Below are positions 1 through 64,000 of a stretch of DNA of 64,000 nt, piece by piece. The stretch spans positions 1-64,000 of the forward strand of contig CAUJGP010000006.1 in NCBI GenBank assembly GCA_963170155.1. The letters are read 5' to 3'. Numbering within the stretch: position 1 is the stretch's first letter; the number at the start of each line of letters is the position of its first letter. The stretch is from Bdellovibrionota bacterium (GTDB lineage: Bacteria; Bdellovibrionota; Bdellovibrionia; Bdellovibrionales; Bdellovibrionaceae). The notes below the pieces were generated by a model. It did not search any database. It was not told the origin of the DNA and saw only the letters and a list, made by a program, of their open reading frames with translations. A program made the position numbers and the translations under genes.

Positions 1-59
1 TAGGAAATGATTTTGAAGTTAGGCAATCCAATGATAGGCTCGTGACCGGTAGGGGGCAT
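1..59 (-). CDS. Start of an unidentified ORF running off the window, possibly a transposase
   Basis: An ATG at 57-59 on the minus strand is preceded by AAAGGAG at a normal distance and opens MPPTGHEPIIGLPNFKIIS before the window ends. The short N-terminus is compatible with ISL3-type transposases, which often begin with a short Leu-Pro-x-Phe segment. Nineteen residues are too few to assign a family. It lies directly downstream of umuC, exactly where that gene loses its normal tail, so an insertion element is plausible. The good ribosome binding site is seen; the transposase idea is inference. Confidence 0.3.
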   Translation of the reverse strand, partial: MPPTGHEPIIGLPNFKIIS

Positions 60-90
60 TTGGGAGCTCCTTTCGTTATCTTAGTTGTCG

Positions 91-1233
91 TTAACCAAGT
101 ATAACAAAAGTCCTGACTGCCCCCGTTATTGATGGAGACCCAAAAAAATCAAGTTGTGATTCAGATTTAGGGATAATGTCATTCAATATGATCCCGCATT
201 TTTTATATTCGAAACCAGATTTGTAAATTGAGTCTAACCCATAAAAAGCCTGATGGATTAACTTAGTGGTGACTGAAGTCCATGATGGAAGTTCAATAGT
301 TGTTGAATTGTAATATTGAGGAATATTTTTGAACGGATTTGTTTGAATAAAAATGAGGATGCTTCGTGCAATAGATTTCTGGCGACGAAGTTTTTCCGTT
401 GCCGTATGAACATGGTTAGCAATGGCCTCTTGCAACTCCTCTTTGGCAAAAACAGGACGCCCAAAGGAACGACTTGAACAAATATTTTTTTTATCCTGCT
501 GAACTTGTTCCAGATCAAGGCAAGAGACGGCTTTTAGTTCTTGCATTATTCTAGCTCCGACAACCGTTAGTTTCTTCTGTATGAGAGTTTCATTAGCGTC
601 TCTCAGCTGTCTGGCTGTGTATATTCTCAGATCATGGAGCTTTTGAGTAGATTTCCGGCTAATGCCCCAAATATCTTCAATTGGAAATGTATTTAATGCT
701 TGTTCACAAACTAGAGGATCTAAAACAGAAAAGACTCCTTGATTTTTTATTTTGTCCTTTTTCAACAATCTATTGGCTACTTTTGCTAGAACCTTAGTTG
801 GTCCCAAACCAATGGAAACAGGTATACCTGTCAACTTCAAAACACGCTGACGAATGTCTTGGGAATACTGAATCAAATCGCGTTTTTTAAAACCAGTTAA
901 ATCAAGAAAGGCTTCATCAATTGAGTAAATTTCTAGCTCAGGAGTGTATTCCCTCAAAATCTCCATGACTCGACGACTCATGTCTCCGTAGAGAGTATAA
1001 TTAGAAGAAAACACATGAATGTTATGTTTTTTAATAACGTCTTTAATTTTAAAAAATGGTGCCCCCATTTTTATTCCGATAGCTTTCGCTTCATCTGTTC
1101 TTGCTATTGCACATCCATCATTATTCGATAAAACAATTACAGGCTTTCCTTCTAAAGAAGGATTGAAGACTCGTTCACACGAACAATAAAATGAATTGCA
1201 ATCTACAAGAGCAATAATTTTTTCACTACTCAT
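91..1233 (-). CDS. umuC: UmuC-like Y-family DNA polymerase V subunit, C-terminally shortened
   Basis: Error-prone translesion polymerase of the Y family, expected to act with processed UmuD in SOS mutagenesis. The N-terminus carries the catalytic DCNSFYCSCE segment (Asp11), then NNDGCAIAR, and YSIDEAFLDLTG around residues 102-113 with the acidic pair. The helix-hairpin-helix and little-finger regions follow and homology runs to SQLDFF near residue 362. UmuC proteins are usually about 420 residues; here the last 50 or so, including the conserved SP-YTT-W tail, are replaced by about 18 unrelated residues and a stop. The start overlaps the umuD stop by 4 bp, so the two are translationally coupled. 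The polymerase core is intact, but loss of the tail may affect interaction with UmuD or the clamp. Confidence 0.9.
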   Translation of the reverse strand: MSSEKIIALVDCNSFYCSCERVFNPSLEGKPVIVLSNNDGCAIARTDEAKAIGIKMGAPFFKIKDVIKKHNIHVFSSNYTLYGDMSRRVMEILREYTPELEIYSIDEAFLDLTGFKKRDLIQYSQDIRQRVLKLTGIPVSIGLGPTKVLAKVANRLLKKDKIKNQGVFSVLDPLVCEQALNTFPIEDIWGISRKSTQKLHDLRIYTARQLRDANETLIQKKLTVVGARIMQELKAVSCLDLEQVQQDKKNICSSRSFGRPVFAKEELQEAIANHVHTATEKLRRQKSIARSILIFIQTNPFKNIPQYYNSTTIELPSWTSVTTKLIHQAFYGLDSIYKSGFEYKKCGIILNDIIPKSESQLDFFGSPSITGAVRTFVILG

Positions 1234-1673
1234 TTAAAACTCATTCTAATTGAATGCTTTAGAACACCCCAAATTCTGAAATCCATTTCGTTGGTGATCT
1301 TTATATCAGGATAACTTGTATTCTCTGCATGTAAGGCTATTGAGTTTCCGCTTTTAAGCAGTCGCTTGAGCGTAAAATCGCCATCTAAGTGAGCTAGCAC
1401 AATAGAACCATGAGAGGGCTCTATTGATCTATCAATGATTAACAAATCTTTGTGGTAGATTCCAGCGCCGATCATCGAGTCGCCACGAACCCAAGCCATA
1501 AAAGTTGCGGAGGGGTGCGAGATCAAAAATTTATTTAGATCTAATGCTTGTTCCATATAGTCATCGGCGGGCGATGGAAAACCCGCCGAAACCTGTGAAG
1601 TAAAAATGGGAATGATATTGGAACTTGCTTTAGCCGTTAGAGTTTTTTTTGGAGGTTGGAATTGTAAAGTCAT
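1230..1673 (-). CDS. umuD: UmuD, LexA-like S24 self-cleaving protease
   Basis: SOS mutagenesis accessory protein that cuts itself when bound to RecA filaments and then joins UmuC. The 147 residues are close to the usual 140. The cleavage site is the Ala30-Gly31 pair in QVSAGFPSP (E. coli uses Cys-Gly). The catalytic dyad is Ser66 in RGDSM and Lys103 in FTLKRL. It is the first gene of a umuDC operon, overlapping umuC by 4 bp. No strong Shine-Dalgarno sequence precedes the ATG. An imperfect dyad lies directly upstream, but I could not match a LexA consensus. Confidence 0.93.
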   Translation of the reverse strand: MTLQFQPPKKTLTAKASSNIIPIFTSQVSAGFPSPADDYMEQALDLNKFLISHPSATFMAWVRGDSMIGAGIYHKDLLIIDRSIEPSHGSIVLAHLDGDFTLKRLLKSGNSIALHAENTSYPDIKITNEMDFRIWGVLKHSIRMSFK

Positions 1674-2159
1674 TCGTTCTAGATATAAACGAGCCCATTT
1701 CTAGTCAAAATGTATGTGTAAGTTTTGGCTTAAAGACCAATAAAATTTATTTGAGGAGTTGCGCAGAGTGTCTACATCTACTTCTTATAGAAGAATTTGG
1801 GGCATTTTTTCACTTTTCTTAGGTTGCAAAAATTTGCTTATGTTCAAAGTGATACTGTTAACACTGTTATGGATCGAGTGACTTCGATTCGTTTTATTGC
1901 TTCTTTAGAAGAAAACAATCAGAGGATTATTTTAGATCAGATTCGTCATCTTTTATTCTCTAAAAGGTTTTGGGGCATTTAATCTAAAGAGAATGCCAAA
2001 AAATCAATTTCAATTCGCTCAGCAACAACTTTTTAAATGCAACTTCACCTTAAAACCTCTTATAGCCTGTGCAAGAGTGTTTATATTTTAATAAGTTGCT
2101 GCTACAAAAATTGATGATATTTATCATAACTTTGAAGTTGTTGTTTTGAGTCGACGATT
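1674..2159. other. Intergenic region between umuD and the PHP gene
   Basis: No convincing gene. Next to the umuD start is a dyad with 5-bp arms (TCGTT and AACGA, 1674-1692) that could be an operator. A TTG-initiated frame at 1797-1982 would give 61 residues but has no Shine-Dalgarno sequence and no recognisable fold. The 12-mer TTTGGGGCATTT occurs at 1796-1807 and again at 1969-1980, bracketing that frame. An arm CAACAACTT near 2020 is repeated in inverse near 2141. The segment looks like a promoter region plus decayed sequence. Confidence 0.4.
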
Positions 2160-2936
2160 CTATCCATAAGAGTGATTTTTTCTTTCTTTTAGATCCTTGT
2201 TTTTTATTGATAATAATGAAGTCAAATAAAAATCATTGGCTAGTGATTCTCCATTATAAAAAGCAAAAGAAATATCTTGATTGCAAATAGACTTGAGCAC
2301 CGACGTTTCAGTGCGTTTTGATTTTATGAGAGTTTTCCAAGAACGAATTTGTTTTTGATGGTGTAGATCGCTGTTGGCTAACATCGGAAGTCCACTGTGA
2401 AAAACCTCTTCAAAAAGCTGAGCTCCACTCGCAACCTCCCAGGCATCGATGAGATGTCCGATCACATCTCTTTCTTTCCATAATTGAAGAGTGGGAATGT
2501 ATGTTATATCCATTGTGAAGACAGGATGAGCTGCAATTGTGATGGCTCCTTGGCCTTTGATGGATTTCAATATATTTTCAATGTTTTCATCTGGGTCCAC
2601 CCATTGCCGCACGCCAATTCCTAAGATATGTGCAGATCTTTGAGTGCGAAGAGTATTTTTAGTGATCTCAATTCCAGGGAGGAGAAGCATTCTGTATTGC
2701 TTCCAAGCGCGAGAAGCTTGCATTTCCAATTCAAAGATATATTCATTGAAGGTTTCTTTAGTCAGAGAGCGATTTAACCAATGGGCTGCCAGTCCTATGA
2801 ATGAATTTGTTTCACATACATGATCTGTGATGGCAATGACATGAAATCCTCGTGTACCATAAAGATCAACTAATTCTGAAATACTATGTTTTCCATCGCT
2901 CCAATGACTATGAATATGCAAATCTGAGAGAAGCAT
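2160..2936 (-). CDS. PHP-domain phosphoesterase
   Basis: Polymerase-and-histidinol-phosphatase (PHP) family metal-dependent hydrolase of 258 residues. The metal ligands are visible: DLHIHSHWSDG at residues 5-15, AITDH near 36-40, an internal glutamate in LPGIEITKN, IAAHPVF near 135 and ANSDLHH near 192. The family includes 3',5'-nucleoside bisphosphate phosphatases (YciV/RnaM-like) and histidinol phosphatases; the substrate here cannot be read from sequence. The start is supported by AAAGGAG eight bases before the ATG. The upstream gene on the same strand ends up to 189 bp away, so it is probably transcribed alone. Confidence 0.85.
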   Translation of the reverse strand: MLLSDLHIHSHWSDGKHSISELVDLYGTRGFHVIAITDHVCETNSFIGLAAHWLNRSLTKETFNEYIFELEMQASRAWKQYRMLLLPGIEITKNTLRTQRSAHILGIGVRQWVDPDENIENILKSIKGQGAITIAAHPVFTMDITYIPTLQLWKERDVIGHLIDAWEVASGAQLFEEVFHSGLPMLANSDLHHQKQIRSWKTLIKSKRTETSVLKSICNQDISFAFYNGESLANDFYLTSLLSIKNKDLKERKNHSYG

Positions 2937-3125
2937 TCGTTTGCTCCTTTCTTTGCTTGAAAAAAGAAATTAACGATCAAACTGAAGCTCTTTCAAGTTT
3001 GATCAGAGATGTTACTTTCTTTCATAGACTAGGCTTATTTTCTTTAAAACTCAGGTTAAGAATGTGTTTATTTTTTATTTCATATCAATAGTTTTTATAA
3101 AAAATTATGGAACCTTATTGTTTAT

Positions 3126-4043
3126 TTAGAGATTGAGATGAGTAAACATAGGATATTCACCATGCTGATCAAACGTGATCAACACTGTTTTAGGATGGGT
3201 TCGGACAGCAAGACCTTCTGGATGGAGGCCTGCAAACTCTTGAATTAAAAAGAGCTTGTTTGAATGAGGTTCGAACTTCCAAATACGTCCGATTTCATTT
3301 GAATTTGTTGTTGATAGAATTAAGCTTTCTCCATCTAAGGCAATTTCAGAAAGGAAATCTTGCTCTCCTGAGAGTTTTGAAAAATTGATTATTTTCCATA
3401 ATCGTAAATTTATTTTTTGTTGAGTGAATAAATCAGTCGTAGATCCTAGGTTCAAGATCAGCGCAACCCCTGATGCAAGCTGGGGCCCCTTTAATCCGAT
3501 ATACAATTCACCATCTTTAACAAAGCTAGATTCTACATCCAATTCTTGATCAAAATTATTTTTTATGGATTTCAGTTCTGGAATTTGCGAATCGTTGAGC
3601 GCTTTAAGAAGAAGAGGACGAAGTTCAATCTGATTCATAGCCGTGATTTCCTTGCCATTTCGACGAGCCCTGACAAGAAGGTTGCGTTCTACTAGATTTT
3701 TATTGTTTTTATTCAAACTCATGGAAGATAAAATCATTAAATGACCTTGCTCATCTTGATACAGGGATTCGATATCGGTCATTTTTGTTACCCCTTTGAT
3801 CATGATGGGGCTTTCATCTATTTTGCCATTTGTATCCATGAGAAATAAAAAAGCAGAGTTCTTTTTATCTGTGTCATCACTGGCTATAAGATATTGATTG
3901 AGATCCAAAAGGTAAATAGCTCCGGAGGGTTCAAAAGATTTTAAATCGGATTTGAGTTTATTAGGAATATCTATTTTATCTAAGCTGAAGGTCGTGCATC
4001 CAAAGACCATTAAATAGAGGGGGATGATAATTTTTTTGATCAT
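3126..4043 (-). CDS. Lipoprotein with DUF3616/esterase-like beta-propeller features
   Basis: Predicted lipoprotein of 305 residues: a hydrophobic signal ends in VFGC (Cys16), so the mature protein should be lipid-anchored in the envelope. The body has beta-propeller signatures typical of DUF3616 and related families: PSGAIYL then YLIASDD near 40-55, TDIESLYQDEQGHLMILSS near 90-108, ELDVESSFVKDGELYIGLKG near 167-186 and HPEGLAV near 276. Such proteins have no settled function. AAGGAGG lies five bases before the ATG. It is followed 189 bp later by the PHP gene on the same strand. Confidence 0.6.
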   Translation of the reverse strand: MIKKIIIPLYLMVFGCTTFSLDKIDIPNKLKSDLKSFEPSGAIYLLDLNQYLIASDDTDKKNSAFLFLMDTNGKIDESPIMIKGVTKMTDIESLYQDEQGHLMILSSMSLNKNNKNLVERNLLVRARRNGKEITAMNQIELRPLLLKALNDSQIPELKSIKNNFDQELDVESSFVKDGELYIGLKGPQLASGVALILNLGSTTDLFTQQKINLRLWKIINFSKLSGEQDFLSEIALDGESLILSTTNSNEIGRIWKFEPHSNKLFLIQEFAGLHPEGLAVRTHPKTVLITFDQHGEYPMFTHLNL

Positions 4044-4457
4044 AATAGCCTCCTTAAGTTCCCGAGAATACAGCTTGGCAAACTTTTTAGGATTAGTAAC
4101 TTCAAAAATCGTTTTGAAGGTTAATTTTTTGTTAAGATTATGCTAAAAGGTTTGCATTAGTATCTCTGAAATAACGATCTTGATTGGAAAAACAGGTTTG
4201 GTTGATGAGGTTTCTGATACTGAAGAGATAGGGGTTTTAAGCTCAGGATATGTTGAGATATTTTCTCATGGGATCTTGCTTAACTTCAAGGCCGTAGATG
4301 GGTCAGTCATTAAAGCACTGCCGAGTTTAGTAAGGGCCTTAGTAAGTCAAAGAATAGAGCTACCTGTCTTAATATTTCTTGATTCCCCTTAGATTCTTAG
4401 ATTGTCAAAAGCCTAATTTAGTGATTTCAATATTTGGACATGGAGCGGTATTAGTTT
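4044..4457. other. Divergent intergenic region upstream of the lipoprotein and glycosylase genes
   Basis: AT-rich gap holding the promoters of two divergent genes. A TTG-initiated frame at 4180-4392 would encode 70 residues but lacks a Shine-Dalgarno sequence and recognisable similarity, so I do not call it. No strong hairpin is visible. Confidence 0.35.
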
Positions 4458-5078
4458 ATGAAAAAAAGTAAAATTTTACCTCTTTCGTTTTATCAACGTT
4501 CTACGGAACTCGTGGCTCGAGAGCTTCTAGGGAAAAAGCTGTGTCGCAAACTTTCCAATGGAAAAGTTTTATCTGGTTACATTGTTGAAACGGAAGCTTA
4601 TGTTGGTTTATTGGATAAAGCTTGCCATGGTTTTGGTGGTCGTAAAACTCCTAGGACCCAAGTTCTGTATGAAAATGGTGGGATCGCTTATATTTATTTT
4701 ATTTATGGCATGTATTATTGCCTGAATGTTGTTAGTTCAAAAAAGAATCATCCTGAGGCCGTTCTAATTCGTGCGCTAGAGCCATGTGATAATGTGGATT
4801 GGATGAAAGATAAAAGCCAAAATAGCATTAATGAAAAAAAGATCTTAAATGGTCCAGGAAAACTCTGCAAAGTTTTAGATATTGATAAGGGTTTGAATAC
4901 CCATGACTTAACTCAAAATCCATTATGGATTGAAAAGGGAAAAGATATAAAATCTGAGGCTATTGTGAGTTCACCACGGATTAATATTGGCTATGCAGAA
5001 GAATGGATAGAGAGACCGTTAAGATTTTCAGTTAAAGATTCACCCTACATTTCAGTCAAAATTAAAGAAGCAAAGTAA
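4458..5078 (+). CDS. mpg: 3-methyladenine DNA glycosylase (AAG/Mpg family)
   Basis: Base-excision repair enzyme that removes alkylated purines such as 3-methyladenine. The 206 residues match the bacterial Mpg length. Diagnostic segments are LLGKKLCRK at 22-30, GYIVETEAYVG near 40-50 (the Glu is the expected general base), a DKACHGFGG/KTPRTQVLYE block, the intercalating-loop region YIYFIYGMYYCLNVV, AVLIRALEP and NGPGKLCKVLDI. The start has GGAGC upstream. It converges on queH with only 7 bp between stop codons. Confidence 0.92.
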   Translation: MKKSKILPLSFYQRSTELVARELLGKKLCRKLSNGKVLSGYIVETEAYVGLLDKACHGFGGRKTPRTQVLYENGGIAYIYFIYGMYYCLNVVSSKKNHPEAVLIRALEPCDNVDWMKDKSQNSINEKKILNGPGKLCKVLDIDKGLNTHDLTQNPLWIEKGKDIKSEAIVSSPRINIGYAEEWIERPLRFSVKDSPYISVKIKEAK

Positions 5079-5085
5079 TTTTCAC

Positions 5086-5763
5086 TTATTTGTCTTCATT
5101 ATTTTCAATACCATAAAATTTTTCACCAAGAGCAATGGTTGGACGTCCTTGTGATTTACGGTATCGATTGGTATCTCGAAGAGAGTAAACACAACCACAG
5201 TACTCCTGTTGATAGAAACCCTCGCGTTTACTGATTTCAATCATGCGTGCCGACCCCCCTTTTTTACGCCAATTATAATCCCAGTAGGTAAGATGAGGAT
5301 ATTTTGAAGCTGCACGATGACCACAATCATTGATTTGTTCCATATTTTTCCAGCGTGAAATTCCCAAGCAGCTAGTTATCACCGGGAAACCATTTTCGTG
5401 TGCGTAGAGAGCTGTTCTCTCAAAGCGCATATCAAAACACATGGTGCAACGAATGCCTCGCTCAGGTTCGTTTTCCATTCCTTTGGCTCGTGCAAACCAA
5501 TTGTCAGTATCATAATCAGCGTCAATAAACGGGATACCCGCTTTTTCCGCAAAGCGAATATTCTCCATTTTACGGATTTCATATTCTTTTTTGGGATGAA
5601 TATTGGGATTGTAAAAGTAGATTGAAAATTCAATCCCAGAAGCTTGAATGGCTTCCATGACTTCTCCTGAGCAAGGAGCACAACAGGAATGTAAAAGAAG
5701 TTTAGTTTTACTGTCGGGAAGTTCTAAAATTTCACGTGGAAATGATGATTGATTGGATGCCAT
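5086..5763 (-). CDS. queH: Epoxyqueuosine reductase QueH
   Basis: Last step of queuosine tRNA modification: reduction of epoxyqueuosine to queuosine at tRNA wobble position 34, by the non-homologous alternative to QueG. The 225 residues carry the family cysteines: [11 protein letters not shown] at 22-32, [14 protein letters not shown] near 104-117, a SCLG/SRWKN block, and QEYCGCVYS near 188-196. These are the ligands expected for its iron-sulfur and metal cofactors. GGAG precedes the ATG by eight bases. No other queuosine gene is nearby. Confidence 0.9.
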
Positions 5764-5887
5764 AGATTTTTCTCCGAGCCGGGGAGTATTACTTATTTAT
5801 TAGAATTTTAGAAGTGAAAAGTGATATTTGGTATTAGATTATTGGGTAAATTAGGATCATCATACATTAAAAAACTTTCAATTTTGT

Positions 5888-5893
5888 TATAAT
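5888..5893 (+). promoter_or_regulatory. Candidate -10 element upstream of the secreted-protein gene
   Basis: A perfect TATAAT occurs 140 bp before the 6034 gene in otherwise AT-rich DNA. No good -35 hexamer sits 16-18 bp upstream, so this is a weak call. Confidence 0.25.
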
Positions 5894-6033
5894 TAAAGCG
5901 AGAAAAAAATAACGATAATTGTATTATCAAAGTAAAGTTTTTAAATGGAATCAAGTTAATCACAAAGATAGAATTATTCATTGCTTTTTAAAAGACAACC
6001 ACCTAGAGACTTGTAAGAAAAGAAAGGATTTTT

Positions 6034-6534
6034 ATGAAAAAAATGATTTTGTCAATGTTATTTTTAGTTTATTCTTTTTCTGCTCAGGCTTATGAGGTTT
6101 CTTCACAAAAACACTCCATATCTCCAGCGTCTATCGATAAGGCTATTACGCTTGTGGATAAATCTGGTTCTCCACAACACAAAAAGGTCAATGTGATTGT
6201 CACGGACAGTGGAATGAGCACAGATGTATCGCCACGTTATACAGTTTACTTAGGCTTTGCCAGCATGGCAGAAATGGGGAACATTTCTGCTAGTTTTAAA
6301 GTGAATGATCAAGCTTCCAAGTTTATTTCTGCATCAAGAAAATCCGCAGGTATTTATGAAGTGAAGACCATTGAAGTTCGTGATGAAGGTATGTATGAGG
6401 TCACCCAAATGATCGATGCGGTAAAAATGTTTTCAGATGAGCAAAAACTTAGAAAAAACTGCGGAGATGATTTTTGTGATCATGAATTAAAAACAAAAAT
6501 TATTATTTCTGAAACGATAAAGAAACTAAATTAG
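6034..6534 (+). CDS. Secreted protein of unknown function
   Basis: 166 residues with a clear signal peptide (MKKMILSMLFLVYSFSAQA, cleavage after AQA). The mature part is soluble, mixed alpha/beta in character, and has two cysteines close together near its end (NCGDDFCDH) that could form a disulfide. I do not recognise a family. AGAAAGGA lies before the ATG, and the gene is followed by its own strong terminator, so it is transcribed alone. Confidence 0.75.
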   Translation: MKKMILSMLFLVYSFSAQAYEVSSQKHSISPASIDKAITLVDKSGSPQHKKVNVIVTDSGMSTDVSPRYTVYLGFASMAEMGNISASFKVNDQASKFISASRKSAGIYEVKTIEVRDEGMYEVTQMIDAVKMFSDEQKLRKNCGDDFCDHELKTKIIISETIKKLN

Positions 6535-6545
6535 TTTCATTCTCT

Positions 6546-6587
6546 ATGGAGCTCACAAGGCTTAAGCTATTGAGCTCCATTTTTATT
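6546..6587 (+). terminator. Rho-independent terminator after the secreted-protein gene
   Basis: Perfect 10-bp stem ATGGAGCTCA (6546-6555) with TGAGCTCCAT (6571-6580), a 15-nt loop, then TTTTTATTT. The T-run is on the plus strand only, so it terminates the 6034 gene; the convergent thiolase gene reads into the same stem from the other side. Confidence 0.85.
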
Positions 6588-6621
6588 TAAAATCAGTAAA
6601 TCAGAGTTGAAAACCAAAAAA

Positions 6622-7893
6622 TTACATCACACCTTCTACAATACCAGCAATGCCCATTCCTCCTGCCGTACAAATAGAAATCAGAACTCTTTTGTCACTT
6701 CCTTCAATTAATTTTCCTACACTGGCGAGGATTCTGCTACCAGTGGCTGCAAAAGGGTGTCCTAACGCGATACTGCCTCCAACAACATTCATTTTGCTTC
6801 TATCAATAGAGCCAAGAGCACTTGTTAAACGTAACGTATTCTGGCAATAGTCTTCACTTTCCCACGCTTTAAGAGTGCAAAGAACTTGGCCAGCAAAGGC
6901 TTCATGAATTTCATAATAATCAAAATCTTGAAGAGTCAGATTGTTTCTAGTGAGTAATTTTGCCACAGCTTTCGTCGGAGCCATAAGAAGACCTTCACCA
7001 TTGACAAAATCAACAGCAGCAACTTGAAAATCGATGAATTTCGCTTGAGCTTTTAGGTTCAATGCAGAAAGGCCTTCTTGGCTCGCCAGCAAAACAGCAC
7101 TGGAGCCATCGCTGAGTGGACTTGCATTGCCTGCCGTGATCGTTCCATGGGATGATTTATCAAAAGCGGGTTTAAGATGCTTTAGTTTTTCTTGGGTTGT
7201 ATCTTCTCGAATCAAAGAGTCTTTTTTAGTTTCCCCAACCGGCACAATTAAATCAGCATAAAAACCATTTTTATATGCAGCCACAGCATTTTGATGACTC
7301 TGATACGCTAACTCATCCTGCTCTGCTTGAGAAATATGCCAATGTTTAACCATGAGTTCACAATGTTCACCCATAGATAAATGAGTGCGAGGCTCAACAA
7401 CGGCGGGGGTTGAAAAGCCGAGTTCGTTAAAAGAAATCTGAGTTACAACTTTGATTTTATCGCTCAGAGTCTTCGCTTTTCGTAAATTCATGATGGCGTC
7501 TCTTAGGGCTTTATTCACTTCAATGGGGACAGCAGAGTTTGTATCAACCCCTCCAGCAATCGCGGTATCAATAAATCCTAATGCAATTTTAGCATACAAT
7601 TGATAGGCGGCTTCAAAGCTTGTTCCACAAGCTCGTTGGACATTGTAGGCTGGAGTTTGAGGCGCCAGTCCTGATGACAGCACACATTCACGTGCAAGAT
7701 TCCAATTTTTAGAGCTGGTCATAATCGCTCCGAGAGCCACATCATCAATGGTTTGTCCTTCAAGCTTGTATTTTTTGACAAGTGCGGACAATGAAATTTC
7801 CATCAGTTTTTGAGTGGTAATATCAGAATAAGCTGTAAAGCTTTTAACAAAAGGAGTCCTGACTCCGCCAACCATATAAACTTCTTTTTTCAT
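6622..7893 (-). CDS. fadI: FadI-like acetyl-CoA acyltransferase (thiolase)
   Basis: Thiolase of fatty acid beta-oxidation, cleaving 3-ketoacyl-CoA with CoA. I take the ATG at 7891-7893, which has AAAGAGG five bases upstream, rather than a GTG 24 bp earlier; this gives 423 residues. The acyl-accepting cysteine is in RACGTSFEA (about residue 89), with EIHEAFAGQ, VVGGSIALGHPFAATG and a C-terminal SICTAGGMGIAG carrying the second catalytic cysteine. The middle (VPIEVNKALRD and the following 40 residues) matches FadI better than FadA. It lies 48 bp downstream of an SDR gene on the same strand, probably one operon. No FadJ/FadB partner is visible. Confidence 0.88.
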   Translation of the reverse strand: MKKEVYMVGGVRTPFVKSFTAYSDITTQKLMEISLSALVKKYKLEGQTIDDVALGAIMTSSKNWNLARECVLSSGLAPQTPAYNVQRACGTSFEAAYQLYAKIALGFIDTAIAGGVDTNSAVPIEVNKALRDAIMNLRKAKTLSDKIKVVTQISFNELGFSTPAVVEPRTHLSMGEHCELMVKHWHISQAEQDELAYQSHQNAVAAYKNGFYADLIVPVGETKKDSLIREDTTQEKLKHLKPAFDKSSHGTITAGNASPLSDGSSAVLLASQEGLSALNLKAQAKFIDFQVAAVDFVNGEGLLMAPTKAVAKLLTRNNLTLQDFDYYEIHEAFAGQVLCTLKAWESEDYCQNTLRLTSALGSIDRSKMNVVGGSIALGHPFAATGSRILASVGKLIEGSDKRVLISICTAGGMGIAGIVEGVM

Positions 7894-7941
7894 AAAAACC
7901 TCTTTGTTATTTTTCACACAATCTGTTTTTTCACTTTATTT

Positions 7942-8769
7942 TTACTTATGACTTCCTTGTCGATGAACCATACGAATCGCTCCTTGATCGGTAGGATAGA
8001 TGATCATTTCTTGAATGTTCACATGTTTGGGTCTTGAAAGGCTCCATGTAATGCAGTCAGCAATGTCTTCTGGTGTTAAAGGAGTCATCCCTTCGTAGAC
8101 GGCTTTGGCTTTTTCTTCGTTATCAAAACGAACCATTGAAAATTCACTTTCAACCATGCCTGGTTCGATATTGGTAACTCGGATTCCTGTTCCTAGTAAA
8201 TCTTGACGAAGACCTTCTGTAATGGCTGTGACAGCAAACTTACTCGCGCAATAAACAGTCCCTCCAGGATAAACCCATCGACCGGCGACGGAACCAAGAT
8301 TAACGATGTGACCTTCTTTTTTATCCAACATGAAAGGTAAAAGCTGATGAGTGAGGTAGAGGAGCCCTTTGATGTTCGTATCAATAACTTGATTGATTGC
8401 ATTCAGATTATTTTTATGGAAGGGATCGGAGCCTTTTGCGAGTCCTGCATTATTAATAATGACAGAGAGGCGCTTAAAAACGCTTTGATGGCCTTGAATC
8501 ATTTTCTCTATCTCCGTTAGTGATGAAACGTCACCAGCAAAGAAATGAATTTGAGAAGGAGCCATCTCTGAATCAGATTGTTTTTGATGAGCGGTGTGAG
8601 TCATTGAAATAGCCAACTCTTCAAGTTCTTTTTTCAATTCAATGAGTCGTTCTTTACGCCTTGCCATTAAGAAGAGGTCGTAGCCCTGATGAAGTAAAGA
8701 AAAAGCGGTTGCTTTTCCTATCCCAGAAGAGGCTCCAGAAATAAATGCGAGTGGTTTTTTTTGATTCAT
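7942..8769 (-). CDS. YdfG-like short-chain dehydrogenase/reductase
   Basis: Classical SDR of 275 residues. The cofactor loop is SGASSGIG at 10-17 and ARRKERL near 37-43 suggests NADP preference. INNAG near 104 and the catalytic YCASK (YxxxK) with an upstream serine in LGSVAGR complete the site. The C-terminal PKHVNIQEMIIYPTDQ is characteristic of the YdfG branch (3-hydroxy acid / L-allo-threonine dehydrogenases). The family core is about 250 residues; the extra length is a Gln/Lys-rich insert around residues 50-70. It precedes the thiolase gene in the same direction. The substrate is not deducible. Confidence 0.85.
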   Translation of the reverse strand: MNQKKPLAFISGASSGIGKATAFSLLHQGYDLFLMARRKERLIELKKELEELAISMTHTAHQKQSDSEMAPSQIHFFAGDVSSLTEIEKMIQGHQSVFKRLSVIINNAGLAKGSDPFHKNNLNAINQVIDTNIKGLLYLTHQLLPFMLDKKEGHIVNLGSVAGRWVYPGGTVYCASKFAVTAITEGLRQDLLGTGIRVTNIEPGMVESEFSMVRFDNEEKAKAVYEGMTPLTPEDIADCITWSLSRPKHVNIQEMIIYPTDQGAIRMVHRQGSHK

Positions 8770-8846
8770 TTAGAAAAGCTCCCTATCGGTGGTGAGAAGA
8801 GTATTAAAAAGGCCTTTGAACCCCTTATTGAGGGCATTGAGCATTT

Positions 8847-9059
8847 TCATAAGCTTTCCATCCCTATGTTTTTTATCACAAAGCCCACTTCTGTGAAGAC
8901 AAAGCCTTGGTTTTGATAATCATAAACGTGGCTGCTATTCATGGCAATAGCGCAATGACCATAATGATTTTCTAGAGCATAGGCGCCTTGAAGACTACAC
9001 TTGTTAGTAGAGCTCATTTGGCTTGCAAAAAGGATTGATAAAACGGTTATTTCTATCAT
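8847..9059 (-). CDS. Small secreted protein
   Basis: 70-codon gene with a good AAGAGG Shine-Dalgarno sequence seven bases before the ATG. The N-terminus (MIEITVLSILFASQMSS) could be a short export signal. The rest contains two cysteines (NKCSLQG and HYGHCAI) and aromatic residues. No family recognised. It is divergent from tmk, and the region between it and the SDR gene has no clear terminator. Confidence 0.5.
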   Translation of the reverse strand: MIEITVLSILFASQMSSTNKCSLQGAYALENHYGHCAIAMNSSHVYDYQNQGFVFTEVGFVIKNIGMESL

Positions 9060-9246
9060 AAAACACCTCTTGAGCTCATTAAATTAAAGTCAGTGGGATT
9101 GAGTTCAATTTGAGATTATAAATAAAACTTATGTTTTTTTAGATTATATTTTGAGTTTTATCAACTTGAATGAAGGGCTTTTACTTTTTTTTCTCATAGT
9201 ATTCAGCAACATAAGACGTAAGATATTAAGAGACAAGGATAGAGAC

Positions 9247-9966
9247 GTGACAAATTACAACCATGATGAACTTAATAAAGCTTCAACAAACCAATTTATT
9301 GTTTTTGAAGGTTTAGATGGTGCTGGAAAATCAACCTTGATTCAGCTTCTCAAGACAGAGCTAGAAAAATATCAGCAAAAAGTGACGGTGACTCGTGAGC
9401 CTGGCGGGACAGCGCTCGGTGAGGAGTTGCGGGAGATTCTTTTACGACGAGGTAAAACTCCCCCAACACCGCGTACGGAGTTACTGCTTTATGAAGCAAT
9501 TCGCGCTCAACATGTAGAAACTTTGATCCATCCTAAATTAATCCTGGGCGAATGGGTGCTGTGCGATCGGTTTTCAGCGAGTTCCATCGCTTTTCAGGCC
9601 GGTGGGCGCAAAATTATGGAATCTGAAGTCAAATGGCTTAATTCTTTTGCAACAAATCGTTTAGTGCCAAGAATCACAGTCTTATTGGATCTCACTTATG
9701 ATGAGGCGCGTTCCCGACAAAACCATCGATTTCAGCACAAAGGGGAAGCTGCAGATCGAATGGAAGCCGAGGCTCAAGATTTTCATGAACGTGTACGAAC
9801 ATCATTTTTAAAGCAAGCACAAGAGAGTGCTTCTTTTTCAGCAGAAACTTCAAAAGTCTCTTCCTCTGTTTCCCAGTGGATTGTATTGTCAGCTATGCAA
9901 AGTCCTGAAAATTTGTTAACTTTACTTATTCAAAAGCTAAAGGAGCTTGGAGTTTGGAAATTTTAA
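9247..9966 (+). CDS. tmk: Thymidylate kinase
   Basis: Phosphorylates dTMP to dTDP for DNA synthesis. The P-loop is FEGLDGAGKST, followed by TREPGGT, the DRFSASSIAFQ block that binds the nucleotide, and a lid with several arginines (DEARSRQNHRFQHKG). I place the start at GTG 9247, which has AAGGA eight bases upstream; an upstream in-frame TTG would add 32 residues that do not look like a kinase. At 240 residues it is longer than the usual 205-215 because of a Ser-rich insert before the last helix. Its end overlaps holB by 13 bp. Confidence 0.92.
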   Translation: MTNYNHDELNKASTNQFIVFEGLDGAGKSTLIQLLKTELEKYQQKVTVTREPGGTALGEELREILLRRGKTPPTPRTELLLYEAIRAQHVETLIHPKLILGEWVLCDRFSASSIAFQAGGRKIMESEVKWLNSFATNRLVPRITVLLDLTYDEARSRQNHRFQHKGEAADRMEAEAQDFHERVRTSFLKQAQESASFSAETSKVSSSVSQWIVLSAMQSPENLLTLLIQKLKELGVWKF

Positions 9967-10952
9967 CAACGGTTTATGGTCATGATCGAGTCAAAGAAGT
10001 TTTGCGAAGAGCTTTTCTGCAAGGGGCCTTGCCGTATCAGCTTCTCTTTGTGGGTCCCGAAGGGATTGGAAAAAAAAAGATAGCATGGGGTCTTTCTCAA
10101 ATATTGCTGTGTCAGAGATTGTCAGATCAGGGGGTTGCTTGCGGGCAATGTTCTTCGTGTTTAAAAATTCAATCAGGGTTTCATGAAAGTATTTTATTTA
10201 TTGAACCAGAAAAAAACCTCATCAAAATAGAAAAAGCTCGAGAAATTCAATCTTTTTTAAGTTTATCTCATGATGAAAAAGCCCGAATTGTAATAGTTGA
10301 TAATGCTCATTTTCTCAATCAACAGGCTTCGAATGCTCTTTTAAAGCTCGTCGAAGAGCCACCAGCAAGAGTTTATTTCTTTTTCATCACTCATCGTTGG
10401 GCGCAGGTTCTACCCACTATTCGTTCGCGCATGACCAAAATTCCAGTGGCTCCTTTGAGTGAAGAGGATCTCTCCCGTTGGATGGAGCCCTCAAACGAGG
10501 CGACAGAGCTCCTCCGCTTTGCTCGAGGATCAGTTAAAGAACTTCTTGAGCAAAAGCAAGAAGAGTCCTCAATGGTTCGTCAAGAGGCTTATGAATTATT
10601 TCAGCGATTTTTTTCAGATAAAAATTATTTAATTTTAGGCGATTGGCGAGATCGTATTAAGGATAAAGACAAGCTTATTTTATACATTCGTTATTGGCTC
10701 ACAAGTCTTCATGAGTATCTCTACCAAAAGAATAAGCAAGATGGTTTTAATCAAGGGGAGTCTTTATTGCCGCATCTTCGAGGACTTATGGATTATCATG
10801 ACGACGTTATTTGGTCTCTTTGGGAAAAAGGCCTTACATTGGAAGCGGGTGTTTTAGGGCATCGTGATCCGGTGTTATTGTTAGAAGAATGGTTATTGGT
10901 CACTGAAGATAAACAGAAAAAGAAAGGGTTCAGTTATGAGCTCATGGATTGA
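9954..10952 (+). CDS. holB: DNA polymerase III delta' subunit
   Basis: Clamp-loader subunit. After the N-terminal ILTTVYGHDRV and LLFVGPEGIGKKKIA (P-loop-like, residues 30-44) comes a four-cysteine zinc module (Cys at VACGQCSSCLKIQ and slightly upstream). The sensor region VIVDNAHFLNQQASNALLKLVEEPP is typical of delta'. The TTG start is supported by AAGGAG at 9941 inside tmk. It overlaps tmk by 13 bp and tatD by 17 bp, so tmk-holB-tatD is one transcript, the arrangement known in many bacteria. Confidence 0.92.
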   Translation: MEILTTVYGHDRVKEVLRRAFLQGALPYQLLFVGPEGIGKKKIAWGLSQILLCQRLSDQGVACGQCSSCLKIQSGFHESILFIEPEKNLIKIEKAREIQSFLSLSHDEKARIVIVDNAHFLNQQASNALLKLVEEPPARVYFFFITHRWAQVLPTIRSRMTKIPVAPLSEEDLSRWMEPSNEATELLRFARGSVKELLEQKQEESSMVRQEAYELFQRFFSDKNYLILGDWRDRIKDKDKLILYIRYWLTSLHEYLYQKNKQDGFNQGESLLPHLRGLMDYHDDVIWSLWEKGLTLEAGVLGHRDPVLLLEEWLLVTEDKQKKKGFSYELMD

Positions 10953-11709
10953 TGTGCATGTTCATCTGGATAAATTAGAAGAAGGCCCGGAACAAGCCTT
11001 ACAATTAGCAAGGCAAGAGGGAATAGAAAGAGTGATCACCATAGGAACAGAGCCTTCAGATTTATCCGTGGTGCTGGAGCTTTCGGAAAAATATGCACCT
11101 ATGGTGTACTGTACTTTAGGAATTCACCCTCATGAAGCAGGGCTTTGGGACCAAACGATGAGTGATTTCATAAGAGAAAAGGCCACAAACCATCCTCGTG
11201 TGGTTGGTTTAGGTGAAATGGGATTAGATTATTATTACAATAATGCAACTCCCCAGACGCAAAAGCGTGCTTTTCAAGATCAGCTTCAATTGGCCTCTGA
11301 TTTGGATTTACCCGTGGAAATTCATACTCGAGATGCAGAGGAAGACACACTTGAGATTTTAAGGGCGATGAAAGGCCGAGTTCGAGGATTGATCCATTGT
11401 TTTACTGGAACTCGGTGGTTTGCAGAACAATGTTTAGATTTAGGCTATAATATTAGCCTCAGTGGTGTTTTAACCTTTAAAAACGCTCAATCCTTAAGGG
11501 ACATCGCTTCTTTTGTTCCTCTCAATCGTCTGCATGTAGAGACGGATGCTCCATTTTTAGCTCCCGTCCCACAAAGAGGAAAAAAGAATACTCCCGCTTA
11601 TATGATTCATACAGCTCATCAACTTGCTCAAATAAAAGCCATACCAGTGGATGAACTCAAGGAACAGGTTTGGAAAAATACGAAAGCGCTCTTTACCAAA
11701 CTGAGTTGA
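10936..11709 (+). CDS. tatD: TatD-family metal-dependent deoxyribonuclease
   Basis: 257-residue TIM-barrel hydrolase. The metal ligands are DVHVHLD at 6-12, GEMGLDYYY near 93, IHTRDAEED near 128, GLIHCFTG near 151-158 and HVETDAPFLAP near 199. The first motif reads DVHVH where DSHCH is usual, but both histidines are retained. It is the last gene of the tmk-holB-tatD run. gap follows 67 bp later, so read-through into the glycolytic genes is possible. Confidence 0.92.
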   Translation: MSSWIDVHVHLDKLEEGPEQALQLARQEGIERVITIGTEPSDLSVVLELSEKYAPMVYCTLGIHPHEAGLWDQTMSDFIREKATNHPRVVGLGEMGLDYYYNNATPQTQKRAFQDQLQLASDLDLPVEIHTRDAEEDTLEILRAMKGRVRGLIHCFTGTRWFAEQCLDLGYNISLSGVLTFKNAQSLRDIASFVPLNRLHVETDAPFLAPVPQRGKKNTPAYMIHTAHQLAQIKAIPVDELKEQVWKNTKALFTKLS

Positions 11710-11776
11710 AACTTGATTTTTCTTCAGAATGAGATCAGAGTTCGGATTCAATTGCGTTTTTAAGAAGGAGAGTCAA

Positions 11777-12796
11777 GTGTCGAGTCATTCTGGAAAAAAA
11801 ATAAGAGTTGCTATCAATGGTTTTGGGAGAATCGGTCGTGTTCTTTTTAGAACGGGGTTTGATGACCTTGAGATCGTTGCGGTTAATGATCTTAGTGGTC
11901 TAGAAACAGCGGCTCACCTCCTTAAATATGATTCCACTCATGGTATTTATAAAAATGATGTTTCAACAGAAGGGCAAAACCTTATCGTAAATGGTAAAAA
12001 AATCGCACTTTGTTCTACAAAGAATCCTGCAGAACTCCCATGGAAAGCTCATAATGTTGATGTTGTTTTAGAATGTACAGGAGCTTTTAAAGATAAAGCG
12101 CAATTTTTAGAGCAAGTGAAGGCCGGAGCGAAGAGAGTTTTTGTTTCAGCTCCTGCTGAAGGCGCAGACCTCACCATGGTATATGGTGTAAATCATACGT
12201 CTTATGATCCCGCTCAACACGTTGTGGTTTCAAACGCTTCTTGTACCACCAATTGCTTGGCTCCCGTTGCTAAAATTTTAAATGAAAGCTTTGGGATTGA
12301 GCATGGTGTGATGACAACGATTCATTCTTACACAAACGATCAGCGAATTCTTGATGGCACCCATAAAGATTTAAGAAGAGCAAGAACGGCGGGGACATCA
12401 ATGATTCCAACGACAACGGGAGCTGCTAAAGCCGTTGGAAAGGTTCTTCCTGAGCTGAAAGGAAAAATTGATGGGACATCCATTCGAGTTCCCACACCCA
12501 ATGTGAGCTTAGTGGACTTTGTCTTTAACGCTTCAAAGGATTTGTCGGTAGAAGCGATCAATAAGACGCTGATAAAAGCCTCTCAGGAAAGTCTTAAGGG
12601 AATTCTAACAACAGAATCAAAGCCTTTGGTCAGCGTGGATTTTAATGGCAATCCTTATAGTTCTATTGTTGATCTCGCAAGCACCATGGTGATTGGTTCT
12701 CGTCTTGGAAAAGTTTTTTCTTGGTATGATAATGAAACAGGTTTTAGCAACCGCATGGTCGACTTTATTAAATATCTCGAAGAAAAAGGACTCTAG
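11777..12796 (+). CDS. gap: Glyceraldehyde-3-phosphate dehydrogenase, type I
   Basis: NAD-dependent oxidation of glyceraldehyde-3-phosphate in glycolysis. I choose GTG 11777, preceded by AAGGAGA, giving 339 residues; the longer frame adds 16 residues without homology. NAD loop INGFGRIGR near the start, then VNDLSG (compatible with NAD), active-site SNASCTTNCLAP with Cys at about residue 156, and the C-terminal SWYDNETGFSNRMVD. It is the first of three lower-glycolysis genes in order (gap, pgk, tpiA). Confidence 0.95.
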   Translation: MSSHSGKKIRVAINGFGRIGRVLFRTGFDDLEIVAVNDLSGLETAAHLLKYDSTHGIYKNDVSTEGQNLIVNGKKIALCSTKNPAELPWKAHNVDVVLECTGAFKDKAQFLEQVKAGAKRVFVSAPAEGADLTMVYGVNHTSYDPAQHVVVSNASCTTNCLAPVAKILNESFGIEHGVMTTIHSYTNDQRILDGTHKDLRRARTAGTSMIPTTTGAAKAVGKVLPELKGKIDGTSIRVPTPNVSLVDFVFNASKDLSVEAINKTLIKASQESLKGILTTESKPLVSVDFNGNPYSSIVDLASTMVIGSRLGKVFSWYDNETGFSNRMVDFIKYLEEKGL

Positions 12797-12839
12797 AGAT
12801 TTTCACACTGATAAATAGGATCAGTATGTCTATTTAGGG

Positions 12840-12873
12840 AGTGTCGCTTTGTCTTTTTCAAAGAAGGCGGCAC
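12840..12873 (+). other. Hairpin between gap and pgk
   Basis: AGTGTCGCTTTGTCTTT can pair with AAAGAAGGCGGCACT, with G-U pairs and a short mismatch. No T-run follows, so it is unlikely to terminate fully; an mRNA processing or stability element is possible. Confidence 0.3.
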
Positions 12874-12937
12874 TGAAAGAATATTACTTTCTTGCAAAGA
12901 GAATCGCAGTTTCAATGAATATTAAAGGATCATGATT

Positions 12938-14137
12938 ATGTCTGGATTAAAGGGAATAAAAACAATTCGAGATTTTGAGCTCAAAGATAAGCGTGTTTTT
13001 TTGCGTTTAGATTTAAATGTACCATTAGCAAATGGAGTTATTTCTGATGAAACGCGAATTTTAGCAAGTTTGCCTACAATTAAATATGCTGTTGAAAAAG
13101 GTGCTAAGTTGATTTTAGCGTCTCATTTGGGGCGTCCAAAGAGTGCTGAAGATAAATCTCAAAGCTTAGAGGGTGTTGGAAAGCGTTTAGCAGAGCTTTT
13201 ACAAATGGAAGTGATGCTTGTTGAAGAGCCTGACTCTGAGGCCACTAAAGCTCTTCTCGTGGGTTTAAAAAAGAATCAAATTATTTTATTAGAAAATGTT
13301 CGTTTTCATAGTGGTGAAACTCAGGATTCCATGGAGTTTGCTCAAGCATTAGCACCTTTAGCTGATATCTATATCAATGATGCTTTTGGAGCGAGTCATC
13401 GCGCTCATGCCACAATTCACGCACTTCCAAGTTTAATAAAAGAAAAAGGGATTGGATTTCTCATTGAAAAAGAAATTCAAATGCTGGATCAACTTTTAGA
13501 CTCGCCAAAACGCCCTTATATTGCCATTTTAGGAGGGGCTAAGGTGAGTGACAAAATTGCTGTCTTTGAAAAACTCATTGATTTAGTGGATGGCTTTATC
13601 ATTGGCGGTGCCATGGCCTATACTTTTTTAAAAGCAAAAAATATTTCTATTGGGAAAAGCCTTGTTGAGAATGAAAAACTGAACTACGCCCGTGAAATGA
13701 TGGCCCGGGTGGAGGCTCGAAACAAAAGCTTTCTTTTACCAGTAGACCACATTGTCGCATCTTCATTGCATGAAACTACTGGCGAAGTTACCACGAGCGT
13801 AACGATTCCAGATGATAAAATGGGTTTAGATATCGGGCCCAAAACACTTGTTCAATTTTCAGAAGCAGTAAAGGGAGCCGCCACTCTCTTTTGGAATGGA
13901 CCTATGGGAGTGTTTGAGAAAAAAGCTTTTTCCAAAGGATCATTTGGATTGGCGGCAGCCATTGCAGAATCCAAGGGAATCAAAATTGTGGGGGGTGGTG
14001 ATTCAGCCGCTGCCGCAGAACAGTCAGGGTTTGCCTCTCAAATGACACATATTTCTACAGGAGGAGGAGCGAGCCTTGAATACCTACAAGGCGACAAACT
14101 CCCTGGACTTGAGGTTCTAAGAACAAAAATTCGTTAA
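12938..14137 (+). CDS. pgk: Phosphoglycerate kinase
   Basis: Transfers phosphate from 1,3-bisphosphoglycerate to ADP. Substrate region RVFLRLDLNVPLANG near 16-30, SHLGRPK near 61-67, LLENVRFHSGE, INDAFGASHRAHA, then AILGGAKVSDKI, LFWNGPMGVFE and the nucleotide loop VGGGDSAAAAEQ. The ATG at 12938 has AAGGA eight bases upstream, a better fit than the ATG two codons earlier. 399 residues, normal length. Middle gene of the gap-pgk-tpiA set. Confidence 0.95.
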   Translation: MSGLKGIKTIRDFELKDKRVFLRLDLNVPLANGVISDETRILASLPTIKYAVEKGAKLILASHLGRPKSAEDKSQSLEGVGKRLAELLQMEVMLVEEPDSEATKALLVGLKKNQIILLENVRFHSGETQDSMEFAQALAPLADIYINDAFGASHRAHATIHALPSLIKEKGIGFLIEKEIQMLDQLLDSPKRPYIAILGGAKVSDKIAVFEKLIDLVDGFIIGGAMAYTFLKAKNISIGKSLVENEKLNYAREMMARVEARNKSFLLPVDHIVASSLHETTGEVTTSVTIPDDKMGLDIGPKTLVQFSEAVKGAATLFWNGPMGVFEKKAFSKGSFGLAAAIAESKGIKIVGGGDSAAAAEQSGFASQMTHISTGGGASLEYLQGDKLPGLEVLRTKIR

Positions 14138-14241
14138 TTTTTTTACTCTAAAAAACGTAACATAATTTTTGTTCTTTAAATAAATCTCTTCAAAAATAAG
14201 CAAAAAAGTAGAGAAAATGAAAAATAAGAAGGATTTTACCC

Positions 14242-14973
14242 ATGAAACAAAAACTATTTGCCGCTAATTGGAAACTCAATAAAGGGCCAAAAGAAACAAA
14301 ATCCTTTTTTGAAGAGTTCCTTCCTCTGTTGCCTCAAGAATCACAGGCACAAATAGTTTTCTTTGTTCCAGCCACCAATCTAGAGTCCACAGCTCAATTG
14401 CTCTCTCAAACAAAAATTCATTTTGGAGCACAAAATTGCTACTCACAATTAAACGGCGCTTTCACGGGAGAAATTTCAGCACAGATCATCAAAGAAATAG
14501 GGGCTCGTTATATTTTATTAGGTCACAGTGAGCGGCGACAAATTTTTAAAGAGAGTGATGAGTTTATTGCCTTAAAAGGAAAGTTAGTTCAATCCTTGGG
14601 ATTAATCCCCATGCTTTGTATTGGAGAGACTCTTGAAGAGAGGGACGCTGGGAAAACAGAAAAGATTTGTGAGGCTCAACTGGTTTCTTTCATGAAAAGT
14701 ATCGATCTCAAAAAAGATTGGGTTGTCGCTTATGAACCCATTTGGGCTATTGGCACAGGGAGAACGGCCACGACCCAACAAGTCTCAGAAACTCATGCTC
14801 AGATTAAAAAATTGATTCAAAGAGAAGGTGGAAGCAGTCAGACTCTGATTTTATATGGAGGGAGTGTAAAGCCAGAAAACTCGAAAGAACTTTTAGCCAT
14901 CGCTGAAGTTGACGGATTTCTAGTTGGAGGTGCTTCTTTAGATCCTCATAGTTTTAGTAAAATTTGTCTTTAA
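14242..14973 (+). CDS. tpiA: Triosephosphate isomerase
   Basis: Interconverts dihydroxyacetone phosphate and glyceraldehyde-3-phosphate. AANWKLNKG (catalytic Lys) at 8-16, ILLGHSERR with catalytic His near residue 93, AYEPIWAIGTGRTA with catalytic Glu near 164, then YGGSVKPENS and GFLVGGASL, the phosphate-binding loops. 243 residues, slightly short but complete. AAGGA lies eight bases before the ATG; 104 bp separate it from pgk. Confidence 0.95.
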   Translation: MKQKLFAANWKLNKGPKETKSFFEEFLPLLPQESQAQIVFFVPATNLESTAQLLSQTKIHFGAQNCYSQLNGAFTGEISAQIIKEIGARYILLGHSERRQIFKESDEFIALKGKLVQSLGLIPMLCIGETLEERDAGKTEKICEAQLVSFMKSIDLKKDWVVAYEPIWAIGTGRTATTQQVSETHAQIKKLIQREGGSSQTLILYGGSVKPENSKELLAIAEVDGFLVGGASLDPHSFSKICL

Positions 14974-15097
14974 AATGGGCGATGTTCAAACGCATTCTGG
15001 TCAGGGGGATGAGTCTTGCTTTTTAATAAAAGCAGTGAGAGGATGTGGGCTCTTAGATTGAAATAGAACTCAATTTAATCCATGGAGGATAACACAA

Positions 15098-15472
15098 ATG
15101 GTATTGACAGCGAATTTTAAGAAAATTTTAGCAATGGGAGCTCTTTTAATTTTAGGGTTCATCAGCATTTCTAACGCCTCTGAAACAGTTAAAGGTGCCG
15201 AAAAAGATTATGAAGCCTTTAAACAAGAATTATCCGTGAAGATGGAAACTCTAGATAAAGAAATAGCGATTCTAAAAGAAAAAGTAAAAAATAAAAGCAG
15301 CGCTCTTAAAGAAGAAACTCTTCAAGAACTTGAAAATTCCCGCGCGGAGCTTAATGCTAAAATTCAAAAATTGGAGTCCAGCTCCAAAAGCCAATGGAAA
15401 CAAGCCAAGAAAAATTTATCTGACTCTTTTGCATCTCTCAATGCTAAGATTCAAAAGGCCCTCAAAGACTAA
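15098..15472 (+). CDS. Exported coiled-coil protein
   Basis: 124 residues: an N-terminal hydrophobic segment (residues 9-24, ending ISNAS) consistent with a signal peptide, then about 95 residues of nearly pure charged helix rich in Lys, Glu and Leu. Two similar segments (ELNAKIQKLESS and SLNAKIQKALKD) suggest an internal repeat of about 35 residues. Probably a periplasmic helical protein; no enzyme motif. GGAGG lies before the ATG. It sits between tpiA and glyS on the same strand and probably has its own promoter. An upstream small hairpin (TGCTTTT and AAAAGCA, near 15017) has no T-run. Confidence 0.7.
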   Translation: MVLTANFKKILAMGALLILGFISISNASETVKGAEKDYEAFKQELSVKMETLDKEIAILKEKVKNKSSALKEETLQELENSRAELNAKIQKLESSSKSQWKQAKKNLSDSFASLNAKIQKALKD

Positions 15473-15582
15473 TTTATAAAGTAAGTGCCCCGAAGTTATT
15501 TTATGTATGGTTTGTAGATATGCATCTCTGTTTATCTTTGTCATCATAAGAACTCTTGGGTTTTTCTCGTGGGGAATTGAAA

Positions 15583-16917
15583 ATGCAGGTTAAATATCTT
15601 GAGGATATGCAAACATTAGTAGGGCTTTGTAAACAGAGAGGCTTTGTCTTTCCTAGCAGTGAAATTTATGGCGGTTTAAGTTCTTGCTGGGATTACGGCC
15701 CCCTTGGTTCTCAAATGAAGATGAATGTTAAGAGAGCTTGGTGGAAGGCGATGACAAAGCGACAAGATATTGTGGGGATTGATGCCGCAATTCTTATGCA
15801 TCCTACGGTATGGAAAGCCTCTGGCCATGTGGACGGATTTTCAGATCCTCTCGTAGATTGTAAAAACTGTAAGCAACGCTTTCGCAGCGATAACACAGAT
15901 TCTTATTTAGAACACCGAAAGTGTCCTTTTTGTGGAAGCAAAGATCTTACGGAACCACGACAATTTAACCTTATGTTTAAAACTCACATGGGACCGTCTG
16001 AAGATTCCGCATCGATTGTTTACTTAAGACCTGAAACAGCCCAAGGTATTTTTGTCAATTTTAGCCAGTGTCAGGCAAGTGCTCGAAAAAAAATACCTTT
16101 TGGAATCGCACAAATTGGAAAGTCTTTTCGCAATGAGATTACGCCTGGTAATTTCATTTTCAGGACGAGAGAATTCGAACAGATGGAGATGCAATACTTT
16201 GTCAAACCAGGAACTGATGCTGACTGGTTTAAACAATGGAAAGCGATTCGATGGGATTTTTATCTTAATTTGGGGATTAAAGAACAAAATTTGCGTTTTC
16301 TCCCTCATGAAGCTTTAGCGCATTATGCAAAAGCCGCAGAAGATGTGCAATATCGATTTCCTATTGGTTGGCAAGAATTAGAAGGCATTCACAACCGGAG
16401 TGATTTCGATTTGAGTCAGCATATGAAGTTCTCTGGAAAGTCCTTAGAGTATTTCGATGAGGCTCACAAAGAAAAATTCATTCCTTGGGTGATTGAAACA
16501 GCAGTGGGGTGTGATCGCTTGTTTTTGGCACTTCTTTGTGAAGCTTACCGAGAAGAAATCACTGTGGATGAAAAAGGAAATAAAGATATTCGAACAGTCC
16601 TTGGCTTTCATCCTGAAATTGCTCCCGTCAAAGCCGCCGTTTTTCCACTTCTTAAAAAACCAGAATTAATAGAGCCAGCATTAAGGTTACGAGAGGAATT
16701 AGCGGAAACCTGGGAGATTCATTATGATGAAGCTCAAAGTATTGGAAAGCGATACCGTAGACAAGATGAAATTGGAACTCCTTACTGTGTGACCTTTGAT
16801 TTTGATTCCATCAACGACCAGGCTGTCACCGTACGCCATAGAGATACAATGAAGCAAGAGCGTGTCGCTCTGAGTGCTCTCCACGGTTATTTACAGAAGG
16901 GTTTAAAGAACTTCTAA
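15583..16917 (+). CDS. glyS: Glycyl-tRNA synthetase, single-chain alpha2 type
   Basis: Class II synthetase charging tRNA-Gly. The ATG at 15583 has GGGGAA upstream and replaces a TTG nine codons earlier; 444 residues. N-terminal [16 protein letters not shown] is the family signature. A zinc module CKNCKQ...CPFC follows near 90-115. Motif 2 is [19 protein letters not shown] and motif 3 contains VGCDRL near 300. The C-terminal anticodon-binding domain begins at [12 protein letters not shown]. This is the single-subunit form rather than the GlyQ/GlyS heterotetramer. Confidence 0.95.
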
Positions 16918-17008
16918 AAAAATCACTGAAGAGCTCAGCCTTGTGAAATCTGTTTTTTTGGTGATAACAACTCATTGAGGAGTCTTTGTTCTTACAGGAG
17001 GAAGATTT

Positions 17009-19717
17009 ATGAAAACATTAGGGATTGATACAAAACAAGAGGGAGGAAATCTTCCGCAACCTCAAAAGTTTGTTTATTTTTTCTCCGCCGGTGACACCGA
17101 TGGCAACACAAAAATGAAAAATCTCTTGGGCGGGAAGGGTGCCAATCTTGCTGAAATGACCTCACTTGGAATTCCTGTTCCCCCAGGTTTTACCATCTCA
17201 ACAGAAATCTGCACTCACTTTTATCTTAATGGTGGTCAACTTCCCAAGTGGGTTTATCCCGTTGTCCAAGAAGCCTTGGCAAAAGTAGAGAGTAAAATTG
17301 GAAAAAAGTTTGCAGATCCTCAAAATCCACTCTTAGTGAGTGTTCGATCAGGAGCTCGTGCATCAATGCCTGGAATGATGGATACTATTCTGAATCTAGG
17401 TCTGAACGACAAGACTGTTGAGGGTCTCGCCCAGTCTTCAGGCAATCCTCGGTTCGCATGGGATTCCTATCGTCGTTTTGTTCAAATGTACTCCGATGTT
17501 GTTATGGGGATGAACTCTAGTTTCCTTGAAGTCAGCCTGGAAGACCTTAAAGAAGAAAAACACTATAAATTGGATACAGAGCTCACCTTGGATGATTTGC
17601 AAAAGCTTGTAAAAAAATTCAAACAGCAAATTAAAGACTCCACAGGACAGACTTTTCCTGAAAATCCGATCGATCAACTCTGGGGCGCTATTTCAGCTGT
17701 TTTTCGGAGCTGGAACACACCCAGAGCCATTACTTATCGAGAGCTTCACCACATTCCTTCTGATTGGGGAACCGCTGTGAATATCCAAGCCATGGTTTTT
17801 GGAAATATGGGTGAAGACTCCGCGACGGGAGTGGCCTTCACACGTGATCCGTCCACAGGAGAGAAATCTTTTTATGGTGAGTATTTAATTAATGCGCAAG
17901 GAGAAGATGTTGTTGCCGGTATTCGAACACCTCACCCTTTGACCCGAGAGAAAAGTCTTGGGACAGGTGAAATTTCTCTCGAAGAGGCCATGCCAGAGGC
18001 TTATCAAGAACTCGTGAAAATTTATAAAAAACTAGAGAGTTATTTTCGTGATATGCAAGATATTGAATTCACCATTGAACGAAAAAGACTTTGGATGTTG
18101 CAAACGCGTACGGGTAAACGAACGGCCAAAGCCGCTTTAAAAATTGCCTGTGACATGGTTGATGAGAAACTCATTACAGAAGAAGAAGCTCTTCTGAGAG
18201 TTGACCCTCAAAGTTTAGATCAGCTTTTGCATCCCACATTGGACCCTCGATCAAAGAAAACGCTTTTGGCTAAAGGACTCCCTGCAAGTCCTGGAGGTGT
18301 TTCTGGTCAGATTGTCTTTACAGCAGAAGAGGCCGTAGAGTGGAAAGAACGCGGGCATAACGTCATTTTAGTTCGCATTGAAACTTCCCCTGAAGACATC
18401 GCTGGGATGGTCGCTGCACGAGGTATTCTCACGACTCGAGGAGGTATGACTTCTCACGCGGCGGTGGTGGCTCGTGGGATGGGAAAATGCTGTGTTGCGG
18501 GATGTGCAGAAATTGAAATCGATCGCCATCAAGAAACTCTTCATGTAAAGGGCTACGTGCTTAAAAAAGGGGATGTGATCACCCTTGAAGGTTCAACGGG
18601 AGAAGTGTTTTTAGGTGAAGTGACTACTATTGAACCTAAATTAGATGAACATTTCCATAACTTAATGAAAATTGCTGATCGCATTCGAACATTACGCGTG
18701 CGAACCAATGCCGATACACCCAAAGATGCCCAAACAGCGCGAGATTTTGGGGCTGAAGGCATTGGCCTTTGCCGTACGGAACATATGTTTTTTGGTGCTG
18801 ACCGTATTGATGCTGTCCGTGAAATGATTATCGCTGAATCTAAAATGGAGCGTGAACAGGCGTTACAAAAACTGCTTCCCATGCAGAGACACGATTTTTA
18901 TGAAATTTTTAAAATCATGCAGGGTTATCCCGTAACAATCCGATTGCTGGATCCTCCGCTCCATGAATTCCTTCCTCAAACAACAAGAGAAGTGAATGAC
19001 TTGGCTCATCGTTTAAAAGTTGATGTCAATAAACTCCAGTTAAAGATTAGCTCTCTTCACGAATTCAATCCCATGCTAGGACATCGAGGTTGCCGACTGG
19101 CCATCACTTACCCTGAGATCTATGAAATTCAAGTAAGAGCGATTGCGGAAGCCGCTGGACAGCTTGTCAAAGAAGGTCATTCGTTGGTTCCAGAAATCAT
19201 GATTCCATTAACAATGGTGGATAAAGAGCTTGCCGCTCTAAGAAAACTCACCGAACACACAGTGCTTAAAGTTCAAAAGGAAATGAATGTGCAATTTGAT
19301 TTTCAAGTTGGCACAATGATCGAACTCCCAAGAGCGACAGTCACTGCAGATGCGATTGCCCAACATTCAGACTTTTTTAGTTTCGGAACTAACGATCTAA
19401 CTCAAACAACATTAGGACTTTCAAGAGACGATGCTGGACGCTTTTTAGGGAGCTATGTTTCGCAAGGTTTGCTCGCTCGAGATCCGTTTGTCAGCTTAGA
19501 TCAAGTGGGTGTGGGACCTTTGATTAAAATGGCGATTCAATTAGGGCGATCCACAAAATCCAATTTAAAAACAGGTGTGTGTGGGGAACATGGGGGCGAT
19601 CCTGAGAGTATTGAGTTCTTCCATAAGGTGGGATTAGATTATGTTAGCTGCTCTCCCTATAGGGTTCCGATTGCACGGCTTTCAGCTGCGCAAGCTTTTC
19701 TGAAGGCTAAGAAATAG
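17009..19717 (+). CDS. ppdK: Pyruvate, phosphate dikinase
   Basis: Interconverts pyruvate, ATP and phosphate with phosphoenolpyruvate, AMP and pyrophosphate. 902 residues, the usual size. N-terminal ATP-grasp domain starts at LLGGKGANLAEM with SVRSGARASMPGMMDTILN; the phosphohistidine is His483 in GGMTSHAAVVARG; the PEP/pyruvate barrel has GIGLCRTEHMFF, GHRGCRLAITYPEI, SFGTNDLTQTTLG and VCGEHGGDP with the catalytic Cys. GGAGGAAG precedes the ATG. Placed with glycolysis genes, it could run glycolysis reversibly with pyrophosphate or support gluconeogenesis. The direction is not readable from sequence. Confidence 0.95.
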   Translation: MKTLGIDTKQEGGNLPQPQKFVYFFSAGDTDGNTKMKNLLGGKGANLAEMTSLGIPVPPGFTISTEICTHFYLNGGQLPKWVYPVVQEALAKVESKIGKKFADPQNPLLVSVRSGARASMPGMMDTILNLGLNDKTVEGLAQSSGNPRFAWDSYRRFVQMYSDVVMGMNSSFLEVSLEDLKEEKHYKLDTELTLDDLQKLVKKFKQQIKDSTGQTFPENPIDQLWGAISAVFRSWNTPRAITYRELHHIPSDWGTAVNIQAMVFGNMGEDSATGVAFTRDPSTGEKSFYGEYLINAQGEDVVAGIRTPHPLTREKSLGTGEISLEEAMPEAYQELVKIYKKLESYFRDMQDIEFTIERKRLWMLQTRTGKRTAKAALKIACDMVDEKLITEEEALLRVDPQSLDQLLHPTLDPRSKKTLLAKGLPASPGGVSGQIVFTAEEAVEWKERGHNVILVRIETSPEDIAGMVAARGILTTRGGMTSHAAVVARGMGKCCVAGCAEIEIDRHQETLHVKGYVLKKGDVITLEGSTGEVFLGEVTTIEPKLDEHFHNLMKIADRIRTLRVRTNADTPKDAQTARDFGAEGIGLCRTEHMFFGADRIDAVREMIIAESKMEREQALQKLLPMQRHDFYEIFKIMQGYPVTIRLLDPPLHEFLPQTTREVNDLAHRLKVDVNKLQLKISSLHEFNPMLGHRGCRLAITYPEIYEIQVRAIAEAAGQLVKEGHSLVPEIMIPLTMVDKELAALRKLTEHTVLKVQKEMNVQFDFQVGTMIELPRATVTADAIAQHSDFFSFGTNDLTQTTLGLSRDDAGRFLGSYVSQGLLARDPFVSLDQVGVGPLIKMAIQLGRSTKSNLKTGVCGEHGGDPESIEFFHKVGLDYVSCSPYRVPIARLSAAQAFLKAKK

Positions 19718-19766
19718 TTTTTGAATTGATATTTTTAGGCAATCGTTATTTTTCTTTTTAAATGAT

Positions 19767-19796
19767 TTGCAAACTTGGCCTCACCTTTAGTTTAAT
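19767..19796 (+). promoter_or_regulatory. Candidate sigma-70 type promoter for smc-ftsY
   Basis: TTGCAA (19767-19772), 18-bp spacer, TTTAAT (19791-19796), 66 bp before smc. Confidence 0.4.
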
Positions 19797-19861
19797 CTAG
19801 GGCACTGGAATGCTAAAGGATCGACATATTTAAAAAATTGTAGATAAAGGATAAATAGCGA

Positions 19862-22800
19862 ATGAGAATTAAAAAGCTTGAACTGGTGGGTTTTAAATCC
19901 TTTAAAGATCGAACTGTTATTCATTTTGATGCTGGAATCACAGGAATTGTAGGCCCCAATGGTTGTGGTAAATCTAATATCGTAGATGCTTTGGTTTGGG
20001 TGATGGGTGAAATGTCTGCAAAGCATCTTCGCGGTAGCTCTATGGAAGATGTGATCTTTGCAGGTTCCGAAGCCTACGCTCCCATGGGAATGGCGGAAGT
20101 TTCTTTAATTTTAGAAAATGATGGTGGGTTGTTTCCTGCAAAATATGCTTCTTTTTCTGAATTAATGATCACGAGACGACTTCACAGAAATGGAGAATCT
20201 GAATATTTAATTAATAAAGAATCGGCTCGTCTCAAGGATGTTCAAGAAGTCTTCATGGACACAGGAGCTGGTTCCAAAGGTTTTTCAATCATTGAACAAG
20301 GAGCCATTGGTAAAATTATCACTTCCAAGCCTGAAGATCGTCGCACTTTAATTGAAGAGGCCGCGGGAATTACAAAATTCAAGGTCAGAAAAAAAGAATC
20401 TCAAAGAAAGTTGCAGTCCACGGACCAAAACCTTCTTCGCCTTCAAGATATTACGGGTGAGTTAAAACGACAAATTGATTCCTTACAACGACAGGCTCAG
20501 CGAGCAGAACGATACCGTCACTTGAAAAATCAGATTGAAGACCTAGATCTATGGCTTGCATCTCTTCAATATACAGAATTGGCAACAAAAGCTGCCGTGG
20601 CAGAAAAAACATTTCTTGAAGCTCAATCTCAAGAAGTGAGCGGAGAATCTGACCTTTCGGGACTTCAATCCAATTTAGAAACCCAACGCCTTACCTTGCT
20701 TGAACAAGAAAAAAAGGTTGAGCAAGCTCAAGAACTGCACTACGCCCTGCAATCCCAAATTCAAAAGAAAGAAATGCAACTCCAAGAGCTGCGCTTTGAA
20801 ATTGAACAAGGACGACGTAATGAACAAATGACTGGTACTTTGTTGCAAGAACAACAAGCCCGTGAAGAACTGCTGGATCGTGATTTTAAGGATCTAACTC
20901 AAAAGGCCTTGGAATTATCGGCTCAGGTCGCAAACTTGAAAGAAGATTATGAAATAAAAAATACTCGCTATGAGTCACATCAGTCTCGCTTGCAAGAAGT
21001 GAGTGAAGAACTAACTCTGAAGCGTCGAGATATGTTTGCCGTAGGGCAAAGTCTCAGTGCTGTGGAGGCTAAGGTTCAATCTTTGCAAGTTCAAATCGAA
21101 GAGCATCAAGGACGACAAGAACATCAAGAAAGCCTACTCGAAGAACTCAGCTCTAAAGTGGATGAGTTTAAAATTCGTAAAAATAAAGTTCAAAATGAAT
21201 TTGAAAAAGAGAGACAAACAGGCCTTGATCTCTCTCAAGATGTGGAAGCCTTTGACGCCAACAAAAAAGTACTTCAAAAAAATCTTGAAGAAAAACGCCA
21301 AGAAGTGGAGATTTTCAAAGATAAACTCAATGAAGTTACCAGCCGCCTCTATGGTCTAGAAAACCTTCAAGGAAACTTTGAAGGTTTTGAAGAAGGTGTT
21401 AAAAGTGTCATGCATTGGCAAAAAGCCAGGGCGGAACAGCAACTTCGTTCTGACGGAACCATAGAGTTGAGTTTTCAGCCTGTTTCTGAAATTGTAGAAG
21501 TGCCTGCTCAGTACGAAGTGGCGATGGAAGCCGCGTTGGGAACTAAACTTCAAATGCTTTTAGCCTCAAAAGAGGCTGACACAATGGAAGCGGTCGATCA
21601 TTTAAAACAATTAAAAGCGGGTCGAAGCTCTTTTTATAATACGACTTGGAACACTCAACGAATAACAGAAGCAGCGATAGCACCACCACAAAATGTTGTG
21701 GCTCTTTTAAAAGATATCATTGGATGTCGAGAAGAGTTTCGTCCCACGCTCCATCACCTCCTGGGCGATGTGGCTGTTGTTGAAGACATTCGCTCTGCTT
21801 TATCTTTGCGACCTGAGTTTCCAGGGTGGTCTTTTGTTACTCTCGAAGGCGATACTCTTTCAGCCGATGGAGTTCTCACAGGAGGAGCACGAGAAAATGC
21901 TGAAAGTGGTGTTTTAAAAAGACGTCGTGAAATTAAAGAACTGACACAGCAAAAAGAAGAGTGGTCTGGTAAGCTTGTGTTAGCCCAGGCTTCTATGAAA
22001 AAACTAGAACAACAACTCCTTAATGTAGTGAATGATTTTGAAGGAGCTCAAAAACGAAGACAAGAGCAAGAAATCCGTGTCGCAGAGTTAAAGAAAGATT
22101 TGGAACGTGCTCAGAATGAAGCGGGAAATGCCGAATACGCTGTCGAAAGACAACAAAAAGAAGTTCAAAAACTTGTGCTTCAAGGACAAACTCTTGAAGA
22201 GCGTCACTCTGAACTAGAAAGTAATCTTCAAGAATCTCGCATCAAAAAAGCAGAACTTGAAGAAACAATCCATACTTTAGATCAAGAAATGAGCCAAAAT
22301 CAGTTAGGCTTTGAAGATTTACAAAGAACTGTGATGGAACTCAAAGTGAACTATGTCTCTCGTTCACAAGAATTAGAGGGCGTCCAGAAACAACTCTCCT
22401 CTGTTGAGAGAATGTTGACGGATTTACGCTCGCAACTATCTCGGATGACGGAAGAATCCACAAAGAATGCGACAAGTTTGACAGCCAATCAATGGCGCAT
22501 GGAAGAAGAAAAACGTGATTTGGAAAAGCTCTTAGTTTCAGTAGAAGAGGCACGCCAACAGCTTTCTCTCCTTAAAGATGTTTTTGAGCAAGCCTCTGAA
22601 GAAGTCCGAGAACTTGATTCTCGTGTTCAAACTCTACAAAGAGATCGCCACCAATATCAAATCAAAATGAATGAAAGCCAGCTTCAACTCGATCAAGCTC
22701 GTATGAAAGAACAGTATCTACGAGACCAAATGCGAGAACGCTATATGATTGAACTGCCTGATATTTTATCTCGCTTTGAAGGGCGAGAAGGTGAACCATC

Positions 22801-23461
22801 AGAAACAGAACTCAAAGATTTACGAGACAAGATTGGCCGTATCGGAGAAGTTAACCTTTCTGCCATTGAAGAATACGAAGAAGTTTCAAAACGCTATGAG
22901 TTCTTAGCACAACAGCAAAATGATTTGCAGGAGGCTAAGGAACAACTTCGTCGCGTGATTGAGCGAATTAATAAAATCTGCTCTAAACGCTTTAAAGAGA
23001 CCTTTGATTTAGTCAATGAGCGCTTTATGAAAGTCTTTCCTGTTTTGTTTGGAGGTGGTGAAGCTCGCTTGGAGCTTCATGAAGATTCTGAATCTCAAGA
23101 AATGGGAATTGAGATCATTGCTAAGCCGCCCGGAAAGAAAATGCAAAGCGTGACTTTAATGTCAGGAGGAGAGAAAGCTCTCACGGCTGTAGCCTTGATT
23201 TTTGCTATTTTTCTTGTTAAGCCATCGCCGTACTGTTTACTGGATGAGGTAGATGCACCTCTCGATGATGCTAACGTCTATCGATTTAATGATCTTGTGA
23301 GAGAAATGGCTAAGCGGAGTCAGATTATTGTGGTTACCCATAATAAACACACAATGGAGGTTACAAAAAAACTTTATGGTGTTACAATGCAGGAACGCGG
23401 TGTTTCCACCATGGTGAGCGTGAGCCTACAAGATGCTACGCGAGAGTTTGGAGAAATTTAA
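19862..23461 (+). CDS. smc: Chromosome segregation ATPase SMC
   Basis: Structural maintenance of chromosomes protein, organising the nucleoid as a dimer with ScpA/ScpB. 1199 residues, full length. N-terminal head with Walker A GPNGCGKSNIVDAL near 32-45; coiled coil from about 170 to 510; hinge around 510-690 (LYGLENLQGNFEGFEEGVKS through SADGVLTGGARENAESG); returning coiled coil to about 1010; C-terminal head with signature LMSGGEKALTAVAL and Walker B YCLLDEVDAPLDDANV. The ftsY start directly abuts the smc stop, so they are co-transcribed. Confidence 0.96.
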   Translation: MRIKKLELVGFKSFKDRTVIHFDAGITGIVGPNGCGKSNIVDALVWVMGEMSAKHLRGSSMEDVIFAGSEAYAPMGMAEVSLILENDGGLFPAKYASFSELMITRRLHRNGESEYLINKESARLKDVQEVFMDTGAGSKGFSIIEQGAIGKIITSKPEDRRTLIEEAAGITKFKVRKKESQRKLQSTDQNLLRLQDITGELKRQIDSLQRQAQRAERYRHLKNQIEDLDLWLASLQYTELATKAAVAEKTFLEAQSQEVSGESDLSGLQSNLETQRLTLLEQEKKVEQAQELHYALQSQIQKKEMQLQELRFEIEQGRRNEQMTGTLLQEQQAREELLDRDFKDLTQKALELSAQVANLKEDYEIKNTRYESHQSRLQEVSEELTLKRRDMFAVGQSLSAVEAKVQSLQVQIEEHQGRQEHQESLLEELSSKVDEFKIRKNKVQNEFEKERQTGLDLSQDVEAFDANKKVLQKNLEEKRQEVEIFKDKLNEVTSRLYGLENLQGNFEGFEEGVKSVMHWQKARAEQQLRSDGTIELSFQPVSEIVEVPAQYEVAMEAALGTKLQMLLASKEADTMEAVDHLKQLKAGRSSFYNTTWNTQRITEAAIAPPQNVVALLKDIIGCREEFRPTLHHLLGDVAVVEDIRSALSLRPEFPGWSFVTLEGDTLSADGVLTGGARENAESGVLKRRREIKELTQQKEEWSGKLVLAQASMKKLEQQLLNVVNDFEGAQKRRQEQEIRVAELKKDLERAQNEAGNAEYAVERQQKEVQKLVLQGQTLEERHSELESNLQESRIKKAELEETIHTLDQEMSQNQLGFEDLQRTVMELKVNYVSRSQELEGVQKQLSSVERMLTDLRSQLSRMTEESTKNATSLTANQWRMEEEKRDLEKLLVSVEEARQQLSLLKDVFEQASEEVRELDSRVQTLQRDRHQYQIKMNESQLQLDQARMKEQYLRDQMRERYMIELPDILSRFEGREGEPSETELKDLRDKIGRIGEVNLSAIEEYEEVSKRYEFLAQQQNDLQEAKEQLRRVIERINKICSKRFKETFDLVNERFMKVFPVLFGGGEARLELHEDSESQEMGIEIIAKPPGKKMQSVTLMSGGEKALTAVALIFAIFLVKPSPYCLLDEVDAPLDDANVYRFNDLVREMAKRSQIIVVTHNKHTMEVTKKLYGVTMQERGVSTMVSVSLQDATREFGEI

Positions 23462-24745
23462 ATGTCTGGATTTCAGGCTGTACAAGGTGTTGTTTTAGTT
23501 TTTGGTGTGATTTTCTTGGCACTTCTTATTGTTATGGTGTTAAGTCGACGACGTCTTAAAAAACAGCCTGAAAAAATGACTCTTCAAACCTCGGCTCTTC
23601 CTGAGCAAACTCACACAGACCTCAAATTATTTCCAGTGGAAGATCCCGTATCTTCTTCTGACCCCATCCCTGAAAAAGTCTTAGAAAAAACTCCAGTAAG
23701 ACCCAAATTAAAGCTTGTACCTCCTCCTTCAGCAGAAGAGCTTTTCGTTGATCAATCCATTTCCACTACACCTGAAGAAAAAAACATTCCGGTTATTCCT
23801 CCAGTCGACCTTCCTCTGGATCAAGAACCGCCAACATCTCTTTCAAAAGCGCTTGAAGAGACTCGACAACGGATGTGGGGGCGCTTGCAGTCCTTGTGGT
23901 CGTCAGGCTCCAAATTAGCTGATATTGATGACATTGAAGAAATTCTTTACACAAGTGACTTAGGCCCCCAAACAGTAAGTCGGCTACTTGATAGTGTTAA
24001 ACAAAACCTCTCCAGATCTGAAAAAAAGGACTCGGAAGTGGTACGCACAGCCCTGCGAAATGAAATTCTTCAAATGTTTAAAAAAACTCAAGGAGAGAAT
24101 GAACCCACTCAACTTTTTGAAAAATTTCAATTCCAAAAAACAACGGTTTGGATGGTTGTTGGCGTTAATGGTGCAGGGAAAACAACAACCATAGGAAAAA
24201 TGGCAGCTCAACTCGCTCAAAGTGGAAAAAAAGTTTTGCTTGCCGCAGGTGACACCTTTCGAGCCGCAGCAGAACGTCAACTTAAGGTATGGACAGAGAG
24301 AGCTCAAGTTACAATTTTTGCTCCAGAGGGAGTCACAGACCCTTCTGCCGTTGCCTTTGATGCTATTCAAAGAGCTGTTGCCAAGAATTATGACGTCGTC
24401 ATTGTCGATACGGCCGGCCGACTGCATACCCAGCATAACCTCATGGAAGAAATCAAAAAAATGAAACGGGTAGTTCAACGGGTTATTCCTGAGGCTCCCC
24501 ATGAAGTTCTTTTGGTCTTAGATTCTAATCAAGGTCAAAATGCTTTAATGCAAGCGAAAGAGTTTCACAAGGCTTTGGGTGTGACAGGCGTTGTCCTAAC
24601 GAAACTCGACGGAACCGCCAAAGGTGGCGTTGCCGTGGGAGTCGCTAATGAACTCGAACTCCCTATTAAATTGATCGGCGTCGGTGAAAAAATGGAAGAT
24701 CTTCGCTCTTTTTCACCTCAAAATTTTGTAGAATCCATCCTGTAA
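23462..24745 (+). CDS. ftsY: Signal recognition particle receptor FtsY with N-terminal membrane span
   Basis: GTPase that docks SRP-ribosome complexes at the membrane. Residues 6-28 form a clear transmembrane helix followed by RRRLKK, then a Pro/Glu-rich linker to about residue 130. The NG domain follows with G1 GVNGAGKTTTIGKMA, DTFRAAAERQL, G3 DTAGRLHTQHN and G4 TKLDGTAKGG. E. coli FtsY lacks a true membrane span and binds lipid through an acidic A domain; the form here is directly anchored. Zero bases separate it from smc. Confidence 0.95.
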   Translation: MSGFQAVQGVVLVFGVIFLALLIVMVLSRRRLKKQPEKMTLQTSALPEQTHTDLKLFPVEDPVSSSDPIPEKVLEKTPVRPKLKLVPPPSAEELFVDQSISTTPEEKNIPVIPPVDLPLDQEPPTSLSKALEETRQRMWGRLQSLWSSGSKLADIDDIEEILYTSDLGPQTVSRLLDSVKQNLSRSEKKDSEVVRTALRNEILQMFKKTQGENEPTQLFEKFQFQKTTVWMVVGVNGAGKTTTIGKMAAQLAQSGKKVLLAAGDTFRAAAERQLKVWTERAQVTIFAPEGVTDPSAVAFDAIQRAVAKNYDVVIVDTAGRLHTQHNLMEEIKKMKRVVQRVIPEAPHEVLLVLDSNQGQNALMQAKEFHKALGVTGVVLTKLDGTAKGGVAVGVANELELPIKLIGVGEKMEDLRSFSPQNFVESIL

Positions 24746-24862
24746 AACAGAATTCTGCACCCATATCAAAATAAGATTTTAACAAAACACTATCAGTTTA
24801 CGCTTAATTTTTAATCCACAAACAAACTATGGTCCTGAAGTTTTGTAATAGGACCCACTGAG

Positions 24863-24884
24863 CGTTGACCCCAAAGGGTCAACG
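24863..24884 (+). other. Strong hairpin just before the solute-binding protein gene
   Basis: Perfect 9-bp stem CGTTGACCC (24863-24871) with GGGTCAACG (24876-24884) and loop CAAA. Only 14 bases separate it from the ATG at 24899, and they contain no Shine-Dalgarno sequence. The following AATAAAATTGTTTT is a poor T-run, so it may be an imperfect ftsY terminator or a translational control element. Confidence 0.6.
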
Positions 24885-24898
24885 AATAAAATTGTTTT

Positions 24899-25678
24899 AT
24901 GGTTAAAATACATTTACTTTTTTCATCTTTATATTTTGTTGCGTCTTTTGCACAAGCTGAGACTCTCACCCTCAAAGCCGATACTTGGTGCCCCTTTAAT
25001 TGTAACCCTAAATCCGCCCAAGCTGGTTATATGATTGATATTGTTCGAGAGGTTTTTAAGAAAAAAGGCATCCGAATCGACTATCAAATTAAAAATTGGG
25101 ATGAATCAAAAAAAGAAGCACTGGATGGAAAAATAAAGGGTGTTGTGGGGGCATCAAAAGGAGACGGTGATTTTTACTTTCCTAATCATCCTCTGGGAAA
25201 GTATCAAAACTATTTATTTTACCGTCCCATGAAAAATGCTTCTCCAAACTCCGTTAATTTCAGATTTGAAACCCTTGAAGATTTAGAAGGAAAGCGCATA
25301 GGAATCGCGAAAGATTACGCTTATGGTACGGAAGCAGATCGTCTCATCGCAAAAAAACCAGAACTTTTTGTTAAGATTTCAGGTGATGAGCCACTGATTA
25401 CTCTCATTCAAATGCTAGAAGAGGGAAAAATTCACGCTCTCTATGAATGTCCCCAAGTTTTTATGTATAAAATTAAAATGCTCAATAAAAATTATGCGGA
25501 TTTTCGCAGAGGAATGAGTTTTGATAAAAATAGTGATGATTTATACGTGGCCTTTTCGAAGAAGGATCCTAATGCTAAAAAATACGCTTCTATTTTAGAT
25601 CAAGGGCTCGAAGAGCTCCGTAATTCTGGAAAATTAAAACGTATTTTAGATAATTACGCCCTCACGGACTGGGAGTGA
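24899..25678 (+). CDS. Periplasmic solute-binding protein, family 3
   Basis: 259 residues with a signal peptide ending ASFAQA. The mature start (TLTLKADTWCPFNCNPK) and the two-lobed layout (GYMIDIVREVFKKKGI, then LEDLEGKRIGIAKDYAYGTEAD and a final LRNSGKLKRILDNY) fit the SBP_bac_3 family that binds polar amino acids. Two cysteines in WCPFNC may form a disulfide. No permease or ATPase genes are adjacent, so it is an orphan binding protein or a sensor component. A strong hairpin lies just upstream and no ribosome binding site is visible. Confidence 0.8.
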   Translation: MVKIHLLFSSLYFVASFAQAETLTLKADTWCPFNCNPKSAQAGYMIDIVREVFKKKGIRIDYQIKNWDESKKEALDGKIKGVVGASKGDGDFYFPNHPLGKYQNYLFYRPMKNASPNSVNFRFETLEDLEGKRIGIAKDYAYGTEADRLIAKKPELFVKISGDEPLITLIQMLEEGKIHALYECPQVFMYKIKMLNKNYADFRRGMSFDKNSDDLYVAFSKKDPNAKKYASILDQGLEELRNSGKLKRILDNYALTDWE

Positions 25679-25695
25679 TCGCTACGATATTTCTA

Positions 25696-26313
25696 TTAAT
25701 GGATCTGATCTCCTTCATAATTGAGATCATCCTCGTCAAGACCGCCATGGGCATCACTTTCATTGAAATCATCACTCGGTGTTTTAATTTTTTCTTCGAC
25801 AGCAAAATCCAGAGCATCTTCACTTTTTAATGTCTGAACCAACTCTTTGTCTGAAAGACCCAAAATGCGATCAGCTTCCGCTTCTAAATCTGTATTAACG
25901 GTAGAATATTGAAAGAACAGAGGCGTTCCCTCAAAATGAAACTCAGACCACTGTCTTGGAAAATCAATGTCATCACTTGCTGTTTCTTCATTGGACTGAG
26001 ATTGATACCAATCAAAATACTCCACCATCATTGACGCCGCCGCTTCAATGCAATGATGCATTATTTTTTTTGCATTTTGTGACTCTGCTTTATATTGAGC
26101 TGAAATCTCAAAATTATTCTGTTTTAATTGACCTTCTATCTTGATGCCTAAACGAAACAGAATTTCCTCAGAATAAATGCGTCCCTCAAGATGCAAACTA
26201 GCTCCGTCAATCAAGTACTCTTCAAATGTTTCTGCTACTAAACCCTGAACTTGCTCCAGAAACTCCTCTGGAAACTGGGTCCACGTTTTAGAACTACTGA
26301 GACGAGGATTCAT
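25696..26313 (-). CDS. Conserved-looking acidic hypothetical protein
   Basis: 205 residues, no signal peptide or membrane segment. Residues 12-130 look like a compact alpha/beta domain; the C-terminal 60 are highly acidic (DDFNESDAHGGLDEDDLNYEG) and probably disordered. I recognise no family. It is convergent with the solute-binding protein gene, 17 bp between stops. The ATG has AAGGAG upstream (reading TGTAAGGAGCATTCC on its strand). Confidence 0.7.
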   Translation of the reverse strand: MNPRLSSSKTWTQFPEEFLEQVQGLVAETFEEYLIDGASLHLEGRIYSEEILFRLGIKIEGQLKQNNFEISAQYKAESQNAKKIMHHCIEAAASMMVEYFDWYQSQSNEETASDDIDFPRQWSEFHFEGTPLFFQYSTVNTDLEAEADRILGLSDKELVQTLKSEDALDFAVEEKIKTPSDDFNESDAHGGLDEDDLNYEGDQIH

Positions 26314-26535
26314 GGAATGCTCCTTACAAGTGAATAAACAAGAGGTCCTTCAATCTTATCGAATCCCACCCATAAAACCTTTATCCTGGGTAGATCGAAG
26401 AATTGACCCTTATAAGAAGTTGTTTTATAAAGCAAGTTCGCCTTTGACGCAATGACGAAAATCATCATGAATTGAAGTTTCGCGTATTTAGGCTTGAGCT
26501 CATCAATTATTTCTTAAGGCTTAAGGGAGGTTCTT

Positions 26536-27954
26536 TTGATTGAAACCACAGGGAGAGAAACAACAAACTCCTCATCACCAACATCCACCACTCCCATTCA
26601 AACGCCCATTTTAAAAACCTACTCTAATCAAGACATTGGAAAAGGTCGGGGAGTCTACGTATCCACCTATGGCTGTCAAATGAATGTAAACGACTCAGAA
26701 CGCATGTATTCTTTATTGGAAATGGCTAATTTCACTCCCGTTCCTACTCCTGAGCAGGCCTCTTTAATTATCATTAATTCTTGTAGTGTTCGAGAAAAGC
26801 CTGTTCATAAAGTGTATTCAGAAGTTGGGACTTTCCGAAAACTCCGCGAGAAAAATCCTGATTTGAAAATTGGAGTCGGGGGTTGTGTTGGCTCTCAGGA
26901 AAAAGACAACTTAGTAAAAAAACAGCCTATGATCGATTTTGTCTTCGGCACCGACACCATCGATAAACTTCCTGAAATCATTGCAAAAGTTTATCAATCC
27001 GAAGGTCCAACAATTGACACCCAATTTGCCCATCGAGCCCCATATTATGTAGAGACTTTGATTCGCAACCCGGGGGTTTCCACTTTTGTCAATGTCACTA
27101 AAGGGTGTGATAACTTTTGTACCTTTTGCGTGGTTCCTTACACTCGAGGACGCGAAAAGTCGCGTCCTTATACCCATGTTCTTAAAGACGTTCAGGAACT
27201 CATTCAAAGGGGAGTCAAAGAGATCACTCTTTTGGGGCAAAATGTAAATTCCTACGAATCTGAATGTGGAAAAGACTTTGCCGATTTACTGAAAGGCCTT
27301 GCTGTTGAAACCAATATTGAAAGAATTCGCTACACGACCAGTCATCCCAAAGATTTTGATGAAAAATTAATGGATGTTATGGCGCAACACCAAAATAAAA
27401 TTTGTGAGTACATCCATTTACCAGTTCAGAGTGGAAGCAGTCGCATTCTCCATACAATGAACCGCGGTTATACGCGCGAACAGTACTTAGAGAAAATCCA
27501 GAAAATTAAAAGCATTATTCCCAATGTTGTACTCTCAACGGATATCATTGTGGGCTTTCCAGGTGAAACAGAAGAAGATTTTCAAGAGACCGTTCGCTTA
27601 GTTCAAGACGTGGCCTATGAAACTATTTTTGCTTTTAAATACTCCCCACGTCCCTTTACAAAGGCCGCACGATTCGAAGATCAAGTTCCTGAAAGCGTCA
27701 AGGAGCGACGACTGGCTGAGCTCTTTGAAGCTCATAATAAGATTTCTTTTGAACTCGCAAAACAGTATGAAGGACAGGTTCTACAGGTTCTGGTGGAGGA
27801 TTATTCCGAAGAAAGAGGGAATTTACACGGACGCTCGACACAAAATAAAAATGTTTACTTTTTAGGCCCAAAGGATATGGTAGGCCAGACTGTTTCTGTA
27901 AAAATTACCAAAGCATTCCCTTCAACATTAAGGGGAGAATGGATTCCGACATGA
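26536..27954 (+). CDS. miaB: tRNA-2-methylthio-N6-isopentenyladenosine synthase MiaB
   Basis: Radical-SAM methylthiotransferase acting on i6A37 of tRNA. N-terminal UPF0004 domain cysteines are in STYGCQMN, INSCSVREK and GVGGCVGSQ, holding the auxiliary cluster; the radical-SAM triad is KGCDNFCTFCVVP; a TRAM domain closes the protein (QVLVEDYSEERGNLHGR to the end). TTG start with GGGAGG upstream. The 40-residue Ser/Thr-rich N-terminal extension before GVYVSTYG is longer than usual. It overlaps the next gene by 4 bp (ATGA). Confidence 0.94.
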   Translation: MIETTGRETTNSSSPTSTTPIQTPILKTYSNQDIGKGRGVYVSTYGCQMNVNDSERMYSLLEMANFTPVPTPEQASLIIINSCSVREKPVHKVYSEVGTFRKLREKNPDLKIGVGGCVGSQEKDNLVKKQPMIDFVFGTDTIDKLPEIIAKVYQSEGPTIDTQFAHRAPYYVETLIRNPGVSTFVNVTKGCDNFCTFCVVPYTRGREKSRPYTHVLKDVQELIQRGVKEITLLGQNVNSYESECGKDFADLLKGLAVETNIERIRYTTSHPKDFDEKLMDVMAQHQNKICEYIHLPVQSGSSRILHTMNRGYTREQYLEKIQKIKSIIPNVVLSTDIIVGFPGETEEDFQETVRLVQDVAYETIFAFKYSPRPFTKAARFEDQVPESVKERRLAELFEAHNKISFELAKQYEGQVLQVLVEDYSEERGNLHGRSTQNKNVYFLGPKDMVGQTVSVKITKAFPSTLRGEWIPT

Positions 27955-28568
27955 GCCATGAAAACGATACCAAAAAAAATAGTAACCAATCTCAAATCCA
28001 ATTGAATAAAGGAAACGAATCCAGTCTGACAAGTGGACTTGTCCAATTTTTGTTCCATCAAGCTCTAGAAGAAGGCTCCGAACTTCTTGAAAAAGATTTG
28101 ATTCAAGTTAATGCCTACTGCTTATCGGTTCACTCTGAAATGGGCCAGCCTGTTTTGATTTTAAAGGCCTTGGACCGCGATTTAACCTTACCAATTCCCA
28201 TAAATCCTTTAGAAGCAGGGGTGACTTTAGCTCAATCAAATAAAAGTGCAGCGCCCTTAAGTCCCCATAAAGTAACGGCCGCTTTATTAAAAGCCTTGGG
28301 AATGCAAATAGAGAAATGTGTGTTTGTAGAAATCAAAAACTCTAACCAATATGTAAAGCTTTTTGTTTCTGGTCATCCACAATTACGCACTTTAAAATTT
28401 AAAGCCGAAGAAGTCCTTTCGCTGTGTCTCCACTTGGAAGTGCCCCTTTACACAACCCAGGCCTTTATTTCTTGTAGCCGAGTGATGATCGCTGATATTG
28501 ATGAGCAACGCCGGGAACTAATCAATAATCCTAGTTTAATGAACAATCATCATCATTACATCAACTAA
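27951..28568 (+). CDS. Bifunctional nuclease (BFN/DUF151) domain protein
   Basis: About 205 residues. After a polar N-terminus, the DUF151 fold starts at QVNAYCLSVHSEMGQPVLILK and includes LPIPINPLEAGVTLAQ, PLSPHKVTAALLKALGMQIEKCVFVEI and FKAEEVLSLCLHLEVPLY. Plant and bacterial BFN proteins are reported to have RNase/DNase activity; in many bacteria this gene neighbours miaB. The ATG at 27951 overlaps the miaB stop as ATGA, indicating coupled translation; an in-frame ATG four codons upstream is an alternative. Confidence 0.85.
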   Translation: MSHENDTKKNSNQSQIQLNKGNESSLTSGLVQFLFHQALEEGSELLEKDLIQVNAYCLSVHSEMGQPVLILKALDRDLTLPIPINPLEAGVTLAQSNKSAAPLSPHKVTAALLKALGMQIEKCVFVEIKNSNQYVKLFVSGHPQLRTLKFKAEEVLSLCLHLEVPLYTTQAFISCSRVMIADIDEQRRELINNPSLMNNHHHYIN

Positions 28569-28582
28569 AGGACAGCTTTTTA

Positions 28583-29083
28583 ATGCTCATTCCATGTCAA
28601 AACCATAAGCCTAAATTAGAAAATAATGTCTTTGTCGCGGATGGTGCAAAACTCATTGGTGATGTGGAGATTGGTGAAAATAGTTCTATTTGGTATAATG
28701 TGGTGATTCGTGGAGATGTCGCTCCCATACGAATTGGCTCTGAAACCAATATTCAAGATAATACGGTCATCCATGGGACCTGGAAAAAAGCGTCTGTGAA
28801 AATTGGCAATCAAGTGACAGTAGGTCACTCTGTTGTTTTGCATGGATGTACAATTGGTGATCTGTGTTTGATCGGCATGGGTTCTATTATTATGGATGGT
28901 GCTAAGATCAATTCTAACTCTATCGTGGGAGCCGGATCATTGGTGACAGAAGGAAGTGAATTTGCCAGTGGGATGTTGATCCTTGGGCGACCCGCAAAAG
29001 CCTTGCGCCCCTTAACCAAAGAAGAACTCGAGTTTTTACCAAAGTCTGCAAATAATTATATGACTTATACAAAATGGTATTAG
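28583..29083 (+). CDS. Gamma-carbonic anhydrase family protein
   Basis: 166-residue left-handed beta-helix protein of the YrdA/PaaY/gamma-CA group. Hexapeptide repeats run through LIGDVEIGENSSIWYNVVIR and SETNIQDNTVIHG. Zinc-binding histidines are expected at IQDNTVIHG, VGHSVVLHG and nearby (GHSVVLHGCTIGD). Activity in this group varies; some members are acyltransferase-like or inactive. AAAGGA lies 10 bases before the ATG and 14 bp separate it from the BFN gene, so it belongs to the miaB transcript. Confidence 0.88.
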   Translation: MLIPCQNHKPKLENNVFVADGAKLIGDVEIGENSSIWYNVVIRGDVAPIRIGSETNIQDNTVIHGTWKKASVKIGNQVTVGHSVVLHGCTIGDLCLIGMGSIIMDGAKINSNSIVGAGSLVTEGSEFASGMLILGRPAKALRPLTKEELEFLPKSANNYMTYTKWY

Positions 29084-29225
29084 TAGGTTATCTCAAATAA
29101 TTCACTACCTACCTCTATAAAAATCTATCGCCGATAAGATATATTATGTTGCGTTTTATGAAAATCGGAGAGGGTTGAGATTTTGATGGATTTTAGGTAA
29201 AGCCTCAGTTTATTGTTGAGTTATA

Positions 29226-29975
29226 ATGAAAAAAACTGAACATATTCAATCCCATGTGATTTATTCTGATGGTGCTTGCTCCGGAAACCCTGGCCCTGGA
29301 GGCTGGGCCTTTATCCATTGGAACCCTAGCGATAAAGTGATTGAAAGATCTGGCTATGAGCCTCAAACAACCAATAATAGAATGGAAATGACCGCAGCAT
29401 TAGAGGCTTTATTGCAAGTCCCTCCGGAGGCCTCCGTCATTCTCTATACTGATTCTGTTTATGTGATTCGAGGCATCACTCAATGGGTTTTTGGTTGGAG
29501 AAAACGAGACTGGAAAACAGCTGAAGGAAAAGATGTTACAAATCGGGATCTATGGGAAAAACTCTCTGGAGCCTGTATAAACAAAAAAATTGATTGGCGT
29601 TACATTCCCGGCCATAAAGGGTTTGCCGGCAATGAGCGAGTGGATCTTTTGGCAGTGGCTCAATCACAAAGAACCCCTCTCTCTCCCTACTCTGGACCTT
29701 CGATAGCTTATCATTTTGAACTTTTTCCTTTGCCAGAGAAAATTCCTTTACCCGAAATGAAAAGCTATAAAAATACATCATCAGAAAACAAAGCAAAAAG
29801 CTTTTATCTCAGCTACGTCAATGGAGTCTTAGTCCGCCATACTACTTGGGAGCAATGCCAAGCTTGTGTAAGAGGAGTTTCTCAAGCTCGATTTAAAAAA
29901 GTAAGCTCTGAAGAAGAAGCTCGTGCAACAATTAAGGCCTGGGGTCTAGACCCGTCGCTTTATTCAAACCTTTAA
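29226..29975 (+). CDS. rnhA: Ribonuclease HI with C-terminal hybrid-binding (viroplasmin-like) domain
   Basis: Degrades RNA in RNA-DNA hybrids. Catalytic acids are Asp15 (YSDGACSGNPGPGG), Glu54 (MEMTAALEAL), Asp76 (YTDSVYV) and Asp140 (GNERVDLLA), with the handle region QWVFGWRKRDWKTAEG. The usual enzyme ends near residue 155. Here a linker leads to residues 191-240 (FYLSYVNGVLVRHTTWEQC, then VRGVSQARFKKVSSEEEA), which match the small hybrid-binding domain normally found at the N-terminus of RNase H1. The reversed order should still raise processivity or hybrid affinity. Confidence 0.9.
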   Translation: MKKTEHIQSHVIYSDGACSGNPGPGGWAFIHWNPSDKVIERSGYEPQTTNNRMEMTAALEALLQVPPEASVILYTDSVYVIRGITQWVFGWRKRDWKTAEGKDVTNRDLWEKLSGACINKKIDWRYIPGHKGFAGNERVDLLAVAQSQRTPLSPYSGPSIAYHFELFPLPEKIPLPEMKSYKNTSSENKAKSFYLSYVNGVLVRHTTWEQCQACVRGVSQARFKKVSSEEEARATIKAWGLDPSLYSNL

Positions 29976-30025
29976 AGCGTCCAGAGACAAACGGCTCAAC
30001 AGAGACACTAAACCCTTAAAAATTT

Positions 30026-30805
30026 TTACCAACGTCCAAACTGACCTGGCTTCAAGCTTTTTAAGGCCTGCCAATAAAAAAATATCAAACCCACCAATGA
30101 AATAACAATGGCTCGTTCAACAGGAACGTCACTGTGGCCAAAAAAAGAATAACGAAATCCTTCAATAAAATAAAGTAAGGGATTCCATTGCGCAATTGAT
30201 CTCCAAAAAGGATTTAATCGATCAAGAGAAATAAACACTCCACCTAAATAAATCAGAGGTAATAAAATAAAGGAAGAAAAGGCACTCAATTGATCCATGG
30301 TTTTGGCCCAAAAAGCCATAGCGATCCCAATATGACCAAAAGAAAGTCCTCCCACAAGGCTAAAAAATAAAAATAACCATGGATGAGAGATTCCTAACAT
30401 TTCTCCTTGTTGCCAATACATAAAGAAATTGCCCACAATCCAAGTGATGCAAGCGACAATCATCCCTCTCAACCACGAAGCTAAAGCCATTGCCCACACA
30501 ATAGTTTGATTGCTTAATGGCACAACCCGGAGATCCTCAAGGTCTCCTGTAAACTTCATGGTGACAATGGAGCTTGATGAGTTTTGGTAAGAGTTATTGA
30601 TAAGCCCCATCATCATCAATCCCGGTATTAAATAGGATAAATAAGATATATTTTCTTTGAATCGCACATGCTGCCCCAAAGAAACACCAAAAACAAGAAG
30701 ATACAAAAAAGAATTAATCAGGGGAGCCACCACTGTTTGCACTAAAACTTTGGAGAATCGAGCGATTTCCCGTCGCAAAAGAGTTTCAAAAGGAACCCAA
30801 TTCAT
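30026..30805 (-). CDS. ABC-2 type transporter permease
   Basis: 259 residues with six hydrophobic segments and the ABC-2 signature region (SLGQHVRFKENISYLSYLIPGLMMMGLI and LPLIYLGGVFISLDRLNPFWRSI). It forms an exporter with the ATPase encoded just upstream, whose stop it overlaps by 4 bp. The pair resembles NodI/NodJ and drug or polysaccharide exporters of the DrrAB type; the cargo is unknown. It converges on rnhA, and no terminator hairpin is visible in the 50-bp gap. Confidence 0.88.
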   Translation of the reverse strand: MNWVPFETLLRREIARFSKVLVQTVVAPLINSFLYLLVFGVSLGQHVRFKENISYLSYLIPGLMMMGLINNSYQNSSSSIVTMKFTGDLEDLRVVPLSNQTIVWAMALASWLRGMIVACITWIVGNFFMYWQQGEMLGISHPWLFLFFSLVGGLSFGHIGIAMAFWAKTMDQLSAFSSFILLPLIYLGGVFISLDRLNPFWRSIAQWNPLLYFIEGFRYSFFGHSDVPVERAIVISLVGLIFFYWQALKSLKPGQFGRW

Positions 30806-31716
30806 TTTACACCGCCACCACTATTGTTGAGAACTCGCTTCATGGCCTCTTCCAGTCCACCTTCTTTGATTTGTAAATCAATGATTTCATCTGTTTGAAT
30901 ATCCAAGGATCGCAGTAACTCTCCCATGGGCACAGGGGCCGGAATCAAAAAACGAATTTGATTTTGATTCTGGTTTACAAGATACGGGTGGGAAAAAACA
31001 CGTTTTGTTTTCAAAGTCATACTAACTTCTCTCTGACTCAACTCAGAGATAATATCTCGTGTGGACTTCACACAAGCCAACTCACCTTTATTAATGACCG
31101 CAATGCGGTCACACAGCTCTTCTGCTTCCTGTAGGTAGTGGGTGGTTAACATGATGGTGAGCCCGTCTGACTTCAGTTCCCTGACGAATTCCCAAAGCAA
31201 TTCCCGAAGCTGGATATCCACTCCCGCCGTGGGTTCATCCAATAAAAGCAATTTAGGATTGTGCACTAGAGCTTTCGCAATCATCAATCGACGCTTCATC
31301 CCTCCTGAAAGTTGCTTCACTTTTTTATCTCGATGCTCCCATAAATTTAACTTATGCAATAAATATTGGATATGCTCAGTATTGTTACGAAGCCCATAGT
31401 ATCCGGACTGAAATCGAAGAATCTCTTGGAGATCAAAAAAACCATGAGAAACAATTTCTTGCGAGACAACACCCAAAAGAGGCTTTGTGTACTTAGATTC
31501 TTTTTCAACATCAAAGCCAAATATTTTAGCGGAGCCTTGGGTTGCTTCCTCAAGGGTTGTAAGAATTGAAATCAAAGAGGTTTTTCCTGCCCCATTAGGT
31601 CCAAGAAGACCAAAAATCTCTCCCGCTTCAATTTCTAAAGTCAATTCATTCAGAGCCCGCACAGAACCATATTCTTTTGTCAACTTGCTGACTTCTAACG
31701 CTTTATGCTGCTTCAC
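30802..31716 (-). CDS. ABC transporter ATP-binding protein (DrrA/NodI type)
   Basis: 304 residues. Walker A GLLGPNGAGKTSLIS near 35-49, Q-loop VSQE, signature LSGGMKRRLMIAKALV, Walker B KLLLLDEPTAGVD and H-loop TTHYLQEAEEL. A C-terminal domain of about 80 residues (from VSMTLKTKRVFSH) is typical of exporter ATPases of this group. GTG start with AAAAGG about 11 bases upstream. A small hairpin (CCTCAT and ATGAGG, 31739-31757) lies in the 5' leader. Confidence 0.9.
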   Translation of the reverse strand: MKQHKALEVSKLTKEYGSVRALNELTLEIEAGEIFGLLGPNGAGKTSLISILTTLEEATQGSAKIFGFDVEKESKYTKPLLGVVSQEIVSHGFFDLQEILRFQSGYYGLRNNTEHIQYLLHKLNLWEHRDKKVKQLSGGMKRRLMIAKALVHNPKLLLLDEPTAGVDIQLRELLWEFVRELKSDGLTIMLTTHYLQEAEELCDRIAVINKGELACVKSTRDIISELSQREVSMTLKTKRVFSHPYLVNQNQNQIRFLIPAPVPMGELLRSLDIQTDEIIDLQIKEGGLEEAMKRVLNNSGGGVK

Positions 31717-32090
31717 GATGAATTTTACCTTTTAACCTCATTCTTTAAGATGAGGCCCCAATGATCAATGCTTTTCTAGCTTTTTACGTATGCGTTGAAG
31801 AGTTTTAAGATTGTCGCTTATACTAGTTCAAGTTTTGATTTTTATGGATCTTTATTTCTAAATAACTTCTTATTATTTTTAGTCGCTTTCGAACTCGCTC
31901 ATCATTAACCTATGAGAGTATTTTTATCACTGCAAGTTGAGAAGTGACCTCAAATAATATTAAATTGAAGTGAGTGTTCGAATACCGAAACCCCAATCCG
32001 AAATCGAGAACTTTCTCGGAATCAAAAAAAACCCTCAATCACTTTAGACATAAAGGCCATGGTTCATGAGAATAAGAAATCAAATCATCC
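31717..32090. other. Intergenic region before the ABC exporter operon
   Basis: No gene seen. It contains the leader of the ABC operon with a 6-bp hairpin at 31739-31757 and a short inverted element (CGAGA and TCTCG) near 32005. On the minus strand a run of eight T lies about 60 bases beyond the HTH gene stop but without a convincing stem. Confidence 0.4.
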
Positions 32091-32621
32091 TTAACTAAAA
32101 TATCGACTCAATAAAAACCCCAGAAGACCTCCCAACGAAATCAGAAGAATACTTTTTATTTTAAATCTATTATGGCTGGTCGTCATGGAGACCGTTTGAG
32201 GTTGATTTATTTGAGCTATTTTATTTTTCAAAAGATCTATCTGCTTGCGAAGATCTTGGACTTCTTCTTTTTGTACTTCTTGTGAACTATGCCATCGATG
32301 CGAAAGAAACATTTGAGGAGTAAAGCCAGGGTTTTTCTCTTGCAAGAGTAAATACCAATGTAAAGCACGATAAATATGTGGCGGTGGGGATGTGATTTTT
32401 TTGCTCCACCGAGACCACGCTGATGGGTCAACCATAAGAAGCTGAGCCATTTTTCGTGCAGAAAGACCGAGACGAAAGCGAATATCTTCAATATCCCCGA
32501 TTTGCCCCTTAATAACCTCAACTTCCGATTCATAAATGATTCGATCTGTCGTTTTAGAACGATCTTTTAAGTCTTTGTGAAAAGAAGGAGATAAGTCTTG
32601 AAAATCTATATTTGTGCTCAT
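32091..32621 (-). CDS. HTH DNA-binding protein with C-terminal membrane anchor
   Basis: 176 residues from the ATG at 32619-32621, which has GGAAG upstream; a start 13 codons earlier lacks one. Residues 46-72 (IRFRLGLSARKMAQLLMVDPSAWSRWSKK region) form an XRE-like helix-turn-helix. Residues 113-140 are a heptad-like coiled coil (VQDLRKQIDLLKNKIAQI). Residues 157-174 (SILLISLGGLLGFLLS) form a single C-terminal transmembrane helix. The topology puts the HTH in the cytoplasm and tethers it to the inner membrane. Target and family are unknown. Confidence 0.7.
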   Translation of the reverse strand: MSTNIDFQDLSPSFHKDLKDRSKTTDRIIYESEVEVIKGQIGDIEDIRFRLGLSARKMAQLLMVDPSAWSRWSKKITSPPPHIYRALHWYLLLQEKNPGFTPQMFLSHRWHSSQEVQKEEVQDLRKQIDLLKNKIAQINQPQTVSMTTSHNRFKIKSILLISLGGLLGFLLSRYFS

Positions 32622-32955
32622 AAATACTTCCATTTTCGATAAAGCATAAATGTATTTCACATTATTAAATTCTATTAAGCAATATTTTATGTTGTATAAT
32701 AAACAATGTCCCCTTAATTTGATTTGAACAATATTACGTTACAATAAGATTTTTAATCAGCTCATGTAAATATACTTGTTTTTTTAAAATTAACTTAATA
32801 TTATAGTTATAAGCTTAACTATTATCTTATTGAAATTACTTAATTTTAATGATACGACAATAGCTACTTCACTAGTTTTTACTTAAAATAACCGATGACT
32901 CTAAGCGTAAATTACTTAGGGTCAGATAATAAAACCCACTCGCGAGATAAATGCT
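32622..32955. other. AT-rich divergent promoter region with an inverted repeat
   Basis: Very AT-rich; serves as promoter region for the HTH-anchor gene and the recombinase gene. No ORF. Its notable element is the inverted repeat at 32897-32923. Confidence 0.5.
32897..32923. repeat. Inverted repeat upstream of the tyrosine recombinase
   Basis: GACTCTAAG (32897-32905) faces CTTAGGGTC (32915-32923) with one G-U type mismatch; the inner part contains GTAA-A-TTAC, extending the pairing with a 2-nt bulge. Two 9-bp arms around a 9-bp centre are the size of a tyrosine-recombinase core site or an operator. The ATG of the recombinase is 33 bp away. Confidence 0.5.
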
Positions 32956-33483
32956 ATGCGTTATAGTTTAAACAAAAATAAATACCTCTTAGACCCTGAA
33001 AGCCAAGCTCTTGAGATTCTGCTTTCTCGGTACTTTGAACAAGACACCAGAAACTGCATTCTTTTGTGGATGGGACTCAAGACAGGGGCTCGAGCTCAAG
33101 AAATTTTAAATATCAAAGTGGGTGATCTTTCCTCTTATGATCAAACAGTTTTTATTCGAGGGTTAAAAGGGAGTAATGATCGAGAAATCCCTCTCCAAAA
33201 GGAATTTTATAGAAAATTAGAATTCTTCTTGCGAACTTCAAAGATTACCCAAGGACCTCTTTTTGATATCTCTTATCAACGGCTTTACCAAATTTGGGAT
33301 CTCTATAGGCCTTGCAAAAAAAACTTTCATAGCTTAAGACACACATTTGCGATCAATCTTTATAAAAAAACACGGGATTTACGCCTTGTTCAAGTTGCCT
33401 TAGGTCATCGTAATATCAATAACACGATGATTTATGCTGATTATGTCTATTCCAAGGAAGAATTAAGAAAACTTATTTTGTAA
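32956..33483 (+). CDS. Minimal tyrosine recombinase (catalytic domain only)
   Basis: 175 residues consisting almost only of the phage-integrase catalytic domain. The complete active set is present: Arg in GARAQEILN, Lys in RGLKGSND, His-x-x-Arg in FHSLRHTFA, His in ALGHRNINNTMIYAD and the nucleophile Tyr in that same segment. Normal Xer/integrase proteins have an extra 100-residue N-terminal SAM-like core-binding domain, absent here. FimB/FimE-type invertases have a similar compact size. The inverted repeat just upstream may be its site. Function is inferred. Confidence 0.8.
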   Translation: MRYSLNKNKYLLDPESQALEILLSRYFEQDTRNCILLWMGLKTGARAQEILNIKVGDLSSYDQTVFIRGLKGSNDREIPLQKEFYRKLEFFLRTSKITQGPLFDISYQRLYQIWDLYRPCKKNFHSLRHTFAINLYKKTRDLRLVQVALGHRNINNTMIYADYVYSKEELRKLIL

Positions 33484-33556
33484 TTGGTATAAATTGGTTT
33501 GTAAACCCCTACCCTTTTAGAATATCTTCGCCTCAAAAGATACAAAGGGAGCTTTC

Positions 33557-34969
33557 ATGACTTTAATAAATCCAATCAAAGGCCATGTCGCCATTGTTGA
33601 CGACGACGATGAAATGAGAAGCATGTTAGAGGATTACTTTAGGTCACAAGACTATCAGGTTTCAGCCTTTAGTTCTGCCATTGATGCTTTAGAAAAATTA
33701 AGACCGATTGATCCACCAGACGTTGTCATATCAGACATTCGAATGCCAAAAATGGATGGGCTTGAATTGACCTTAAAAATCAAAGAAAAATTTCCGGATG
33801 TTTGTGTGATCCTTATCACTGCCTTCGGAAGCATTGAAACAGCCATTGAGGCCATCCGTCGCGGAGCCTATGACTATTTAACAAAACCCTTTAAGCTGGC
33901 AGCGCTCGAAGTTGTCGCTAACCGAGCTATCGGATTCCAAAAATTAAAAAAAGAGAACAAACATCTGCGGATGGCCCAAAAAAACTCCTACAATGTACAG
34001 GAAATCGTGGGGAAAAACCCCTCGATGAAAGAAGTCTTCGACATCATTCAAAGAGTTGCACCTTCAACAGCCAATGTGCTTATTAGTGGCGAAGTGGGAA
34101 CGGGCAAAGAAATGGTGGCCCGAGCGATCCACAATCTGAGCCCAAGAGCTCAATATCCTTTTGTTGCCATTAATTGCACATCAATCCCTGAAGCCATTTT
34201 AGAATCAGAGTTATTTGGACATGTTAAAGGTGCCTTCCCTGGAGCCAGCCACGATAAAAGAGGGCTGTTTGACGAAGCTTCTCCTGGAACTTTATTTATC
34301 GATGAAATCGGCGATCTTGATGCCTCCATGCAAGCAAAGATTTTACGCGCAATTCAAGATCAAAAAATTAAGCCTCTTGGATCTCAAGAGTATCATTCTA
34401 TTGACGTGCGGATTATAGCGGCCACACAAAAAGATCTTAGACAATCTATTCGACAAAATAATTTTCGAGAAGATCTTTACTACCGTCTAGCCGTGGTTCC
34501 CGTAAGCCTACCACCGCTTCGTTATCGGCAAGATGATATTCCTATTTTAGCACAGCATTTTGTAGAAAAATATTCTGCTATCAATAACCTTCCCCCCAAA
34601 AAAATAACTCAAGTGGCTCTCTCAAAGCTCATGCAAGCCCGCTGGGAAGGAAACGTCAGAGAGCTTGAGAACGTTATTGAAAGAGCTGTCATTCTTTCTA
34701 AATCCTCAATGATTGAAGATTTGGATATACAATCCAACGATCAAACCGACACAGATAAATTTTTTGGCAAAGTCATAGAGTCTTATCCAACCATTGAGGA
34801 TTTAGAAAAAAAATACATTCAATACATCCTGAATAAAACAGGCGGCAAAAAAGAGAAGGCGGCCCATATCTTGGGAATTAATCGCAGGACGCTTTATCGA
34901 AAAGAGCGAGAATACGGATTTGTGGAAGACGATGGTCGCTCTCATGATGAGGATCTTGCACAGGAGTAG
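33557..34969 (+). CDS. NtrC-family sigma-54 response regulator with altered GAFTGA loop
   Basis: 470 residues: receiver domain with DDDDE, phospho-acceptor Asp60 (ISDIRMPKMDG), Thr88 and Lys110; AAA+ domain with Walker A GEVGTGKE (178-185) and Walker B LFIDEIGD (Asp249); and a C-terminal Fis-type HTH (AHILGINRRTLYRKE near 437-451). The loop that contacts sigma-54 reads GAFPGA at 225-230 rather than GAFTGA: the codon at residue 228 is CCT for Pro. The next gene, 7 bp downstream, is a PAS histidine kinase, clearly its partner. Other sigma-54 activator features are intact. Confidence 0.92.
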   Translation: MTLINPIKGHVAIVDDDDEMRSMLEDYFRSQDYQVSAFSSAIDALEKLRPIDPPDVVISDIRMPKMDGLELTLKIKEKFPDVCVILITAFGSIETAIEAIRRGAYDYLTKPFKLAALEVVANRAIGFQKLKKENKHLRMAQKNSYNVQEIVGKNPSMKEVFDIIQRVAPSTANVLISGEVGTGKEMVARAIHNLSPRAQYPFVAINCTSIPEAILESELFGHVKGAFPGASHDKRGLFDEASPGTLFIDEIGDLDASMQAKILRAIQDQKIKPLGSQEYHSIDVRIIAATQKDLRQSIRQNNFREDLYYRLAVVPVSLPPLRYRQDDIPILAQHFVEKYSAINNLPPKKITQVALSKLMQARWEGNVRELENVIERAVILSKSSMIEDLDIQSNDQTDTDKFFGKVIESYPTIEDLEKKYIQYILNKTGGKKEKAAHILGINRRTLYRKEREYGFVEDDGRSHDEDLAQE

Positions 34970-34975
34970 TTCCTT

Positions 34976-36124
34976 ATGAATGAACAAGATCTCATTCGAC
35001 AATTGAAAAATCACAAATACGCCATTGACCAATCGTCTATTGTTGCAGCGACAGATTTAAATGGCACCATTACTTATGTGAACGATAAGTTTTGCGAGGT
35101 TTCCGGCTATTCTCGCGAGGAGCTACTGGGGGCGGATCACGCACTTGTGAACTCTCAATACCATCCCCCCTCTTTTTTTAGTGACTTGTGGCTTACCATT
35201 AAACAAGGAAAAGTCTGGCGTGGTGACATCCGCAATCGCAGCAAAACAGGGCAACATTACTGGGTGAGTACGACCATTGTTCCTTTTCGAGATAATGATG
35301 GAAACATTTTTCAATTTCTCTCCATTCGACACGAGATCACCGACCTTAAGATGGCTCAACAGCTTATTTTAGAACAACAAGCACGCTTAGCGGTAACCTC
35401 TAAATATTCAGCTTTAGGAGAAATGGCGGCAAATTTAACCCACGAGATTAATAACCCTTTAGCGGCTATCCTAGGCCGTTGCGAAATGATGATTCAACAA
35501 CTTCAACGAGGCAGTATTTCTCAAAAAACAATCCTGAGTGGAATAGAGTCCATCGAATTTACAGCAAGACGAATTGAAAAAATTGTTCGAAGCATGAGGA
35601 GTTTTTCAGTAGCGGGCGATGGCGATCCTTTTGAACAAGTCTCGGTGGGACACTTAATCAATGAAACCATTGATTTTGTTCAACAGCGTTTTAAAGATTA
35701 TAGAATTAATCTTCTCATCAAATCAATCCCACAAGACCTGGTCTTGGAGTGCCGAAGCACTGAAATCAGCCAAGTATTACTCAATCTATTCAATAATGCA
35801 TTTGATGCAATTGTAAAAAATAAAGAGAAGTGGATTGAAATTGAAGCCATTCTCAGAGATCCTCACCACATTAAAATCTGCGTGACAGACAGTGGAAAGG
35901 GAATCTCAGAAGAAATTTCCCATAGAATTTTTGATCCCTTCTTCTCCACAAAAGAAAAAAAATACGGAACAGGATTAGGTCTTAGTATTTCCAAGGGTCT
36001 TATTGATCGCCATCATGGTAGCATTGAAGTAGACCATAACTGTAAGAACACACGATTTGTAATCATCCTGCCAATTCATCAACCGTTATCAGCCATGGGA
36101 CTTCAACGAGAAGGAACGGAATAA
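34976..36124 (+). CDS. Cytoplasmic PAS-domain sensor histidine kinase
   Basis: 382 residues without membrane segments. PAS domain at about 12-125 (TDLNGTITYVNDKFCEVSGYS then HYWVSTTIVPF), HisKA with phosphorylated His156 in LTHEINNPL, N box NNAFDAI near 273, G1 DSGKGI near 305 and G2 GTGLGLSISKG near 331. It pairs with the preceding NtrC-type regulator (AGGAG nine bases before ATG). The 3' end overlaps the convergent protease gene by 22 bp. The ligand of the PAS domain is unknown. Confidence 0.92.
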   Translation: MNEQDLIRQLKNHKYAIDQSSIVAATDLNGTITYVNDKFCEVSGYSREELLGADHALVNSQYHPPSFFSDLWLTIKQGKVWRGDIRNRSKTGQHYWVSTTIVPFRDNDGNIFQFLSIRHEITDLKMAQQLILEQQARLAVTSKYSALGEMAANLTHEINNPLAAILGRCEMMIQQLQRGSISQKTILSGIESIEFTARRIEKIVRSMRSFSVAGDGDPFEQVSVGHLINETIDFVQQRFKDYRINLLIKSIPQDLVLECRSTEISQVLLNLFNNAFDAIVKNKEKWIEIEAILRDPHHIKICVTDSGKGISEEISHRIFDPFFSTKEKKYGTGLGLSISKGLIDRHHGSIEVDHNCKNTRFVIILPIHQPLSAMGLQREGTE

Positions 36125-38052
36125 GAACGCAATAAAAAACTTTGAATGTAGCTGCTGAGTTGGTTGAATTGAACTCCAGCCATCATTGCTTTGTCGTCTG
36201 TCCAAACGATACGACCAGAAATTTCCACTTCTTCATGGTTGTTTTGATTGATGAAAACAAAGCTGACGGCCTCATCAACTTGAATTTGTTTTCCCTCAAC
36301 AACAAAAGCCAATCCACCCTTAGAAATATTTTTCAAGTGAGCTTTAAACTGACCGTTGGGTGTTTTAACAAGTATTTGCTCAAAAACATTGATTCGTTGG
36401 GTGAATCGCAAATCAAATTCAGAAATTTCTGCTGTTGATTGCTGACTAGAAGTTCTGCGCAGGAACATCCAAAATAAAAGCGGCAGGAACATGAGAATGA
36501 TAACTGGAAGAGCCTGGGGGTTGCCCCAAGGAGTATCATTGTGAGAAGAAGCTGTTCCTGGTTGATTTTGCATAAAAGATCGAACAATCTGGATAGATCC
36601 ACACCCTCCTCCCACGCCTCCTGCGGCTCCATCAGAAAAAGCATTTCCAGTAGAAGCAATCGCCCTCGCAGGAGTTGCAGGAGTGTAACCAGGAATAATA
36701 CTTTGGGCATTAATCATTGCTTTTGAAGCCCTCAGAGCTGAAAGTACATTGACTCTCCCACTCGTATACAGTTTTTGAGAGTAAGCTTCTGTTGCTTCAA
36801 CAGAGTTCAAAATCAATTCTTTAAGCTGAAAACCTGAGAGTTGAGGCGATTCCCTTAGTAAAAGAGCACCCACCCCTGCAATGAATGGAGCTGCCATAGA
36901 TGTCCCACTCGAATATCCATAAAGATTATTAGGATAAAGACTCCCCACGCTAACGCCAGCCGCAGCGAGGTGAACAGACTGAACGCCATAATTCGAAAAA
37001 GAAGCCAACCGATCCCAACTATTCGCTGCCGCCACAGAAATGAGGCCTGGAATAGGGAGCCCTGATGGATAAATTGGGATATTATCATTATTAGAACCCG
37101 CATTTCCGGCCGCAGTTACAATAAAAATCCCTTGTTCATAAGCACGGGTGAAAGCTTCATGAAGAGAGCGACTGTAAGCATCTCCTCCCCAAGAAGCGTT
37201 AATGATCCTAGCACCTTTAGAGATGGCATAATTGATGGCTTGAATGGCGCTGGCACTATCACCAGATCCATCCGCACCTAAAAATTTTAAAGCCATAATT
37301 TGAAATTCAGATTCTCTCGGTGGTTGTTCATAGATATCAATACCTAATCCCACCACTATACCAGAGACATGGGTTCCGTGCCCTTCATCATCCCAAGGAT
37401 GTTTATTATTAGCAAAAAAATTCCAACCATAAACATCATCAATATATCCATTGTGATCATCATCAATACCATTATTAGGGATTTCCTCTGAATTCTTCCA
37501 CATCGCATTGGATTGAACAAAGACAGTGTGGTTATAATCAACCCCTGTATCAATAACGGCAACCAAAGGACGCGTACTGACTGTTGCCGCCATTTCACCC
37601 CAAGCTTCATCGACCCCAACAGCTAAACGCGATTGAGTGTAATGACCATTCGCAAGATTTGAAACTGTTGAGATCATCTGTTGATAAGAAAGAGGTTGAA
37701 TTCGCGAAGTGGCTTCATCAGCCTTGCGTAAGATATAATTAGGCTCTACAAATTCAACTTCAGGGTCTGCAGATAATTCACTCATCACTTGATTCAAACT
37801 TTGTTCTTTTGGGAGTTTAAGAAGATGCATCTGCATTTTATTAAAGCTCGTTTTAACTGCAATTCCCTTTTGGCTTAATTTTCCAGCAAAGCTATGATTG
37901 ATGAACCCGGAGCTTGATAGTTTGGATTTCAACTTAATGATTAATTCGCCTTCGACATATTGACCTTGAGCTAAAGAAGTCTCATGAGTCACAAAAATTA
38001 ATAGAAGTAAGAAGTAACTTAAAATCTTTTTATTATTGTAAGATACGTTCAT
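36103..38052 (-). CDS. Subtilisin-like serine protease fused through a membrane span to a PilZ domain
   Basis: About 649 residues from ATG 38052 (GGAGG eight bases upstream). Order: signal peptide (1-29, ending SLAQ); I9-type inhibitor propeptide (32-107); S8 protease with catalytic Asp near 168 (AVIDTGVDYNH), His near 225 (EGHGTHVSG), oxyanion Asn near 317 (AAGNAG) and Ser near 385 (SSGTSMAAP); a Gly-rich stretch; one transmembrane helix at about 514-531 followed by RR; and a PilZ domain at about 548-640 with the c-di-GMP signature RFTQR and NISKGG 22 residues apart. The protease should be periplasmic or surface-facing and the PilZ cytoplasmic. Confidence 0.9.
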   Translation of the reverse strand: MNVSYNNKKILSYFLLLLIFVTHETSLAQGQYVEGELIIKLKSKLSSSGFINHSFAGKLSQKGIAVKTSFNKMQMHLLKLPKEQSLNQVMSELSADPEVEFVEPNYILRKADEATSRIQPLSYQQMISTVSNLANGHYTQSRLAVGVDEAWGEMAATVSTRPLVAVIDTGVDYNHTVFVQSNAMWKNSEEIPNNGIDDDHNGYIDDVYGWNFFANNKHPWDDEGHGTHVSGIVVGLGIDIYEQPPRESEFQIMALKFLGADGSGDSASAIQAINYAISKGARIINASWGGDAYSRSLHEAFTRAYEQGIFIVTAAGNAGSNNDNIPIYPSGLPIPGLISVAAANSWDRLASFSNYGVQSVHLAAAGVSVGSLYPNNLYGYSSGTSMAAPFIAGVGALLLRESPQLSGFQLKELILNSVEATEAYSQKLYTSGRVNVLSALRASKAMINAQSIIPGYTPATPARAIASTGNAFSDGAAGGVGGGCGSIQIVRSFMQNQPGTASSHNDTPWGNPQALPVIILMFLPLLFWMFLRRTSSQQSTAEISEFDLRFTQRINVFEQILVKTPNGQFKAHLKNISKGGLAFVVEGKQIQVDEAVSFVFINQNNHEEVEISGRIVWTDDKAMMAGVQFNQLSSYIQSFLLRSYSVPSR

Positions 38053-38365
38053 CACTAAAGCCTCCAGCTTCTACTCAATAATATCGTAAGATTTTGCAAT
38101 TTACTTAAATAATATTCGTTCATAAAAATGTGTAAACTGACACAATATTTGAATTACTTAATAATCTCATTTTGAAGTGGGTTAAATTTGTGTCAGTTTG
38201 AAAAGTCCTTGCCTTGATATGAGAATCTGTTCAAACTCAGTTTACGGAGATTGACCTTCTTGTGAAGGCGGCCTTTATTAACCTCAAACAATTATGTTAC
38301 AGAGATAGGCCTTTTGTTTTATTAGGTTTGTTTCACAATCACAATTCAGAGAAGGAGAATTGAAA
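38053..38365. promoter_or_regulatory. Divergent promoter region with a 12-bp inverted repeat
   Basis: Lies between the protease-PilZ gene and the outer-membrane protein gene. AAACTGACACAA (38134-38145) and its exact inverse TTGTGTCAGTTT (38188-38199) are 42 bp apart, and the match nearly continues inwards. Such paired sites suit a dimeric regulator or a looped operator serving both genes. A hairpin-forming repeat could also lie in the mRNA leader. Confidence 0.45.
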
Positions 38366-38839
38366 ATGTCCCTGAGTAAAAAAGTTTTATGGCTTGCATT
38401 GTTACTTCCTTGCCTCACCTATTCAACTCTTTCTCAAGCAGAGTCTTTTGGGATAGGAGGTATCATTGGGGATCCAACAGGAATTTCTGCTAAAATGTGG
38501 TTAGATAAAAAAACAGCTATTGATGGAGCCTTTGCATGGAGTATGAGCGGACCAAGAGCGATTCACGTGCATGGTGATTATCTTCTTCATGAGCTCTCTT
38601 TATTCCGTATTGGCCGACATCCAATGAATCTTTATTATGGAGCCGGAGCTCGAATTTCCAGCTACAGCAGTGATGATAAAACAGGATTGGGTTTAGGAGC
38701 TCGTGCTCCATTGGGTATCGCCTATGAATTTAGAAAACACTCTGTTGAGCTTTTTGGAGAATTCTCTTTGATTTTAGAATTGACACCAAGAACAGAAGCT
38801 TTTTTTAATTTTGGAATTGGTGGTCGTTACTATTTTTGA
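38366..38839 (+). CDS. Small outer-membrane beta-barrel protein
   Basis: 157 residues from ATG 38366 (GAAGGAG eight bases upstream). Signal peptide ends SQA. The mature part alternates polar and hydrophobic residues in about eight strands (GIGGIIGDPTGISAKMWLD, YYGAGARISSY, GLGLGARAPLGIAYEF, ELFGEFSLILEL) and ends in Phe (GIGGRYYF), the signal for outer-membrane insertion. The function is unknown; it is divergent from the protease and shares the palindromic region with it. Confidence 0.75.
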   Translation: MSLSKKVLWLALLLPCLTYSTLSQAESFGIGGIIGDPTGISAKMWLDKKTAIDGAFAWSMSGPRAIHVHGDYLLHELSLFRIGRHPMNLYYGAGARISSYSSDDKTGLGLGARAPLGIAYEFRKHSVELFGEFSLILELTPRTEAFFNFGIGGRYYF

Positions 38840-39134
38840 AATGTCTAAAAGCTCAACATTTAATTAATACTTTTTATTTATTTTTTCATGGCAGCTTGAA
38901 AGATCTCCTAAAAACGGAGATCTCCTGGACAGATGATAAAAATCTTTATCTCTGCAAAAAAATGACCAACCAATGGTTTTAAGGATTTAGGCTGTCTCAC
39001 TTTATACCAACGTTCCTAAAACCAAAGTCTCTTCAAGGATATAAATGCTTATTTGAGAATTTTGTCTCGGTTCCTCTACACTAATGGAGACAACAAATTA
39101 ATCAATGATGATGATTTGTTGGATGGAGGACATA
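38840..39134. other. Intergenic region before the VWA-TolQR operon
   Basis: Two inverted elements: AGATCTCC (38901-38908) with GGAGATCT (38916-38923), and GGTTTTAAGGA near 38977 with TTCCTAAAACC near 39014. Neither is followed by a T-run. AGATCTCCT is also directly repeated with a 17-bp period (38901 and 38918). The operon promoter is expected here. Confidence 0.35.
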
Positions 39135-40238
39135 ATGAAAACAAAATTGCTCGCGCTGCTCGTTTTGAGTTCTCTTATTCATATTGGATGTGAAACAAAA
39201 AAAGCCTCTCATTTTTCTATTTTACCAGATGCCAATATCTACACTCAAGATGGCATCTATGAACCCCGGAAAATTGATATTCTATGGGTTATTGACAACT
39301 CTCACTCCATGAACACGTCTCAAGTCAACTTGTCCACTCACTTTCAATCCTTCATGGATAAATTTCAAACACTGAAATTCGATTATCATATCGCTGTCGC
39401 CGCGACAGATTCGTGGAGAACTCTTTATGACCCCAACTCTCCCAACCACTCTCTTCTCAGAGATGGAGACGACTCCGAGGCGGGACATTCAGGTGTTTTT
39501 GTTATCAAAAAAAATACTCCCGATGTTGTAGGAACTTTTATGATCAACGCCATGCTAGGAGTTTTAGGAACCAAAGGCTCTTCTGGAAATTACATTCCGG
39601 CGGGAGATGAAAGAGCCTTTCAATCCATGATGGCCACACTAGAAAACACTTCCAATAAAAGCCTTTTCCGAAGATCTGATGCTTTTCTTGCTGTCATTAT
39701 TGTGAGCGATGAAGATGATTTCAGTCGTCCTAATGTCTACTCGGCCGGCAATCCTAGCACCTATGATAATCCTAACCTTCACACGGTACAATCCTACGTC
39801 GACTTCCTAGATATTTATACAGGAAGAACCAGCCCCCAAATGCCATCTCAATATTCTGTTTCAACCATCACAGTACAAAATGAAGGGTGTCGCCAAATCT
39901 TGGATACAGATGGATTTACTAGATATCCTGGAGTTCGGTATATGCAGCTAGCTGAAGCCACCGGTGGCCACATCGGAAGCCTCTGCGCTCCATTTACAGA
40001 TACCCTCGCAAGTATTTCTGATTCTATTGTCAATTACACTTCTATTTTTCCGCTCACACGAGTTCCTATCGTTGAAACTATTAAAATCCATGTCAATGGA
40101 GTTCTTGTCCCCTTAGACCCTGAAAATGGCTGGACTTATCGTGCCAGCGATAACTCTATTTGGTTTCATGGTGAAAGCATACCTCCCTCTGGAGCTAATA
40201 TAAGAATCGATTTTGATCCTGTCAGCATCAAGATGTAA
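39135..40238 (+). CDS. VWA-domain lipoprotein
   Basis: 367 residues from ATG 39135, with GGAGG five bases upstream. Signal ends in HIGC (Cys19), so it is lipid-anchored. The von Willebrand A domain starts at IDILWVIDNSHSMN with the MIDAS DxSxS at Asp54, Ser56 and Ser58; VIIVSDEDDF near 187 is the second metal-binding segment. The C-terminal 80 residues (from PIVETIKIHVNGVLVP) look like a beta-sandwich. VWA domains bind partner proteins through a metal. It is the first gene of a six-gene run with PilZ, TolQ, two TolR and TPR genes. Confidence 0.85.
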   Translation: MKTKLLALLVLSSLIHIGCETKKASHFSILPDANIYTQDGIYEPRKIDILWVIDNSHSMNTSQVNLSTHFQSFMDKFQTLKFDYHIAVAATDSWRTLYDPNSPNHSLLRDGDDSEAGHSGVFVIKKNTPDVVGTFMINAMLGVLGTKGSSGNYIPAGDERAFQSMMATLENTSNKSLFRRSDAFLAVIIVSDEDDFSRPNVYSAGNPSTYDNPNLHTVQSYVDFLDIYTGRTSPQMPSQYSVSTITVQNEGCRQILDTDGFTRYPGVRYMQLAEATGGHIGSLCAPFTDTLASISDSIVNYTSIFPLTRVPIVETIKIHVNGVLVPLDPENGWTYRASDNSIWFHGESIPPSGANIRIDFDPVSIKM

Positions 40239-40257
40239 GAGAGAAGGAGCAACTTGA

Positions 40258-40836
40258 GTGAAAGAATGGTACATCGTTAGAAACGACAAAAAATATGGGC
40301 CGTACACCACTGATGAAATGATTCAACTTCGCCAACAAAGAAAAGTATTTGAATACGACCTTGTTTGGAAACAAGGTCTACGTCAATGGAAGCCCCTCAT
40401 TCAAACAGAGGAATTCTCAACCCAAGCGATGGTCGAAAGATCTCTCCGTGGTGAGGTTTGTGAAGTTCTCAACCGAAGACAATGGCCTCGCGTTAAAAAA
40501 GAAGCTTCACTATTAGTGCATAATAACGTCGGCTTATGGCCTGCGAAAACAATCAATATCAGTGTCGGCGGAGCCCTTGTTGAGCTGAATACACCCTTTT
40601 TAAACCCTAACGACCAAATCCATCTTCATTTTCAAAATAATGATTTAGATAGCGAGCACTTCAGTTGTCTAGGGACCATTACAGGCAAAAGATACACGAA
40701 TGAGCGATTGCGAGTGAATTCCACGATTCAATACAATGTTCGATTCGATGAAAAAGATCAAAATGCCCAGGGCCAACTCGAGAATTGGGTTCAATCACTT
40801 TTAAAAGTCAAACAAGAATCATTAAAAGGAGCATAA
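40258..40836 (+). CDS. GYF_2-PilZ protein
   Basis: 192 residues, cytoplasmic. The N-terminal 50 residues are a GYF_2 domain (WYIVRNDKKYGPYTTDEM, then VWKQGLRQWKPL), which binds proline-rich peptides. A PilZ domain follows with RQWPR (Arg74, Arg78) and NISVGG (Asn100-Gly105), 21 residues between, so c-di-GMP binding is expected. GTG start with AAGGAG eight bases upstream; 19 bp from the VWA gene and 3 bp from the TolQ gene. In Myxococcus, the GltJ (AgmX) gliding protein also carries a GYF domain. Confidence 0.88.
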   Translation: MKEWYIVRNDKKYGPYTTDEMIQLRQQRKVFEYDLVWKQGLRQWKPLIQTEEFSTQAMVERSLRGEVCEVLNRRQWPRVKKEASLLVHNNVGLWPAKTINISVGGALVELNTPFLNPNDQIHLHFQNNDLDSEHFSCLGTITGKRYTNERLRVNSTIQYNVRFDEKDQNAQGQLENWVQSLLKVKQESLKGA

Positions 40837-40839
40837 GAT

Positions 40840-41556
40840 ATGTTACAGCCAGTTGTTAATTTTATTGTTGATAGTGGATTCGTTGGATGGACAATCATCG
40901 TCACTGGATTTTTCGCTATTGCCATTATTTTTGAACGGATCAAAAAACTTTTTTTCGATTTTCAAATGGATACAGATTCTTTTACCAAGCGAATCCAACA
41001 CTTTGTCAGTCAACAAAGATTCGAAGAGGCTCTTCTCCTGTGTGAAGGTTTGTCACAAAAACCTATCGCACGTGCCTTTAAAACAATTCTTCTCAAAGCC
41101 GATCGCGAAGAAGAGGCTATCAAACAAGCCGCGGACATCGCTTTGTCTGAAAATATGCCTCAATTTAGCAAACGAATTCATTATCTTTCCATGCTGGGAA
41201 ACGTAGCCACTCTTCTCGGTCTTCTGGGAACGATCCATGGGCTGATCTTATCCTTCCAGGCCGTCGCTTTAGCCGATCCTTCTCAAAAACAAGCCCTTTT
41301 AGCAAATGGTATTTCGGTGTCCATGTATACAACGGCCTTGGGCCTTGCTGTCGCCATTCCGGTCATTATTATTTATTCTTTTTTAGTTTCCAGACAAAAT
41401 CAACTCAGCGAAGAGCTTTTCGAACAAATTCAAAAATTAGAAGAAACTTTAACCGGTGTTGGTCCTTTGATGTCCGTGAACTCTCCCCACTCCGTCGATA
41501 TTGGACCTGAAGTTCCAAAAATGACTGGCACAACAGGACATTTGAGAAATTCTTAA
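40840..41556 (+). CDS. TolQ/ExbB/MotA-type proton channel subunit
   Basis: 238 residues with three membrane spans: 15-32 (VGWTIIVTGFFAIAIIF), about 117-137 (GNVATLLGLLGTIHGLILSF) and about 160-185 (ISVSMYTTALGLAVAIP). The GTIHGLI and YTTALGLAVAIP blocks are the ExbB/TolQ/AglR core that surrounds the proton path. It is followed by two ExbD/TolR-like genes, as needed for a complete stator. GGAG precedes the ATG. Most likely an Agl-type gliding or envelope-energising motor. Confidence 0.9.
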   Translation: MLQPVVNFIVDSGFVGWTIIVTGFFAIAIIFERIKKLFFDFQMDTDSFTKRIQHFVSQQRFEEALLLCEGLSQKPIARAFKTILLKADREEEAIKQAADIALSENMPQFSKRIHYLSMLGNVATLLGLLGTIHGLILSFQAVALADPSQKQALLANGISVSMYTTALGLAVAIPVIIIYSFLVSRQNQLSEELFEQIQKLEETLTGVGPLMSVNSPHSVDIGPEVPKMTGTTGHLRNS

Positions 41557-41575
41557 TTTTTTCCAGGGAGATTTT

Positions 41576-42121
41576 ATGCGACGAAGAAAGACATCTGTAG
41601 AGGCACTCTCTCACGAATTTGAACTCGATCTAGCTCCTCTCCTCGCGGTGATGGTTAAATTGATTCCTGTGCTTATCGTCTCTTCAGCTTTTATTCCTAT
41701 CGTGATCATTCAAAGCGAGTTACCAGCTCCTATTGCTGCGGCCATCACCGAAACAAAAGCTGAAGAAGCTCCGCAGCTGGAACTCACTGTTCATCCTACG
41801 GATGGAATGATTTTAAAACTATCGAAAGGAACACAAGAAGTAGACAAAGTGCAGTTTGCTTTTCCTGCTCATGAAAATGATTTTTCTATTTTGAAAGAAA
41901 ACCTGGTTCGCATGAAAAAACAATTTCCGGAATTATTTCGCTTGGAATTAATTCCTCAAGGTGATGTTCCTTACAATATTATTGTTAAAATCATCGATGC
42001 CGCTCGAAAAAATTCTCTCTCAAAAGAAAAATTTCAATTCAAAAACACTAAAACTGGAGCCTTGGAAGAAACTGATTATATGTTTCCTGATGTGGTTTTT
42101 GCCAATATTTTGGAGGGATAA
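41576..42121 (+). CDS. TolR/ExbD-like stator protein lacking the conserved membrane aspartate
   Basis: 181 residues: cytoplasmic N-terminus (MRRRK), one hydrophobic span at about 19-45, and a periplasmic domain with ExbD-like strands (LELTVHPTDGMILKLS, ...FRLELIPQGDVPYNIIVKIIDAARK). The proton-carrying Asp of TolR/ExbD sits in PLxD; here the segment reads LAPLLAVMVKLIP with Ala24 (codon GCG) in its place and a Lys four residues on. The following gene retains the Asp. A catalytically inert half of a mixed stator dimer is likely. GGGAG lies before the start. Confidence 0.82.
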   Translation: MRRRKTSVEALSHEFELDLAPLLAVMVKLIPVLIVSSAFIPIVIIQSELPAPIAAAITETKAEEAPQLELTVHPTDGMILKLSKGTQEVDKVQFAFPAHENDFSILKENLVRMKKQFPELFRLELIPQGDVPYNIIVKIIDAARKNSLSKEKFQFKNTKTGALEETDYMFPDVVFANILEG

Positions 42122-42125
42122 CTAA

Positions 42126-42596
42126 ATGGATCGAAGAGCTCGTTTTAACAGAAAACAACCCACAACTTTTATGCTCAACATTAATTCTATGACGGACATG
42201 TTCACTATTATGCTCGTGTTCTTGCTCCAAACTTACTCCACCAATACCTTTGAAGTAAAGCCTATCATGGGTCTTCAGATGCCAACCTCTGTTTCAGACA
42301 CCTCGCCAGAAGAAGCTCCCATGATTTCTCTCTCGAAAGATTCCCTGCATCTTGATGATAAAAACTTACTAAACCTTAAAGACTTCACTGTCCCTCCAGA
42401 TCAATTAGATCAAGGTGAAATCATAAAACCTCTTCTTTCCGCACTCCAAGCCATCAAACAAGAAAAGAAAGAAAAAGAAGATATCATCCTGCAAGTTGAT
42501 AAAGATTGTCCCTATCCGAAAATGAGACAAGTCCTCTCAACCGCCACCGTCGCTGGGTTCTATAAAGTTCGCTTGGCTACAATTTCAGGAAATTAG
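42126..42596 (+). CDS. TolR/ExbD-like stator protein with conserved membrane aspartate
   Basis: 156 residues. N-terminus MDRRARFNRK, then a span at about 18-36 with Asp24 in NSMTDMFTIMLVFLL, the position of the proton-carrying aspartate in TolR. The periplasmic domain includes DIILQVDKDCPYPKMRQVLSTA, the typical ExbD helix-strand. Only 4 bp separate it from the preceding, Asp-less paralogue. Myxococcus AglQ and AglS are the comparable pair associated with AglR; both carry the Asp there. Confidence 0.88.
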   Translation: MDRRARFNRKQPTTFMLNINSMTDMFTIMLVFLLQTYSTNTFEVKPIMGLQMPTSVSDTSPEEAPMISLSKDSLHLDDKNLLNLKDFTVPPDQLDQGEIIKPLLSALQAIKQEKKEKEDIILQVDKDCPYPKMRQVLSTATVAGFYKVRLATISGN

Positions 42597-42605
42597 GAGA
42601 TCTCT

Positions 42606-45600
42606 ATGAAGTGTTTTTTCACAATAATATTTTTTCTTCCGTTTATTGTGTTCGCAGAAAAAAAAACACCACCCACTAAAGGGGTTTTAAATGAGCTTAA
42701 GCTCAATAAAAAAAATGAAACTGAGAATTTAAAAACCGCTGCTAAGGTTGAAACCATCATCTCTAAAAGCGAAGAAAAAGCGATTGATCAGTTAGAAAAA
42801 TTATTAAAAAAATATAAAGGGACGTCTCAAGAACCTGACCTTCTGTTTCGTCTTGCCGAACTCCATGCAAGAAGAGCAAAAACGGGGCGCTTTGTTGATC
42901 TTTATCGAGGAGAAAAAACTCTCGCGGAAATCTTAACCTCTAAATTAACGTCTGTGGGAGCTAAAGAATATCTTTCTAAGGCAATTGCAAATTACAAGCT
43001 TATCCATACAAAGTTCCCTAAATATCCCGCTTTGGATGAAGTTCTCTTTAATATGGCCTTTGCTTATGAACAGCGAGGAGATTCTGACTTAGCCTTAAAA
43101 AATTTTTTATTGATTGTTGAAAAATACCCTCAATCCCCTCTTCTCCCAGAGACTCACATGGCGTTAGGAGAGCTTTATTTCATTAAACAAAAATACCAAG
43201 AAAGCCTCCATCACTATGAAAAGGTGCAAGAGTGGCCTGAGGCGCCCATTGCTCCTGTTGCATTATATAAAAGCTCATGGAGTTCCTACAATCTCAAAGA
43301 CACTCTTGGAGCCACTCAAAAACTTGAAAAACTTTTGCTGCAATCAAAAGAACGGCCTTTGATCTCACATGTGAGATCTGAGGCAAAAAGAGACTTAGCT
43401 CTCTTTTTCAGCGAGGTGGGAGACGCTAAAAATGCGATTTCTTATTTAAGAAAGCACCTCCTTGAAAATGAAATTGGCCCCACTATTTTAGAACTATCCA
43501 ATATTTATGAGCGACACGCCAAATTAATTGAAATGGATCTGGTTCTCTCTCTTTTTTTAAAAGAGTATCCTGAAGAAATGAATGCGGGCACCGTCCATCT
43601 GAGACGCGTGCAGAGATTTAATGAATCACTTAAATTTCAATTAGCGATTCACTCGTTGAACGAAATCACCAATCTTTGTAAAAATGAAAAATGGAAAAAT
43701 AAAGTTAAAGAAACCACTGTTTTTTGCACAGAGACTTACCCTAATCAACTCAAAGATCTCGCTGCAGAATGGTGGGAGAAATGGAACAAGTCAAAACGCA
43801 CTCCAGAGATGATCCCTCATCTTTCTTTTATCTTTCAAGAGTATATAAAATTTGAAAATCCTGCAAAATGGGATGTGGGCATTCATATTTCTTTTGCCGA
43901 TTTTTTATTTTATCAAAAATCCTACAAAGAAGCGGCTTTTCACTATATCGGAGTGAGTAAGATCGAAGGATTGGAACCCAGCGTTTTACCGGAAGCTCTT
44001 TATGGTTCTATTGTCAGCTTAGATCGTGAACTCTCCAATCAACCTAAAAATGAAACGACCCGACAACAACTCTATTTTTCAATTAATGAGTATATCTCTA
44101 AATGTCCCCAAGGAGAATTCATCAATGATGTGTTCTTCAAGAAAGCTTATCTATTCTTTGAAGAGAAAGAGTTTGATCAAGCCCTTCTCTGGATCGGAAA
44201 AATAAATTCCTCTGCAAAAGAAATGAAAGAGAAAAAAGAAGATCTGATTCTTGAAATTCACCGCACTAAAAAAGACTATGTGGCCCTCGAGACAACCAGC
44301 GCGAAAATCTTGAAATCATCAACCGGAGAGCGCTACATTCAAATCAAAGGAGTTTATCAATCCTCCCAACAGGCGATCATACAAGAGTTCATTAATAAAA
44401 ATAAATTAGAAGACGCTATCAAAAAATCCCAAGCTTTTTACAAAGAACACCGACCAGAAGAAAAAGCGATTGACTCGCTTCATTTAAGCATTGATTTATT
44501 CAAAAAAATCAAAAAATTCCGTTTGGCCGCCGAAAATTCAGAAACCCTGGCCAAGGAACTCAAAGCTCTCAAAAAAGATTCTGAAGCTGACAAAGCCAGT
44601 CAGCACGCCGTGCAGCTTTTTCTTCAATTAGGGGATTTACTGCGTGCACAGGAATCGCTGGTGCTCTCAACGGAACTGGCTCTTGAAGAGTCAAAAAAGA
44701 AAGAGAACCTAGAGCTTTCGACTGAAATTTCAGCTTGGTATGGTAAAGTCGATACGATTGAAAAATCCTGGAAGCAATTGGAAATCTATTTGAATAAAGA
44801 AGAAAAGCGCGCTTTACAGGATCAACAATTCCAATTCTACACAACTTATGCTCCCGAAAAAGCCAAGCAAATGAAAAAAACCTATATTGAGAAAGGGATT
44901 GAACCTTATTTCAGTGAATCACAACTTGGGGTAGCTCAAAAAAATTGCGAAGAAAAAAAATGGTCTCAGTGTTATCAAATGGCTCTAAAACTAAATAAAG
45001 ATTCCACTCCTCCCTTTGTCAGAGCAGAAGCTCGTTATCTCCAATCCAAAGTTTTACTGCATGAATACAAAATACAAAGCTTGAAGGCCTCAGCGGAAAG
45101 AATGTCAATGGTGATGTCTTACAAAGCAGAAAAGTTTGATAAATTGGTTCAAGTTTTAAATACGATTTCCCAGAGATCTGAAATTGTGGGTTTAAGAAAG
45201 TTAGCTGTTCAAGATTTGATTTGGGTATACAAAGATTATGTTACGCAATTACAAATAGCAATGAGCGGCTTTGATCTTGCGAATCAAGATTTAGCAAATC
45301 TCAAACAAGAAATTATGGGTATTTTGCCTATCCTTGAAAATCGTCCTCAAGAATTAGAAGTTGCAATGAAAGAGCTCGAGCATTGGGAAGAAAATAATCA
45401 AAAAGTGGTGGCACAAACTTCAATAAAAACTTTTCCTCAACTTGATGGGGACGAAATGAGGATCTATGTGCCCACTTGGGAAGAAGGAACTCTTTACCGT
45501 CCTCTTGGGGAAATCAAGGGAAGCAAACAACGATGCTCTATGACCGAAATTACTAAAATGAATTCTCTTTCGGCCTTGGGACGTGAAGCAAATTTCTGTC

Positions 45601-46061
45601 TTACCTTTCAGCGGTATAAGGAACTTGAATACTTAGGTTTAAAACTTTCTGATTTATACCCCGACACGCCTTGGGGTCCCTTTTATTTATCCCTCATGTC
45701 TACACAAAAAAAATCAGAAGATCGCTCACTTTGGTTCTTAAAATTAGCTCAGAAAAGAGAGAAAAATCCTCTTCTTTCTTATGAAGAAATCAGAAAAAAT
45801 TATACTCAATCAACAGATTCTGTTTCTTCCGCAAATTTAAAAAATCTTGGAGGTACCTGGACATTGATAGAAGAAGTTCTTTATCTGGGAATTTTAGAAA
45901 ATCTAAAGAAGCAAAAATGCGAACCAGCATTGCTAGCCCTGAAAGAACTACGCTCGGATCATTGGAAACAAACAGCCCTCAATACAGTGACAGCAAGTCG
46001 ATGTCCGATAGCCCCTCCAGAAGTAAAGAGAGCCCTTAGCAGTACTGACAGCGCGAAGTAA
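42606..46061 (+). CDS. Giant TPR-repeat exported protein
   Basis: 1151 residues with signal peptide (MKCFFTIIFFLPFIVFAEKK). Nearly the whole chain is helical pairs of TPR type, for example LFRLAELHARRAKTG, LFNMAFAYEQRGDSDLALKNF and MALGELYFIKQKYQESLHHYEKV. Large TPR proteins such as AglT occur in Myxococcus gliding clusters and in Tol-Pal systems (CpoB/YbgF-like). It is the last gene of the VWA-PilZ-TolQRR operon, 10 bp after the second ExbD gene. Position suggests a periplasmic scaffold. No conserved enzyme motif. Confidence 0.8.
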   Translation: MKCFFTIIFFLPFIVFAEKKTPPTKGVLNELKLNKKNETENLKTAAKVETIISKSEEKAIDQLEKLLKKYKGTSQEPDLLFRLAELHARRAKTGRFVDLYRGEKTLAEILTSKLTSVGAKEYLSKAIANYKLIHTKFPKYPALDEVLFNMAFAYEQRGDSDLALKNFLLIVEKYPQSPLLPETHMALGELYFIKQKYQESLHHYEKVQEWPEAPIAPVALYKSSWSSYNLKDTLGATQKLEKLLLQSKERPLISHVRSEAKRDLALFFSEVGDAKNAISYLRKHLLENEIGPTILELSNIYERHAKLIEMDLVLSLFLKEYPEEMNAGTVHLRRVQRFNESLKFQLAIHSLNEITNLCKNEKWKNKVKETTVFCTETYPNQLKDLAAEWWEKWNKSKRTPEMIPHLSFIFQEYIKFENPAKWDVGIHISFADFLFYQKSYKEAAFHYIGVSKIEGLEPSVLPEALYGSIVSLDRELSNQPKNETTRQQLYFSINEYISKCPQGEFINDVFFKKAYLFFEEKEFDQALLWIGKINSSAKEMKEKKEDLILEIHRTKKDYVALETTSAKILKSSTGERYIQIKGVYQSSQQAIIQEFINKNKLEDAIKKSQAFYKEHRPEEKAIDSLHLSIDLFKKIKKFRLAAENSETLAKELKALKKDSEADKASQHAVQLFLQLGDLLRAQESLVLSTELALEESKKKENLELSTEISAWYGKVDTIEKSWKQLEIYLNKEEKRALQDQQFQFYTTYAPEKAKQMKKTYIEKGIEPYFSESQLGVAQKNCEEKKWSQCYQMALKLNKDSTPPFVRAEARYLQSKVLLHEYKIQSLKASAERMSMVMSYKAEKFDKLVQVLNTISQRSEIVGLRKLAVQDLIWVYKDYVTQLQIAMSGFDLANQDLANLKQEIMGILPILENRPQELEVAMKELEHWEENNQKVVAQTSIKTFPQLDGDEMRIYVPTWEEGTLYRPLGEIKGSKQRCSMTEITKMNSLSALGREANFCLTFQRYKELEYLGLKLSDLYPDTPWGPFYLSLMSTQKKSEDRSLWFLKLAQKREKNPLLSYEEIRKNYTQSTDSVSSANLKNLGGTWTLIEEVLYLGILENLKKQKCEPALLALKELRSDHWKQTALNTVTASRCPIAPPEVKRALSSTDSAK

Positions 46062-46111
46062 TGCTGAAGGGAGGCATTCTTGATAAGAACCCAGTGCTTT
46101 TCTTCAGCATT
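46060..46111. terminator. Long-stem hairpin between convergent genes
   Basis: AATGCTGAAG (46060-46069) pairs perfectly with CTTCAGCATT (46102-46111); the 32-nt loop holds a second small hairpin (TTCTT and AAGAA). No strong T-run on either side, so it is a probable but unproven bidirectional terminator of the TPR and bcp genes. Confidence 0.5.
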
Positions 46112-46137
46112 ACATGACTGACATGCTCAACGAATAT

Positions 46138-46653
46138 TTAATTCGTGCGAATATAGTCTAATACTTCTTGAGCATGACCTTCCACCTTTACTTTTCGCCA
46201 AGAGTGCTCAACCTCTCCGTCCCCGTTGATGATGAAAGTACTTCTTTCAATTCCCATGACCTTTTTCCCATACATATTTTTTTCTTTAATAACATCAAAA
46301 AATTGGCAGGCAATTTCATCTTCATCGCTAATGAGATCCAATTTATAGCACTCTTTTTCAATAAATTTTTGATGTTTACTGACAGAATCACGAGAAATAC
46401 CAAAAACCACTGTGTTCAATTTTTTAAACTGAGGTAATAATTCTGTAAATTCATGACCTTCAATCGTACAACCTGGCGTCATATCTTTAGGATAAAAATA
46501 AAGAACTATCCTTTGACCCTTGAAATCCTTCCAGCGAAACAGTTTTTCTCCTGTCATGGGTAAAGAAAGCTTATCAATTTTTTTTCCGATGAGAAGATCT
46601 TCCTTTTGAATATTTGATTTTTTTTTAGTCGTTTTTTTTGCAGTTGAAATCAT
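46138..46653 (-). CDS. bcp: Bcp/PrxQ-type thiol peroxiredoxin
   Basis: Thioredoxin-fold peroxidase detoxifying hydroperoxides. I use the ATG at 46651-46653 with AAAGGA eight bases upstream, giving 171 residues; an earlier GTG/ATG would overlap the neighbouring gene. Peroxidatic Cys is in YPKDMTPGCTIEGHEF. The resolving Cys five residues on, found in E. coli Bcp, is absent (Gly/His there), though Cys residues near 102 and 115 exist. A Lys/Thr-rich N-terminal tail of about 20 residues precedes the fold. It follows the ABC-F gene by 17 bp on the same strand. Confidence 0.88.
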   Translation of the reverse strand: MISTAKKTTKKKSNIQKEDLLIGKKIDKLSLPMTGEKLFRWKDFKGQRIVLYFYPKDMTPGCTIEGHEFTELLPQFKKLNTVVFGISRDSVSKHQKFIEKECYKLDLISDEDEIACQFFDVIKEKNMYGKKVMGIERSTFIINGDGEVEHSWRKVKVEGHAQEVLDYIRTN

Positions 46654-46670
46654 CCTTGTCATCCTTTCGT

Positions 46671-48296
46671 TTATGATTTTTTTGATAAATAATACGCCCA
46701 ATCCCCTTCAATCACATTCAGATTTTGTCTATCTAATTCAAAAACCTTCGTTGTAATTTCTCTTAAAAAATAACGGTCGTGACTGACAATCATCACAGTT
46801 CCAGGGAAGCTTTTAATTGCTTCCAATAAAATCTCCCTAGAGACGATATCGAGATGATTTGTCGGTTCATCCAGGACGAGAAGATTCGGCGCCTGAGCCA
46901 AAAGGCATGCCAACACCACTCTGCTTTTTTCACCACCAGATAAAATATCAATGCGTTTTTCCACATCTTCACCAGAAAACTTGAAGGCGCCCAAGAGATT
47001 GCGAATACTTCCTAGAGACGCCATGGGAATCCTTTTTTGAACCTCATCGAGAATTGTACTCTTGGAGTCTAAAACATCCAAAGAGTTCTGGGAAAAATAA
47101 CCCATCCTAATGGAGCTCCCAATGCTCAGTTGACCTTCCGTCGGTTTAACATGGCCTGCAATAATTTTTAACAGCGTTGATTTACCAGCGCCATTGATAC
47201 CAACGACAGCCACTCGATCCAATCGTTTGACAAGCCCTTTGGCATTGCTAAAAACCAGTTTCGTCTGGCCATTGTCTTGAACCCATTGCTTCCCGAGATT
47301 CTCAAACTTCAGAACTTCATCTCCACCTCGTGGAGGCTCCGGCCACTCAAATTTAATCACTGCCTCTTCCGGAGGAATTTCAATGCGTTCAATTTTTTCA
47401 ATTTTTTTCACACGAGATTGAACTTGAGCCGCATGTGAGGCTCTTGCCGCAAATCGCGAAATAAACTCTTGTTCCTTAGCTAGCATTTCTTCCTGTCGAC
47501 GGTGGCTTGCCAAAAGCTGCTCTTTCCTGATCTGTCTTTCTCGATCATAAAAATCATAGTTTCCACCATAAACAGTTATTGTTTGATGAGCAACTTCGAT
47601 AACTTTACCAACCAATCGATTCATAAAATCTCGGTCATGGCTCGTCATCAAAAGAGCTCCTTGATACTTCATCAGCCACTCTTCCAACCATAAAATAGAC
47701 TCCATATCCAAGTGATTGGTGGGCTCATCCATCAGTAAAATAGAAGGATTAAGAAGCAAAATTTTCGCTAATGCCACCCTCATCTTCCAGCCTCCTGAGT
47801 AGCTTTCAGTAAGACGATGATGCTCATCCGGAGGAAAACCTAATCCTGTTAAAATCTCGGCGGCCTGGGACTCCAATCCGTAACCTCCGATTTGTTCAAA
47901 CTCTGTTTGGGCTTCTCCGTATTCCTCTAATAGTTGAGCCATCTCTTCATCACTCATCGGCTTCATCGCTGACTGCTCGAGTTGCTGTTCGAGGACTTTG
48001 ATTTTTTCTTGCAGTTTAAGAAAATTCGTATTGGCAGATAAAACTTCTTGTAAAATGGTTTGACCCGCCATCTCCTCAATATTCTGTGAAAAATAACCCA
48101 TCGTCATTCGCTCAGGCTTTGAAACACTGCCTGCATCAATACCCTCTTCTCCTGAAAGAACTCGAAAAACAGTGGTTTTTCCAGCTCCATTGGGTCCCAC
48201 CAAGCCCACTTTTTCTCCCGGATTAATTTGAAAAGATGCATTTTTATACAAAATCCGAGGTCCGTACTGCTTCGTCACCTTTGAAAAATGAACCAT
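46671..48296 (-). CDS. ABC-F family ATPase (ribosome-associated type)
   Basis: 541 residues with two nucleotide-binding domains and no membrane segment. Domain 1: Walker A GPNGAGKTT near 35, signature YSGGWKMRVALAK, Walker B ILLMDEPTNHLD. A charged linker (about 240-300, HRRQEEMLAKEQEFISRF...) is the P-site interaction motif region. Domain 2: Walker A GINGAGKST near 350, signature LSGGEKSRVVLACLLA, Walker B LLVLDEPTNHLD. The family (EttA, Uup, YbiT, antibiotic-resistance ARE proteins) acts on ribosomes. AAGGA lies six bases before the ATG. Upstream is a terminator overlapped by a leader ORF, the arrangement used to induce ARE ABC-F genes. Confidence 0.93.
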   Translation of the reverse strand: MVHFSKVTKQYGPRILYKNASFQINPGEKVGLVGPNGAGKTTVFRVLSGEEGIDAGSVSKPERMTMGYFSQNIEEMAGQTILQEVLSANTNFLKLQEKIKVLEQQLEQSAMKPMSDEEMAQLLEEYGEAQTEFEQIGGYGLESQAAEILTGLGFPPDEHHRLTESYSGGWKMRVALAKILLLNPSILLMDEPTNHLDMESILWLEEWLMKYQGALLMTSHDRDFMNRLVGKVIEVAHQTITVYGGNYDFYDRERQIRKEQLLASHRRQEEMLAKEQEFISRFAARASHAAQVQSRVKKIEKIERIEIPPEEAVIKFEWPEPPRGGDEVLKFENLGKQWVQDNGQTKLVFSNAKGLVKRLDRVAVVGINGAGKSTLLKIIAGHVKPTEGQLSIGSSIRMGYFSQNSLDVLDSKSTILDEVQKRIPMASLGSIRNLLGAFKFSGEDVEKRIDILSGGEKSRVVLACLLAQAPNLLVLDEPTNHLDIVSREILLEAIKSFPGTVMIVSHDRYFLREITTKVFELDRQNLNVIEGDWAYYLSKKS

Positions 48297-48307
48297 TTTT
48301 TATCCTT

Positions 48308-48346
48308 CTAGAAAAAAAGCCAATGAAAGAAACCTTTCATTGGCAT
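48308..48346 (-). CDS. 12-codon leader ORF upstream of the ABC-F gene
   Basis: ATG at 48344-48346 with GTGAGG eight bases upstream encodes MPMKGFFHWLFF and a TAG. Half of the residues are Phe, His or Trp. The ORF runs through the whole terminator stem and T-run, and its stop codon is joined to the Shine-Dalgarno sequence of the ABC-F gene (TAGAAGGA). Ribosomes on this ORF would prevent the terminator from folding and could re-initiate on the ABC-F gene. Translation is inferred, not shown. Confidence 0.5.
   Translation of the reverse strand: MPMKGFFHWLFF
48312..48344 (-). terminator. Intrinsic terminator / probable attenuator in the ABC-F leader
   Basis: On the minus strand GCCAATGAAAG pairs perfectly with CTTTCATTGGC (11 bp) around loop GTTT, followed at once by TTTTTTT. 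It ends 16 bases before the ABC-F start. No gene lies upstream on this strand (the neighbour is the plus-strand kinase), so it has nothing to terminate except the ABC-F leader transcript. Confidence 0.75.
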
Positions 48347-48403
48347 AAATACAACCTCACACAATAAATCTCATCTGGATCTTTGCCATAAAATACTCAA
48401 AGC

Positions 48404-48431
48404 ATCTTAATGAAAAATTCACAACTTTCAA
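48404..48431 (-). promoter_or_regulatory. Candidate promoter for the ABC-F leader
   Basis: TTGAAA, 16-bp spacer, TAAGAT on the minus strand; would give a leader RNA of about 100 nt containing the leader ORF and terminator. Confidence 0.3.
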
Positions 48432-48718
48432 CTATCGTTCTTTTATGCGCCGTTACCTGAGCTAAAAGAATCTGAAATCCATTTTACGCTCAATAAAAAA
48501 CCATACTTTCGTCGGCAAATAGGAATCCTTTTGAGCAAAATAACCAAAAATGAATCCCTTCTTAAACGAACTCAAAGCTATCTTCATTTAAAGATAAGGG
48601 CCCCACCCCAAGACCTAGACAAAGCGATAGCTTAAGTGCTCCGCCGTATTTCCGATACATCATTATGATGCGTGTGAGAAGCAAAAACGTAGAGTTTCTA
48701 CGTTGAGGTGAGGTTTCT

Positions 48719-48766
48719 ATGATGACGATTCTTCAAGCGCACTCGTATGAAGTTATGCAGCCTTAA
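48719..48766 (+). CDS. 15-codon ORF upstream of the sensor kinase
   Basis: Encodes MMTILQAHSYEVMQP with AGGTGAGG five bases before the ATG, a better ribosome site than the kinase gene itself. A hairpin (AACGTAG and CTACGTT, 48686-48704) lies just upstream. May be a leader peptide; could also be chance. Confidence 0.35.
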   Translation: MMTILQAHSYEVMQP

Positions 48767-48788
48767 CTAACACACGACTGGGGATGTT

Positions 48789-50756
48789 GTGTCAACAAAG
48801 TTGAATCAAATTTTAGACCTCACTCACGCTGATTTAATCTTCGAATCAGACGCATACTCTATTTGGTTTAAAAACTCCATCACTATTGTTTCTTCTTATA
48901 ATGACTCCCAATGGAATCAAGTCGTCATCAATGAAATTTTTAGTACATTAAATTCTATAGACCCTAGCCAATTACTTAATTGTCTTTTTTGTATTGATAA
49001 TGTCTCTTTTGACGATCACCTTTTAGAATTTCTTATCACTAAAATTTCTTCTATTTCTTTTTTCATGAAAGGATCTTTAGTTTGTGAAAATAGCAAATAC
49101 CTTCGAGATATTTTAAAACCCATCATACCATCCACTTTTATCACTCAATGGGAGTTTTATTCCGACGTGAATGAGGCCTGGCAAGCACTCATGAGCCCAA
49201 TAATGCCTATCTTCATAGAAGAAATTAAAAAAGAATATAAAGAAGAGGAAATTTACAAGCAAATCATTAATACCGCCCCGGCCATCCTCTATAGTTGTTC
49301 ACCAAGGCCTCCTTACCAACTTCAATATGTCAGCGATAAAATTGTAGAATTCGGGGTCAGTATTGATCAAGTGCTTCAAGATAAAGCCTTTTGGACCAAT
49401 CATGTGCATCCTGAGGATTTGCAAGATTTTTTTCGAGCCTTTGAAAACTGCTCTCCGAACCAAACCAACAATGTTCTTTTCCGATTCATTGACTCTTATG
49501 GAGATCATCGATGGTTTAAAAATAGCTTCAAGTATATCCGAGATGACCGAAATGTGACCCTTTGGATAGGCGGTTTTTTACTCGATGTGACTTCGGAAGT
49601 TAATCAAAGAGATATCCTAAAGGAGCAAAGAATTTTTTTAAATTCCTTGTTGAGTTCCATTTCAGAAGGACTTTGTGGTGTCGATTTAGATGGTAATATT
49701 ATCTTTATCAATCCCGCAGGCTGTGAAATGCTTGGCTATACGGAAAAAGAACTGATCGGTTACAATTTTTTAAGTATGGGATTTCATCTTAAAGAAAATG
49801 GAGAAATGCGTCTTTTTAAAGGAAGCATTCTTCAACAAACAATCAATGACGGTAAAAAAAGACCTTCAGATCCTAGTATTTTTTGGAGGAAAGACCGCAG
49901 CGAGCTGCACGTGGAATTCACGGTCTCTCCTCTCGTCCGAGACAACCATCGAATTGGTGCAATTATTTCATTTACAGATGTTACGGAAAAAAGAAAAGCG
50001 GCGGAGACCATTGAATCTCAAAGAGCCTCAATGATCAACTCTTCAAAGTTGTCCGCTCTTGGAGAAATGGCTGGAGGGGTGGCTCATGAAATTAACAATC
50101 CCGTAGCGGGAATCCAAGGTAAAGCCTACCAGCTTATGAGATTGGTTGATGCTAATAAATATGATCCTGAAAAATTTAAAATTGATCTCAAAAAAATTTA
50201 CGACACCGCTGATCGCATTGCTAAAATTGTAAAAGGTTTAAAATCTTTTTCTAGAAGCGCAGATAAAGACCCTATGGAGATGACGAATGTCAGTAGGCTC
50301 ATTAGTGAAACAATGGATTTTACAAAAGAGCGCCTTGCTAATCATGGAATCAAAGTCGAAATTGTAGAGCCTGAAAATAAAGAGGAATACTCTCTTTTTT
50401 GTCGCGCGACGCAACTCATTCAAGTTTTAATTGCGATGATTAACAACTCCTATGATGCCATTGATTCTCTGAGTGAAAAATGGATTCGAATTGAAACTAT
50501 TGTACGCAATAATATTTTAGAACTTTCAATCATGGATAGTGGTTCAGGAATAAAATCAGAAGTCGCGCAAAAAATTATGCAGCCTTTTTTTACAACAAAA
50601 GGAGTCGGAAAGGGCGTTGGATTGGGGCTCAGTGTTGCCAATGGAGTTATCAGTGAACACGGTGGTCGCCTTTATCTTGATGATAAATCCCCTAACACCC
50701 GCTTTGTGATTGAACTTCCCTTAGCAAACGCAAAACAAGCAGGAAAATCCGCATGA
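48789..50756 (+). CDS. Cytoplasmic dual-PAS sensor histidine kinase
   Basis: 655 residues, no membrane span. Residues 1-150 form an unassigned N-terminal domain. PAS 1 at about 155-270 (PAS_3-like, FWTNHVHPEDLQDFF), PAS 2 at about 283-400 (GVDLDGNIIFINPAGCEMLGY), HisKA with His433 in GGVAHEINNPV, N box NNSYDAI, G1 DSGSGI and GVGLGLSVANG. GTG start with GGGG five bases upstream. The stop overlaps the receiver gene by 4 bp, giving a clear kinase-receiver pair. The HEINNP box resembles that of the kinase at 34976. Confidence 0.9.
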   Translation: MSTKLNQILDLTHADLIFESDAYSIWFKNSITIVSSYNDSQWNQVVINEIFSTLNSIDPSQLLNCLFCIDNVSFDDHLLEFLITKISSISFFMKGSLVCENSKYLRDILKPIIPSTFITQWEFYSDVNEAWQALMSPIMPIFIEEIKKEYKEEEIYKQIINTAPAILYSCSPRPPYQLQYVSDKIVEFGVSIDQVLQDKAFWTNHVHPEDLQDFFRAFENCSPNQTNNVLFRFIDSYGDHRWFKNSFKYIRDDRNVTLWIGGFLLDVTSEVNQRDILKEQRIFLNSLLSSISEGLCGVDLDGNIIFINPAGCEMLGYTEKELIGYNFLSMGFHLKENGEMRLFKGSILQQTINDGKKRPSDPSIFWRKDRSELHVEFTVSPLVRDNHRIGAIISFTDVTEKRKAAETIESQRASMINSSKLSALGEMAGGVAHEINNPVAGIQGKAYQLMRLVDANKYDPEKFKIDLKKIYDTADRIAKIVKGLKSFSRSADKDPMEMTNVSRLISETMDFTKERLANHGIKVEIVEPENKEEYSLFCRATQLIQVLIAMINNSYDAIDSLSEKWIRIETIVRNNILELSIMDSGSGIKSEVAQKIMQPFFTTKGVGKGVGLGLSVANGVISEHGGRLYLDDKSPNTRFVIELPLANAKQAGKSA

Positions 50757-51139
50757 ATGTTTTAAAGGACAAACGCATTCTCATTGTTGAAGATGATGAA
50801 ATCCTCAGAGAAGTTATTTCTGAAGAGTTTCTCAATTGTGAAAGTCATGTTACTGTCGCTCATGGTGGTCACCATGCTCTTCAAAAGATCAAAGAAGAAA
50901 ACCTCTTTGATCTTATCGTCACGGATGTCCAAATGCCCGATGGAGATGGAGTCTATTTATTGGACCATCTTCAAACAATGACTTTTTCGCAACGCCCGAC
51001 TATTATTATGGTCAGTGGTTATTCTGATTTACCAAAAGAAGACCTTATCAAAAAAGGGGCTGATGCGGTTTTACCTAAACCCTTTGAGCTCAATGAACTC
51101 ATTGATGCCACGAAACATTTGCTTTTAAAAAAGAGATAA
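50753..51139 (+). CDS. Single-domain response regulator
   Basis: 128 residues, receiver only: acidic pair VEDDE near 14-16, phospho-acceptor Asp in DLIVTDVQMPDGDG near residue 62, Ser in MVSGYSD and Lys in VLPKPFE. No DNA-binding domain, so it passes the signal by protein contact or a phosphorelay, as in CheY or Spo0F. ATG overlaps the kinase stop as ATGA. Confidence 0.92.
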   Translation: MNVLKDKRILIVEDDEILREVISEEFLNCESHVTVAHGGHHALQKIKEENLFDLIVTDVQMPDGDGVYLLDHLQTMTFSQRPTIIMVSGYSDLPKEDLIKKGADAVLPKPFELNELIDATKHLLLKKR

Positions 51140-51260
51140 TTGGGTATTCTCTCAATGATTAATTTCACTAGGCTTTTCTTTTTTCTCTCAAGCGTTAAGT
51201 CACTAAGTCACAACGATAGAAGAAATATCAGTCGCTTAAAAAGACAATATTAAGCTTACT

Positions 51261-52508
51261 CTAACTCCAACGATTCCAAAACTGCTCTTCTGATAAAGTC
51301 TCTTGAGCACCCGAAGATAAATCTTTAAGGGTTATTTTTTGTTCTTTTATTTCATTTTCACCTAAAACCAAGGCCCACGAACAGCCCGCCTTATCCGCTC
51401 GTTTCATTTTTTTTCCTAAATTTCCAGAAAGGGGCATTTCCACCTGGAATCCTTTTTGGCGCAATTGATGAGTTAACTGCAATGATCGCATTTCGGCACT
51501 TTCATCAGCAATAATCACAGCTATTTTTTTGGGACCTACTTTATGCAAATTTGTTTCATCCAGCAAAAGAGATAACCTTTCAACACCCGAAGCCCAACCA
51601 ACCCCTGGCGTCTGAGGGCCACCCATGGATTGAATAAGCCCATCATAACGGCCTCCTGAAAGCACAGCGCTCTGAGCTCCCAATTGAGTTGTCGTCCACT
51701 CAAAAACAGTGTGACAGTAGTAATCAAGCCCTCTCACCAATTGGGGATTAATTAAAAATGGAATTCCCAATCGAGATAACCCTTCCTTCACCGTTTCAAA
51801 AAACTGTTTTGAATCCTCCGTCAAATATTGAAATAAATGAGGCGCTTCTGTTAAAATTTTTTGATCCCGTTCATCTTTAGAATCCAAAATTCGAAGAGGG
51901 TTTTTATCTAAGCGATCTTGAGAGTCTTTTGATAAATCTTGTTTATATTTTGCAAGAAAGGCGACTAACTGTTCTCGATACCTTATACGAGACTCGAGAT
52001 CACCTAGAGTATTGATCTCCAATTGCACTTTATCAATCAGCCCCAGAGCTTTTAAAAGATCATAGCTCAAAGCAAGACATTCCACATCTGCCAATGGAGA
52101 ATTCACCCCCAAACACTCTACACCGATCTGGTGAAATTGACGATAACGACCCTTCTGAGGCCTTTCATATCTAAACATAGGACCCGAATAAAACCATCGA
52201 ACGGGAAGGCTCTGGGCAAAGCCTCCAGAAATAAAACACCGCGCAATACTCGCCGTTCCCTCAGGCCTCAGCGTTAAAGAATCGCCCCCTCGATCCAAGA
52301 ATGTGTACATTTCTTTATTAACAATATCAGCCGTTTCTCCCAAGGTTCGTTTAAAAACATCCGTAAATTCAAAAATAGGGGTTGCTATCTCACCATAACC
52401 ATAAAGCCTTGCTATGTTGTAGGAAGTATCAGTAATGAAACGAAAACGATCACATTCTTCTGGTAAAAGATCTCTTGTGCCACGCACGGCTTGCAGGTTA
52501 TTACTCAT
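51261..52508 (-). CDS. hisS: Histidyl-tRNA synthetase
   Basis: Class II synthetase, 415 residues. N-terminal [12 protein letters not shown], motif 1 region [19 protein letters not shown], motif 2 [19 protein letters not shown], HisA region [15 protein letters not shown] and motif 3 GWASGVERL. The C-terminal anticodon domain ([13 protein letters not shown] to the end) is present. Divergent from the DUF3299 gene with 52 bp between starts. Confidence 0.95.
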
Positions 52509-52560
52509 TGCACTAGGCTAGGTGCTTTTACTTTTTTTTTCAAGAGAATAAGGAGAACTC

Positions 52561-53034
52561 ATGAAACAACCTCTCTCCATCAAAGCAAAAATCCTTTTGA
52601 CCCTCTTCGGAATGATTTTAGGTTTTGGATCTTTGAGCTTTTTTCTTTTTCAATCCTCTCTTTTTCATACATCCAAAGCTCAAATTGAAGCAGATTGGAA
52701 TATCTTAGGAGAAATGGATTATATTACAGGAGCAATGCCCATCTCCCTCAAAGAACTCGACGGCAAAATGGTCAAAGTCCCAGGCTTCATGGTTCCTCTT
52801 GAAGATGATCAAAAAAAAGTAACACAATTCTTATTAGTACCCACACCTCAGGCTTGTATTCATGTCCCTCCTCCACCTCCTAATCAAATGCTTTTAGTTG
52901 ATATGAAAGGAGGCACTGACGTAAAGTATGGACCGATTTGGGTCCATGGAATTTTAAAAATTAAGACACAGCGAACCATGCACGGAGATGTCTCCTACAC
53001 TTTTGATGGTTTATTCATCGAAAATTATCAATAG
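52561..53034 (+). CDS. DUF3299 membrane-anchored periplasmic protein
   Basis: 157 residues. A single hydrophobic span at about 10-32 (ILLTLFGMILGFGSLSFFLF) anchors the protein. The DUF3299 core has KVPGFMVPLEDDQKK, FLLVPTPQACIHVPPPPPNQ (one Cys, poly-Pro) and GPIWVHGILK. The family accompanies ABC exporters of the LolD/MacB kind in many Gram-negatives; its role is unknown. AAGGAGAACTC precedes the ATG. It is first in a five-gene set with the ABC ATPase and permeases. Confidence 0.82.
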   Translation: MKQPLSIKAKILLTLFGMILGFGSLSFFLFQSSLFHTSKAQIEADWNILGEMDYITGAMPISLKELDGKMVKVPGFMVPLEDDQKKVTQFLLVPTPQACIHVPPPPPNQMLLVDMKGGTDVKYGPIWVHGILKIKTQRTMHGDVSYTFDGLFIENYQ

Positions 53035-53075
53035 AATTTGTTGACTCTCAACTCTCCTCTGCCATGATTGTCTTT

Positions 53076-53747
53076 ATGGCATTAATTGAACTTAAAAATA
53101 TTAAAAAAACCTACACTTTAGGTGAGACTCAGATACAAGCTCTGCGGGGTATTAACTTACAGCTTCATGAAGGTGAATTTGCTGCCTTGATTGGGACTTC
53201 CGGTTCAGGAAAAAGTACTCTGCTCCATATTCTCGGTACCATTGATGACCCCGATGAAGGAAGCTTCACTATGGGGGATCAAAACGTTCTTTCCCTCTCA
53301 GAAAATGAAAAAAGCTATTTAAGAAATAAAAAAATTGGCTTTATTTTTCAGAGTTTTCATTTGGTTCCTGTACTTAATATTTATGAAAACGTAGAACTTC
53401 CTTTGTTAATTCAATCTCACTTGTCTAAAAAAGAAAGGCATGAACGGATTCTTCAATCCATTGAAAATGTTGGCTTAAAAGATTTCCTTCACCACCCTCC
53501 GAACAAACTTTCAGGGGGTCAACGCCAACGTGTGGCTATCGCTCGCGCTTTAGTCACACATCCTTCTCTTATACTTGCCGATGAGCCCACCGCGAATCTG
53601 GATTCTGCCACGACTCATAAAATTGTTGATCTATTAATGGAGCTGAACACCATGATGAAAGTGACTTTTCTCTTTTGTACCCACGATGAAAAGTTAATGT
53701 CACGGGTTCAAAGACAAATTCGAATTCAAGATGGAGTGATCATTTAA
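53076..53747 (+). CDS. lolD: LolD-type ABC transporter ATPase
   Basis: About 223 residues. Walker A GTSGSGKSTLLH, Q-loop IFQSFHLVP, signature LSGGQRQRVAIARAL, Walker B LILADEPTANLD, H-loop TFLFCTHDE. These are MacB/LolD family features. Two in-frame ATGs (53064 and 53076) lack a Shine-Dalgarno sequence; the second gives the usual MALIELK start. It pairs with the two flanking FtsX-type permeases in a lipoprotein or lipid export system. Confidence 0.88.
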   Translation: MALIELKNIKKTYTLGETQIQALRGINLQLHEGEFAALIGTSGSGKSTLLHILGTIDDPDEGSFTMGDQNVLSLSENEKSYLRNKKIGFIFQSFHLVPVLNIYENVELPLLIQSHLSKKERHERILQSIENVGLKDFLHHPPNKLSGGQRQRVAIARALVTHPSLILADEPTANLDSATTHKIVDLLMELNTMMKVTFLFCTHDEKLMSRVQRQIRIQDGVII

Positions 53748-53751
53748 CTCT

Positions 53752-55104
53752 ATGGAATTATGGTCTCTTGCCTTTAAAAACTTATTGAGAAATCCCCGAC
53801 GTAGCATTGTCACTGGCTTAGCCATTGCTATTGGTTATACGGGCCTGAATGTTTTTAATGGGTACGTTCACCAAGTTGAAAGAACTCTCGCCATTACAAG
53901 CATTTACCTCAATCATGCCGGCCATTTTTCCATCATCAAAAAAGGATGGTTTGAAAAAGGACTTTCAAAACCTCGATTGTTTTCTCTCGATCAGCAAGAT
54001 CAAACTGAGTTGTCTGATTTTTTTCGACCTTATGAAAATGATTTTTTTTTAAAGACTCCTATTTTCACCGGTATTGGGCTTATTAGCAATGGTTGTCGCT
54101 CACTTCCTTTTTATATAAAGGGCCTGGAAAGAATCTATCGCACAGAAACACCCAAAGCCCCTGAGTTCATAAAATGGGCTGTACTTGAATTCAAACGTGA
54201 CCCAAAAGAAACCTACATCTCTTTCAATGATGACGATTTTCCTTTAATGGTCACCTACAATCTTTCTCAGCTCCTCAACAAAAAAGTAACTTACAAGAAT
54301 GCCGCGTCTCTTCCCCCGAGCCGTATCATTGATTGCCAAAAAGAATCTGAAAAAGAATATCTTTCTAAAGATCCCTCCGTCCAACTTCTCGCAAAGAGTT
54401 TTAGCGGTGGTTTTGCAGCTACTGACGCTAATATCGTCAGTCACTATACTGTAGGCTTTTCTTTTTTAGATGATATTTCGATTGAAGGCCCATTATCCTT
54501 GACTCAAAAACTTTACGACACACAATCGATCTCAAGACTTATCTTCTTTTTAAAAAATCCAAATTCCATCAATCATTGGAAGAGTAAAATTCTTCCGCTC
54601 TTTGAAAAGCGTTTTCCAAAATTAGAAATGGTTTTTTTTGATGATCCAAGAATTAGCCCTTTCTATACTGGAAGCGCCTCTTTCTTAGATAGTCTCACTT
54701 TTTTATTTATCCTCATAGCAGGTATCTCCATCACCCTTACCATTATTAACTCACTCACCATTAGCATCCTAGAGCGTTCTAAAGAAATCGGCACTTTCCG
54801 TGCTCTTGGTTTCACAAATAATCAACTCGCATGGCTCTTTGGTCGAGAAATGATTTTGCTAACAAGCCTTAGCTTGTTCTTTGGAGCTCTTTTCTCAGTA
54901 ATGACGGCATTTCTTATTAATGCCTCTGGCCTTGAATACATCCCTCCAGGCGCCTCAGGCAATATCCCGCTAAGAGTGTCTTTAGAGCCTCAGTTTTTGT
55001 TCATCAGTTTTTGTTCCTTTGCCTTACTTGTATTAATCGTGAGCTATTTTCTCACGAAAAAAAGAATTAGTGTTAACACCTCACGCCTACTGGCAGACTC
55101 TTAG
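53752..55104 (+). CDS. FtsX-family ABC permease (first)
   Basis: 450 residues. One span at the N-terminus (about 18-34, RSIVTGLAIAIGYTGL), a large periplasmic domain (about 40-315) and three closing spans: about 318-345 (SLTFLFILIAGISITLTII), 365-390 and 420-440. The FtsX core SKEIGTFRALGFTNNQLAWLFG is clear. This is LolC/E- or MacB-like topology. It follows the ATPase by 4 bp. Confidence 0.88.
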   Translation: MELWSLAFKNLLRNPRRSIVTGLAIAIGYTGLNVFNGYVHQVERTLAITSIYLNHAGHFSIIKKGWFEKGLSKPRLFSLDQQDQTELSDFFRPYENDFFLKTPIFTGIGLISNGCRSLPFYIKGLERIYRTETPKAPEFIKWAVLEFKRDPKETYISFNDDDFPLMVTYNLSQLLNKKVTYKNAASLPPSRIIDCQKESEKEYLSKDPSVQLLAKSFSGGFAATDANIVSHYTVGFSFLDDISIEGPLSLTQKLYDTQSISRLIFFLKNPNSINHWKSKILPLFEKRFPKLEMVFFDDPRISPFYTGSASFLDSLTFLFILIAGISITLTIINSLTISILERSKEIGTFRALGFTNNQLAWLFGREMILLTSLSLFFGALFSVMTAFLINASGLEYIPPGASGNIPLRVSLEPQFLFISFCSFALLVLIVSYFLTKKRISVNTSRLLADS

Positions 55105-55116
55105 AAAGGAGATTTT

Positions 55117-55854
55117 ATGTTTTCAAAAATATTTGTGAGTTTAATATTGTTATCGGGGTCCTTCGTCTTCGCATCAACAGTGGACACAAAAAAAATTATT
55201 GAATATTCAGATCGCACTCGAGGAGCTATCCCTGAAGGGTTAGAATGGATCGTTAAATTGAACTCTGTTGAAGAAGAAGAAAACACAAGTAGAGAGTTTT
55301 TTGTTAAATACAAAAGCAATGACTCATACGTTGAGAGCAAAGCCCCTGCTAAATTTGAAGGAGAAGTTTTTCTTTTTAAAGGGCGTTCCCTTTGGTTTTT
55401 CAAAAAAGGCCTTCGAGCTCCCGTTTCTATTTCAGCAAGACAAAAATTAAGTGGTGCCGCCGCCAATGGCGATATAGCTTCAACAAATTACGCTCAAGAT
55501 TACACAGCTACATTTGTAAAAATGGAGACCGTCAACAATGAAGAATGCTATCTTTTTCACTTAAAATCCAATGCAGATGATACAACTTATGATCAAATTG
55601 ATTACTGGATTTCTAAAAAAACAGGTTTAGCCATCAAAGCTAATTTTCTTTCTTTACAAGGCAAACCTCTTAAATCTGCTGTTTTTAGTTATAAAAATCA
55701 GTTGAAATACAAAGGAAAACAATATCCTTTCATTAATGAGATGAAAATCACCGATGCCAAAAACCCCAATAATCAAAGCACCCTTAACTACTCTAATCCC
55801 AAAATAAAAAACCATCCGGTATCTCTCTTTAACGTTAATAACCTCAAGAGATAA
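55117..55854 (+). CDS. LolA-like outer-membrane lipoprotein-sorting protein
   Basis: 245 residues with signal peptide ending FVFAS. The body is an open beta-barrel of the LolA/LppX superfamily (LolA_like): FFVKYKSNDSYVESKAP, EVFLFKGRSLWFFKKG, ISARQKLSGAAANGD, FVKMETVNNEECYLFHL and YWISKKTGLAIKANF. Such proteins carry lipids or lipoproteins through the periplasm. The gene lies between two FtsX-type permeases. GAAAGGAG precedes the ATG. Confidence 0.85.
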   Translation: MFSKIFVSLILLSGSFVFASTVDTKKIIEYSDRTRGAIPEGLEWIVKLNSVEEEENTSREFFVKYKSNDSYVESKAPAKFEGEVFLFKGRSLWFFKKGLRAPVSISARQKLSGAAANGDIASTNYAQDYTATFVKMETVNNEECYLFHLKSNADDTTYDQIDYWISKKTGLAIKANFLSLQGKPLKSAVFSYKNQLKYKGKQYPFINEMKITDAKNPNNQSTLNYSNPKIKNHPVSLFNVNNLKR

Positions 55855-55859
55855 AAACT

Positions 55860-57230
55860 GTGGCTGTATACCTCCGCTTCATTATTCTTGCTTTGCGAAG
55901 TCTAAAATCTTATTGGAGACAAAGTCTTGCGGCCATTGTCTCTGTTGTTGCCGGGTTTACAGCCTTTGTTCTTTTCGAGGGTTATCTGCAGAATATTTAT
56001 ACAGTCTACAAAGATTTCAATACCCACATTGAAATGTATGGAGACTTGATTATAGAAAAGAAAGGTGCTTTCGATTTAGAAGGCCGAGCTGAGCCCTGGG
56101 ATTATGCATTAGCAGAAGAAGAGCAAAAAAAAATTGAATACGTTTTTGAAAAACTATCTCCTCAAATTGAAGCTTTCTCACGTTTTTTACAAATCACAGG
56201 GAGCCTCGACACCTCCAGTTCTACCTCTAATTTTCAAGGATTAGCCTACGATATTAACGCTGCAGCAACGATTCGAGGTCCTTGGAAATGGGATACCTAC
56301 TGGGGATATCCCATGCAAGAGTCCAAAGCTCCTGAGTCTCAAATGATCCTAGGGCTTCGACTTGCTCAAAGGATTGAGTGTCTTCCTGATAAAATTCCTA
56401 ATTTAGAAAAATACTCTATCGATCTTCTCAAACGCCCGCAATACCGTCCCTTTCTTTGTGAAAATGAAGAGTTTCAGATTTCAGCTATGACAGAATCAGG
56501 ACAAATCAACGCTCTGGATCTTTCAGTCAGTGGCATTTTGGACCGAGGATTTATTGATAGTGATTCTCGATACGTTGTTTTATCTTTACCAACAGCTCAA
56601 AAGCTCTTTAATACCAAAAAAATAACCTACTACAGTCTGAAATTAAAACCTCATGCTAATAGAAAATTGTTTATAGAAGAGTTCAATGATCTTATACAAA
56701 ATAATCAAACAAAGAAATCATCTGAAACTTTATCAAATAATTCTCCTATCCAGATAATCCCTTGGGAAGATCATTTTTTTGGAACTCTTTATCAACAAAC
56801 ACTCTCTTTACTTAATGTCATCCGAAATTTTCTCATTACCATTATCGTCTTTATTGGATCCATGTCTGTTTTTAATACATTAGTCAAATTAGTTAAAGAA
56901 CGCACGGCGGAGATAGGAATGCTCAGAAGTTTAGGTTTTATTCCACGCCAAATTCGTGGCCTGTTTTTTTTAGAATCCCTTTTTCTAAGCTGGGCTGGCT
57001 GCCTTATTGGTTCCGTGATTTCTCTCATATTATCTTTGATCATTAATCGCCTGGAAATAACCTACCCTTCAGGCCAATTTTCAACAGAGGTAGAACTTCT
57101 CATTACGATTTCCCCCACTTCTTATCTTTATGGTTTTCTCCTAATGACCATTATCTCAGTTCTTGCTTGTGGCCTTGCCATTAGAAAACCCACCAAAGAG
57201 AACATTTCTACGCTGCTCATCCATACTTAA
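55860..57230 (+). CDS. FtsX-family ABC permease (second)
   Basis: 456 residues, GTG start. N-terminal span about 19-36 (AAIVSVVAGFTAFVLF), large periplasmic domain with EMYGDLIIEKKGAFDLEG, then three spans, with FtsX core RTAEIGMLRSLGFIPRQIRGL near 350. Layout resembles the first permease, so the ATPase may drive a heterodimer. It begins 5 bp after the LolA-like gene. Confidence 0.87.
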   Translation: MAVYLRFIILALRSLKSYWRQSLAAIVSVVAGFTAFVLFEGYLQNIYTVYKDFNTHIEMYGDLIIEKKGAFDLEGRAEPWDYALAEEEQKKIEYVFEKLSPQIEAFSRFLQITGSLDTSSSTSNFQGLAYDINAAATIRGPWKWDTYWGYPMQESKAPESQMILGLRLAQRIECLPDKIPNLEKYSIDLLKRPQYRPFLCENEEFQISAMTESGQINALDLSVSGILDRGFIDSDSRYVVLSLPTAQKLFNTKKITYYSLKLKPHANRKLFIEEFNDLIQNNQTKKSSETLSNNSPIQIIPWEDHFFGTLYQQTLSLLNVIRNFLITIIVFIGSMSVFNTLVKLVKERTAEIGMLRSLGFIPRQIRGLFFLESLFLSWAGCLIGSVISLILSLIINRLEITYPSGQFSTEVELLITISPTSYLYGFLLMTIISVLACGLAIRKPTKENISTLLIHT

Positions 57231-57466
57231 TATGTATGGGCAGACCATTACAACGGACACCGCGCTTATGAATGCATTCATTGCTTCATATCTTGTGAGG
57301 ACCTCCAAAAGAGCCGCGCTTTATTTGTTTGTATTGATTCTGTGAGAATGAAATTAGACTTCTCTAAAAACAAACCTGATCTGTAAAAACCCATTACAAT
57401 GGTAAATGACTCTCTGGCTGTAAAAGAGTTAAACAGTCAAAATGATAGTTTTATACGATAATCATT

Positions 57467-57478
57467 CTTATCGATAAG
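57467..57478. promoter_or_regulatory. 12-bp palindrome upstream of the M14-like gene
   Basis: CTTATCGATAAG is a perfect palindrome 32 bp before the ATG. It overlaps CGATAATCATTCTTA, which matches 11 of 14 positions of the Fur 7-1-7 motif, so a Fur-like site is possible. Confidence 0.3.
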
Positions 57479-57509
57479 GCACGGAATTTGCTCATCAAAT
57501 AAGGTATCT

Positions 57510-58556
57510 ATGAAACAATATCGATTTTATTTATATTTTTTTTTGGTTTTGACTGGTTTTCGGTATGGATGGTCTTCAGACTTTCCTATTCTATCTTCAC
57601 TGAGAGTTTCTGATACTTCTTCTAATAAAATATTAGCCTCAACATTGTCGATATCACAAGAAAGTCAAAATTTTTCTGAGAAAAAAATTAATATTGATCG
57701 TTTTATCAATGAAATGCCGATAGACCGAGGACTCTCCTTTGAACGCCGTTTTCAAATTCTTTCTGAACTAAAAGAACTCCATGAGCAGGCCAATTCAACA
57801 ACCATCTCTCTCATTCAAAATAAAAAAATACGGTCTAAGGTCTTTTCCTCTGTTTTAGAGACCTTTCCTTTATATCAATTTGAATTAGGAGAACCCACAA
57901 GTTCAAAAAGAATCCTAATCACATCGGGGAGCCATGCTGGAACAGAACCTCACACTGTAGTCGTTGCTCTCAAGCTGATACGAGATTATATGGCAGAAAA
58001 AGAAACTCTATGGAATGACACCTATATCGTAATCTACCCACTTTTGAACCCATGGGGTTTCGTTAAAGGAACAAGACATTCCCATGAAAATAAAGATTTA
58101 AATCGTGTCTTTCTTCAAGATCATATTGAAGATAAAAATATGTTTGATTTTGCAGAGTCCTTAAAAGAACAAAAATTTCATCTCGCATTAGATCTGCACG
58201 GGGCGATTTCGCGAAAAGTTTTTTTCGCCATCAGGAACAAAGAAGATTATGGATTAGCAGAAAGAGCCCTCACCATTTTGGAAAAAAACCTTCATCTTCC
58301 TTCTGTATCGGGAGAGTATCCAGACTTTGCTTATCACTCCACTTATCCACAACGCTATCGACTTTTATCACCAGGAGTTTCAGAAACTCAAACTCCTGGA
58401 ACGATCAAATCTTTTTTAGCACAATTTGCAGATTATTCCTACACCCTGGAACATCCAGGACAAATGTATCCTGAAGATATTGAGTTTACTTATTTTGAGT
58501 TAGTTAAATCATTTATCAATCAAATCAAGGATACTCTCATTTCAGAAGCTTCATAG
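57510..58556 (+). CDS. Periplasmic M14-like metallopeptidase / AstE-AspA-like amidohydrolase
   Basis: 348 residues with signal peptide (about 1-22, ending YGWSS). A catalytic zinc fold is suggested by ITSGSHAGTEPHT near 143, then PLLNPWGFVKGTRHSHENKDLNR and HLALDLHGAISRK near 225 with a His, then a late glutamate in YSYTLEHPGQ. DLNR and DLHG are hallmarks of the M14/AspA-AstE superfamily. The usual metal motif is HxxE; here it reads H-A-G-T-E, one residue longer. Peptidoglycan peptide trimming in the periplasm is a plausible role. The neighbours are unrelated genes. Confidence 0.7.
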   Translation: MKQYRFYLYFFLVLTGFRYGWSSDFPILSSLRVSDTSSNKILASTLSISQESQNFSEKKINIDRFINEMPIDRGLSFERRFQILSELKELHEQANSTTISLIQNKKIRSKVFSSVLETFPLYQFELGEPTSSKRILITSGSHAGTEPHTVVVALKLIRDYMAEKETLWNDTYIVIYPLLNPWGFVKGTRHSHENKDLNRVFLQDHIEDKNMFDFAESLKEQKFHLALDLHGAISRKVFFAIRNKEDYGLAERALTILEKNLHLPSVSGEYPDFAYHSTYPQRYRLLSPGVSETQTPGTIKSFLAQFADYSYTLEHPGQMYPEDIEFTYFELVKSFINQIKDTLISEAS

Positions 58557-58585
58557 ATGGATATTTTTCATTTTTGCAAAATTGA

Positions 58586-59038
58586 TCAATTGCATGAGTC
58601 TGTGTTATCAAACCATTCATTCAAAGCTTGGTAAATTTCACCCCTAATATCCAAATCACAGTCAGGCCCACAAAAGCGATTGTCCAAAGATAATTCTAAA
58701 AATTTTTCTTTTCCTAATGACTTTCCATAACTATACGCTTTCGCTAAGTCTTTATCTCCAAAAGGAGGAAACATCCCTCCCGTCATTGAATGACAAGATC
58801 CACATTCTGGGCCGATATAGCTTCTCAGTAAATAACCATATCCTTCTTGTCCACAAAAGCGATCAGGAATGGGTTCTCGAAAATAATTGATAGGGGGAAG
58901 TCCTTCGACTCTTACAACGCCTTTCTTTTCAGAAGGCAAATCAGCTCCACCTCCCGGCGCACAATTCGTAAAGCCAACAGAGATCGCTAGGGTTAAGAAA
59001 CTCGCAAAAGCAAGAAAATAAATCTTCTTATGTTTCAA
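58586..59038 (-). CDS. c-type cytochrome-like lipoprotein
   Basis: 150 residues. Signal ends VGFTNC (Cys26), a lipobox, so lipid-anchored. One haem-binding motif ECGSCHSM (CxxCH) near residue 82, with a Met about 6 residues after the His that could be the axial ligand. Four further cysteines (RFCGQEG, RFCGPDC and the final DSC) may form disulfides. Small cytochrome lipoproteins of this layout are common in Bdellovibrio relatives. Function unknown. Confidence 0.75.
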   Translation of the reverse strand: MKHKKIYFLAFASFLTLAISVGFTNCAPGGGADLPSEKKGVVRVEGLPPINYFREPIPDRFCGQEGYGYLLRSYIGPECGSCHSMTGGMFPPFGDKDLAKAYSYGKSLGKEKFLELSLDNRFCGPDCDLDIRGEIYQALNEWFDNTDSCN

Positions 59039-59508
59039 AAGTCCCCCCAGATTGTCTATCTATTGGCTTATGATTTTGCTTTTAAACAATAAAATTAAAT
59101 AAAATATATTTATATATTAATAGAGTCTTAATTAAAAAAAAAGTCTGTGAATTAATGATGATTTATAACGAGACACTAGTAATTCCAAAAAGTCCCAAAT
59201 CATACTTGATTCTGCATGGCATCAAATCTGAGTGAGCGGTTTAATTTTTCGAATATTATTTATTAAAAACTCTTTATCTGCTTATATTTTTTGCTGGTCT
59301 CAGACTGATACAACTTCTTTTAATTCGAAACTCGGACCTTTCGGCTTTCTTTTCATTAATAAATTTATTTGCCTTGGTTTTTAATTTTGCAAATTGAAGC
59401 CCACACACATATATCTTAACAAGCTAATAAAGAGACGACTTCTTAGAAAGGCCTTCTGCGCTTATCGAGAATAGAACCCTTTGTTGCATTACTTTTAGGA
59501 GGAATATT
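59039..59508. other. AT-rich intergenic region upstream of ssb
   Basis: No ORF recognised. A promoter candidate lies at 59387-59415; otherwise AT-rich with short runs and no strong hairpin. Confidence 0.45.
59387..59415 (+). promoter_or_regulatory. Candidate promoter for ssb
   Basis: TTGCAA, 17-bp spacer, TATATC; 94 bp before the ssb start. Confidence 0.4.
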
Positions 59509-59961
59509 ATGGCTGGTGTTAATAAAGTTATTCTTGTCGGAAACCTTGGAAAAGATCCTGAGGTTCGTCAAATTTCACCCAATCAAACGGTCTGCCAATT
59601 TCGTATCGCAACAGGAGAAAGTTGGATCGATAAAAACGGACAAAAACAAGAAAGAACTGAATGGCACAGCATTGTCACTTGGGGAAAGATTGCTGAAATC
59701 TGCGGTAAGTACCTTTCAAAAGGACGTCAAGTGTATGTGGAAGGTCGCTTGCAAACTCGATCATGGGAAGATCAACAAGGGCAAAAGCGCTACACCACAG
59801 AAATCATAGCGAGTACGGTTCAATTTTTAGGTAATATTTCTAGTGAGCGAGGAGCGAACCCTGCTGCTGGAGCTAGTTTTGGGGGAGGTTCATCCAATTT
59901 CAGTCCTACCGATTTTGGCCCAGAACCTAGTTTTGATACAAACGATGAAATTCCTTTTTAA
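59509..59961 (+). CDS. ssb: Single-stranded DNA-binding protein
   Basis: 150-residue SSB. OB fold begins [16 protein letters not shown], then [20 protein letters not shown] and [22 protein letters not shown] Gly/Ser/Pro-rich linker leads to the acidic tip NDEIPF that binds partner proteins in replication and repair. AGGAGG lies before the ATG. A hairpin (CCAGCTT at 60002 with AAGCTGG at 60043) follows the gene but has no T-run. Confidence 0.95.
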
Positions 59962-60149
59962 GAGTTTAGTTTTCTACATTTATATCAGTATTTGATCCCC
60001 GCCAGCTTCTTGCTTTCGATTCATTCGGGAATTGCAATCATTAAGCTGGTCAAAGGGACATTCAACTCAAGGCCTGTTGATATAAAAATAAAATAAAAAT
60101 ATACTAAGGTCCCATTGTTTATAAATATATTATCTTTAATAATGGAGTA

Positions 60150-61016
60150 GTGAAAACAATTCCATTTTATCCTTCATTTCTTATGTTTTGGTTACTAACA
60201 ATAGCGCCTTTGTTGGTCACTGCAGGAACAGTCACAAAAATTTCTGAGAAAAGAGTCATTGTAGAGTTTAACAATGGATCTCTTCCTCCACTGAAAGCTA
60301 AAGTGGTTATTTTGGATCAAGAAACTCACAAAGAAATTGGGTACATCGAAATAGTCAGAGTTAAAGATACAAGAGCTTTAGGCGTCTTAAAAGAAGGATC
60401 AGCGAAGCCCGGAGACACTGCAGATATCGCTGCTTCCAGTGCGATGGATGACCGTCGTGAACCTGCAAAAGCTAATTCCAATGCAGCTCCCCCAAATAAC
60501 CGCAAAGAAAAAAAACGAGGATCCCGCCTTGTTTATGGCGCTGGGGCGGGCTTTGTAAATACCCAAATGATGATTAAAACAGCCAACAACAGTGGCTCTC
60601 TCGCTGGTAATGGGTTTGCCTTAAAAGGTGCGGTTGAGTACTCATTGACACCCACTTGGATTATTTTTGGAAGCATTGGATTGCATCCTCTTGTCATGGA
60701 CTCGGGAGACAGCAATGTTAATAGTATAAATACAAACTACTTAGGAACCGAAGGAATCGCTCGTTACGCTTTTGGAAAACGCAACGAAGGGTTATGGGTT
60801 GGTGGTGGCGCTGGCTACTATCTTACAATGTCATCAAACCTCAGCCCCAAACCCACTAATGAATTCGGTATTATTGGATCGGCAGGATATAATATCAAAC
60901 TTTCCTCCAGTTATTTTTCACTTAAGGGAGATTTCATCCTATTACAAAGCAAAAAAATCGATGACTATACTTACCAGCCCTACCAATTTGCTATAGGTGG
61001 AGTTTATTTCTTTTGA
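60150..61016 (+). CDS. Outer-membrane beta-barrel protein with N-terminal SH3-like region
   Basis: 288 residues, GTG start. Signal peptide about 1-24 (LLVTAG). Residues 25-85 (TVTKISEKRVIVEFNNGSLP then KVVILDQETHKEIGYIEIV) resemble a small barrel, after which a Lys/Pro-rich linker leads to a C-terminal beta-barrel from about 125 (GSRLVYGAGAGFVNT) to the terminal Phe (AIGGVYFF). Ends and alternation are typical of outer-membrane insertion. A related gene follows 35 bp downstream. Confidence 0.75.
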   Translation: MKTIPFYPSFLMFWLLTIAPLLVTAGTVTKISEKRVIVEFNNGSLPPLKAKVVILDQETHKEIGYIEIVRVKDTRALGVLKEGSAKPGDTADIAASSAMDDRREPAKANSNAAPPNNRKEKKRGSRLVYGAGAGFVNTQMMIKTANNSGSLAGNGFALKGAVEYSLTPTWIIFGSIGLHPLVMDSGDSNVNSINTNYLGTEGIARYAFGKRNEGLWVGGGAGYYLTMSSNLSPKPTNEFGIIGSAGYNIKLSSSYFSLKGDFILLQSKKIDDYTYQPYQFAIGGVYFF

Positions 61017-61050
61017 GAAGTCATTACCTTGATATTGTAGGCCTGAATCA

Positions 61051-61812
61051 ATGACACTAAAATCTCGCGCTCTTATTACTATAGTTTTTTACCTGACAAC
61101 GCTTCCTTTTGCCTTTGCCGATCAAAAAAAAATACTCCCTTCTCAACTTGCTTTTAATTCCTATCAACAAAGTGATCTAGAAGAGGACTCTGCTTTTTGG
61201 GATCAAAGTTTTGATAAAAAAAAACCCAATAATTCCTCTGACGAAAACAACGAACTAAAAAAAACTACCAGAAGAAAAAAAAAGAAACCAGCCCCTCCAA
61301 CATCTCTATGGGGATTTGGCCTTGGTATAGCTCCTACAACGATCCAAGTTAAAACCAACACAAATCTTTACACTCTCAAAGGTTCCAATTTTGTAGTCAA
61401 ACTTTCTTTCGATAAACCCCTTCGTAAATATATTAATCTGCTTGCTGGAGCGTCTTTACTTCCTAGCAATGGCTCACAAGCAGATTCCACTCTGGGTTAT
61501 GCCAAATTTGAAGCAAATTATATCTCTTTTGAAGCCAATGGGCGATTCAGTTTTTTTGGAACCCCACTGGAAGGGCCATGGATGGGCGGCGGGGGATCTT
61601 ATTTGTGGATCAATAAGGGATCCAGCAATGTCGTTGCTTCGGCTAGTATCACTAGCCGATTTATCTATCAAATAAATGTGGGTTATAATGCTCGAATGAG
61701 CACTGATTTTTTAATGTTTCGTGCTGATTATTATATTCACCCTGAGGCCCGTTCCTCGAATGGGGATGTTAAAATAGATCAAATGGTTTTCAGCGTCAGT
61801 TATTTTTACTAA
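61051..61812 (+). CDS. Outer-membrane beta-barrel protein, paralogue of the preceding gene
   Basis: 253 residues. Signal peptide about 1-23 (PFAFA), a charged segment with KKTTRRKKKKP, then a barrel from about 88 (SLWGFGLGIAPTTIQV) to the terminal Tyr (FSVSYFY). Strand pattern and GPWMGGGGSYLW resemble the preceding protein, so the two are probable duplicates. Start ATG 61051 has no clear Shine-Dalgarno sequence. It converges on holA with 55 bp between stops. Confidence 0.72.
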   Translation: MTLKSRALITIVFYLTTLPFAFADQKKILPSQLAFNSYQQSDLEEDSAFWDQSFDKKKPNNSSDENNELKKTTRRKKKKPAPPTSLWGFGLGIAPTTIQVKTNTNLYTLKGSNFVVKLSFDKPLRKYINLLAGASLLPSNGSQADSTLGYAKFEANYISFEANGRFSFFGTPLEGPWMGGGGSYLWINKGSSNVVASASITSRFIYQINVGYNARMSTDFLMFRADYYIHPEARSSNGDVKIDQMVFSVSYFY

Positions 61813-61867
61813 CTCTAATGATCTTGAACAAGATGACCTGGCTTTGTTCTTGCCTTTCTCATTGAAA

Positions 61868-62947
61868 TTAAACAAAAGGGCCCATTGTTCTTTCTCCAAA
61901 AATCAGAAATCGCTCAAACCATAATTCTCCTGATAAAGAAGACGATTTCAATTGTCGATCAACCTCTGATAATTGAATCAACGAGCTGCTTAATTGCTCT
62001 TGAGTCCATAATCGGGCTTGCTGAAGATATTGAGGCATAAAATAATTATTAATGCCCGCCTGAGTAGCCAAAACGGCGCCAGTCGAACCGATCTCTTGCC
62101 CTTTTTTTAATTTCAATAAAATCCTCAAATGGCGCGCGACCAATGCCACCAATGCAATCTCACTCTCTCCTTGAGCCTTTAAATTACGAAATAAAAATAA
62201 GGCTTGAGTCCGATCTTTCTTACCAACCGACTCTGATAAAGAAAAAATACTTTCTTCTCTGTTTCGCTGAAGAATCTGAGCCAGATCTCCAATGGTTACA
62301 GAATGAGGACCACCAAAGAACAAAAAGATCTTTTCCAAATCACGATCCAATTCTTCTAAACTGTTTCCGCCCATTTGAACCATGTAAGCAAGAGCTTCTT
62401 GATCTAAAGCTAATCCTTTTTCCTTGGCTAAATGTCGAATCCACGGAGCACGAGCCGTCTCTTTAGGTGTTTGACACTCAATTACGGTCGCTTGATCTAG
62501 CCATTTTTTGATAACCTTTTTACGTCGATCCACTTGAGATGCTTGAATCACAAAAACACAGTTAGGCTTGCCGGAGTGCGCGGATTCATCCTTCCGGGAC
62601 AGATTTATTTTATCGGAAGACGCTGTTTTAAAAAGATGTTCATACGCTTCATCAAGATAAGCCCATTCTTTTTCAGTTAAAAGATGGGCCTCCTTTAAAA
62701 TCACAAGCCGAGAATCTGAAAGAACCGGCAAAGTTTGAAGGGACTCCGCGACCTTTTCCAGACTCACATCGGTTGCATAAAAAATATCTTCATTAAATTC
62801 ACTGAGCTCTCCAGACACTACAGCGTGACGCAAGTAACGGAGACACTGATTTGAAAAATATCGTTCTTCACCCACTAAATAATAAAGTGAATCAATTTTC
62901 TCCTGCTGAATCGCCTGAAGGGCTGTTTGTATATCCACCGTTGCCAT
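61868..62947 (-). CDS. holA: DNA polymerase III delta subunit
   Basis: Clamp-loader wrench subunit, 359 residues. N-terminal YYLVGEERYFSNQCLRYLR is the delta signature that holds the clamp; the middle has LPVLSDSRLVILKEAHLL, and the C-terminal helical collar includes SIFSLSESVGKKDRTQALFLFRNL. An Asp/Ser-rich insert near 110-130 is longer than in E. coli. RBS is weak but the start is fixed by the family. Confidence 0.9.
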   Translation of the reverse strand: MATVDIQTALQAIQQEKIDSLYYLVGEERYFSNQCLRYLRHAVVSGELSEFNEDIFYATDVSLEKVAESLQTLPVLSDSRLVILKEAHLLTEKEWAYLDEAYEHLFKTASSDKINLSRKDESAHSGKPNCVFVIQASQVDRRKKVIKKWLDQATVIECQTPKETARAPWIRHLAKEKGLALDQEALAYMVQMGGNSLEELDRDLEKIFLFFGGPHSVTIGDLAQILQRNREESIFSLSESVGKKDRTQALFLFRNLKAQGESEIALVALVARHLRILLKLKKGQEIGSTGAVLATQAGINNYFMPQYLQQARLWTQEQLSSSLIQLSEVDRQLKSSSLSGELWFERFLIFGERTMGPFV

Positions 62948-63041
62948 AGGTCTCCTGCCAATCCCGATAAAAAGCTGATTCTTTTAACCTCATGCTTTGT
63001 TAGATATCAATAATACCCATCATAATAACCTTACTGTCTTA

Positions 63042-63641
63042 TTAAAAGTTTTCTGTCATCTTATCTGTTGCTTCAGCAACTAGATCCAGAGCCAACTCTG
63101 CAATATTTCGACGCTTTGCTGATAAGTTATAGATAGGATTAGCACTACTGACAACTGGAGACTTGACCTGAGCGGCTGAAAAAGTTCTTTCTCCTGTGAA
63201 TTTATCAACCCACAATATCTTATCTTCGGCACGATTCTTAACTAAAAGTTCCATGACGATTACAATTCGATAATCCGTGGCTAACACAACTTGATCACTT
63301 CCAATTTTCTTCAATCCTGTTACGTTCCCCTGAGGAAAATACTGCACACTTTCAATAGTACCAAGCACTTCTATATCCGCGTTGGGATTCAGCTTTGCAA
63401 TCTTTGATTGAGCTAATTCATCAATTAAAGCATTCGTGAAGGAAGTTTCAATTCCAACTTCTTGGGTGACATTTTTAAACATAGGAATACGAATTTCTTG
63501 AGCTCCGCCAGGAATACTCCTTTCCGGCGCTCCATGTCGATAAGCACACGCAGAGCAAAACAAAATAATAGCTGTTATAAATAGAAATAAATAGCCATGC
63601 TTTTGCCTCTTAAAAAAAAGCTTTGTCCTCGTGATCGACAC
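63042..63641 (-). CDS. lptE: LPS-assembly lipoprotein LptE
   Basis: Outer-membrane partner of LptD. I use GTG 63639-63641, preceded by GGAG six bases upstream; an ATG four codons earlier has no ribosome site. Signal about 10-32 ends in CSAC, the lipobox. The mature protein carries EIRIPMFKNVTQEVGIETSFTNALIDELAQ, the LptE fold core, then TGLKKIGSDQVVLATDYRIVIVMELLVK. 199 residues. It lies 95 bp upstream of holA on the same strand, a common arrangement in Gram-negatives. Confidence 0.85.
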   Translation of the reverse strand: MSITRTKLFFKRQKHGYLFLFITAIILFCSACAYRHGAPERSIPGGAQEIRIPMFKNVTQEVGIETSFTNALIDELAQSKIAKLNPNADIEVLGTIESVQYFPQGNVTGLKKIGSDQVVLATDYRIVIVMELLVKNRAEDKILWVDKFTGERTFSAAQVKSPVVSSANPIYNLSAKRRNIAELALDLVAEATDKMTENF

Positions 63642-63899
63642 ATTCAACTCCATGTTGGTTTCTTTTTATATTGCGAACTTAATTTGCAATGTTTATTTTC
63701 ATTTTGCCTCTTCACTTTCATATAATCCTTCATGCTTTAAATCTATCCTTTTTCTTAAGCACAAGTCACATTTTGTCTTGGAACAAGACTTGCAAAAAGT
63801 TCTTTTTGATTTTATGTCAGTGCCACTCTGCCACCAAAATGGCTTAGGGAGCGACAAAAATTAAAAAAAGAGAAGCGAAAGCATGGGGAGGGGTCTTTC

Positions 63900-64000
63900 A
63901 TGAAGCGTAATGCCTTTTTATTTTATGGCTTGCTAATACTCACAAATTTACTTTATTTGACAACCGCTTGTGTGCGTCGCCCTCCCTCTCCTGAAACCAA
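63900..64000 (+). CDS. Start of a lipoprotein gene, cut by the window end
   Basis: ATG 63900 with GGGGAGGGG about six bases upstream. The first 33 codons give a signal segment MKRNAFLFYGLLILTNLLYL, then TTAC, a lipobox with Cys24, and RRPPSPET. The remainder is outside the window, so the product is unknown. Confidence 0.65.
   Translation, partial: MKRNAFLFYGLLILTNLLYLTTACVRRPPSPET

Follow-up and report, generated by a model that had tools for sequence, protein, structure and literature searches.

For the Escherichia coli ampC attenuator, ribosomes that load beside the terminator stem are proposed to block termination to a degree that depends on growth rate. The pyrBI leader ORF, pyrL, is about 44 codons long and has pause sites that give the ribosome time to catch up. 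Leader attenuation of ABC-F genes has so far been worked out mainly for Gram-positive drug-resistance factors. Control of ABC-F genes by transcription attenuation is well established; in it, a ribosome stalled on a very short ORF prevents termination (PMC9226507, PMC10314930, PMC10201436). The leader peptides are MIN for vmlR (PMC9226507), MR[I/M] for cplR and MAGN for lsaA (PMC10201436), and MYLIFM for msrD (PMC10314930). A sequence-only reading of the locus described here had held that known ABC-F resistance genes use longer leaders; for the best-studied ones, at 3–6 codons, this is wrong (PMC9226507, PMC10201436, PMC10314930). In E. coli pyrBI, the leader ORF lies across the terminator, and tightly coupled translation prevents the terminator (PMC5021804). 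For an E. coli terminator placed 30 bp past a start codon and followed 16 bp later by the stop, translation cut termination efficiency by only ~10%, because initiation takes 1–2 s; exceptions to such weak suppression depend on polymerase pausing (PMC4824070).

We analysed the region ahead of a ribosome-associated ABC-F gene in a 64,000-nt window (the whole stretch of DNA studied; contig C6 of a 2.85 Mb genome from the same family as Bdellovibrio). A strong intrinsic terminator lies just before the gene, on the same strand (Table 1). Given the terminator and its position, we infer that transcription would stop ahead of ABC-F and that this stop would be relieved, and consider it rather probable, judging from the DNA, that the ABC-F 5′ leader is a transcription attenuator.

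A terminator at the ABC-F start

Table 1 Positions in the window of the ABC-F locus and its leader features
Feature	Position	Strand	Description	Basis
Weak sigma-70-like promoter	48404..48431	minus	TTGAAA-16-TAAGAT; would start near 48397	
Candidate antiterminator strand	48384..48393	minus	UUUUAUGGCA; pairs with UGCCAAUGAAA at the stem 5′ arm	folding
Upstream mini-ORF	48357..48389	minus	MAKIQMRFIV; stop overlaps GAGGT; without ribosome site	
Ribosome site of candidate leader ORF	48354..48358	minus	GAGGT; 5 matches to anti-SD	
Candidate leader ORF	48308..48346	minus	MPMKGFFHWLFF, 12 codons; ATG 48346-48344, TAG 48310-48308	sequence
Intrinsic terminator stem-loop	48319..48344	minus	11 perfect pairs (5 G-C), loop GTTT; arms GCCAATGAAAG/CTTTCATTGGC (48344-48319)	folding and terminator scan
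U-tract of terminator	48312..48318	minus	T7	sequence
ABC-F ATPase	46671..48296	minus	541 aa; ATG 48296-48294	
AhpC/TSA (peroxiredoxin) gene	46138..46662 (or 46138-46701)	minus	start inferred at internal ATG	

Read on the minus strand, the order is GTGTGAGGTTGTATTT-ATGCCAATGAAAGGTTTCTTTCATTGGCTTTTTTTCTAG-AAGGATAAAAA-ATG, leaving a 15-nt gap from U-tract to ABC-F ATG. The stem has a minimum free energy of -16.3 kcal/mol (z -6.2), and none of 200 shuffles was equally stable. Under a strict definition (hairpin plus T-rich tail; 864 kb of genome), chosen after the site was seen, it ranked sixth by score among 52 terminators, half of them intergenic (26/52), and was the only one of the 52 that stood no more than 150 nt from a same-strand gene yet had no such gene upstream. 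A looser definition, likewise chosen after the site was seen, gave 88 intergenic sites in 1.6 Mb of source-genome stretches, including a second orphan-like site (C33:2091), 25 nt from an ORF start, with a poorer T tail and a same-strand gene 432 nt upstream. The apparent orphans of the looser set other than the ABC-F site, C33:2091 included, lay 25–161 nt ahead of an ORF, and most had poorer T tails, a long unannotated stretch behind a same-strand gene or a position common to two genes; gene boundaries in the background counts were set by a simple ORF caller instead of an annotation, and small genes may be missed. The ABC-F terminator is not a chance fold: it is real as sequence, unusual in position and one of the strongest in the genome stretches sampled.

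The nearest gene upstream is a divergent PAS histidine kinase (48789, plus strand), followed by a response regulator. That a perfect 11-bp stem and T7 stand before ABC-F with no upstream gene to end, as first read, was thus borne out. A promoter between terminator and gene was ruled out, as a 15-nt gap leaves no room for one, so ABC-F transcripts must cross the terminator. A strong terminator that has nothing to end and must be crossed is by its anatomy an attenuator. RNA polymerase would start in the divergent intergenic region and meet this terminator just ahead of the ABC-F start; many transcripts would end there, and ABC-F would be expressed from read-through transcripts only. The terminator probably limits ABC-F expression. 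Fixed partial read-through, with no switch, is less likely than not, but no less likely than the favoured single trigger below.

The AhpC/TSA gene starts about 8 nt past the ABC-F stop if the internal ATG is used, and is likely on the same transcript; the two probably form an ABC-F–peroxiredoxin operon. Among relatives, AhpC/TSA near ABC-F was seen only as weak matches (26–28%) in the loci of three, and the pairing appears private to the source genome.

Candidate leader ORF and antiterminator

The 12-codon ORF with a good ribosome site was found as originally described, running through stem and U-tract to a stop that adjoins the ABC-F ribosome site (AAGGA, just 3′ of it). The spacing from GAGGT to ATG is inside the range of long ORFs, and the 16S 3′ end (anti-SD) of the source genome is canonical. 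The AUG begins 2 nt ahead of the stem, its G being the first stem base, and the TAG lies 3′ of the U-tract, so that the ORF on a terminated RNA would have no stop codon. The upstream mini-ORF is probably not translated.

How often such an ORF arises by coincidence was estimated in several ways. In the source genome, 3.6% of intergenic ATGs are preceded by a ribosome site of at least five matches. When random intergenic DNA was grafted before the real stem, 5.5% of trials gave an ATG ORF that traversed the terminator and had at least a five-match site; at four matches the figure was 22%. This test was devised after the site was seen. Such an ORF was present at 2 of 87 other terminators of the looser set, both behind same-strand genes. 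The ORF is thus near chance (the 2–5% level) and counts as weak evidence. Its peptide does hold the residues for which it had been called aromatic-rich, but these follow from the composition of stem and U-tract, which are phenylalanine-rich in all three frames; the aromatic content reflects T-rich DNA.

Within the attenuator reading, a ribosome loading at the stem-base AUG would mask the 5′ arm, so that polymerase could pass. The properly spaced five-match site, the canonical anti-SD and the base shared by AUG and stem speak for such a trigger. With the AUG abutting the stem and initiation slow, a ribosome switch is plausible only with a polymerase pause or a pre-bound 30S subunit. Taken over all outcomes, ribosome loading at the AUG is the most likely single trigger, held tentatively.

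A ribosome-sensing leader peptide would go further: translation, or antibiotic stalling, on the ORF would block the stem and turn ABC-F on. The ORF does span the terminator from its own ribosome site to that of ABC-F, and pyrBI offers a precedent for an ORF across a terminator with coupled translation (PMC5021804). However, such an ORF has a chance of ~5% and occurs at 2 of 87 other terminators, its start is so near that a ribosome could come in time only if RNA polymerase paused, terminated RNAs without a stop codon would trap ribosomes, and no such leader was seen in the 80 ABC-F upstream regions of relatives. We regard this reading as doubtful. Of the earlier description as a ribosome-sensing attenuator, a terminator gating ABC-F stands, by anatomy; peptide sensing is little better supported than coincidence, with the ORF at the 2–5% chance level and no comparable leader seen in relatives. 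That a housekeeping ABC-F is switched by ribosome occupancy of the 12-codon ORF, as a sensor of translation initiation (or non-stop rescue) and not of one drug, is very unlikely.

Relief could also come from RNA structure, with UUUUAUGGCA (and UUUUUCAUU) pairing with the 5′ arm as an antiterminator under some signal. In RNA ending before the 3′ arm, with starts at 48397–48420, folding predicted 75–81% of the 5′ arm to be paired upstream versus 42–43% in shuffles, and 1–3% of shuffles matched this, values to be read knowing that the comparison was devised after seeing the site and run for more than one region length, indeed several. If transcription starts further upstream, AAUUUUUCAUU (48419-48409) can extend the pairing. 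Against this, 5–7% of other terminators in the genome scored equally, the signal was absent for a start at 48431, and the finished leader was predicted to be >98% in the terminator fold for all starts tested but one. The predicted antiterminator pairing is borderline, and we think control by RNA structure unlikely. The region has nine promoter-like sites against 6.8 expected; the sigma-70-like call is not reliable, and no promoter there is convincing.

Upstream region, relatives and gene identity

On the minus strand, all ORFs of the intergenic region are at most 41 aa long, and no Rfam family matched the region at gathering threshold, nor was any match at relaxed threshold meaningful. The terminator might instead close a small RNA or small gene that has escaped recognition, with ABC-F reached by partial read-through and the leader ORF coincidental. 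The 444 nt of unexplained upstream DNA, with minus-strand ORFs reaching 41 aa, would leave space for one, and the graft test makes an ORF coincidence not rare. Yet beyond the lack of an Rfam match, the leader (105 nt upstream of the stem) gave only chance-level short DNA matches in 66 family genomes, and a mere 3′ end would be oddly placed with its U-tract 15 nt ahead of a start codon. We judge this origin improbable.

Two other features lie in the same intergenic DNA. A 40-codon ORF (MLLTRIIMMYRKYGGALKLSLCLGLGVGPLSLNEDSFEFV, 48562-48684 of the window, minus strand) is without assigned function. On the upstream side of the kinase, on the plus strand, a hairpin (AACGTAGA-GTT-TCTACGTT, 48686-48704) is followed by GAGGTGAGG and then by a 15-codon ORF (MMTILQAHSYEVMQP, 48719-48766), with MMRVRSKNVEFLR preceding (48666-48707). 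This 15-codon ORF may be a better translated-leader candidate than the ABC-F leader ORF.

The relatives compared came from genera other than the source genus. In 80 distinct ABC-F upstream regions from them, GTDB loci included, there was no comparable terminator close to the ABC-F start and no comparable leader ORF; two strong hairpins lay 74 and 123 nt from the start. As far as these sequences indicate, the device is not family-wide, and its absence elsewhere is no proof of lack of function. The attenuator is probably private to this lineage.

In one other genus (g6), a hairpin-like CTCGNTCTGTCGAG stretch was considered as the same element and judged different, its pairing not being preserved. 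At four g6 loci (L015, L016, L022 and L087), ABC-F is divergent from an L31-like gene, and the DNA separating the two includes a conserved CTCGNTCTGTCGAG-like stretch; the start of the divergent gene presumably is rpmE-like (ribosomal protein L31), in our own reading of the sequence. Some g6 species have a 14-codon frame through the CTCGNTCTGTCGAG-like stretch to a T7.

A repeat or mobile element was also considered and rejected: CCAATGA...TCATTGG palindromes occur 0–4 times per genome across the family, and most look unrelated. Only one copy, after an enolase-like gene, shares T7 and ATGCCAATGAAAG with the ABC-F terminator. This near-copy (A7-CCAATGAAAG-loop-CTTTCATTGGCAT, plus strand, about 1490-1530 of locus L161; G000:C33:62882-62907) lies ~20 nt after the gene, with its T7 facing the gene on the antisense strand. 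It reads TTGATGCCAATGAAAG...CTTTCATTGGTTTTTTT, so that the ATG recurs with the hairpin; no ribosome site was seen there, and there is nothing to regulate on that strand. A related hairpin that attenuates nothing obvious counts against the attenuator reading. No copies of the stem were found in viral contigs.

The ABC-F protein passed one NCBIfam model, the general ABC-F model NF000355 (412.7 versus a cut-off of 380), and fell hundreds of bits below the cut-offs of the Vga, Msr, Lsa, Sal, OptrA, CplR and producer-type models. As judged by these models, the gene at 48296 is no recognised resistance ABC-F, and labelling the site a resistance switch goes beyond the evidence. The gene is conserved across the family, orthologues being present in about 47 of 59 relatives searched (55–71% identity). 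The source genome has three more ABC-F-like genes, one of which groups with E. coli EttA; a small tree with long branches and one bad reference row placed the 48296 gene in no subfamily.

Comparison with described attenuators

On present evidence, a lineage-private attenuator is plausible. Should ribosome loading attenuate a conserved ABC-F that is not a resistance factor, in a predatory Gram-negative lineage, then this type of ABC-F control would extend beyond resistance. For Bdellovibrio, our literature search found no report of leader-peptide attenuation. The likeness to ampC lies in ribosome loading next to the stem, in a different gene and organism and with no sign here of growth-rate control. 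As in pyrBI, the leader ORF traverses the terminator, and the stem could be blocked by a ribosome close behind the polymerase, but with the AUG so near the stem the catch-up distance is too short.

The vmlR, cplR and msrD leaders share with this locus an intrinsic terminator in the ABC-F 5′ leader and a short upstream ORF, of 3–6 codons in those systems versus 12 here. The vmlR and cplR ORFs precede the terminator and come with an alternative fold that acts as antiterminator; in msrD the terminator follows the leader ORF and precedes the gene. Here, by contrast, the ORF runs through stem and U-tract. All three are drug-inducible resistance factors; the ABC-F here, in contrast, is conserved and stands outside the resistance models.
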